39,297 nucleotides of DNA, taken from contig JAHEQA010000046.1 of the NCBI GenBank assembly GCA_019561615.1, positions 1 to 39,297 of the forward strand. Direction: 5' to 3'. Source of the stretch: Methanothermococcus sp. SCGC AD-155-E23. GTDB lineage: Archaea > AGJL01 > Methanococci > Methanococcales > Methanococcaceae. The stretch's first letter is position 1, and every line of letters begins with the position of its first letter. Made by a program: the position numbers and the translations under genes. Under the pieces are notes generated by a model. That model saw only the letters and a list, made by a program, of their open reading frames with translations. It searched no databases and was not told the DNA's origin. Below are positions 1 to 39,297 of this stretch, piece after piece.

Positions 1-123
1 ATATCTCCAAGTATCTTTGAGGCCTCCTCTATCCCCCTTGAAAGTAATTTCTCATCCCTCTCACTTACACCCTTATACACCCTATTTCCCTTTACAAACC
101 CCTTTCCCTCATCTCCTATCTTT
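1..123. repeat. Terminal inverted copy of 1385-1507
   Basis: Read on the minus strand, these 123 bases match 1385-1507 of the plus strand base for base. The match runs from the first base of the window to the AAAGATAGGA shared by the K+ channel gene and the GMC oxidoreductase gene, and stops at base 124. The copied segment is internal to the oxidoreductase coding sequence and makes no sense as the end of the channel gene. I infer a fold-back join at a short shared sequence, typical of a contig-end or amplification chimera. A true inverted duplication is the alternative. Confidence 0.9.
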
Positions 124-469
124 CCAAATCCACATATTATATAGTGATCCCTGATACTCTTCAACTTACTCTCCATCTTTTTCAACCTTAGTATCTTTTT
201 TAACTCTCCCTCTATTATGAACCCTGCAATGGAGGCGAAGGTATAGGCCATCGCCCCAGCACCACAGATAATATAAAAGAGTTAAATAACTTGCCCCAGA
301 AGGTGGTAGGTGTTATATCTCCATAACCTACTGTAGATAGGGTGATCACTGTAACGTAGAGGGCTGTAAAGAAATCCCATCCCTCTAGATACATAAGACC
401 TAAAGTTGCTGTGAGAATAATGGTCAAGAGTACAAGGATACCTAACTTTATCCTATTTAGTGGTTCCAT
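124..469 (-). pseudogene. Two-helix potassium channel with RCK domain, frameshifted and cut off
   Basis: The N-terminus has one membrane helix (about residues 8-28), a pore helix and the selectivity filter TVGYGD, then a second membrane helix. This is the plan of MthK-type prokaryotic K+ channels. The first frame runs off into nonsense near base 280 and stops at 215. Moving back one base in the TTTT run near 280 restores the second helix (YIICGAGAMAYTFASIAGF), a linker rich in Lys and Glu, and the start of a Rossmann RCK/TrkA-N domain (HYIICGFGKIG). There the gene is broken by the inverted copy at 1-123. A one-base deletion plus the chimeric join explain the damage best; real decay is possible. 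The start is ATG at 469, after a GAGGG motif. The gene is divergent from the GMC oxidoreductase. Confidence 0.75.
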
Positions 470-550
470 CCCTCTCCCTAGATAGAATTTATAACTCCTC
501 TAATTCTTCATAATATTTATTGATACAGGTGATGTAAAAAGAGGGATAGT

Positions 551-1712
551 GTGTATCACTTTATCATTGTAGGCTCTGGGGTAGGAGGTAGTACCCTATT
601 CAAGGAGTTAAATGAGAAGTATCCAGATAAGAGGATACTACTTCTGGAGATGGGAGATGAGAGGATAAAATATAACACCCTTAAAGGGGAGGTCCAGGTA
701 CTCTATATCACCTCCCTTGGAGGTTCAGGGTTAGGGGCTGTGGGAAATGCCATGAGGATAGATCTGAGAAAGGTGGGTATAAGAGATAGTGAAATTTATC
801 AGGAGGTGGAGAGGGAGTTAAAGGTTAGGGAGGTACCAGATAGTCATATCAGGGAGAGTATTAGACCTCTATTTGATTATGGATTTAGAAGAACCCCAAA
901 GTTTATAGACTTTAAGGGGTGTACTCCTGTGGCATGTGTGCAAGGAAGATATGTCCCTATAAGTGGACTCCTAGAAGATTTTTAAATGTTCAAAGTCCCT
1001 CCAGTAAGATAGTTACAAACTTCTACGTCTCCTCTATATCTAAGGAGGGGAATCTCCTTAAAGTTGAGGGGTTCCATCTACTAAGTGGAAAGAGAAGGTG
1101 TTCCAGGGGGAGAGGGTTATAGTATGTGGTGGAGGTATAAACTCTCCAAGGATACTCTCTACCATACTGGACAACGAACACCTTGGAAGAAACCTCTTTG
1201 TAGATATCTTCCTCACAGTTGGAGGGGTATTGGAGAATTGCAACTTAGATAGATCTGTACCTATGGCCCTCTACAGGAGATATGATGGATTTCTACTGTC
1301 ACCTCACTATACCTTCCATCTCTACCGTAGTATAAAAAGGGAAAGGAGAGATGTAGGGAGTGGAGATATTTACGGTATAATGGTAAAGATAGGAGATGAG
1401 GGAAAGGGGTTTGTAAAGGGAAATAGGGTGTATAAGGGTGTAAGTGAGAGGGATGAGAAATTACTTTCAAGGGGGATAGAGGAGGCCTCAAAGATACTTG
1501 GAGATATGGGGGTTGAAAGAATATACAGAACTGTACTTAGGGGATCCCACCCTGGAGGCACCTGTGCCATGGGTAAGGTGGTGGATAAAAACTTTGAGAC
1601 CGAGGTGGAAAACCTCTACGTCTGTGACGCCTCGGTATTTCCAGAGTCTCCAGGCCTACCTCCCATCCTGGGAATAGTGGCAATGGGAAAGAAGTTGGGA
1701 AGTATTCTATAA
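551..1712 (+). pseudogene. GMC-family FAD oxidoreductase, apparently with two frameshifts
   Basis: Three overlapping frames together give one protein of about 387 residues. The first frame has the FAD-binding motif GSGVGGS near the N-terminus. The middle frame has a cysteine-rich stretch (CGMCARKICPYKW). The last frame has VIVCGGGINSPRIL and the GMC C-terminal signature GSHPGGTCAMG followed by LYVCDASVFPESPG. The frame changes fall near 928 and near 1090, and each fits one missing base. The substrate is unknown; GMC enzymes oxidise alcohols, sugars or sterols using FAD. The start is GTG at 551 after GAGGGAT. Because the neighbouring channel also has a one-base deletion and the contig end is chimeric, base-level errors are more likely than a true pseudogene. 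hcgB follows after a short gap. Confidence 0.7.
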
Positions 1713-1729
1713 TTAAAAGGGGAGTAAAA

Positions 1730-2209
1730 ATGGAGTTGGAAGGCTATATTTTAAGGGCCTACCTAGAGTCCGCCAGGGGTGAAAGGAAGGGGGATAAGTT
1801 GGAGGAGGTTAAGGCTATAAGGGATTATATCCTCAGGGGAAAGAAGGTAGTTGTGGCCACGAGAAACTTAGATAAATTTAGGGTAATCAGGGAGGTGCTA
1901 CTGGAGAAGGTATATAAGGGTAGGGATGTAGATATATCCAGGATAGAGGTACCTACTGAGGTTGCAGATCTTACAAGAATGCCTGCACTTATTAAGGGGT
2001 TGATAGCTGTAGATACAACAGATGCCCATATCGTTATTGCACGGGGTAGGTTGGGAGTGCCAGGTTCAGGTTCCATACTTCTCATCCTAGATAGTAAAGG
2101 TAGGATCTTAAGTGGCTCCATATCTCCTCCCTCTGTTATACACAGGAGGAGTGTCGAGGATACCGTTAGGGAGGAGTTGTTGGAGGCACTGAGGAGGATA
2201 GGAATATAG
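1730..2209 (+). CDS. hcgB: FeGP cofactor biosynthesis guanylyltransferase HcgB (DUF3236)
   Basis: This 159-residue protein has the DUF3236 features: an ITPase-like segment VVVATRNLDKF at about 40-50, the motif TDAHIVIARGRLG, then GVPGSGS and SGSISPPSVIHR. HcgB joins GMP from GTP to the pyridinol precursor of the iron-guanylylpyridinol cofactor of [Fe]-hydrogenase. The ATG follows GGGGAGTAAAA. hcgC starts 9 bp after its stop, so the two form an operon that probably includes argG. The client enzyme Hmd is also in this window, at 19097-20134. The family assignment is from memory of the protein pattern. Confidence 0.85.
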   Translation: MELEGYILRAYLESARGERKGDKLEEVKAIRDYILRGKKVVVATRNLDKFRVIREVLLEKVYKGRDVDISRIEVPTEVADLTRMPALIKGLIAVDTTDAHIVIARGRLGVPGSGSILLILDSKGRILSGSISPPSVIHRRSVEDTVREELLEALRRIGI

Positions 2210-2218
2210 GGGGATATC

Positions 2219-3007
2219 ATGAAGTACGGTATAACAGAGACTGTGAAAACCTTGGACTCCAAGACCAAGGTGGTAGATATAATCTACTCCATCGTAGAGG
2301 AGAAGACAAGGGCTGTAAAGTACTTCCTAGAGGGGGAGGAGTTTAGGGAGACTCTCATATTTGGGGCCTACCTCTGTGGGAATTATATGGCCTCCTCCCT
2401 TTTAAACGACTCTGAGAAGGTGATACTTGTAGACATCTACCCCCATCTCAGGGATATTGTAAGGAATGAGAGGATAACCTTTATGGATATAAATTCCTTC
2501 AACCTGGCCCTGAGGAATAAGAGGTTAAACCCTGACCTGGTAATTGACCTAACTGGGTTGGGAGGTTTAAGTCCAGAAGTTATCTCCCACTTTGATCCAG
2601 AGGTTCTAATAGTGGAGAATCCAAAGGGGGTATACGACAGGGATATCTACCAGGCGGATAACTCCTTGGAGAGGTTGAAGGTAGGTAGGAGGAGGGGGTT
2701 GTTAAATACCTACAGGATCTCCAGGGTCTCAAAGACCTCTGGAACTATGACCTTAACTATAGATACCATACTAGATGCCTGCCATGAGATCAGGGAACTT
2801 GAAGGTGTACTTTACGTGGTACCAAATTTGAAATACTACGAGGGCATCCTCTTCCACGAGAAGAATGTAAGAAAGTTTATGGAGGAGATAAACAAACCTG
2901 CCATAACTGTAAGTTGCCTGGATGAGGACATCTATCCAAAGGTAGAGAAGATACTTAAGAAAAATATAGAGAGGGTGAAGTCCTTCGTAGAACATGTAGA
3001 TAGGTGA
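2219..3007 (+). CDS. hcgC: FeGP cofactor biosynthesis methyltransferase HcgC (DUF1188)
   Basis: This 262-residue protein matches the DUF1188 pattern. An N-terminal part is followed by a Rossmann-like segment ([18 protein letters not shown], about 45-62, then VILVDIYPH) and by [15 protein letters not shown] near 108-120. HcgC uses S-adenosylmethionine to methylate the 6-carboxymethyl-pyridinol ring during FeGP cofactor synthesis. Overall length and order after hcgB agree with other Methanococcales. Its stop lies within the ribosome binding site (GGTGAAAAG) of argG, so translation of the two is probably coupled. Confidence 0.85.
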
Positions 3008-3011
3008 AAAG

Positions 3012-4205
3012 ATGTCAGAGAAGGTAGCAGTTTTAGCCTACTCTGGAGGTCTAGATACAAGCTGTTGTCTAAAGTTGTTGGAGGATAGGTACGGGTACAA
3101 GGTGGTAACCCTATGTGTAGATGTGGGGCAACCTGAGGAGGAGATTAAGGAGTGTGAGGAGAAGGCCAGGAGATATGGAGTATATGAACACTACACCATA
3201 GATGCCAAGGAGGAGTTTGTAAGGGAGTACATATTTAGGGCTATAAGGGCAAATGCCATGTATGAGGGATATCCCCTATCTACAGCACTAGCCAGGCCCC
3301 TCATTGCCACCAAGTTAGTTCAACTGGCAGAGGAGCTAGGTGCAGAGGCAGTGGCCCACGGCTGTACAGGGAAGGGGAATGATCAGTTTAGATTTGAAGC
3401 CATCATCAGGGCGAAGGCACCGCACCTAAGGATCATCGCCCCAATTAGGGATCTAAACCTTACAAGGAAGGAGGAGATAGAGTACGCTAAAAAACATGGC
3501 ATAGAGATCCCCTCAGAGAGTAAAAAATACAGTATAGACGAGAACCTCTGGGGTAGAAGTATAGAGGGAGGTCCATTGGAGGATCCCGCCTTTGAACCTC
3601 CTGAGGAGATATACTCTTGGACAAGGAATCCAAGGGAGTGTACTAAGGAGGAATACGTAGAGATAGAGTTTGAAAAGGGGATACCAGTTCGTATAAATGG
3701 GAAGGAGATGGATCCAGTGGAACTTATAAGGGAGTGTAATAAGATAGGGGGAAGAAATGGTATAGGTAGAATAGACATTATTGAGGATAGGATAATAGGT
3801 TTAAAATCCAGGGAGAACTACGAATGCCCAGGGGCTATAATGCTCATAACGGCACATAAGGCCTTGGAGCAGTTGGTACTTACGAGAGAGGAGTTGAAGT
3901 TCAAGGAGATAGTAGATGCCACCTATGGAGATCTTGTATACAGGGGTCTCTGGCATGAACCTCTAAGGGAGGGATTAGATAGGTTTATAGAGAAGACCCA
4001 GGAGAGGGTATGTGGTAAGGTTACCTTGAAGTTATACGGAGGCTCCCTCTGGGTTGTTGGAAGGGAGAGTCCCTATGCCCTGTACAGTAAGGACCTTGTA
4101 TCCTTCGAGGAGAAGGAGATGGATCAGAGGGAGATTACAGGTATGGTTAAATACTATGGATTACAGGCTGCCCTATATGAATCTATCAAGAGAAGACTCC
4201 AGTAG
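3012..4205 (+). CDS. argG: Argininosuccinate synthase
   Basis: The 397-residue protein is full length for ArgG. It carries the N-type ATP pyrophosphatase loop AYSGGLDTS at residues 9-17, the segment [18 protein letters not shown] and the substrate-binding motif [14 protein letters not shown]. It joins citrulline and aspartate with ATP to give argininosuccinate, the next-to-last step of arginine synthesis. The ATG sits four bases after GGTGA. The last 33 bp overlap the 3' end of truA on the other strand. Its place behind hcgBC suggests co-transcription but no shared pathway. Confidence 0.97.
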
Positions 4206-4994
4206 ATCTATCATACTCCTGGAGACCCCACATCTTACAACACTTCTCCGGTACTCCTTCCCCCACTCCTCCTTAAATCTCCTCACTACATAGGGGTCGT
4301 ATATATACTCCACATCTGTTTTAGCCTCAACTAGTATAAGGCCCTCAGGAGGGGCAGGAGGTACACCCTCCCTGTGATTTACATCTAGGAGACGGTCTAT
4401 CCAAGATACATCCCTTCTACCTCTGCCTATCTCAGAGAGTGCTGTCACTATCTTTCTAACCATGTTCCAGAGGAAACTCTCCCCTATGACGTCTATCACT
4501 ATATAGGGATCATGTCGGGAGATCCTTATATCCAATATCCTTCTAATGGGACTTTTCTCCTTGGATCTATCCCTCTTGGAGAGGTTGTGGAAGGAGTGGG
4601 TTCCAACAAGTTTCCTGGCACCCTCAATCATGAGATCTATGTTGTAATCCTCATCCCCTGGAAGTATATACCTGTAGTGTCTATACCTTACCTCTGGTAT
4701 CTCCTCTATCCTTCTATATCCAAGTATCCAGATACCCTTATTCTTTAACTTGGAGTAGATATAGGAGAGTTTAGGCTCCTCCCTTAGATAGACCACTACA
4801 AAGTTTCCAAGTGCTGAGACCCCCCTATCAGTTCTACCCCCGTAGAATAGGATACCCTTTTTATCTTCAATGAGATATCCACACTCCTCCAGAGCCTCTA
4901 TTATCTTATCACATACGGTGTCCCTATGGGGTTGAGATTGAAACCCCCTATGACGTCCGTCATAGGCCACCTTGAGTATGTACATACCCTCCAT
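4173..4994 (-). CDS. truA: tRNA pseudouridine synthase TruA
   Basis: This 273-residue protein starts with the family's [16 protein letters not shown] and has the catalytic motif [13 protein letters not shown], where Asp56 is the expected nucleophile. A second conserved part, [18 protein letters not shown], is near the C-terminus. TruA makes pseudouridine at positions 38-40 of the tRNA anticodon arm. I prefer the ATG at 4994, preceded by GTGATACC; an ATG three codons later (4985) is the alternative. It is divergent from ppaC across a 65-bp AT-rich gap and convergent with argG. Confidence 0.93.
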
Positions 4995-5059
4995 GGTATC
5001 ACAGGTTACCGTTTTTATATCAAAAGTTAAAAATTATAATAAAAAAAGTGGGGGATAAG

Positions 5060-5983
5060 ATGCTATACGTAGTGGGGCACAAGAATCCAGATACAGACAG
5101 TATATGTTCTGCCATAGTTCTAGCCTACTTCCTAGATGGAGTTCCTGCAAGGTTAGGGGATCTAAATCCAGAGACCCAGTTGGTACTAAGGAGATTTGGA
5201 GTTATGGAACCTGAGTTAATAAGATCTGCAGAGGGTAAGGAGATATTCCTCGTGGATCACAGTGAGAGATCTCAAACCCTAGATGATCTAGAGAGGGGAA
5301 AACTTGTAGGTATCCTGGACCACCACAAGATAGGTATAACTACCTTGGAGCCAATACTCTACCTTGCAAAACCTGTGGGATCTACAGCCACTATAATAGG
5401 GGAACTCTACTTTAAAAATGGGATGGATATTGTAGGGGGAGAGAACAAGGAGTTGAAACCTGACCTGGCAGGGTTACTACTCTCTGCAATAATTTCAGAT
5501 ACAGTTCTCTTTAGATCCCCAACTACCACAGATCTAGACAAAAAAATAGGGGAGAAACTTGCGAAGATTGCAGGTATAGAGGATATACAGGTCTACGGCA
5601 TGGAGTTACTTAAGGCAAAATCTACAGTAAGTAAGATGAAACCTGAGGAGATCGTGAAATTGGACTACAAGGAGTATAACTTCAAGGGTAGAAAGGTAGG
5701 TATTGGACAGGTGGAGGTAATAGATATTGAAGAGATCCAGGATAAGAAGGAGGAGATATACAGGATACTTCAGGAGAAACTTAAGGAGGGTTACGATCTT
5801 ATACTCTTCCTCATAACTGATATAATGAGAGGGGGTAGTGAGATACTGGTTGTAGGTAACAGGGAGGCATTTGAGAAGGCCTTCAATGTAAAGTTGGAGG
5901 GGAAGAGTATATATCTAGAGGGTGTTATGTCCAGGAAGAAACAGATAGTTCCCCCACTGGAAAGGTATTACAAGGGGTTGTAG
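5060..5983 (+). CDS. ppaC: Manganese-dependent inorganic pyrophosphatase (DHH family)
   Basis: The protein begins MLYVVGHKNPDTDS, which carries the family II pyrophosphatase metal ligands His7, Asp11 and Asp13. Further on are the DHH-type motifs LVDHSE and ILDHHK, and at the C-terminus the DHHA2 substrate motif SRKKQIVPPLE. It hydrolyses pyrophosphate to phosphate using Mn or Co. I start at the ATG at 5060, three bases after GGGGGAT; a GTG at 5048 in frame is less likely. The stop is one base from the end of feoA on the other strand. Confidence 0.95.
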   Translation: MLYVVGHKNPDTDSICSAIVLAYFLDGVPARLGDLNPETQLVLRRFGVMEPELIRSAEGKEIFLVDHSERSQTLDDLERGKLVGILDHHKIGITTLEPILYLAKPVGSTATIIGELYFKNGMDIVGGENKELKPDLAGLLLSAIISDTVLFRSPTTTDLDKKIGEKLAKIAGIEDIQVYGMELLKAKSTVSKMKPEEIVKLDYKEYNFKGRKVGIGQVEVIDIEEIQDKKEEIYRILQEKLKEGYDLILFLITDIMRGGSEILVVGNREAFEKAFNVKLEGKSIYLEGVMSRKKQIVPPLERYYKGL

Positions 5984-5984
5984 A

Positions 5985-6191
5985 TTACTTTACAACCTTA
6001 ATAAGTCTTGCTAAATCCCTTCCAATTGCTAGTTTAGAGTTACCCACCCTTACAATCATAGGTCCCCTCTCATTGTATACAACTGTAATCCTTGTACCAG
6101 GTACAATCCTCAAGTCGTAGAGTTTTTTATACTCCCCACATACCTCTTTTACAACGTATGTACCTGGTTTCTTATCTGCTAGACTTTCCAT
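5985..6191 (-). CDS. feoA: FeoA-type ferrous iron transport protein
   Basis: This 68-residue protein has the SH3-like beta-barrel pattern of FeoA: a repeated turn pattern, LRIVPGTRITVVY, and a final VGNSKLAIGRDLARLIKV. FeoA is a small cytoplasmic partner that modulates FeoB. The ATG is preceded by GGTGAGTGT. It lies 18 bp downstream of feoB on the same strand, so the order is feoB-feoA, the reverse of the bacterial operon. It should share the feoB promoter. Confidence 0.88.
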   Translation of the reverse strand: MESLADKKPGTYVVKEVCGEYKKLYDLRIVPGTRITVVYNERGPMIVRVGNSKLAIGRDLARLIKVVK

Positions 6192-6209
6192 ACACTCACC
6201 TCTCTATTT

Positions 6210-8162
6210 TTATACAAACCCTAGTAGTCGTCCAATGTTGTACACCACTATACCTACAAGGGTAGCCAGTATCAGGTTGTAACTTACTGCAAATAGTGTC
6301 CACTTTATACTCTTCCCTGTCTCAAAGAATAGGCTAGCTATGGTAGCTAAACAGGGAATGTACAATACAGTGACCAGTGTAAGGACAAAGGCCTGAAGTG
6401 GGGTCAGTGCCTCCACTATCTTTCCATTGTAGGCGATCTCCATGGTGGACACTACCAACTCCTTGGCGATGATCCCAGCTAGGAGTGCAAGTGCCCCCCT
6501 CCAATCTATACCCATAAGCTCTGTTATAGGTTCCACCATCTTTCCCAGTAGCATACCGTAACAGTTTTCCTCACTGGGATAGTGGAGCAGGTAGTAGAAG
6601 AGTATAGAACCTGCCAGTATAATGGTTCCAGCCCTTATAAGGAAGTGCTTCGTATAGGCCCAGGCCCTTTTAAGGATGTAATTCCAATCTGGGAGTCTAA
6701 AGGGAGGTAACTCGAAGATAGGTTCTTCAGGTTTACCCTTTACAATATACTTACCTACCACATAGGATACAAGGACTAGTAGGAGAAGGGATATAGCTAT
6801 TATTCCCATGGCGAAGAGGGAGGCATGACTGGCAAAGAATGCACTGGCCATAAACCCAATTACAACAAATCTGGCGGAACATGGGACTAGAGGTGTTACT
6901 AGAATTGTGGCAAGTCGTCTAAGGGGATCTGGGATGGTTCTGGTAGCCAGTATACCTGGAACGTTACATCCAAAACTAATTAGAAGAGGTATTGTTGAAC
7001 CTCCACTGAGACCTATCTTAGCCATTATGTTGTGGAAGAGGGCTGAGACCCTTGCCAGATATCCAACACTTTCCAGGAGGGAGAGGGATAGCATCATAAA
7101 GGCTACATAGGGGAAGAAGGTAAGTACTGTCCCTACCCCTCCAATAATACCCTCCACTACAACCCCCCTGTATGGCTCTGGAATTATTCCACCTAGATAC
7201 CCCCCTAAATACTCGAAGAACATCTCAATATACTCTATAAAAACATCCCCTAACCCTATAACAACAGTGTATACTATGTACATAACAATGGCAAAAATTG
7301 CTATCCCGTATACAGGGTGGAGAAGTATTCTATCTATATCGTCAAATATTATCTTCTCCTTCCAGATACCCTTCAGTATCTCATCTACCTTCTTATACCT
7401 CTCCTCGGCAACGTAACTCTCTGCGTCATGTCTTATCTTCCTTTCCAACTCCTCCTTTATCTTTTTAACCTCCTTAAACAGATCCTCATTCTTCTTAAAC
7501 AGCTCTACAACTTCAGGATCCCCTTCTAGGAAGGATATTGCCAGCCATCTCTTTGGAACATCCTTGAATTTTCCCTCTGTAGGTAGGGTGTATTTCTCCA
7601 ACTTCTCTACTATCTCCCTTACAGTATCCTCCAGGAGTTCAGAGTATCTAATCTCACAGTGAATAGGCTTATAGTTAAATATAGCCTCCTTTAGATCCTC
7701 TATACCTATCTTGTATCTACCTGAGGTTTTTACAACTGGAAGTCCCCCTAACCTCTCACTGAGTTTCTTACTATCTACAGAGATGCCGTACTTCTCCGCC
7801 TCATCTATAAAGTTTAGACAGAGTATAGGTGATCTACCAAGTTCTATCAACTGTAAGGTCAAATAGAGGTTTCTGTTAAGGTTGTTTGTATCTATCACAT
7901 CTACAATGATGGCATCCTTGTTCTCGATGATGAAATCCCTTGCTATCTTCTGGTCCAGGGAGTCAGCTTTTAGGGAGTATATACCAGGTAGATCAATGAC
8001 ATGGAATTTAACACCTTTATAAGCCATTGTACCCTCTTTCTTCTCAACAGTTACACCTGGCCAGTTACCTACACGTTGGGTCATACCAGTTAACTCGTTG
8101 AATATAGTGGTCTTTCCAACGTTAGGTTGACCTACTAGGGCAACTATCTTTTTATCCTCCAT
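6210..8162 (-). CDS. feoB: Ferrous iron transporter FeoB
   Basis: The 650-residue protein has an N-terminal G domain with G1 GQPNVGKT (11-18), the FeoB switch region NWPGVTVEKKEG, G3 DLPG (57-60) and G4 NFID. A helical spacer rich in Lys and Glu follows, then a membrane domain of about eight helices from residue 280 on. That domain holds two FeoB Gate motifs, one with the conserved Cys of SFGCNVPG and one around PCLATIA. It imports Fe2+ across the cytoplasmic membrane. ATG follows GGTGATAGG. The upstream region carries a TATA box between two 25-bp repeats, pointing to iron-responsive control. Confidence 0.97.
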   Translation of the reverse strand: MEDKKIVALVGQPNVGKTTIFNELTGMTQRVGNWPGVTVEKKEGTMAYKGVKFHVIDLPGIYSLKADSLDQKIARDFIIENKDAIIVDVIDTNNLNRNLYLTLQLIELGRSPILCLNFIDEAEKYGISVDSKKLSERLGGLPVVKTSGRYKIGIEDLKEAIFNYKPIHCEIRYSELLEDTVREIVEKLEKYTLPTEGKFKDVPKRWLAISFLEGDPEVVELFKKNEDLFKEVKKIKEELERKIRHDAESYVAEERYKKVDEILKGIWKEKIIFDDIDRILLHPVYGIAIFAIVMYIVYTVVIGLGDVFIEYIEMFFEYLGGYLGGIIPEPYRGVVVEGIIGGVGTVLTFFPYVAFMMLSLSLLESVGYLARVSALFHNIMAKIGLSGGSTIPLLISFGCNVPGILATRTIPDPLRRLATILVTPLVPCSARFVVIGFMASAFFASHASLFAMGIIAISLLLLVLVSYVVGKYIVKGKPEEPIFELPPFRLPDWNYILKRAWAYTKHFLIRAGTIILAGSILFYYLLHYPSEENCYGMLLGKMVEPITELMGIDWRGALALLAGIIAKELVVSTMEIAYNGKIVEALTPLQAFVLTLVTVLYIPCLATIASLFFETGKSIKWTLFAVSYNLILATLVGIVVYNIGRLLGFV

Positions 8163-8172
8163 CCTATCACCA

Positions 8173-8206
8173 TTAACTTAAGTTAAATTTATTAATTTAG
8201 GTTAAA
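8173..8206. promoter_or_regulatory. feoB: Candidate iron-regulator operator, proximal copy
   Basis: A perfect 14-bp palindrome TTAACTTAAGTTAA (8173-8186) runs into the first 25-bp repeat (8182-8206), which is GTTAAATTTATTAA, two variable bases, then TAGGTTAAA. It lies between the TATA box and the feoB start codon and should cover the transcription start. The TAGGTTAA half-site resembles that of DtxR/MDR-type metal regulators. The regulator is not in the window, so the iron link is inferred from the gene it controls. Confidence 0.55.
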
Positions 8207-8210
8207 TCTG

Positions 8211-8230
8211 CCCCTATATATACTTTTTGG
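8211..8230 (-). promoter_or_regulatory. feoB: feoB promoter (BRE and TATA box)
   Basis: Read on the minus strand the sequence is CCAAAAAG followed by TATATATA. It is about 57 bp upstream of the feoB ATG. A start about 25 bp downstream would fall near 8193, giving a leader of about 30 nt. The box sits midway between the two 25-bp repeats. Confidence 0.65.
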
Positions 8231-8241
8231 TTTTATCTGTG

Positions 8242-8266
8242 GTTAAATTTATTAAGCTAGGTTAAA
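8242..8266. promoter_or_regulatory. feoB: Candidate iron-regulator operator, distal copy
   Basis: This second 25-bp copy differs from the one at 8182-8206 only at two central bases (GC instead of TT). The copies start exactly 60 bp apart, and the feoB TATA box lies between them. The spacing would put regulator dimers on both sides of the transcription complex. It is also upstream of the 3' end of the tRNA-Ser gene, so the feo promoter region is fully bounded. Confidence 0.5.
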
Positions 8267-8289
8267 AACACTTCTAAAAAAGAAAGGTA

Positions 8290-8379
8290 TGGCGCGGAGG
8301 AAGGGATTTGAACCCTTGCGGGGCAGAGCCCCACCGGATTTCAAGTCCGGCGCCTTAGTCCAGGCTCGACCACCTCCGC
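8290..8379 (-). tRNA. tRNA-Ser (anticodon TGA)
   Basis: On the minus strand the gene starts with acceptor strand GCGGAGG and ends with CCTCCGC, discriminator G and an encoded CCA. The anticodon stem CCGGA/TCCGG closes the loop CTTGAAA, giving anticodon TGA, which reads UCN codons. A long variable arm (GTGGGGCTCTGCCCCGC) marks a class II tRNA, as expected for Ser. The T-arm has GGGTTCAAATCCC. No intron is seen. Confidence 0.97.
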
Positions 8380-8410
8380 TCCATCCCAAAATAGTATAAA
8401 TAAAGTAAGC

Positions 8411-8430
8411 CTTATATATATTTTTCGGTA
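8411..8430 (-). promoter_or_regulatory. tRNA-Ser promoter (BRE and TATA box)
   Basis: On the minus strand the sequence is ACCGAAAAATATATATAAG, about 32-50 bp upstream of the mature tRNA 5' end. The same ACCGAAAA element before a TATA box is found upstream of tRNA-Cys (20411-20432) and of the small gene at 34309-34587, which supports a strong-promoter consensus in this genome. Confidence 0.75.
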
Positions 8431-8467
8431 ATATATTTAAATATTAATATTTATCGAGGTATCATCT

Positions 8468-9781
8468 ATGAAGAATGTGGCACTTATCTATCCAAATAAG
8501 TTTAAGGGAGGTATCTCCTGTTTAGCCATGCATGTTCTCTACCACCACCTGAACAAGTACAGGGATGTCCGTTGTGATATGTACTTCCTGGAGAACTACT
8601 CCCAGATAAAAAATAGAGATGCCATTATCGTTACATTACAGTACGAGAACGATTACTTCAACGTAGTGAGAATAGTGGAGGAACTTAGGAGTAAAAATCC
8701 AGATGCTATCTTCATTGCAGGAGGTCCCTGTAGTATGGCCAATCCACTACCCCTATGTGACTTCTTCGACGTCTTTGTAGTAGGGGAGATAGAGGGTAGT
8801 GATATTATGTACCGTCTCATCAACAGGGAGAGGGATGTGGAGGGAGCCTACTTCCCAGAGTATCACGGTAGAAGTAGGGAGGACTTCAGGAGAATAGAGA
8901 GGGTGTATCCTAGAAAACTTGGTATCGAGGACTACCCAGTAAGGCAATTCACCCATCCATCAGGAGCCTATGGAAAGGCCTATCTCCTTGAGATAGGTAG
9001 AGGTTGTCCAAGGAGATGTAAATTCTGTATGGCTAGAGCTATTTACTATCCCCCAAGATTTCGGAGATTGGAGGATCTGATCTACCTTGTAGATGAGGGG
9101 CTGAAGTATACAGATGCAGAGAAGGTGGCACTTATAGCCCCCTCAGTTGGAGACTACAGACATATAGTGGAGTTGTGCCAATATATAAGGGGGAGATACA
9201 ACCTACCTATCTCTCCCTCCTCCCTAAGGGCAGACACTGTAAGTGAGGAACTTCTAGAGGTACTGGATATTAAGACCTTAACTATAGCACCAGAGGCTGG
9301 AAGCGAGAGGTTGAGAGATTACATAGGAAAGGACATATCAGATGAGGATATAGAGAGGGCGTTAGAGGTTGCAGAGAGGATGGGTATAGAGGGGGTAAAA
9401 CTTTACTTCATGGTAGGGTTGCCCACAGAGGAGAGGGAGGATATAGAGGGAATAATAAATATGTGTAGGAAGGTAAAAGAGAGGTTCAGAAGGGTGTCTG
9501 TAAGTGTAAACCCCTTTATTCCAAAACCCTGTACAGAATTTGAGAAGGAGCCCTTTAACATGGAATCTAAAAAGACTATAAAATACATAGAGAAATCCTT
9601 AAGAAGATACGGTATCCAGGTTACCTATGAGAACTTTAACTCCATGGTTGTACAGTGTGTCCTAGCTAGAGGTGATGCATCCCTTGGAGGTTTACTGAGG
9701 GAGTACAAAAAACCAAATCAACTACTGAGGTATCTAAAAAAGAAGGGACTTCTAGAGAGGTATATAGGGCCCTTAGAGTAG
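8468..9781 (+). CDS. Radical SAM protein with B12-binding-like N-terminal domain
   Basis: The 437-residue protein has an N-terminal Rossmann-like domain similar to the B12-binding domains of this class (VALIYPN at the start, FIAGGPCSMANP near 82-93). The radical SAM cluster motif CPRRCKFC has Cys at 180, 184 and 187. The barrel that follows has LTIAPEAGSERLRDYIGK and LYFMVGLPTEEREDI, typical of B12-dependent radical SAM proteins such as the methylthiotransferase-like and YgiQ-like groups. It probably binds one [4Fe-4S] cluster and S-adenosylmethionine. Substrate and reaction are unknown. It has its own upstream region and ends exactly where porF ends on the other strand. Confidence 0.85.
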   Translation: MKNVALIYPNKFKGGISCLAMHVLYHHLNKYRDVRCDMYFLENYSQIKNRDAIIVTLQYENDYFNVVRIVEELRSKNPDAIFIAGGPCSMANPLPLCDFFDVFVVGEIEGSDIMYRLINRERDVEGAYFPEYHGRSREDFRRIERVYPRKLGIEDYPVRQFTHPSGAYGKAYLLEIGRGCPRRCKFCMARAIYYPPRFRRLEDLIYLVDEGLKYTDAEKVALIAPSVGDYRHIVELCQYIRGRYNLPISPSSLRADTVSEELLEVLDIKTLTIAPEAGSERLRDYIGKDISDEDIERALEVAERMGIEGVKLYFMVGLPTEEREDIEGIINMCRKVKERFRRVSVSVNPFIPKPCTEFEKEPFNMESKKTIKYIEKSLRRYGIQVTYENFNSMVVQCVLARGDASLGGLLREYKKPNQLLRYLKKKGLLERYIGPLE

Positions 9782-10195
9782 TTAGATGTAGGAGTATATC
9801 TTTTTAAGTTTTGAGGCCAGTTTCTCCCTCTTGACTACAACACTTTCTTCCCTGTACTGTAGTGCTCCAGTTGGACATACCCTCTTACATATCTCAACAT
9901 CTTCACTGTAACATCCATGACATTTAAAGGCCTTTCCAGTGTTGGGGTCTATCCTTATAATTCCAAAGGGACAGGCATCTACACATAGGCCACAGCCAAT
10001 ACATCTCTCATTTATTACAACCTTATCCTCTATCCACTCTATGGCTCCCACTGGACATACGTTGTAGCAGGGGGCATCCTCACAGTGCATACACTTTATA
10101 GGGACATTATCTATCACCACTATACCATTTGTTGGGCATGCCCTCTCACAACTTCCACAACCTATACAGAGTTTAATATTAGGTATCAACTTCAT
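9782..10195 (-). CDS. porF: Polyferredoxin PorF of pyruvate oxidoreductase operon
   Basis: This 137-residue protein has four cysteine sets: 10/13/16/20, 35/38/43/47, 65/68/71/75 and 92/95/103/107. It can hold up to four [4Fe-4S] clusters, in the style of HycB/DMSO-reductase B subunits. It is the last gene of the por operon, 16 bp after porE. In Methanococcus maripaludis PorE and PorF are reported to be needed for full pyruvate oxidoreductase activity and probably pass electrons to it during CO2 fixation. No membrane segment is seen. Confidence 0.9.
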   Translation of the reverse strand: MKLIPNIKLCIGCGSCERACPTNGIVVIDNVPIKCMHCEDAPCYNVCPVGAIEWIEDKVVINERCIGCGLCVDACPFGIIRIDPNTGKAFKCHGCYSEDVEICKRVCPTGALQYREESVVVKREKLASKLKKIYSYI

Positions 10196-10211
10196 CCTTC
10201 CACCGTGAAGG

Positions 10212-10715
10212 TTATAGTCTACTATCTACCTTGGCGGGAACAAGTATCTTGGAGATTATGGAGTCCCTTCTAAATTCTCTTCTTCTTAATTTACTTATAA
10301 TCTCCAGGTTTTTACTTCTCTTTTCAAAGATAAGGTCATTTATATCTACTACCTCTAGGCACCTCTTGGAACAGGCCTTAACACAGGCGTACTCCTCCTC
10401 CCTCTCTATACATAGGGAGCACTTATGGGCTATATCCTCCATAGTTATTGCACCGAAGGGGCAGGCCAGGGCACATAGTCCACAACCTATACACTTGGAC
10501 CCATCTAGGTAGATTATTTCTCCTCTCTTTTCAATAGCCTCTACTGGACATACCTCTTTACATGGGGCTGCGGCACAGTGTTGACATACTATGGGTAGAT
10601 ACCTTCCGTTGTGTTCCATTATCCCTATTCTACTTATACCATGGAGAATTGCACATGCCCTAACACAGGCACCACAGTTGTCACACTGGTCGTTAACCAT
10701 TATAAGTTTCTTCAT
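10212..10715 (-). CDS. porE: Polyferredoxin PorE of pyruvate oxidoreductase operon
   Basis: The 167-residue protein has cysteine sets at 11/14/17/21, 44/47/52/56, 75/78/81/85 and 99/102/111/115, fit for four [4Fe-4S] clusters. The C-terminal 45 residues are a basic tail with no cysteine (KLRRREFRRDS). It is close to PorF in layout, so the two probably arose by duplication. It sits 19 bp downstream of porB and should be co-transcribed. The ATG is preceded by GGGGATAGG. The likely role is electron transfer to or from the PorABCD core. Confidence 0.9.
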   Translation of the reverse strand: MKKLIMVNDQCDNCGACVRACAILHGISRIGIMEHNGRYLPIVCQHCAAAPCKEVCPVEAIEKRGEIIYLDGSKCIGCGLCALACPFGAITMEDIAHKCSLCIEREEEYACVKACSKRCLEVVDINDLIFEKRSKNLEIISKLRRREFRRDSIISKILVPAKVDSRL

Positions 10716-10734
10716 CCTATCCCCACTCCAAAAG

Positions 10735-11628
10735 TTATTCCAATCCTAGGAGTTTACACCTTTCATCTACGTACTTCTGAAGAATCTCAATATCCTCATC
10801 TGTTAAGTGTCTGTACCTCTTCTGCATCCTTATATACTCCTTTAGAGGTTTCCTCTTTGCAGGCCTGTAGGTGATCCTGAACTCTCCATGTTCAATCTCG
10901 TAAAGTGGGAAGAATCCTGTCTCAACTGCCAACCTACCTATCTTGATGGTATCCTCTGGGTTGTACCCCCATCCCACTGTACAGGGCTGCAGTACATGGA
11001 TAAATGCAGGTCCCTCTATCTCACAGGCCTTCTTCACCTTCTTCATTAGATCCTCGGGATAACTTATACATGCGGTGGCAACGTAGGGAATCCCATGGGC
11101 TGCTGCAATCATGGCCATGTCCTTCTTAGGTCTGTCCTCACCTTTACTCCTCTTCCCTGCAGGAGCTGTTGTTGCAGAGGCAAAAAGTGGGGTGGCACTA
11201 CTTCTCTGAACTCCAGTGTTCATGTAGGCCTCGTTGTCGTACATAATATATACTATGTCATGTCCTCTCTCCAGTGCTCCACTTAGAGCCTGGAAACCTA
11301 TATCTGCAGTACCTCCATCTCCAATTATAGGCATGACAGTTATCTTCCTATCCTTGAATTTTCCCCTTTTCTTCAGGGCCTTTATAGCCCTCTCTATACC
11401 ACTTGCTACAGCCCCTCCACATTCAAAGGCTGTATGTATCCAGGGTACCCTCCAGGCAGTTTCAGGGTAGGGGGTGGTAAATACCTCTAAACATCCTGTG
11501 GAATTTACTACTATTACATCTCTTCCAGCAGCCTTCAAGGCCATTCTTACAAGAATAGAGGCACCACAGCCTGCACATCCCCTGTGGCCAGGTGCCAACA
11601 ACTCCTCCCTTGGAAATCTCTTACCCAT
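10735..11628 (-). CDS. porB: Pyruvate:ferredoxin oxidoreductase beta subunit
   Basis: The 297-residue protein has the thiamine diphosphate motif starting [18 protein letters not shown] and ending in [14 protein letters not shown]. The cysteines that bind the proximal [4Fe-4S] cluster begin with [10 protein letters not shown] (Cys18, Cys21) and include NSTGCLEVF. PorB carries the catalytic cofactor. In methanogens the complex mainly makes pyruvate from acetyl-CoA, CO2 and reduced ferredoxin. The ATG follows GGTGATACC, 11 bp after porA. Confidence 0.96.
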
Positions 11629-11639
11629 GGTATCACCTT

Positions 11640-12800
11640 TTACTCTTTAAGACCTATCCACTTAGTTTCCACATCCTTAGACTCCTCCAGGTGTTTAACT
11701 ATCTCCTCTATATTTCTAGGAGTGATATCCCTACCTCCCAAACCTACTATGTAGTTACATATCTTCTTATCTCTCAAGGTCGCCATTATTTCAGTACCTA
11801 AGGCTCCCATGTTAAGCCCAAAGGAGATGTTTCTGTCTAACACCCCAATGTTCTCCGCCCCCTCCAACATCTCCTTTATCTCCTCCTTTGGAAATGGCCT
11901 GAAGGTTCTTATCCTTAGGAGCCCTATGTTTTTCCCCTTCTTTTTCAGTCTATCTATAACGTACCTTATAGTCTCACATACACTACCCATGGCAACAAGT
12001 ACAGTATCTGCATTCTCCAGGTTGTACCCCTCCACCAATCCATTTCCATATCTCCTGTTGAACAACTGGTAGTACTCCTCATTTACCCTCTTTATAACCT
12101 CCTTGGCCCTCTCTATGGCATCGTTTATCTGTTTCCTGGTCTCCATGTAACACTCAGGTACTCCAACTGGACCCTGGGTTATAGGTCTATCTGGATCTAG
12201 ATAGGCATGTTTAGGTTCATAGATCCCCAGGTAATCCCTAACCTTTCTCTCATCAGGGATATACACAGGTTCTACGGTATGGGTGAGAATAAACCCATCT
12301 ATACAGACCATAACTGGTAGTAGAACATCCTCATCCTCTGCAATTTTATAGGCCTGTATTATACTGTCCAGGGTCTCCTGGTTATTCTGGGCGTAGATCT
12401 GTATCCAGCCAGTGTCCCTCTCTGTTACAGAGTCCTGGTGATCACACCATATATTTATTGGTGCAGAGAGTGCCCTGTTTGTGTTGAGCATAACTATAGG
12501 TAACCTCATACCAGAGGCAATATACAACATCTCATGCATCAACGCCAAACCCTGGGCTGCAGTTGCTGTAAAGGTCCTCACCCCAGTTGCAGAGGCACCT
12601 ATACAGGCTGCCATTGCCGAGTGCTCACTTTCCACTTTAATATACTCTGCATCAAATTCTCCGTCTGCAATAAATTTCGCCAACATTTCAACACATTCAC
12701 TCTGGGGTGTTATGGGATAGGCTGCAATAACCTCCACATTGGATAACTTTACACCTATGGCTGCAGCGGTAGTTCCAGTAATAACATCTACCCTCTCCAT
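11640..12800 (-). CDS. porA: Pyruvate:ferredoxin oxidoreductase alpha subunit
   Basis: I start this protein at the ATG at 12800 because GGTGG lies five bases upstream; a GTG at 12809 is in frame but would contain that site. That gives 386 residues. The motif [10 protein letters not shown] near the N-terminus is the pyruvate/2-oxoacid signature of this subunit, and [21 protein letters not shown] and [14 protein letters not shown] are also typical. It forms the substrate and CoA side of the active site with PorB. It lies 10 bp after porD. Confidence 0.95.
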
Positions 12801-12810
12801 AATATCCACC

Positions 12811-13071
12811 TTATTTCTCCTCCCTTACCCTAGTTATGGCATTTGTAGGACACTCCTTGGAACATATTAGACATCCCTTACAGTAGTCGTAGTTTATCCT
12901 GAAGTTTTCCTCCTCATCCTCGTATATAGCCCCCTCTGGACAGAAGATATAGCATATCTCGCACTTTATACACTTCTCAGTGTTTAAGATAGGCCTAAAG
13001 GTCCTCCAGCCTCCAGTTTTGTTCCTAACTGTACTTCCAGGTTCGTATATGATGGCACCTATGGTTACCAT
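12811..13071 (-). CDS. porD: Pyruvate:ferredoxin oxidoreductase delta subunit
   Basis: This 86-residue ferredoxin-like subunit has two cluster motifs, CIKCEICYIFCPEGAIY and CKGCLICSKECPTNAI, for two [4Fe-4S] clusters. It carries electrons between the catalytic core and external ferredoxin. The N-terminal arm (EPGSTVRNKTGGWRTFRPI) is the usual one for PorD of four-subunit archaeal enzymes. The ATG is six bases after GAGGTG. Confidence 0.94.
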   Translation of the reverse strand: MVTIGAIIYEPGSTVRNKTGGWRTFRPILNTEKCIKCEICYIFCPEGAIYEDEEENFRINYDYCKGCLICSKECPTNAITRVREEK

Positions 13072-13083
13072 TTAATACACCTC

Positions 13084-13614
13084 TTAATTTTCTGAGAGAA
13101 TGCTGTAGGCTACCTCTGCAGCTTTGGCGTTTTTCTCCCCAAGTTTTCCCTTGAAGGTATCCAGTATAGCCCTTCTAAGGGAGTCAAAAGATATTAACTT
13201 GGTAGCACCTACAAATGCCCCTAACATAGTGGTATTAACTATGGGAACACCGAGAATATCTAGGGCTATCCCTGTGGCATCTATGGTGTATGTCTTAAAG
13301 CCTAGATCTAGCTCCTCCTTAGTGGTATTCACAATAACTGCTCCACCTTCTTTCAACCCCTTCACCACATTAACGGCATCTAGAAGGGTAGGATCTAGGA
13401 CTATTACGTAATCTGGGTTGTACACCTGAGATCTTATAAGGATCCTTTTATCGTCTATCCTTGTAAAGGCCATAACTGGAGCTCCCCTCCTTTCAACACC
13501 AAAAAATGGAAATCCCTGGCAGTATTTACCGTCGTAAAAGGCAGCCTTTGCTAAAATTTTGGCAGCAGTAACTGCCCCCTGACCCCCTCTACCATGAAAT
13601 CTGATCTCAATCAT
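13084..13614 (-). CDS. porC: Pyruvate:ferredoxin oxidoreductase gamma subunit
   Basis: The first gene of the por operon. From the ATG at 13614 the protein has 176 residues and opens [19 protein letters not shown], the hallmark of the gamma subunit. GAGGTGGAGGT lies directly upstream of this ATG. An in-frame upstream start at 13653 would add 13 residues that look non-coding and would overlap the promoter's start region. The name porG is also used for this subunit. The order gamma-delta-alpha-beta-E-F is the known Methanococcus arrangement. Confidence 0.94.
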
Positions 13615-13670
13615 ACCTCCACCTCGGAGAAATAATTGGTCATTATTAATCATTACAAAACTTAGGATTG

Positions 13671-13686
13671 TGATATATAAACCTTT
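13671..13686 (-). promoter_or_regulatory. por operon promoter (TATA box)
   Basis: Read on the minus strand the sequence is AAAGGTTTATATATCA. It is about 63 bp upstream of the porC ATG, which gives an expected start near 13652 and a leader of about 38 nt. The T-rich stretch between it and the M50 protease gene (13687-13738) holds no gene. Confidence 0.6.
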
Positions 13687-13738
13687 GTATTTTTCTACAA
13701 TTGTCGAATTATAATTATAAAAAAAGATTTATCCTCTA

Positions 13739-14338
13739 TTAGAAAAACACCCAGAAAAACAGGGGCAACGACACAACTGCCCATACTAAGGGGTTCCAGG
13801 AGAGGACTTTAAACCCGTCGAAGGGAGGTATGGGGAGTAAGTTGAAGGCTGCCAGATAGAGGTTTATATACGTCCCAAGGTAGAGTATGAAAGAGAGGAG
13901 GGAGAAGGGTGGGAAAAAGGTGGAGAGGAGGGTGAAGATAGCTGCCATGAGTACATTGGAGAGGGGACCTGCAAGGGCGATTATACCACTTTCCTCTGGA
14001 GTTAGGTAGTCTTTGAAGATATAGACTGCCCCTGGAGCTATAAAGGTAAATCCTACCAGTATCTTTAGAATAAGTGCCAGGATCAATCCCTCAAACCAGG
14101 CCCTAAATTCACTGTAGGCTCCAAAGTACCTTGCCACAGTTCTATGGGCCAACTCGTGGAAGATGAAACTACTACCTACAAGGATTAGTGAGATAATAAA
14201 CCTGTAGAGAAAGGCTGGATCCTCAAATATATGGAATCCCCTTCCAGGCCATGCAAAGATAAGGGCTATTGCTACTGTAGATATTACCAGATCTCTGATC
14301 TCCTGGGGAGAGAAGTGAAGGATATTGTAATTTATCAT
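13739..14338 (-). CDS. Site-2-type membrane metalloprotease (M50 family)
   Basis: The 199-residue protein has about five to six membrane helices. The zinc motif HELAH is at 61-65 within one helix. The third ligand lies in the late motif NLLPIPPFDG, the family's NxxPxxxLDG-type motif. Such proteases cut membrane-anchored substrates within the bilayer. It is the short archaeal form without a PDZ domain or CBS pair. The substrate is unknown. It lies 9 bp downstream of prs, so the two are probably co-transcribed. Confidence 0.88.
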   Translation of the reverse strand: MINYNILHFSPQEIRDLVISTVAIALIFAWPGRGFHIFEDPAFLYRFIISLILVGSSFIFHELAHRTVARYFGAYSEFRAWFEGLILALILKILVGFTFIAPGAVYIFKDYLTPEESGIIALAGPLSNVLMAAIFTLLSTFFPPFSLLSFILYLGTYINLYLAAFNLLPIPPFDGFKVLSWNPLVWAVVSLPLFFWVFF

Positions 14339-14347
14339 GTTACCACT

Positions 14348-15253
<906 letters not shown>

Positions 15254-15299
15254 TTACTATGAAAACTCTTACATATAGATAAAAATTTTGGTGAAAACT

Positions 15300-16067
15300 A
15301 TGGAGGACGTGGAAAAAACCATTGAGAAACTTACTAACTTTATAAGAGATGTTGTAAAAAGAGCTAAGGCCAAAGGTGTGGTCGTTGGACTAAGTGGAGG
15401 TATAGACAGTTCCCTTGTAGCCACACTCTGTGTAAAGGCTCTTGGAAGGGATAAGGTACTGGGGGTTATAATGCCTGAGAGGGATACAGATCCAAAGGAT
15501 GTTGAAGATGCCAAGATGATCGCGGAAAAACTAGGTATAAAGTATATAGTATCTGACATTACAGATGTATTAAAGGCCTTTGGAGCAGGGGGTTACGTTC
15601 CTACAAGGGAGTTTGACAGGATAGCAGATGGGAATCTAAAGGCTAGGGTAAGGATGTGTATTCTCTACTACTTTGCAAATAAGAGAAAACTCCTTGTTGC
15701 AGGTACCTCTAACAAGTCAGAACTCTATATGGGGTACGGGACTAAGTACGGAGATCTAGGTAGTGACTTCCTGGTTATAGGCAACCTCTTTAAAAGTGAG
15801 GTTAGAGAGTTGGCAAGGTATCTAGGAGTACCTCAGGAGATAATAGATAAGCCTCCATCTGCAGGTCTTTGGAAGGGACAGAGGGATGAGGATGAGCTGG
15901 GGATAACCTATGAGTTACTGGATAAGATACTTGAGAGGATAGAGAGGGGAGAAGATAAGGAGAAGATAGCCAGGGATTTAAATGTCCCACCCTCCCAGGT
16001 GGAGGAGATAATCAGGAGGATAGAGGCTAACAGGCATAAGTTAGGTCCTATATTCCCTCCAGAGTAA
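15300..16067 (+). CDS. nadE: Ammonia-dependent NAD synthetase
   Basis: From the ATG at 15300 the protein has 255 residues. GGTGA is five bases upstream, which excludes the TTG at 15288. The ATP pyrophosphatase loop SGGIDS is at 32-37. Further on are AGTSNKSELYMGYGTKYGD and the C-terminal part DKPPSAGLWKGQRDEDELG, which bind deamido-NAD and ATP. There is no nitrilase domain, so free ammonia is the expected nitrogen source. The agmatinase gene follows after two bases. It uses nicotinate adenine dinucleotide, which is also the substrate of LarB, encoded convergently nearby. Confidence 0.95.
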   Translation: MEDVEKTIEKLTNFIRDVVKRAKAKGVVVGLSGGIDSSLVATLCVKALGRDKVLGVIMPERDTDPKDVEDAKMIAEKLGIKYIVSDITDVLKAFGAGGYVPTREFDRIADGNLKARVRMCILYYFANKRKLLVAGTSNKSELYMGYGTKYGDLGSDFLVIGNLFKSEVRELARYLGVPQEIIDKPPSAGLWKGQRDEDELGITYELLDKILERIERGEDKEKIARDLNVPPSQVEEIIRRIEANRHKLGPIFPPE

Positions 16068-16069
16068 AG

Positions 16070-16933
16070 GTGGAAGGTGGGAACATCTACTTCCAGGAGT
16101 GTTACAGATACCTCTGTGCCTACTCAGATTATAGGGAGAGTGAATTTGTCATATTTGGAGTACCTTACGACGGCACAGCTACCTATAAACCTGGGGCGAG
16201 ATTTGGGCCAGATGAGGTGAGAAGGGCCTCCTGGGTGTTAGAGACCTACAGCCCAAATCTAAGGAGGGATCTAACTGAGGTTAAAATCGCAGATTTAGAT
16301 AACATTATAATAGAGGGGGATCAGAGGGAGATTCTAGATAGAATCTACAGGGCAGCCCTTGGGATTATGAGGGATGGGAAGAAGGTGGTGGTGATTGGAG
16401 GGGATCACTCCATCACATATCCTCTAGTTAAAGCTGCAAAGGAGGTTTATGGCGATTTAGTACTTGTCCACTTCGATGCCCACTGTGACTTAAGGGAGGA
16501 GTACCTGGGAAATAGGTACTCTCACGCCTCAGTTATAAGGAGATGTTACCAGGTTACAGGGGATATATACCAATTTGGCATTAGAAGTGGAGATAGGGAG
16601 GAGTGGGAATTCGCCTGGAGTAATACCCATATATTCAATAGGTTACCAGGAGAAGAGGAGATCCAGGAGATTGGATCCCTGGATAAACCAGTCTACATCA
16701 CCATAGATATAGATGTGCTAGATCCTGCCTATGCCCCTGGAACTGGTACTCCAGAACCTTGTGGATACTCCACAAAGGAGTTGATAGATGCCCTCTATCT
16801 CTTTAGAAATCTAAGAGATAAAATAGTGGGTTTTGATATTGTAGAGGTATCTCCACCCTGTGATGTAAACAGTATTACCTCCATCACCGCTGCAAAGATT
16901 ATAAGGGAACTTATACTTACCCTTGGGAGGTGA
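16070..16933 (+). CDS. speB: Agmatinase/arginase-family ureohydrolase
   Basis: The 287-residue protein has all arginase-family metal motifs: GGDHS with His113, DAHCD with Asp136, His138 and Asp140, and DIDVLDPAYAPGTGTPEPCG with the last two Asp ligands. Agmatinase hydrolyses agmatine to putrescine and urea in polyamine synthesis. Agmatine is the likely substrate because methanogens make it from arginine. Guanidino acids or arginine cannot be ruled out from sequence alone. The GTG start overlaps AGGTGG just past the nadE stop. The last 17 bp overlap the end of larB on the other strand. Confidence 0.88.
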   Translation: MEGGNIYFQECYRYLCAYSDYRESEFVIFGVPYDGTATYKPGARFGPDEVRRASWVLETYSPNLRRDLTEVKIADLDNIIIEGDQREILDRIYRAALGIMRDGKKVVVIGGDHSITYPLVKAAKEVYGDLVLVHFDAHCDLREEYLGNRYSHASVIRRCYQVTGDIYQFGIRSGDREEWEFAWSNTHIFNRLPGEEEIQEIGSLDKPVYITIDIDVLDPAYAPGTGTPEPCGYSTKELIDALYLFRNLRDKIVGFDIVEVSPPCDVNSITSITAAKIIRELILTLGR

Positions 16934-17732
16934 GATTTCTATACCTATGGATCTTCCTTGCTAGAAGTGCGGCAAAGGATGCTGCACCAAAACCGTTGTC
17001 TATATTTACCACAACCAAACCTGGGACACAGGAGGTTAGCATGGAGTAGAGGGCAGACTTACCATCCTTTCCAACCCCATACCCCACAGATACAGGTACA
17101 CCAATTACAGGGATATCCACTAAACTTGCCACAAGGGAGGGTAGTGCCCCCTCCATCCCAGCTACTACTATAATACAACATACATCCTCCTCTATCATCC
17201 TCTTCAAGGGTTCAAAGAGTCTATGTATACCAGCTATACCTACGTCGTAGGAGTATATCACCTCACAACCTAGAAACTCCCCTGTAACCCTTACCTCCTC
17301 TGCTACAGGGATATCACTTGTACCTGCAGCCAGGAGGCCAATCTTTCCATAGATCTCCTGTTTATAATCCCTCCTTTTAAGTACTACAGTAGAGGCCTTA
17401 GGGTTTACAAGGAACTGGTAATCCTGGAGATTGAAATTTTTGACAATATCTTCCATCTCCCTCTCCAGTTTCAGGATATGTTCCCTCCTAACCTTTGTTG
17501 CAAGTGCTATACCCCTCTCCTCTGCAATCCTCTTCAACGCCAGGATTATATCCTCAAAATCTTTATTTTTAGCGTATATCACCTCTGGAATCCCTGACCT
17601 TAAATCCCTGGAAATATCTAACTTAATCCTCTCCTCTATCTCCTGAATTTGATAGATCTTAAGAAGGGTTTCAGCCTCCTCAGGGGAGATCCTCTTTTCC
17701 GCCAGATCCCTTAGGATATCCCTTATCTTCAT
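16917..17732 (-). CDS. larB: LarB, PurE-like carboxylase of NPN cofactor synthesis
   Basis: The 271-residue protein has a helical N-terminal part (ISPEEAETLLKI) and a C-terminal PurE-like domain with GLLAAGTSDIPVAEEV, SYDVGIAGIHRL, VVAGMEGALPSLVASL and VPVSVGYG. LarB carboxylates and hydrolyses nicotinate adenine dinucleotide, the first step to the nickel-pincer nucleotide of lactate racemase. LarC and LarE are not in this window. Many archaea keep larB without a known racemase. The ATG follows GGAGGTAGT. Confidence 0.87.
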   Translation of the reverse strand: MKIRDILRDLAEKRISPEEAETLLKIYQIQEIEERIKLDISRDLRSGIPEVIYAKNKDFEDIILALKRIAEERGIALATKVRREHILKLEREMEDIVKNFNLQDYQFLVNPKASTVVLKRRDYKQEIYGKIGLLAAGTSDIPVAEEVRVTGEFLGCEVIYSYDVGIAGIHRLFEPLKRMIEEDVCCIIVVAGMEGALPSLVASLVDIPVIGVPVSVGYGVGKDGKSALYSMLTSCVPGLVVVNIDNGFGAASFAALLARKIHRYRNLTSQG

Positions 17733-17755
17733 ACTACCTCCTTAATTTAGAATTG

Positions 17756-17813
17756 AAACCTCAGAGCTCATACGGATCATCATCCTTCAGTTTAAGATAC
17801 TCATCATCGGTTT
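17756..17813 (-). ncRNA. C/D box guide sRNA
   Basis: On the minus strand the order is: AAACC stem strand, C box ATGATGA (17801-17807), a 10-nt guide, D' box CTGA (17787-17790), two spacer bases, C' box ATGATGA (17777-17783), a 12-nt guide, D box CTGA (17761-17764), and the pairing strand GGTTT. All four boxes are perfect, and the spacing is that of archaeal double-guide sRNAs that direct 2'-O-methylation with L7Ae, Nop5 and fibrillarin. The guides read GTATCTTAAA and TCCGTATGAGCT. The methylated bases would be the fifth in each paired target, an A in UUUAAGAUAC and a C in AGCUCAUACGGA. I could not assign the targets. The C box contains the TGA stop of the YkgJ gene. Confidence 0.85.
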
Positions 17814-18268
17814 TTACATCTTTTAAAGGCCTCTTCAGGGGTCCTCCTCTCTAAACCTAGGTACTTGGCCACAAGTAGACCATACTCTATATACTTCTCC
17901 TCAGGGGGAAGGTCCCCTATAAACATGCCAGGACATCTCTCCAGAAACCAGGGGTCGTATGTTAGTACCAACTGACCATCTGCCAACTGGATAGAGTAGG
18001 GACGTAACCTACATATCAGGGGTCTCACTGGATATATGGAGCACCTGTTACCCTTTAAAAATATACACCTATTTTTAACACCCTTTAACTCCCCTACAGT
18101 ACCGTTGAAGTAATTTACATACCTATCTACAAACTCCTTGAAGGGTATTTTTAAGTATCCACATATCCTGGCTATATCCTTCTTGGTCACAGTAGGGGGA
18201 TCGCAACACCTTCCACATCTTCTACATACCCAGGCGATATTCCTAGTATCTATCTTAACCTTGGACAT
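17804..18268 (-). CDS. YkgJ-type Zn/Fe cysteine-cluster protein
   Basis: The 154-residue protein has the family motif CRRCGRCC (Cys15, 18, 21, 22), then RCIFLKGNRCSIYPVRPLICR with three more conserved cysteines, and a final RCPGMF. The family binds a metal or iron-sulfur cluster and includes flagellin N-methylase FliB relatives, but most members have no known role. The ATG start is weakly marked. The stop codon overlaps the C box of the sRNA downstream, so the sRNA may be cut from this mRNA or have its own promoter inside the gene. Confidence 0.8.
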   Translation of the reverse strand: MSKVKIDTRNIAWVCRRCGRCCDPPTVTKKDIARICGYLKIPFKEFVDRYVNYFNGTVGELKGVKNRCIFLKGNRCSIYPVRPLICRLRPYSIQLADGQLVLTYDPWFLERCPGMFIGDLPPEEKYIEYGLLVAKYLGLERRTPEEAFKRCKNR

Positions 18269-18335
18269 CTTTTCCCATAAAAATTTTATTTTAAATTAGG
18301 TTTTAATTTTTATTAAAACTTATTTTGGTGATAAA

Positions 18336-19100
18336 TTGGCAGAGATAATCGCTGTAAGTGGAAAGGGGGGAACTGGAAAAACCATGTTCTCCACATTTCT
18401 AGTAAAGGCCCTGTCTAAGAGGAATAAGAATCTCCTTGTGATAGATGCAGATCCAGATTCCAACCTTCCAGAGACCCTTGGTGTAGAGGTGGAGAAAACC
18501 ATAGGTGATATTAGGGAGGAGTTAAAGAGGTTGATTGAGGAGAATAAATTACCTCCAGGGATATCCAAACAGGAGTACCTTATGGGAAAGGTGTACGAGA
18601 TATTGGTGGAGACTGACAACTACGATCTCCTTGTAATGGGGAGACCTGAGGGTAGTGGTTGTTACTGTAGTGTAAATAACTGGCTGAGACAGATAATAGA
18701 TAACCTCTCCTCCTACTACGACTACGTGGTAATAGATACAGAGGCTGGACTGGAGCACCTAAGTAGAAGGACCACCCAGAATGTAGATACCATGATAGTG
18801 GTAACTGATCCATCTAAGAGAGGTCTTGGAACTGCAAAGAGGATAAAGAAACTGGCAGAGGATTTGGACATTAAGTTTAAAAATATCTACGTGGTGGCAA
18901 ACAAGGTAGATGAAAAAACCGCTGACATGGTGGAGAAATACGCCAAGGAACTTGGACTTAAGTTAATTGGAAAGTTACCCTACAGTGAGGAAATCGCCAG
19001 ATACGATCTCCTTGGTATACCCCTCTTTAAGATAGATGAGAACAACGAGGTGTATAAAGAGGTGGAAAAAATAGTAGAGAGGTATATTTTAAAAGATTAA
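18336..19100 (+). CDS. CooC-like nickel-insertion ATPase (MinD/ParA superfamily)
   Basis: The 254-residue protein has the deviant Walker A loop GKGGTGKT (9-16), DADPDSNLPE (38-46), and EGSGCYCSVNNW, whose Cys109-x-Cys111 matches the metal-binding CxC of CooC. DTEAGLEHL and VVANKVDE complete the fold. CooC uses ATP to help load nickel into carbon monoxide dehydrogenase, and AcsF does so for acetyl-CoA synthase. The start is TTG, four bases after GGTGA. Its stop overlaps the hmd stop region by 4 bp on the other strand, which brings a nickel-type chaperone next to an iron-only hydrogenase. Confidence 0.85.
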   Translation: MAEIIAVSGKGGTGKTMFSTFLVKALSKRNKNLLVIDADPDSNLPETLGVEVEKTIGDIREELKRLIEENKLPPGISKQEYLMGKVYEILVETDNYDLLVMGRPEGSGCYCSVNNWLRQIIDNLSSYYDYVVIDTEAGLEHLSRRTTQNVDTMIVVTDPSKRGLGTAKRIKKLAEDLDIKFKNIYVVANKVDEKTADMVEKYAKELGLKLIGKLPYSEEIARYDLLGIPLFKIDENNEVYKEVEKIVERYILKD

Positions 19101-20134
19101 TCCTCCTTCTTACTGTACTTCTCCAGTACCTTCAAGGCGTGAGGTAGTATATCTTCAAGGGGTCCAAAGCACATACTGTCTGCAGTACCAGTTAGGGCCT
19201 TGGGATCCAACCTCTTCTCCATGTTGTTAATACCCTCCTCCCTCATCAACTCCAGTATTACACTCATGGCCTCATCTGCCATAGTCTGGGCAAAGTCTGC
19301 AGGTGCTCCCAGGATATTTACAACTGCATCCCTGTATGCCAACAGCCCTGCATAAACTATGGCTGTAATTGCAGATCCCATATCACATACTGGACTTATA
19401 AGGTTTGCCGGTAACCTGTAGGCGTTACCCCTTGCAATCTTTGCTATGTTGTAAAGTTTATCCAGTGCCTCCTCAGATGCAAAGCCCTCTGCCAGGAATA
19501 CCTGCCCCTTCATCTCAGGTACTGTCCCTGGATGGTAGGAGGTAATGTTTAGATCCTCTCTTCCCAGGTCCTTGAATATCTGGGCAAACTTTGGGGTGGA
19601 GATGGTACAGGCGTGGGTTACTATGGCCCCCTCCTCTATAGCATCTGCAAATTTTTTAATTATACCTGGCTGACTCTTACCCTTTGGTAGCCAGGTTATT
19701 ACAATATCTGCATCACTTACAGCCTCCCTGTCGTCGGAGGTTGTCTTTAGTCCAACATCCTCTGGGTGTACAAGGTGGATACAGGCCTTTGGTGGTTTTG
19801 GTAATTCCTTGGCCTTCTCCAGTACTGCCTCTCTAATAGCTGGCATTATCTTTTCAGGGTCTCCAGATAGGTGGGCCTCCATAACCTCCTGGGGGTCAAA
19901 CTTATCTATTACAACGAGACCTGGATCCTCTGAGAAACAGGGATCTGAGAGTACAATCTCATCTACCTCTGGGACTAGGTGAAGTAGTTCTGCTCCGTAG
20001 GTAACTGAGGAGTGGGTCAGGGTGATCTCTGGCTTGTTTACCTTATCTGCCACCTCAGCAGCCCTTGCAAAGTTTGTGATTCCTGAGGCAGCGTGGGTTC
20101 TATAGCACCCTGCTCCCAGTATAGCGATTTTCAT
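19097..20134 (-). CDS. hmd: H2-forming methylenetetrahydromethanopterin dehydrogenase Hmd
   Basis: The 345-residue protein opens MKIAILGAGCYRTHAASGI and has His14 and Cys176 (THACT). These are, in characterised Hmd, the catalytic base and the iron ligand of the FeGP cofactor. The N-terminal Rossmann domain binds the GMP part. The C-terminal dimer domain holds SPVCDMGSAITAIVYAGLLAYRDAV. Hmd reduces methenyl- to methylene-tetrahydromethanopterin with H2. The keeping of both residues and close similarity to true Hmd favour the active enzyme over HmdII. The C-terminal tail is a little shorter than the 358 residues I recall for Methanocaldococcus jannaschii. Its cofactor genes hcgB and hcgC are about 16 kb away. 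Confidence 0.95.
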   Translation of the reverse strand: MKIAILGAGCYRTHAASGITNFARAAEVADKVNKPEITLTHSSVTYGAELLHLVPEVDEIVLSDPCFSEDPGLVVIDKFDPQEVMEAHLSGDPEKIMPAIREAVLEKAKELPKPPKACIHLVHPEDVGLKTTSDDREAVSDADIVITWLPKGKSQPGIIKKFADAIEEGAIVTHACTISTPKFAQIFKDLGREDLNITSYHPGTVPEMKGQVFLAEGFASEEALDKLYNIAKIARGNAYRLPANLISPVCDMGSAITAIVYAGLLAYRDAVVNILGAPADFAQTMADEAMSVILELMREEGINNMEKRLDPKALTGTADSMCFGPLEDILPHALKVLEKYSKKED

Positions 20135-20180
20135 AGCCTCACCTATTCCTTTGTCAATTACTGATATCTATGGAAGTTGT

Positions 20181-20190
20181 TATAAAAAGT
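20181..20190 (-). promoter_or_regulatory. hmd: hmd promoter (TATA box)
   Basis: Read on the minus strand the sequence is ACTTTTTATA, about 50 bp upstream of the hmd ATG, giving a predicted start near 20160 and a leader of about 26 nt with AGGTGAG before the ATG. The AT-rich stretch 20191-20297, up to the tRNA-Cys 3' end, holds no gene that I can see. Confidence 0.55.
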
Positions 20191-20297
20191 TGTCGTTTTG
20201 AAATTGTTAAAATAGCTATTAGAGAAATTAAAATACCATATTTGATAAGTTAATAATTATACATTTAAATCTATGGATATAACCCTCTATAAAAAAA

Positions 20298-20374
20298 TGG
20301 AGCCAGGGGAGGGATTTGAACCCTCCTAAAGCGGATCTGCAGTCCGCCGCCTCGCCAGACTAGACTACCCTGGC
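20298..20374 (-). tRNA. tRNA-Cys (anticodon GCA)
   Basis: On the minus strand the acceptor strands GCCAGGG and CCCTGGC pair, followed by discriminator T and an encoded CCA. The anticodon stem GCGGA/TCCGC closes the loop CTGCAGA, giving anticodon GCA. The T-arm has GGGTTCAAATCCC. The 77 bases include CCA and there is no intron. The unusual U discriminator base is the known identity element of tRNA-Cys. Confidence 0.97.
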
Positions 20375-20410
20375 TCTACCTTGAGATATCCATTTAGGGT
20401 AGTAATAACA

Positions 20411-20432
20411 TCTTATATATAAACTTTTCGGT
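20411..20432 (-). promoter_or_regulatory. tRNA-Cys promoter (BRE and TATA box)
   Basis: On the minus strand the sequence is ACCGAAAAGTTTATATATAA, 37-58 bp upstream of the mature tRNA 5' end. It shares the ACCGAAAA element with the tRNA-Ser promoter and the promoter of the gene at 34309-34587. Confidence 0.78.
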
Positions 20433-20500
20433 TACAGGAAAGGATAGTAATAAATAAAGTGACTTTTAAAGATAACTTTAAAAAACCTAATAGGGGTACT

Positions 20501-21166
20501 ATGACAGAGTACGACTTTAAAATAGAGCATAGACCAGCGTGCTCTCTACTGAAGGTATACCTGAAGGATCAGAGTATAATAGCAGAAACTGGTACCATGG
20601 TCTACATGTCCAAGGGTATTGAAATAGATACTGATATAAAGGGAGGTTTAATGGGGGCGTTAAAGAGGATGGTGGTAGGGGAGAGTCTCTTTTTAAATAG
20701 ATTTCATGGAACTGGTACCTTGGCCCTAGCTCCAAACTATGTAGGGGATATTGTCCATCACAGGTTGGACGGTACCCTCTATGTACAAAGTGGTGCCTAT
20801 CTAGCATCCTCACCTGATGTGGAGATTGATACTAAACTTGGAGACTTGAAGATGATATTTGGGGGGATGGGGCTCTTCCTTATGAAACTTGAGGGTAAGG
20901 GAGATGTGTTCCTCTCCTCCTTTGGAGCCCTTGAAACTATAGAGTTGGAGGATGAGGAGATTATAGTGGATAATGGAAACCTGGTAGGGTTTACAGAGGG
21001 TCTTGAATACTCCCTAAAGAGGGTGGGAGGTTTAAAAGCCGCCATCTTCAGTGGGGAAGACAGGGTATACGAGTTTAGAGGGACAGGTAAGATATTTATC
21101 CAGACGAGAAATATCTTGGAATTTGGAAGGTTCCTATCTGAGTATGTGGTTAACAAGAATCGTTAA
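20501..21166 (+). CDS. AIM24 / TIGR00266-type protein
   Basis: From the ATG at 20501 the protein has 221 residues. An upstream in-frame start at 20459 would add residues that look unlike the family. It has the AIM24-like beta-helix features: ETGTMVYMSKGIEI, SLFLNRFHGTGTLALAP, LYVQSGAYLASSPDVEID and GDVFLSSFGALE. Proteins of this type are widespread in archaea and bacteria, and their biochemical role is not known. It stands alone between tRNA-Cys and a convergent radical-SAM gene that it overlaps by 17 bp. Confidence 0.8.
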   Translation: MTEYDFKIEHRPACSLLKVYLKDQSIIAETGTMVYMSKGIEIDTDIKGGLMGALKRMVVGESLFLNRFHGTGTLALAPNYVGDIVHHRLDGTLYVQSGAYLASSPDVEIDTKLGDLKMIFGGMGLFLMKLEGKGDVFLSSFGALETIELEDEEIIVDNGNLVGFTEGLEYSLKRVGGLKAAIFSGEDRVYEFRGTGKIFIQTRNILEFGRFLSEYVVNKNR

Positions 21167-22007
21167 AAATCCTCATAAGATAGTTTCTGGCAAAACAGTT
21201 GTTACATCTAACCTTAAACATTTTAACATCTCCTCTGTTGATATTCCCTATATAGAAGTGGCCCTCTAAGGTGGGGCAGGGGTAGACATCTCCAACCTCG
21301 TTTACAAAGAGTAGATCTCCACTGTTGAGATAGCAGTATATATCTCCAGGTTTTCTCCTTAGATTCTTGATATAGATAGGTAGATCCCTTACCTTCTCAA
21401 GTATCCTTTTAAACTTTTCCTCCTCTGGTAGTAGAGGGAGATGTTCTCTTCTCTTAGGTTTTAACAGGTCGAAACTTATACTCCTTACCCCTATGGAGAG
21501 AAGGTAGTATAGTAGATCCAGAAGATGTGGAAGGTTTTTACTGGTAACTACAGTTGTAACTCCAAAGGGTATATTTTTCTCCCTCAGTAGATATATGCCC
21601 CTTAGTGTATCCAAGGTGGAGGGCCTACCGTCCCAGTAAGGTCTTAAGGTGGTGTCCCCAGGATCTACAGTGTCTAAACTTACACCTACTTTTATATCCA
21701 GCTCCTTAATCCTCTCGATGATCCCCTCCTCCAGTAGAGTTCCATTGGTTTGAAGGGCATAGGAGATACTTTTGTCAGGGTATCTATCCCTACAGTAGTC
21801 CACAACCCTCTCAATTAGTGGGAAGTTTAATAGAGGTTCTCCTCCAGTGAATTGGATCTTTACCCTCTCATCCCTCTCTAGGATATAGTCTATAGCATTC
21901 CTGGCAGTTTTAAACTCCATATCCCTCTTGCCCCTGTTACACTCCCTGTAGCAGTAGATGCAACGTAGATTACATTTGTTGGTTATCTTCAGTATTAGAA
22001 ACTTCAT
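21150..22007 (-). CDS. Radical SAM protein with SPASM-like C-terminus
   Basis: I start it at the ATG at 22007 (MKFLILKITNKCNLRC). A TTG at 22031 in frame lies inside the preceding gene. The cluster motif is CNLRCIYC, and FTGGEPLLN and ALQTNGTLL are the usual SAM-binding parts. The C-terminal domain has extra cysteines (IYCYLNS, VYPCPTLEG, CNNCFA), as in SPASM/twitch proteins such as sulfatase-maturase-like or peptide-modifying enzymes. The substrate is unknown. Its ATG is 5 bp after the stop of the HisA-like gene, so the two are translated together. A peptide-modifying role would need a precursor gene, and none is seen here. Confidence 0.85.
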   Translation of the reverse strand: MKFLILKITNKCNLRCIYCYRECNRGKRDMEFKTARNAIDYILERDERVKIQFTGGEPLLNFPLIERVVDYCRDRYPDKSISYALQTNGTLLEEGIIERIKELDIKVGVSLDTVDPGDTTLRPYWDGRPSTLDTLRGIYLLREKNIPFGVTTVVTSKNLPHLLDLLYYLLSIGVRSISFDLLKPKRREHLPLLPEEEKFKRILEKVRDLPIYIKNLRRKPGDIYCYLNSGDLLFVNEVGDVYPCPTLEGHFYIGNINRGDVKMFKVRCNNCFARNYLMRIFNDSC

Positions 22008-22011
22008 CTTA

Positions 22012-22695
22012 TCAATCCCTGTACCTTTCAATTATCTCCCTTAGGTTAAAGGTACCCCTGTGTATCCCTGTACCTATTAGCACACCTTGAATACCCATAT
22101 AATAGCACCTCTCAAGATCCCCCTCATCCCTTACCCCTCCACCTACATACAGGGGGTTATCCACCTCTCCCCTCACCTCCTCCACTAACTTCCAATTTAT
22201 ACCCCTTTGACTACCTACAGAGGATATATCCAGTAGTATTACAGGGGTGGACCTGTTCAACCCTCCCAGTATCTCCTCCAAGGTATATCCCCTAGGACTT
22301 AGTAGTCTACCATTCTTAAAATCTAGGCTAAGTACTACATCCCTCTCTCCCAGTAGATCTAGATCCTCTAAGGTTTCCGTTCCAAGGACGATCTTATCAC
22401 ATATATTTAGGGATCTCAGGTTTTCAAATTCCAACCTAGAGGTGACACCTCCATCTAGTATCTTGTACCCCTCTATCCTCCCAATTAAATGGAAGTTGTT
22501 ACCCCTCTTCATTATGGCGTCTAAGTCTGCTATGTATATCTTCTCTGCCCCCTCTTCCCTGTATCTCCTTGCCACCTCTAAAGGATCTGAGGAGTTACAT
22601 AACACTGTTTTTAAGGGTTTGTAATTCTCCCTGTCTCCACCTCTACCATGGACAGCTATGCCATCCATTATATCCAGCACAGGTATTATCTCCAT
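22012..22695 (-). CDS. HisA/HisF-related TIM-barrel protein (TIGR00734 type)
   Basis: The 227-residue protein resembles HisA: MEIIPVLDIMDGIAVHGRGG at the start, KIYIADLDAI in the middle, and two phosphate-binding parts, LDGGVTSRLEF and YVGGGVRDEGD, then GVLIGTGIHRG. It fits the hisA/hisF-related family seen in methanogens, which is distinct from true HisA. Substrate unknown; by fold it should act on a phosphorylated ribosyl or similar compound. True HisA cannot be fully excluded. It forms a unit with the downstream radical-SAM gene and is divergent from selB. Confidence 0.8.
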   Translation of the reverse strand: MEIIPVLDIMDGIAVHGRGGDRENYKPLKTVLCNSSDPLEVARRYREEGAEKIYIADLDAIMKRGNNFHLIGRIEGYKILDGGVTSRLEFENLRSLNICDKIVLGTETLEDLDLLGERDVVLSLDFKNGRLLSPRGYTLEEILGGLNRSTPVILLDISSVGSQRGINWKLVEEVRGEVDNPLYVGGGVRDEGDLERCYYMGIQGVLIGTGIHRGTFNLREIIERYRD

Positions 22696-22764
22696 ACTAT
22701 CCCAGTTATTTTTATATCCATTGATCTAATTCCAAAGATAATTAAAATAATTTAGGTGGCAGTG

Positions 22765-24168
22765 ATGGTGAAGAACGTAAACATAGGTATATTTGGACAT
22801 ATAGATCATGGGAAGACCACCTTGGCAAAGGTTCTAACAGAGGTGCCTTCAACATCCTCCCTTGATAGACTACCAGAATCTAAGAGGAGGGGTATTACTA
22901 TAGATCTTGGATTCTCCTTCTTTCACCTGGGGGATTATCTTATCACCCTGGTAGATGCCCCTGGACATGCAGATCTTATAAGGGCGGTAGTTGGCGCGGC
23001 AGAGATTATAGATCTTGCCCTCCTGGTAGTAGATGCCAAGGAGGGACCTAAGACTCAAACTGGAGAGCACCTCCTAATACTGGACTACTTCAATATACCA
23101 ACTATAGTGGTTATAAACAAGATAGATATAGCCTCTCAGGAGGAGGTGGAGAGAACTGAAAAGTTTATGAGGGCCATACTTAACTCCACGGAGAATTTAA
23201 GGGATAGTAGGATAGTGAAGATATCTGCAAAGGAGGGTATTGGAATAGAGGAGTTGAAGGATACTATAAGGGAGATGTTGGAAAATATGGAGATAGTTAG
23301 GAATACAGAGGACTTCTTTAAGATGCCTATAGATCACGCCTTTCCAATAAAGGGTATTGGTACAGTTGTTACAGGTACTGTACTTAAGGGAAAGGTGAGG
23401 GTAGGGGATGAGTTGAAGGTACTGCCACTGGAGAGTACTGTAAAGGTTAAAAGTATTCAAAGGTGTAAGGAGGATGTAGAGGAGGCCTCTGCAGGGGATA
23501 GGATAGGTATGGCTCTTCAGGGGGTAGATGCAAAGGAGTTATTTAGGGGATGTGTCCTCACCTCCCTGGATACCAGGTTGAAGGTTGTAGATAGTGTAGT
23601 GGCTAGGGTGGAGATATCCCCTCTATTTAAGTACCCCCTGAAACCTAGGATGAGGGTACACCTGAATATAGGGATGCTGGTAGTACCTGCAAGGATGATA
23701 CCCTTTAAAAGGGTGGAGATAGATGGGCGTATGGAGAACATTATACTAAGGGAGGTTAAAGGAGGTGAGGAGTGCTACTGTGTATTTCAACTGGAGGAGA
23801 GGGCTGTGGCAGAGGTGGGGGAGGATATACTTATAACCAGGTTGGATCTGCCACCAACAACCTTAAGGATATGTGGTAAGGGGGAGATAGTAGATTTCAG
23901 GGGAATAGAGGAGTTGAATATTAAGAGGGTAGTCTCCAAGGTGGGAAGGATAAAGGTGGATAGAAGTAGGATACTTGTTGTAGGCCTGACCAACTCTAAA
24001 GAGGAGGCTGAAAGACTTATTGGACAGGAGATAGAGATACCTGAAAAAAATATCAGGGGAAGGTTAAAGGGTACCTTTGGAACTAAGGGTTATCTAGTGG
24101 CAGAGTTTGATGGGGAGGTGGAGAATAGGGATGAGGTACTCCTGAGGAGGTTGATAAGGTGGAGGTGA
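22765..24168 (+). CDS. selB: Selenocysteine-specific elongation factor SelB
   Basis: From the ATG at 22765 the protein has 467 residues. GGTGG is five bases upstream, which makes the GTG at 22756 unlikely. The G domain has G1 GHIDHGKT (11-18), the switch part SKRRGITIDLGFS, G3 DAPGH and G4 NKID. A long C-terminal part follows with EF-Tu-like domains II and III and a fourth domain. The sequence is close to the archaeal SelB of Methanocaldococcus jannaschii. It brings Sec-tRNA to UGA codons in mRNAs with a 3' SECIS. It tells us the organism makes selenoproteins, though none is evident in this window. It overlaps mvk by 10 bp. Confidence 0.95.
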   Translation: MVKNVNIGIFGHIDHGKTTLAKVLTEVPSTSSLDRLPESKRRGITIDLGFSFFHLGDYLITLVDAPGHADLIRAVVGAAEIIDLALLVVDAKEGPKTQTGEHLLILDYFNIPTIVVINKIDIASQEEVERTEKFMRAILNSTENLRDSRIVKISAKEGIGIEELKDTIREMLENMEIVRNTEDFFKMPIDHAFPIKGIGTVVTGTVLKGKVRVGDELKVLPLESTVKVKSIQRCKEDVEEASAGDRIGMALQGVDAKELFRGCVLTSLDTRLKVVDSVVARVEISPLFKYPLKPRMRVHLNIGMLVVPARMIPFKRVEIDGRMENIILREVKGGEECYCVFQLEERAVAEVGEDILITRLDLPPTTLRICGKGEIVDFRGIEELNIKRVVSKVGRIKVDRSRILVVGLTNSKEEAERLIGQEIEIPEKNIRGRLKGTFGTKGYLVAEFDGEVENRDEVLLRRLIRWR

Positions 24169-25139
24169 AGAAGGGGAGATTGATTGAAACACCCTCTAAG
24201 GTTATACTCTTTGGAGAACATGCAGTAGTTGAGGGTTACGGTGCCATCTCCATGGCTGTAGATCTTAAAACTAGGGGAAGGATCTCCAGTGGTGGGAGGG
24301 AGATAGTTGTAGATCTGAAGAACCTGGGGAAATCCCTCACCTTGGATATAGAGGACATTCCCAGGTTAAACCTAGGGGCTTACGACAGTAGTGTAAGATA
24401 TGTCCTATGTGCCCTTAAATCTACAATGAATTACTTGAGAGAAAAAGGGTATGGGGATTTTAAGCCATTTAAGTTGGAGATATCTTCTAATATCCCTGTA
24501 AGTTGTGGGTTGGGATCCTCTGCCTCTGTGGTAGTAACTACTGTAAGGTCTTTCCTATCTGCCAACAACATCCACCTCTCAAGGGGGGAGTTATGTAGGA
24601 TATGTTTCTCCGTTGAGAAGGAGGTGCAGGGGAGGGCCAGTATTACAGATACTGCAACAGTTATCTACAACAGTGTCTTGAAAATTAAGAATACTAATAA
24701 TTTTGAGGTTTTGGAGGGTACTAAACTTTACAACCTACTAAAGGACTGTCAATTCCTAGTGGTTCACGTTGAGAGGAGGAAGAAGAAAACTGCTGAACTT
24801 GTTAAGGAGGTTGCGAGACATCCTAGGAAGGAGGAGATATTTAGATCCATAGGGGAGATAGTGGATCTAGTTGAGGGGGTATCTACAGAGGAGGAGTTAG
24901 GAGAGTTGATGGTAAAAAACCATGAGTTACTTAGGGATCTGGGGGTCTCCACCAGGAAGATAGATAGGGTTGTGGAGTTAGGTAGTAGGTATGGATACGG
25001 TGCAAAACTCTCAGGTGCAGGTGGTGGAGGTGTTGTTGTAATACTCGTTGAGGAGGATAGGAGGGAGAAACTTTTAAAGTCTCTAAGGGAGTTGAAGGTT
25101 TTGGATATATTCCAGTGCAAGGTAGGTGTGAAGTCATAG
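24159..25139 (+). CDS. mvk: Mevalonate kinase
   Basis: The 326-residue protein is a GHMP kinase with motif 1 PSKVILFGEHAVVEGYGAIS near the N-terminus, the ATP loop PVSCGLGSSASVVV, and motif 3 KLSGAGGGGVVV near the C-terminus. The first motif is the typical one of mevalonate kinase. It phosphorylates mevalonate for the isoprenoid chains of archaeal lipids. Two GTG starts (24159 and 24165) are possible, both within the end of selB. The last 6 bp overlap tupC on the other strand. Confidence 0.94.
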   Translation: MEVKKGRLIETPSKVILFGEHAVVEGYGAISMAVDLKTRGRISSGGREIVVDLKNLGKSLTLDIEDIPRLNLGAYDSSVRYVLCALKSTMNYLREKGYGDFKPFKLEISSNIPVSCGLGSSASVVVTTVRSFLSANNIHLSRGELCRICFSVEKEVQGRASITDTATVIYNSVLKIKNTNNFEVLEGTKLYNLLKDCQFLVVHVERRKKKTAELVKEVARHPRKEEIFRSIGEIVDLVEGVSTEEELGELMVKNHELLRDLGVSTRKIDRVVELGSRYGYGAKLSGAGGGGVVVILVEEDRREKLLKSLRELKVLDIFQCKVGVKS

Positions 25140-25808
25140 AAACATATCACTTAATATCCTCTCAGTTTTACCTATCCTAACGATCTCTCCTTTCTCCATA
25201 TGGACCATCCTATTTGAGAGCCTCCTAGCCTGGAGGAAATCGTGAGTTGTAAAAATCACAGTTTTTCCCCTCTTTATCAATCCCCTTATAGCACCCTCCA
25301 CCACTTTAATATTCTCTATATCTAAGTTGGAGGTAGGTTCGTCAAAGACGTATACATCTAGATCTAAAACCAGGGCCCTTGCCACGGCAACCCTCTGCTT
25401 CTCCCCACCACTTAACTTCCTGGCACTTCTATCTTTCAACTCCAAGATCCCAAGGGATTCCAACATCTCCTCCACCCTCTCCTGAATATAACTTTTACTA
25501 TACCCCCTGATTTTTAAACCGTAGGCCACATTCTCAAAGACTGTGCCTCTAAACATTACAGGATGCTGAAAAACCATGGTTATACATTTCCTTACCCTCC
25601 CTGGATCCCTCTTAACATCTATGCCCTTAAAGGTATAAACACCTCTGAAGTCAGTATCTAAGGCAGATATTATCTTAAGCAAGGTAGTTTTTCCAGCTCC
25701 ACTGTGTCCTAAAATTGCCAGGGCCTCCCCCTCCTTCACCTCCAAGTTAACATCCCTAAGAGCCACCTTATCCCCAAAGGTCTTAGAAACCTCCCTGAGA
25801 AGTATCAT
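25134..25808 (-). CDS. tupC: Tungstate ABC transporter ATP-binding protein
   Basis: This 224-residue ATPase has Walker A GHSGAGKT (34-41), signature LSGGEKQRVAVARAL, Walker B VYVFDEPTS and the switch His in TTHDF. It has no regulatory oxyanion-binding extension, so feedback inhibition of the ModC/WtpC kind is not expected. Its ATG overlaps the tupB stop (ATGA), which shows coupling. The substrate follows from the TupA-type binding protein in the operon. Confidence 0.92.
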   Translation of the reverse strand: MILLREVSKTFGDKVALRDVNLEVKEGEALAILGHSGAGKTTLLKIISALDTDFRGVYTFKGIDVKRDPGRVRKCITMVFQHPVMFRGTVFENVAYGLKIRGYSKSYIQERVEEMLESLGILELKDRSARKLSGGEKQRVAVARALVLDLDVYVFDEPTSNLDIENIKVVEGAIRGLIKRGKTVIFTTHDFLQARRLSNRMVHMEKGEIVRIGKTERILSDMFL

Positions 25809-26524
25809 GCCTCAACCCACCTTCTCTGTATATAGTTAACTATCATGGATACAAGGTAGACCAGGGAGAGGAGTATAATGCCCAGTGCAATTGCCATACT
25901 TATCTCCCCCCTGGTAACGTACATCTGGATGGCGGTGGTCAACACCCTTGTATTCATCTCCCCTCCTTTTATGAAGATGTTCCCCCCTACCATGAGGGCC
26001 ACTCCAAGTTCTGCAATGGCCCTGTTAAATGCCATTATCAAAGACAGTAGTATGCCAGGGGAGGCCTCTTCAATGATCTTTAACATCATCTGGCTTTCAT
26101 CTGCTCCCAGGGTTAAGGCCAGGTACCTTATATCCTCCTCTATACTCTCTATGGAGTTTACAGTGACACTTACCACGATAGGTAGAATTAGTATCATCTG
26201 ACCTAGGCTTATACCGGTAGTTGTGTAAAGTAGATTTAGAAATCCCAAAGGTCCAGCAGGTGCTAAAAAGAGATAGAGAATAAGTCCAAGTACTACGGTG
26301 GGAATACCCATCAACCCGTTAAAGATGGACTTTACAAACTCCTTGCCCTTAAAGTCTGAGAGCCCTAGAAGAACCCCTATGGGAACACCTATCAAGCCGG
26401 CGTAGAGGGTAGCCAACCCAGATACCTTTATACTTCGAAGGAGTATGTCGTAAAGTTCTGGATTTCCACTGATTATAAGTTTAAAGGCTTCAAGAAGCCC
26501 CTCAAATATATAGTCCCAGGCCAT
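25805..26524 (-). CDS. tupB: Tungstate ABC transporter permease
   Basis: The 239-residue protein has about five to six membrane helices and the ABC permease EAA loop near EEASPGILLSLIMAFNRAIAELG, the docking site for TupC. The parts GVPIGVLLGLSDFKGKEF and MGIPTVVLGLILYLFLAP are typical of TupB-like permeases. It begins one base after the tupA stop region and overlaps tupC by 4 bp. All three genes should be on one transcript. Confidence 0.92.
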   Translation of the reverse strand: MAWDYIFEGLLEAFKLIISGNPELYDILLRSIKVSGLATLYAGLIGVPIGVLLGLSDFKGKEFVKSIFNGLMGIPTVVLGLILYLFLAPAGPLGFLNLLYTTTGISLGQMILILPIVVSVTVNSIESIEEDIRYLALTLGADESQMMLKIIEEASPGILLSLIMAFNRAIAELGVALMVGGNIFIKGGEMNTRVLTTAIQMYVTRGEISMAIALGIILLSLVYLVSMIVNYIQRRWVEA

Positions 26525-26525
26525 G

Positions 26526-27545
26526 CTACCTCTCTAGAATGTTTTTAACATCCTCCTTCCTAAACTCAAAGAAGGTGAGATCCTCCCCGTATCTAAACCT
26601 CTTTGGACACTCAGTTAGGACCTCTCCATCCTCTATAAATCCATACTTTAATATCCAGGTGAAGAGGGGCTCCTCCCTCTTTTCAAGTACCTCTACAATA
26701 GGATGAAATAGAGGCTTTCCAAACTCCTCCCTCCCAAATTCCCCCATTACCCTCTGTCCCTCCTCTCCAGTTAGCCACTTGGCCAGGAAAATAGCATCTT
26801 TGTAATTTTTTCTATACTTCTCAGGATTTATCACTATAATACTGTAGATGTTTATCATCTCACTACCTTTATCCACAAGAACATCCAGGTTATTCACAAT
26901 ACCCTCCCCACTGTACTTGAGATAGGTTGCCCTATCTGAGAGGGTATAACCACCCTTGGCATCAGTTATCTTAAGGGTCTCACCCATTCCAGACCCTGTC
27001 CTGTATACCCATCCCTCATTTTTTATCTCTGAGTAGTTGTAACCTGCCAACCTCCAGAGGTTTATCTCCTTGGTGTTAGTCCCTGAACCGTCATCCCTTG
27101 TAACCCATATTGCCCTACCTTCCCTCCCAGCCTCTGCAATCCTCTTAAGGGCTTCAACTGGTGGAAGTCCCCTAATACCTACAGGATCATCCTTGGGACC
27201 TACTATGACGAAGAAGTTGTATGCAAAGACCTTTCTATTTACCCCGTAACCCTCCTCCATAAACTTCAACTCCTTACTCCTGGCATGTACTATGATGGCA
27301 TCACATACTCCATTTTTAGCATCCTCAATAGCTGCTCCAGTTCCCTTTGGAATAAACCTTAACTCTATGTTGTACTCCCTCTTGAATATCTCTCCTATGA
27401 TATCTAAGAGTCCAGTGTCGTATAGACTTGTTGTTGTGGAGATTGTAAGGTGTCTAACTCTACTCTGGGTTTGATAGTTGTAGAGGAGAAGACCCCCTGT
27501 AATTAGTATTACCACCCCCAATACCACAAGGATAACTCTCTTCAT
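26526..27545 (-). CDS. tupA: Tungstate-binding protein TupA
   Basis: The 339-residue protein starts with a signal or anchor helix (residues 5-25). It then has the TupA hallmark ISTTTSLYDTGLLD, in which the TTS turn binds the oxyanion. Later motifs are FIPKGTGAAIEDAKNG, TRDDGSGTNTKE and YTLSDRATYL. It catches tungstate outside the membrane. Tungsten is needed by tungsten formylmethanofuran dehydrogenase and formate dehydrogenase of this group. The C-terminus, with an extra 30 residues or so, is somewhat longer than usual. Confidence 0.92.
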   Translation of the reverse strand: MKRVILVVLGVVILITGGLLLYNYQTQSRVRHLTISTTTSLYDTGLLDIIGEIFKREYNIELRFIPKGTGAAIEDAKNGVCDAIIVHARSKELKFMEEGYGVNRKVFAYNFFVIVGPKDDPVGIRGLPPVEALKRIAEAGREGRAIWVTRDDGSGTNTKEINLWRLAGYNYSEIKNEGWVYRTGSGMGETLKITDAKGGYTLSDRATYLKYSGEGIVNNLDVLVDKGSEMINIYSIIVINPEKYRKNYKDAIFLAKWLTGEEGQRVMGEFGREEFGKPLFHPIVEVLEKREEPLFTWILKYGFIEDGEVLTECPKRFRYGEDLTFFEFRKEDVKNILER

Positions 27546-27556
27546 ACTATCCCTCG

Positions 27557-27574
27557 TTAATCAAATTTAATTAA
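27557..27574. promoter_or_regulatory. tupA: Candidate operator at the tupA start site
   Basis: This is an 18-bp near-perfect palindrome, TTAATCAAATTTAATTAA, with only one mismatched pair. A TATA-like box (minus strand, CTTTTATAATAAA) lies at 27577-27589, so the palindrome covers the expected transcription start. An oxyanion-sensing repressor is a natural candidate, but no such regulator is in the window, and AT-rich palindromes also occur by chance. Confidence 0.4.
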
Positions 27575-27751
27575 CTTTATTATAAAAGTTAATGCTATTT
27601 ATAGATGTCATACTGGATCTTAATAGAAAAATTTAAAATCGGTGTTAAAGTCGCACTGAAAATAGAGGAATCTAGACGAAATACGGATAATTAAATTAAT
27701 ATAGATGGAAGAGAATAAAGTTAACTGTAAAAGAGCCCCAAAGGTGATAAA

Positions 27752-28981
27752 GTGAAGGCAGACGCCGTCAAGATAGCAGATGGAGTATACTGGGTAGGGG
27801 TATTGGACTGGGACATCAGGAAGTACCATGGATACACCTTGAAGGGTACCACCTACAACGCATACCTAGTATTTGGAGATGAGAAGGTTGCCATAATAGA
27901 TAACACATACCCAGGGACCTCTGCCCAGATGTGGGGGAGAATCAAGGACGCCTTTGAGAAGGAGGGTAGGGAGTTCAAAATAGATGTAATTGTACAGAAC
28001 CACGTAGAGAAGGACCACTCTGGAGCACTGCCAGAGATCCACAAGAAGTTCCCAGAGGCACCAATCTACTGTACAGAGGTTGCAATTGAGGGGTTGAAGA
28101 AACACTATCCATCCTTAAAGGATGCACCATTTAAGGCTGTAAAGTCCCTGGATAGTGTAGACCTTGGAGGTAAGACCCTTACATTCCTGGAGGCACCCCT
28201 TCTCCACTGGCCAGACAGTATGTTCACCTTCTACAACGAAGGGGGAATACTCTTCCCAAATGATGCCTTTGGTCAGCACCTCTGCTATCCAGCACATATG
28301 AGGTTTGACAAGGACATCCCAGAGTACGTTCTCATGGATGCAAACAAGAAGTTCTACGCAAACCTCATTACACCACTCTCCAAGTTGGTACTTAAGAAGT
28401 TTAAAGAGGTTACTGACCTAGGTCTCTTGGAGAAGATAAAGATGATAGCTCCATCCCATGGACAGATATGGACAGAGCCAATGAAGGTAATAGAGGCCTA
28501 CCAGAACTTTGCCACTGGTAAGTGTAAGGACAAGGCTACAATAGTATACGATACAATGCACTACTCCACCCAGAAGATGGCTCACGCCTTTGCAGAGGGC
28601 CTTATGAGTGAAGGTATAGAGGTAGTGATGTACTACCTCCACGAGGACGAGAGAAGTGAAATTGTCAAGGACATCTTGGACAGTAAGGCAGTACTCTTTG
28701 GAGCACCAACAATCTACGATGAGCCATACCCATCCCTGGGAGACCTGATATACTACCTGAGAGGGTTGAAGTTCCAGAGAACAGGGTTGAAGAGATTATC
28801 CATAGTCTTTGGATCCATGGGAGGTAACGGTGGAGGAGTAGAGATACTGAAGAAGGAAGTGGAGGCCTGTGGCTTCAACGTCGTGGATACCTACGAGTTG
28901 TACTACGTCCCAACTGAGGAGGAGTTGGAGAAGTGTTACAACATGGGTAAGAGACTAGCTGCTAAGATAAAAGAGATGTAA
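27752..28981 (+). CDS. fprA: F420H2 oxidase FprA (A-type flavodiiron protein)
   Basis: The 409-residue protein has a metallo-beta-lactamase-like domain with the diiron motif HVEKDH (His84, Glu86, Asp88, His89), then [19 protein letters not shown] and [10 protein letters not shown]-terminal flavodoxin domain starts near residue 258 ([15 protein letters not shown]) and binds FMN. It reduces O2 to water with F420H2, protecting the cell. GGTGATAAA precedes the GTG. The codon choice (many CCA, TAC, AAG) suggests high expression. The 206-bp gap before it contains the tupA promoter and otherwise no gene. Confidence 0.95.
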
Positions 28982-28989
28982 AATCCCCT

Positions 28990-28998
28990 TAACCTTTT
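28990..28998 (+). terminator. T-rich terminator after fprA
   Basis: A run CCTTTTTTT lies about 10 bp past the fprA stop, in line with archaeal termination at U-runs. The rest of the gap to the hemerythrin gene (28999-29131) is AT-rich and shows no gene. Confidence 0.45.
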
Positions 28999-29131
28999 TT
29001 TAATATTTAATTTAAGATACTCTAATATCTATTAAAATTTTTAATCATTCATTAACACTATTTTTAAGCTATCAACTATTTATCCCACCTTATCCTATCT
29101 ATTTTGAGATAAAATTGCTTAGGGGATTGAC

Positions 29132-29575
29132 GTGGAGATAATAAAATGGTCCAAAGATCTAGAGACTGGTGTAGAGGCATTTGACGAGGAACACAAGGTA
29201 CTTATAAAGACCATAAACCAGGTATACTCCTTCATGAGGGAGGGGAAGAAGGAGGAGGCTAAAAAGGTACTTATAGATAAGGTAGTTGCCTATGCAGATA
29301 AGCACTTTAAGCATGAAGAGGAGGTTATGGAGAGGTACAACTATCCAAAGGATAGGTTAGAAGGTCATAAAAAGATGCATAACTTCTTTGTCAAATACCT
29401 TATAAAGACACTACTGCCAAAGATTGAGAGAGGGGATGACAAGAAGTTTAACGAGGCCCTAAATTTCATAGTTGGATGGTTAATTATGCACATAAAGAAT
29501 ATGGATGCAAAGGGATATGGTAAGTGGTTCAGGGAGAAGGGTATAAAGGTACCTGACAAGATGGTGGAGATATAG
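29132..29575 (+). CDS. Bacteriohemerythrin
   Basis: The 147-residue protein opens [21 protein letters not shown] and keeps all ligands of the diiron site: His21, His58, Glu62, His79, His83, His120 and Asp125. It should reversibly bind O2, either as a sensor, a store, or a supplier to FprA just upstream. The start is GTG, with AGGGGATTGAC before it. It ends exactly where the Lrp gene ends on the other strand. Confidence 0.93.
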
Positions 29576-29998
29576 TTACTTCAACTGTTCCAGTATTATT
29601 GCAGGGCATGCCTTCTTTATACCCTTTATCTTAGCTAACTTGTCAAAGAGTATCTCAGATAACTCCTGACCATCTCTCGCCCAGATCTCAGTCATGATCA
29701 TATGGTCGCCAGTGGAGGTCCATACCTTTTTTACCTCATCAAATTCACAGAGTTTCTTTGCAACTGAGAGGAAGTCCTCTGGATTGGTATCAAATCCTGT
29801 CAATGCAACTACGTTATATCCAATTTTAGTGGGATCTATCTCTGCCCTGTATCCCTTAATAATACCCTCCTCTTCCATTCTTTTAATTCTCTTTCTCACG
29901 GAACTCTCACTTGTATTCAGTATCTTTGCAATCTCTCTGTAGGATTTTCTACCGTCCTTCATCAGTATTTCAAGTATCTTCATGTCCTTTTCATCCAT
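29576..29998 (-). CDS. Lrp/AsnC-family transcriptional regulator
   Basis: The 140-residue protein has an N-terminal winged helix-turn-helix ([43 protein letters not shown]) and a C-terminal RAM ligand-binding domain ([10 protein letters not shown] to [11 protein letters not shown]). Such proteins bind amino acids or related compounds and act as octamers or dimers. The target is not clear. It is divergent from the ferredoxin-YcaO pair across a 77-bp gap and convergent with the hemerythrin gene. Confidence 0.92.
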
Positions 29999-30075
29999 AC
30001 TACCACGGTGACTTAATATAGTTTAAATAAAAAAATCCCACAATTATTTATAAATTTTTTACCTCAGGTGATACC

Positions 30076-30279
30076 TTGGTGGTGAAGATAGTGGTAGACA
30101 GGGAGAAATGTATAGGATGTGGAAGATGTTACGAGGTATGTCCAAAGGGTCCATTGATATGGAGGGTAGATGAGAGCAATAAGTACTACGCCTACGATAC
30201 AAGGTACTGTCACAACTGTAAGTTATGTACAGCTAGATGCCCTACTAACGCCATCTCTATAATCAAGGAGGGAGTTTAG
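30076..30279 (+). CDS. Small 2[4Fe-4S] ferredoxin
   Basis: The 67-residue protein has two cluster motifs: Cys12/15/18/22 and Cys45/48/51/55. A spacer of about 22 residues holds an insertion rich in Tyr. The start is TTG, after GGTGATACC. The YcaO gene starts 9 bp after its stop, so they are probably co-transcribed and co-translated. The pairing may be functional, for example in supplying electrons or sulfide for thioamidation; that is inference. Confidence 0.9.
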   Translation: MVVKIVVDREKCIGCGRCYEVCPKGPLIWRVDESNKYYAYDTRYCHNCKLCTARCPTNAISIIKEGV

Positions 30280-30288
30280 TGATAGGCT

Positions 30289-31467
30289 ATGGAGGTTATC
30301 CAGAGTTTAGAGACCTATAGGGTATGTCATCCCAGGGAGACCTGGAGTAGAATAAGTCCTATTCTCGGTAAGATAGGAGTTAAAGGGATGGAGAGGATAG
30401 ATCACCTAGATAGGTTAGGTATTCCCGTATATGCTCTAGAGAGGGTAAGTGGGGAGGGTGTGATATATCACCTTGGAAAGGGACCTACAGATATACAGGC
30501 AAAGGTTTCTGGATCCATGGAGGCTATAGAGAGGTACTCTGCAGAGTTAAAGCCAGAGGATAAGGAGAGACTTAAAGACAAACCTGAGAATCCCTTGGAT
30601 ATAGGGGAGTTAATCCTACCCCTGGATATATACAGATCCCCTGGAGGGAGAGAGGGTATAAGGGGTATCAAGTGGGTTGAGGGATTTGACCTTATAAACG
30701 ATTGTGTTGTAGAGGTGCCTGCAGAGGGTGTGTTCCATCCCTACAGGGGAAGACTGTTTAGAAGTAATACAAATGGTATAGCCTCTGGCAACAACCTCTA
30801 CGAGGCTATTCTCCATGGAGCCCTTGAGGTGATAGAGAGGGATGCCTGGAGTATTGCAGAACTCTCTGGAAACACCTACAGGAGGATAGATGTAGAGGGG
30901 GCGAAGAATCCCCTTATACATGAACTTTTAGAGAGGTTTGAAAGTGCCAATGTAAATGTAATACTTAAGGACCTTACAAGTGATGTGGGTATTCCAACTG
31001 TGGGGGCTGTATGTGACGAGGAGGTGTGGAGGGATCCTGCCCTCCTATGTATAGGGGTGGGGTGTCATCTCCACCCTGAGATTGCAGTTATCAGGGCTCT
31101 AACTGAGGTGGCTCAAAGTAGAGCTACCCAACTTCATAACAGGAGAAAGGCTGCTGTAAGGGGGAGTATAGTAAGGAAGGTTGACTATGAGAGGATGAAG
31201 AGGATCCACAGGAGATGGTATGAGTACAGGGAGACTGTAAATATCGAGGATATGGAGAACTTTGCAAGTTACAATCTAAAGAGGGATCTTGAAAGGGTGA
31301 AGGAGAGGTTGCTAGAGGTAGGTTTTGACAAACTTATATACGTGGATCTGAAGAGAACAGAGGTGGACACTGTAAGAGTTATAATACCTAGGATGGAGGT
31401 CTACTCCATAGACAGGGACAGGATATCCCCCTGGATAAAGGAGAGGATTAGAAAGGTTATAGGATAG
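30289..31467 (+). CDS. YcaO-domain protein, possible McrA thioamidation enzyme
   Basis: The 392-residue protein has the YcaO ATP-binding parts KVSGSMEAIERYSAE, GIASGNNLYEAILHGALEVIERDAW and VGCHLHPEIAVIRALTEVAQSRATQ. YcaO proteins activate peptide backbone amides with ATP. In methanogens they install thioglycine in methyl-CoM reductase, often with TfuA, which is not found nearby. The RNA- or TOMM-related role of other YcaO enzymes is less likely, as no precursor gene is seen. Its last 11 bp overlap the DP1 gene on the other strand. Confidence 0.88.
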   Translation: MEVIQSLETYRVCHPRETWSRISPILGKIGVKGMERIDHLDRLGIPVYALERVSGEGVIYHLGKGPTDIQAKVSGSMEAIERYSAELKPEDKERLKDKPENPLDIGELILPLDIYRSPGGREGIRGIKWVEGFDLINDCVVEVPAEGVFHPYRGRLFRSNTNGIASGNNLYEAILHGALEVIERDAWSIAELSGNTYRRIDVEGAKNPLIHELLERFESANVNVILKDLTSDVGIPTVGAVCDEEVWRDPALLCIGVGCHLHPEIAVIRALTEVAQSRATQLHNRRKAAVRGSIVRKVDYERMKRIHRRWYEYRETVNIEDMENFASYNLKRDLERVKERLLEVGFDKLIYVDLKRTEVDTVRVIIPRMEVYSIDRDRISPWIKERIRKVIG

Positions 31468-33196
31468 TCACCTTCCCGTTGTTCCACTCTATATAGACGT
31501 CACCCATCCTTGACATATCCACTATAGGTACCCTTCCAGGTGTTGGGTGAATACCCATCTTCTTCTGGAACTCGGTCTGCTCCTGGAAGGTTCCACTGTT
31601 TATCATCACAGTACCTTTGTAGATACCGTAACCGTTGATATGTATATGTCCAGCGTGGAATACATCAGGCTCCATGTGGATAACTAGGTAGTCTATATGT
31701 TCAGGGGCTATAGGACATCTACCTCCATATGTTGGACATAGATGTCTCCTCTTCAACAGCTCCCTCATTATAGATGGAGGATCTGTATATTTGGCAGAGG
31801 GTATCTGTCCCACGATATCGTCAAAACTTCTTCCATGGTATATTAGAAAGTCCAGACCATGTACATTTACATAGCTAGGGTTGCCTATAAAGGTGACGTT
31901 ATCCAGGGAGTCAAATACCTTTAACACCTTCTTCGGTAGTGCAGGCTGAGGTTCTGCAGGTCTTACAGCGTCGTGGTTTCCAGGGGATATGATTATATGT
32001 ATATGCTCAGGTATCTCCTCCAGGTAGGCTGCAACTTCGGCATACTGGGCCATAATATCTATCTCGTAGAGGTCCTCCTCCTGTCCTGGGTATACCCCTA
32101 CTCCATCTATAAGGTCACCTGCTATAGAGATGTACTTCAACCTACTGACGATCTTCTCCTCGATACCCCTACTGATTCTACCGTTTAGTAACTCTATAAA
32201 TCTCTTAAAGGTCTTCCCCAGGAACTCCCTACTTCCCACATGTATATCAGATAGGAAGGCGGTATATATCTTCTCCTCGATACTTCTAGGTGCCTTTGGA
32301 GTTATATCTGGCCTTATACAGCTATCTGCAAATAGTATATCCCCACTGTTTGAGACATAACCTATGAATCCAACAACTTCATCTAGTAGAATATCCTCAG
32401 GTAACTCCCCCCTTGCAATTTTATCCTTCATAAGTATTACTGTAATACTGGTTTTCTCATCCTCTATCTCCACCCTCTTATGTCCCTTCTTAGTAGTACT
32501 TACATCAGAGACCATCCCAACGACGAATACATCCCCCTTACCCTTCACCTTATGTAACTTCTCCAGGGGATAGGCCTTCCTCTTCACCTTCCTCTCTATC
32601 ATACTCTTTATCCTTCTGTACCTGTCCCTGAAGTACTTTATAAAGTCCTCTATAGTACCTTCACATGTGGATTTACCTGTAACATCCCACTCCTCGTACA
32701 CCTTTACCCTGGTCTCAATATCCCTGGCTATGTAATTTATCCTACGATTGATACTGTTCCTTATAGTCTTTATCTCAGATAGTCTCTTCTTTCTCTCCTC
32801 CTCCATCTCCTTTAATGTATCCTGGCTTTCCTCCACAACCTCCTGTGATGTATCCTCCACAGTCTCACAACTATCTTGGGAGGGTGTACTATCTATCACC
32901 TCCACAGTAGGGGAGGGTGTACTGTCCAGCACCTGGGTATCACCCTCAAGGAATCCATTCCCCACGTAGTACTTGAGAAAATTACAGTTCTGATAGGTCC
33001 TTATAATATCCTCCAGGTTGTGATTTAAAAAGATGTTTAAAAAGTAGTCGTCTAAAAGTATGAAGGTATCGTTTACACTTTTAAATTCTCTAACTTTCTC
33101 CAGTAGAACCTCCCTCTCCTCCTGAGACATACCGTTTATTCTCCTGTAGGACTCTGGAGTTAGGAGAACCTCAATATTTAAAAAATCCTCTAGCAT
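31457..33196 (-). CDS. polB: DNA polymerase D small subunit DP1
   Basis: The 579-residue protein has an N-terminal helical domain, a linker rich in Ser, Thr, Glu (about 86-135), an OB-fold (about 222-300) and a calcineurin-like phosphodiesterase domain with DIHVGS (317-322), GDLIDG (360-365), GNHD (406-409) and a late GHIH. All metal ligands are present, so it should be the active 3'-5' proofreading exonuclease. PolD is the replicative polymerase of Euryarchaeota. Large subunit DP2 is not in the window. The linker holds a DSTPS repeat coded by a duplicated DNA segment. Confidence 0.95.
   Translation of the reverse strand: MLEDFLNIEVLLTPESYRRINGMSQEEREVLLEKVREFKSVNDTFILLDDYFLNIFLNHNLEDIIRTYQNCNFLKYYVGNGFLEGDTQVLDSTPSPTVEVIDSTPSQDSCETVEDTSQEVVEESQDTLKEMEEERKKRLSEIKTIRNSINRRINYIARDIETRVKVYEEWDVTGKSTCEGTIEDFIKYFRDRYRRIKSMIERKVKRKAYPLEKLHKVKGKGDVFVVGMVSDVSTTKKGHKRVEIEDEKTSITVILMKDKIARGELPEDILLDEVVGFIGYVSNSGDILFADSCIRPDITPKAPRSIEEKIYTAFLSDIHVGSREFLGKTFKRFIELLNGRISRGIEEKIVSRLKYISIAGDLIDGVGVYPGQEEDLYEIDIMAQYAEVAAYLEEIPEHIHIIISPGNHDAVRPAEPQPALPKKVLKVFDSLDNVTFIGNPSYVNVHGLDFLIYHGRSFDDIVGQIPSAKYTDPPSIMRELLKRRHLCPTYGGRCPIAPEHIDYLVIHMEPDVFHAGHIHINGYGIYKGTVMINSGTFQEQTEFQKKMGIHPTPGRVPIVDMSRMGDVYIEWNNGKVTIL
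32878..32934. repeat. 33-bp-period tandem duplication inside DP1 linker
   Basis: A 24-base unit beginning GGGAGGGTGTACT occurs at 32878-32901 and again at 32911-32934, with a few differences. It codes the repeated DSTPS in the acidic linker. This is the kind of length change expected in a flexible linker and does not shift the frame. Confidence 0.8.
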
Positions 33197-33264
33197 AACA
33201 CTCCCTTTTTAACTGGTAAAAAAATAGGAGAGAAAATAATGACTCACTAATTATAAAAATTTTA

Positions 33265-34107
33265 TTAGTCCAACTCTATGTTGTAGAGCTTTTCAATGTT
33301 TTCCTTGTGGATCCTGTAGACACCTTCCTCGTTGATTATACCCATCTCCAAAAGCTTTCTCGTCCTTCTTGGAACTGTCTTTATCCCTAGAACTGCTCCA
33401 GGGCGTCTTAAGTCGTCTATGTAGTCAGTCTCCATTACAAACCTTAGAGATTTCTTCGCAGCCTCTACAACTGGTTTAGAGGCAAGAATAGAGGGAAAAA
33501 TCCCGTATTTCTCTCCCTCCAATACGTTATCTCCACAGTGATGTTTTATAACCTTTTCAGGGTTGAGATTTACAGATCTGGCCATATCCCTGAACTCCCT
33601 AAATTGCTCCTCAGATGCACTCTCCCCATGGATCTGGAGGGCACATCCAATATCCCTGGCCATCTCCATACAGTATAGAAGTATCTCGTTGGAAACCCTC
33701 CATATCTCCTCACTTACTTTAAAGTGAGGTCTCCCCACCTCCCCAATGCCCACTAAGAAGTCATACTCCTCTACAAGTTTTCCTGCATAGTTTAAGGCCT
33801 CTATCACCTTCTCCTTGATATACTCTAAACTCTTCCCCCTCTCTGCCATGGTGGTGATTTCACAGGGGTGTACCCCTACCAGTCCAAATACCTTTACTCC
33901 ATCTACATTCTTCCTTATCCTCTCTATATCCCTGATCAATGTGTCCATGGAAGTGGTTAGATCTCCAGTAAAAGAGGGTTTATTAAGTATTATAAGTGTT
34001 TTTCCTCCGGCGCTTCTAAATATCTTTGCCACCTTTTCGGGGCCGTAGCCCCTCTTACTATCTACATGGAGATGGTTATCCGTTATAGGTAGGTTCTTTA
34101 AATCCAT
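33265..34107 (-). CDS. TatD-like metal-dependent hydrolase
   Basis: The 280-residue TIM-barrel protein has NHLHVD (His12, His14), a Glu in GIGEVGRPHF, QIHGES, a double His in IKHHCGD and the final Asp in METDYIDD. These are the ligands and general base of the TatD/amidohydrolase class. TatD is a DNase; this archaeal group differs from bacterial TatD and its substrate is not proved. It lies 68 bp upstream of DP1 on the same strand. Confidence 0.82.
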   Translation of the reverse strand: MDLKNLPITDNHLHVDSKRGYGPEKVAKIFRSAGGKTLIILNKPSFTGDLTTSMDTLIRDIERIRKNVDGVKVFGLVGVHPCEITTMAERGKSLEYIKEKVIEALNYAGKLVEEYDFLVGIGEVGRPHFKVSEEIWRVSNEILLYCMEMARDIGCALQIHGESASEEQFREFRDMARSVNLNPEKVIKHHCGDNVLEGEKYGIFPSILASKPVVEAAKKSLRFVMETDYIDDLRRPGAVLGIKTVPRRTRKLLEMGIINEEGVYRIHKENIEKLYNIELD

Positions 34108-34131
34108 ATACCTTCCCTAAAAAAAGTATTT

Positions 34132-34293
34132 TTATTCCCCTCCCATGAAACCACGTCCACATCTCCTACCTCCCCTATCAACCCTGTGGATGTAGTGGGC
34201 AGGGGCGCCACAGTGTGGGCAGGTTTCAGGTTTTGGGATGCCGTAGGGCACCTCAATTATCTTCTGGCAGTTGCTACATATGAATCTTTTCAT
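34132..34293 (-). CDS. Small zinc-ribbon protein (53 residues)
   Basis: This short gene starts MKRFICSNCQKII and has two CxxC pairs, Cys6/Cys9 and Cys25/Cys28 (CPHC), a rubredoxin-like or zinc-ribbon knuckle set. The tail RGGRRCGRGFMGGE is rich in Gly and Arg. The ATG at 34293 is six bases after GAGG; an ATG at 34299 in frame is also possible. It begins 15 bp after the stop of the next gene on the same strand, with which it forms a unit. The role is not known. Confidence 0.82.
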   Translation of the reverse strand: MKRFICSNCQKIIEVPYGIPKPETCPHCGAPAHYIHRVDRGGRRCGRGFMGGE

Positions 34294-34308
34294 CTCCATC
34301 CTCATCCC

Positions 34309-34587
34309 TTACTCCTTCTTCTTTTTAATATTTTTCAACTCCTCTTCTAACATCTTTAACTCCTCTTTTAAGTATCTTATCCTCTCCTCTAGGTACTTCT
34401 CCCTCTCCTCCTCAGGGATCTCTTCAAGGAATAGATCCCAGGCATGGATCAATCTCCCCATCTCATCTAGGTAGAATGCATGGGGGCCACATCCACATCT
34501 ACATGGTCCTACATATCTAAATCTACCAAATATTCTTGGAGCTAGGAAGTGTCTGCACATTCTTCCGAAAAACCTTCTTCCAAACAT
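34309..34587 (-). CDS. Small Cys/Arg-rich protein with C-terminal coiled coil (DUF5320-like)
   Basis: The 92-residue protein has a basic, aromatic N-terminus (MFGRRFFGRMCRHFL), a Cys-x-Cys-x-Cys (CRCGC) near residue 29, and a C-terminal helix rich in Glu, Lys and Leu (about 55-92) that looks like a coiled coil. The layout recalls small DUF5320-type proteins found near MinD-like and nitrogenase-accessory-like genes in archaea. Family call is tentative. The ATG follows GAGGTGATAGG. The promoter is of the strong tRNA type. It is followed by the zinc-ribbon gene. Confidence 0.72.
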   Translation of the reverse strand: MFGRRFFGRMCRHFLAPRIFGRFRYVGPCRCGCGPHAFYLDEMGRLIHAWDLFLEEIPEEEREKYLEERIRYLKEELKMLEEELKNIKKKKE

Positions 34588-34630
34588 CCTATCACCTCTT
34601 ATCTTCTTCTAATAATGCACATATGCGTAA

Positions 34631-34650
34631 TAATATATAAACTTTTCGGT
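34631..34650 (-). promoter_or_regulatory. Strong tRNA-type promoter of the 34309-34587 gene
   Basis: On the minus strand the sequence is ACCGAAAAGTTTATATATTA, nearly the same as the tRNA-Cys promoter. It is about 44-63 bp upstream of the ATG, giving a leader of about 25 nt. A CATATG-centred motif lies just downstream at 34620-34627. Confidence 0.72.
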
Positions 34651-34652
34651 CT

Positions 34653-35876
34653 TTAGACTATAGCCCTCCTGTATATAATTAGTGTATCCTCTGAAAATCT
34701 CCCATAGGTGTCCTCTAGGCGTTCAAAGTACTCCCCCTCTATATACTCCTTTAACTCCCTTCCCAGGGGACCTACCAGTACATAGGTGAAGTGTTCCCTG
34801 TATCTATTTAACACCTCTGCCAATTTTCTACTATCTATCTCTTCACAGGTACATCCAAGGTCTCCACCTATTATCACAACCCCCCTCTTGAAGACACTTT
34901 TAAAGTCCCTTAGTGCATACTCTATGGATTTCACGTCAAGTCCAGGGTTTATGTTTTCTACGACAGTGGGGTTGTGGGACAATACCCTCATTCTACCCTC
35001 TATTTTGAAGGAGTAGATTCTCTCGAGGATATCCTCTATATCTAGGAAGTTCCTGGAGATCTCAATGGCGAAGAGGGAGTTCTCAATGTAGTGGGTTCCA
35101 AATATCTCTTTGTTAAACCTTACAACATAGTCCCTGTACCTGTAACTCAGGGGGTACTTGGAGAGTACCTCCACATCTTCATCCCCTATTTCAACAATAT
35201 TATCTCCTACCTTACCTCCACACTCCTTCACAACCTTCTTATTTACGTATACCCTCTCCCCTAAATCTAAAGTGGACATCTTTGCAAGGAGGGCATTCCT
35301 CAGACCCCCTGCTATAGGGTAGTTCTCCAGGACATTTGTAAGGGCTCCGTATTTACAGGATGTTATACCTAGAGATACCTCGAATACAAAGAGGTCGTAG
35401 TTATCCAGGGTATTATCCTCCCATAACCTATCAATACTTTTTAGCACTGACACCGGTGTTATAGAGCCTCTATTACTGTTGTTTATAAAGACATTATATT
35501 CCCCGCCTAGTATGTGGTAGAGGAGCTCAGTTGTTGTGGTTTTCCCCTTCACCCCAGTAACCTCGATAAACTTCCTGTGTATGTTGCCGTACTTCTCCCT
35601 CAGGATCTCTGAGATGGCATGGTGGAAGGAGGTAAATCTACAGTTGAGGGGGCAGTGTATAGGAGCTATTATCTCCTGGTACTTGGAGGTATCTGGTCTC
35701 TCTTTACTTGGGATTATTTTTAAATATTTAATTATATCACTATATTGATTTAAAATATTTTTATCCCTCTCTAACTTTCCATAGATATCCCAGATGTGAA
35801 TGTCCCTGTATCCCAGGTTGTAGTACTCCCTTGCAACATCCAGGGCACCATGGTTTACATCGACAATAAGTATCAA
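34653..35876 (-). CDS. cfbE: Mur-ligase-like protein, probable coenzyme F430 synthetase CfbE
   Basis: The protein of about 407 residues has the Mur-ligase P-loop GVKGKTTTT near residue 108, then LFVFEVSLGI and NPGLDVKSIEYALRDF near the C-terminus. The N-terminal domain is atypical for peptidoglycan Mur ligases. CfbE closes the carbocyclic ring that ends F430 synthesis for methyl-CoM reductase. Pseudomurein ligases are unlikely in Methanococcales, which have S-layers. I prefer the TTG at 35876, with GGTGG five bases upstream, over TTG 35888 or GTG 35885. The other cfb genes are not here, so the call depends on family pattern. Confidence 0.65.
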   Translation of the reverse strand: MILIVDVNHGALDVAREYYNLGYRDIHIWDIYGKLERDKNILNQYSDIIKYLKIIPSKERPDTSKYQEIIAPIHCPLNCRFTSFHHAISEILREKYGNIHRKFIEVTGVKGKTTTTELLYHILGGEYNVFINNSNRGSITPVSVLKSIDRLWEDNTLDNYDLFVFEVSLGITSCKYGALTNVLENYPIAGGLRNALLAKMSTLDLGERVYVNKKVVKECGGKVGDNIVEIGDEDVEVLSKYPLSYRYRDYVVRFNKEIFGTHYIENSLFAIEISRNFLDIEDILERIYSFKIEGRMRVLSHNPTVVENINPGLDVKSIEYALRDFKSVFKRGVVIIGGDLGCTCEEIDSRKLAEVLNRYREHFTYVLVGPLGRELKEYIEGEYFERLEDTYGRFSEDTLIIYRRAIV

Positions 35877-35891
35877 AATTACCACCAAAAA

Positions 35892-36947
35892 TTAGAAGTA
35901 CTTATCCACCTCCCCAATACATCTCACTACCAATTCAACGGCATTCTCAAGATCAGAGAGGTCTATAACCTCCACTGGGGTGTGGATATACCTGGCAGGT
36001 ACAGAGATCACCCCTGTAGGTATACCCTCCCTTGTAAGGTGTATTGCAGTTCCATCTGTTGTACCTCCCTCACCAACCTCGTACTGTACTGGGATGTTAT
36101 ATCTTTTAGAGACATCCTCTATCATCCTCAGTACATCCCTGTGGGCGATAAGCCCCCTACCTTCACCATCTACTATACATACAACAGGACCCTTTCCCAA
36201 CTCTATAGGAGCCTCTTCTATCTTGATCCCTGGGTGATCTCCACAGATTGTCACATCCAATGCAATGGCCACATCTGGATTTATCCTGAAGGCAGAGGTT
36301 CTAGCACCCTTCAACCCCACCTCCTCCTGCACTGTACCTACAAAGTACACCTGACAATTTAGATCCTCTTTCTTCAACCTTCTGGCAACCTCCAAGAGGA
36401 TGGTACAACCTACCCTGTCGTCAAAGGCCTTACATGTTACCCTGTTGTTTCCAAGGATGTCAAACTCTGATTTAAAGGTGGCCCAGGCTCCAACATCTAC
36501 ACCCATCTTCTTGGCATCCTCCCTGTCCCTGGCCCCAATATCTATAAACATATCTTCATATTTTATCATCTTGTTTCTCTCCTCCTCCTTCATCTTATGA
36601 GGTGGCTTTGAACCTAGGACTCCAACAATTCTTTTACCATCTTTTGTATGGATTACAACCTTCTGATTTAGAAGCATCTGGTCGTTGATGCCCCCTACTT
36701 TTATAAATCTTAGAAACCCCTTCTCATCGATGTACTTTACCATTAAACCGATCTCATCCATATGGGCAGCTAGCATAAGTTTAGGACCTCTATCCCCCAT
36801 CCTAGCTATAAGGTTTCCAAACCTGTCTGTAAATACCTCCTCACAGTACTTTTTAAGCTCCCTCTCCATTATACTCCTTACACTGTCCTCCCTACCGGAG
36901 ATACCATCTGCCAGGGATAACTCCTTAAGGTACTCCAACACACCCAT
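35892..36947 (-). CDS. M42-family metalloaminopeptidase
   Basis: The 351-residue protein has AAHMDEIG (His62, Asp64), KAFDDRVGC with the bridging Asp, VQEEVGLKG with the catalytic Glu pair, [12 protein letters not shown] and a final His in RYIHTPVEV. These are the di-zinc ligands and base of TET-type aminopeptidases, which form dodecamers and clip short peptides. GGTGATAGA precedes the ATG. It sits 9 bp after the PIN gene and 3 bp before cfbE's frame, so it is part of the rad50-PIN-M42 unit. Confidence 0.93.
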
Positions 36948-36956
36948 TCTATCACC

Positions 36957-37361
36957 CTATAGATAACCCTGAAGTTCAAAGTACTTCTTCTGTTTAACAA
37001 CTACTACAGGGATGCCCATCTCAAGGAGTCTTCCCTTTAACTCCTTGTCATTTGTACATACTACAACCTTCTTCCCTCTCTCCCTACATTTCAGGGCGTA
37101 ATTTACTATTATCTCGTCGGTGTATTTCCCAGGGACATCTTCATCTTCCTCCTCATACCTCCTGATAAGAGAGAGGAGGAGAGATACAGAGTACCTCTCC
37201 TTACCCTTTAATCTACTTCTAAGTTTCTCCAACTCCTCCCTTACACACCTTAGTATTACAACCTTATAACAGTTAAATAACCTGTCCAACTCGTAGTCTA
37301 TATTGATACTATGTTTTACTCCGTATATTAGGAAGTTGGTGTCAGGTACCACCAGGATCAT
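36957..37361 (-). CDS. PIN-domain protein
   Basis: The 134-residue protein opens MILVVPDTNFLIYG with Asp7 of the PIN active site, and has REELEKL, TDEIIVNYALK and VCTNDKEL with further acidic residues. This form resembles the FCF1/UPF0129-like PIN nucleases of archaea more than VapC toxins. No antitoxin gene is next to it. Its ATG overlaps the rad50 stop (ATGA), so expression is tied to a DNA repair gene. Target RNA is unknown. Confidence 0.85.
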   Translation of the reverse strand: MILVVPDTNFLIYGVKHSINIDYELDRLFNCYKVVILRCVREELEKLRSRLKGKERYSVSLLLSLIRRYEEEDEDVPGKYTDEIIVNYALKCRERGKKVVVCTNDKELKGRLLEMGIPVVVVKQKKYFELQGYL

Positions 37362-39297
37362 GTTATCGCCGGAAGTGCCTTGGAGATACCTCCCCTCTTG
37401 GTGACGTAGATGACGTTATCTGCTATCTGCTCCAACTCCTGGTGATGGGATATTATAAATATCTGGGATATGCTCCTTATGCTTTTAAATATATTTAACA
37501 GTTTCTTACGTCTCTCCTCGTCTAGGAAGGCTGTTGGTTCATCCAATACGATAAATTGTAGGCTGCCACATAGTGCCTTTGCAATACCTAAACGTAGTGC
37601 CAGAGAGACTGCGATCTGCTCCCCTCCACTTAAATTCTTTACAGGCAACCCATCTACGAGGATGTTGTAATCCTCATCTATCTCTATGTGGTGATAGGGC
37701 AATTCAAACTCACTGAAAATCTCATTTGTATACTTCTGGATAAGGGGTATGTACCTCTTCCTAAGGTACTGTTGAAATCCATCCTTTGAGAATACCTGGT
37801 CTCTGATATCCTCCAGATATTTTATATACCTCTCTAACTTCTCCTTTTCCCTCTCTATCTCCTCCAACTCCCTTAACTCTTTAAGGAGTTTGTTTAAATT
37901 TTCCCTATCTGAATCCAGGTGTCCCTTCCACTTCCCTATCTCATTCCTTTTAATTTCCAAGTTGTGACGGATCTCTTCAACCTCCTCCTCAATCCTTCTA
38001 TGCTCCTCCTCACTGTATCCTAGAAACTCTATATCCTGTATACACTCTTCCCTCCTACTTCTCAAAGTTGCCAACTTCTCCTCAATCTCCTCTATCATCT
38101 TTTCCAAGGTGTCTATTAGCTTGGAGGGGTCCACCTTGTATACCTTAGCGTAATTCCTCAACACTGCAGAGGCATTTATATATCTGTTGTAGTCCTCCCT
38201 GTATCTCTCAATCTCCTTCTCTAGAAGTGCCTTCTCTTTCTCCAGATCCTGATATAGCTTGGCGTACTTTTTTATGTCCTCCATCTCCCTTAGTATGTCA
38301 CTTAATTTCTCCTCCTTCTCCCTCCTATCCACTATTAACTTTTTAATCTCATACCATCTCTTTAACCTGTTACTAAACTCCTCCTTCTCTTTATTCACCC
38401 TCTCCCTGTTGTAATCCCCTACAACCCTTAGAAGTTCCTCCCTTTTCCTCATTAACTCCTCCCTATCTACCTCTTTCAGGAAATCCTCACAGGTTTGATA
38501 CCTCCTGTATACCCTTTCTAGACTCTTTTTCCTCTCTACTAGTCTCTCCCTCTCCTCCTCCACACCTCTGTATCTCTCTATCTCACCCTCTAAAATCTGG
38601 AGTTCTTTAACATACCCCTCTAACTCTACGTATTTATCCTGGAGGATTTTCTCCCGCTCCTTCAACCTGGCAAGTTCATTCTTTAAGTCACCTATCTCCT
38701 GTAGTAACCTCTCCAACCTCTCCATCTCTTCCCTATATCTAGTCCTCTCTTTGTAAAGTGTTTTCAACTCCTCCTCTATCCTCTGGAGTTCCTCCCTGTA
38801 TTTCCTCAGGAGGTCATCCTTCTTAGAGTCGTCTATAGGGGACTGACAGAGGGGACACTTATTACCTGCTCTGCTAAGTTTCTCTACAACCTCCTCTAAC
38901 TCCTTTGCCTTACTCTCCCTCTCTCTTATCTTACCCTCCACTACCTGGAGTTCCTCCCTGCACCTGGCTAACCTATCCTTTAACTCCTCCTCTTTTTTTA
39001 TCCTTTCCTCAATCTCCTTTAAGGGTGCCAGCTCCCTCTCCAACTTTGAGATCTCCCTTCTCAACCTCTCTATCCTACTTTTTATCTCCTCCCTCTTCTC
39101 CTTCAACCTCTCAAGGTGCACCACCTTATCCTCTAGATCCCTTAATCTACTCTCAACCTCTATATACTCCAGGTACCCCTCTTTACACCTCTCCAGCTCC
39201 TCCCTGTATCTCTCTATCTCCTTCAACTTACTGTTTACATGCTCCAGTTCCAGGAGTTTTTTCTCTATATCGTCCAGCTGCCTCAATTTCTCCTCTG
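37358..39297 (-). CDS. rad50: Rad50 DNA repair ATPase, C-terminal part
   Basis: The reading frame is open to the right edge of the window, so the N-terminus with Walker A is missing. About 645 residues are seen: a long coiled coil, the zinc hook CPLC (bases 38845-38857), the returning coiled coil, then the signature NLSGGEQIAVSLALRL, Walker B FIVLDEPTAFLDEE and the switch His in IISHHQE. Rad50 works with Mre11 on DNA double-strand breaks. An in-frame TTG at 39286 is not a start, because the coiled coil continues upstream of it. Mre11 would be expected beyond the edge. Confidence 0.96.
   Translation of the reverse strand, partial: EEKLRQLDDIEKKLLELEHVNSKLKEIERYREELERCKEGYLEYIEVESRLRDLEDKVVHLERLKEKREEIKSRIERLRREISKLERELAPLKEIEERIKKEEELKDRLARCREELQVVEGKIRERESKAKELEEVVEKLSRAGNKCPLCQSPIDDSKKDDLLRKYREELQRIEEELKTLYKERTRYREEMERLERLLQEIGDLKNELARLKEREKILQDKYVELEGYVKELQILEGEIERYRGVEEERERLVERKKSLERVYRRYQTCEDFLKEVDREELMRKREELLRVVGDYNRERVNKEKEEFSNRLKRWYEIKKLIVDRREKEEKLSDILREMEDIKKYAKLYQDLEKEKALLEKEIERYREDYNRYINASAVLRNYAKVYKVDPSKLIDTLEKMIEEIEEKLATLRSRREECIQDIEFLGYSEEEHRRIEEEVEEIRHNLEIKRNEIGKWKGHLDSDRENLNKLLKELRELEEIEREKEKLERYIKYLEDIRDQVFSKDGFQQYLRKRYIPLIQKYTNEIFSEFELPYHHIEIDEDYNILVDGLPVKNLSGGEQIAVSLALRLGIAKALCGSLQFIVLDEPTAFLDEERRKKLLNIFKSIRSISQIFIISHHQELEQIADNVIYVTKRGGISKALPAIT

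Follow-up and report, generated by a model that had tools for sequence, protein, structure and literature searches.

The left end of contig C46 in the genome of Methanothermococcus sp. SCGC AD-155-E23 raises a simple question: is the potassium channel gene found there really interrupted in the middle of its RCK domain and joined to an inverted piece of an oxidoreductase gene, or was this arrangement made in the laboratory? The contig has 64,289 bp. The window which we have analysed is its first 39,297 bases, so that the left edge of the window is the true end of the contig. The base right after the window (C46:39298) is an N.

The genome is that of a single sorted cell from the Von Damm vent field, and multiple displacement amplification (MDA) was used to amplify its DNA. 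It was sequenced on a NextSeq 500 and assembled with four programs, whose results were merged with CISA (PMC8417812). This single-amplified genome has 51 contigs with a total length of 1,043,924, an N50 of 56,319 and a G+C content of 42.9% (PMC8417812 Table 1). The complete congener G005 has 35.2% G+C (in 1.2 Mb of G005), and three other single cells from the same sample have about 29–31% (PMC8417812 Table 1).

The inverted repeat and the two genes

The features found at the left end of the window are the following:

1–113, minus strand: fold-back tail, a misplaced inverted copy of 1395–1507 from the GMC gene, not genomic at this place (exact inverted repeat; in relatives the sequence is found only inside the GMC gene)
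114–123, minus strand: junction microhomology AAAGATAGGA, common to the channel and GMC genes (relatives are collinear from 114/115; the repeat ends at 123)
124–469, minus strand: 5' portion of the gene for a two-transmembrane K+ channel with an RCK (TrkA_N) domain; the remainder of the gene is on contig C39 (frame, relatives, Pfam)
551–1712, plus strand: GMC-type oxidoreductase gene (frame, relatives, Pfam)
1385–1507, plus strand: genuine original of the fold-back, at its conserved position within the GMC gene (collinear with loci L004, L005 and L026 throughout)

Positions 1–123 and 1385–1507 are exact reverse complements: 123 nt, 100% complementary, with 1261 nt between the arms. No other long inverted repeat is present in the window; the next best one has 30 nt at 80%. 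Chance is ruled out as the origin of an exact 123-mer. A real repeat or a mobile element was also considered and rejected: in the whole genome the arm sequence is present only in these two places, and in relatives only inside the GMC gene. No RNA or tRNA features are found within 8 kb of the join. The left arm begins at base 1 of the contig, and thus it is not embedded in unique sequence on both sides, as a genuine inverted duplication should be.

The two genes share AAAGATAGGA at the join. This word of 10 nt is found once on each strand of the window, at 123–114 (minus) and at 1385–1394 (plus); it is bounded by the limit of collinearity with relatives at 114 and by the limit of the repeat at 123. 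The frame of the channel reads ...HYIICGFGKIG and then changes to DEGKGFVKGNRVYKGVSERD, which is antisense GMC sequence; in the nearest relative (L004) the RCK motif runs on as GFGKIGKVVAEKFDSLGVPYVVVD. The original prediction had described a perfect fold-back, a join sequence common to both genes and an RCK domain which stops in mid-motif, and all of it is borne out.

In the window Pfam detects Ion_trans_2 in the channel fragment and GMC_oxred_C in the GMC gene; the intact channel of a relative has Ion_trans_2, TrkA_N and TrkA_C. The open frame of the GMC gene has 387–401 aa in the nearest relative. Both frames are broken in the window by single-base deletions with respect to three relatives, near position 283 in the channel gene and near 925 and 1099 in the GMC gene. 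These frameshifts are separate from the fold-back. All three lie within 1.1 kb of the contig end. They probably reflect errors of the consensus where coverage was poor, real mutations or true gene decay being the less likely reading. Between 1100 and 8200, gaps against L004 fall only at or near intergenic positions, with none seen within genes.

The locus in relatives and the missing part of the channel

The nearest relative locus, L004, comes from the metagenome-assembled genome SZUA-1534 (its match position is the same as G010:C21). It is 92% identical to the window and collinear with it from 114 to 6500. Collinearity likewise starts at 114 or 115 in L005/L029, L026 and L031. A search throughout the genus gave the same limit: homology with the channel begins at 114 or 115 in nine genomes (G010, G008, G001, G004, G005, G006, G007, G011 and G009), two of which, G010 and G008, contain L004 and L029. 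None of the nine congeners has window positions 1–122 joined to the channel; where the fold-back sequence is found in them, it sits separately, inside the GMC gene. The channel is complete in the four relatives we have read, with 334–336 aa and an RCK domain. The comparison with relatives, which had been proposed as a check, thus gives a clear result: collinearity extends to 114/115, and from there the RCK domain continues.

The rest of the channel gene is not lost. Using the sequence of the relative beyond the join, we have found the remainder of the RCK gene in the same genome at C39:2706–3999, 93% identical to L004. Contig C39 has 4,103 bp; its positions 173–3999 correspond to L004:3970–7793 at 93%, and the match is taken up again by C46 at L004:7951. 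The order along L004 is therefore C37, C39, C46, with about 157 bp (measured on L004) missing inside the channel gene between C39 and C46. The true genome is collinear with its congeners across the join: they are collinear with the window down to 114/115, and the gene goes on in C39. Since the seemingly broken gene is carried on by a second contig of this genome, we are dealing with an ordinary laboratory artefact.

Single Ns are scattered over C39 (4.1 kb, with 16 Ns), C49, C13, C8, C25 and other contigs, and the one at C46:39298 is a further case. They suggest that the consensus of the assembly is ambiguous at some bases. There are also near-identical stretches on different contigs: C32:26938–31092 and C41:1–4165 (4.1 kb), C38:11220–13338 and C47:37629–39747 (2.1 kb). 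They are probably redundancy left over from the merging of four assemblies.

Inverted repeats at contig ends throughout the assembly

We have searched for inverted repeats within contigs, with at least 94% identity, in the 33 readable contigs (1.01 Mb); the remaining 18 contigs, all shorter than 3 kb, read as N. The 13 repeats found are all at contig ends and none is clearly interior. Twelve of them lie within one base of the end, against about 0.0015 expected for random placement, and the thirteenth (C32:141–278) repeats a terminal arm in tandem. Lengths of 138–162 nt are found in nine of the 13, five of which have 149–151 nt: this size may correspond to about one read length, the NextSeq 500 being named in PMC8417812 with no stated read length. 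As a control, 1.2 Mb of the complete congener G005 contain four such pairs within 15 kb. The enrichment at ends is by itself no proof of artefact, because real repeats also end contigs.

Both C39 and C46 have fold-backs at their two ends. At the right end of C46, outside the window, there is an exact fold-back of 150 bp (61969–62118 and 64140–64289), and collinearity with G005 breaks at its join. Ends of C39 and C51 behave in the same way as this one: collinearity with a relative breaks at the join, with an overlap of about 2–7 bases. For C21, another contig with a fold-back, no match was found in 1.2 Mb of G005.

Origin of the left end of the contig

Chimeras produced by MDA have been well described. 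According to Lasken and Stockwell (2007), 85% of them are inverted, with segments mostly less than 10 kb apart and priming at 2–21 complementary nucleotides (PMC1855051). In a later study (PLoS One 2015) chimera distances range from 0 to over 5,000 nt; the overlap peaks at 6 nt and most overlaps have 5–8 nt (PMC4595205). The case studied here is similar in all these aspects: MDA-amplified DNA from a single cell, inverted segments, a distance of 1.3 kb (1261 nt between arms, well below 10 kb) and a join homology of 10 nt. Nothing of substance differs. The overlap is above the usual 5–8 nt (PMC4595205), but inside the 2–21 nt range (PMC1855051). With genuine archaeal inverted repeats and inverted duplications the structure has in common two identical arms in inverted orientation; it differs from genuine inverted duplications in that one of the arms forms the end of the contig, only a single copy is present in relatives and the interrupted gene resumes on another contig.

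We conclude that the left end of the contig is almost certainly an MDA inverted chimera which was retained by the assembler. During amplification by phi29 polymerase from one cell, a nascent minus strand would have been extended leftward through the GMC gene and on into that of the channel. Once displaced, its 3' end, ...AAAGATAGGA, may have annealed to TCCTATCTTT at 1394–1385, either on a displaced strand close by or on the same strand. Extension back through 1395–1507 would then join the segments in inverted orientation and leave a loop of about 1.3 kb. The true continuation was probably poorly covered, so that the contig would have stopped after roughly one read length of the chimeric branch. 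The genome itself goes on at base 114 with the remainder of the RCK domain, which is on C39.

The original prediction of an inverted chimera is supported; it left the choice between amplification and assembly. An error of assembly alone, in which the assembler or CISA joined the wrong strand at the shared word of 10 bases with no chimeric molecule, would be conceivable in a genome merged by CISA from four assemblies, where redundant contigs persist (C32/C41, C38/C47). We consider it very unlikely. Assembly usually works with k-mers or overlaps far longer than a 10-base word, so that reads crossing the join must have existed. Furthermore, the other joins which we have checked share just about 2–7 bases, as is typical of MDA chimeras. 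An amplification chimera is much better supported, and the assembler merely failed to remove it.

A real inverted duplication in the cell sequenced, of 123 bp or longer and running off the contig, would also truncate the channel gene. The sequence taken alone permits it, and a contig could well end at a real repeat, but the remainder of the channel is present in the same genome on C39, which lies beside C46 when the contigs are ordered along the relative. The two arms show 100% identity, and structures of the same kind recur at many further contig ends and at no site that is clearly interior. We find this explanation extremely improbable; the same applies to its extended form, with both genes in decay and the three single-base deletions as true mutations, to which we give hardly any credence.

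The amplification chimera leaves one point of the original prediction to be modified, namely that the first 123 bases should not be read as genome. This holds for bases 1–113, which are misplaced. It does not hold for 114–123: these bases agree with both genes and most probably belong to the channel.

The significance of the fold-back concerns only the quality of the data. It gives no ground for describing the channel gene as truncated or fused, and bases 1–113 ought to be trimmed off. In this public single-cell assembly other contigs end in tails of a similar kind, by which gene calls, searches for repeats and claims of structural variation can be misled.
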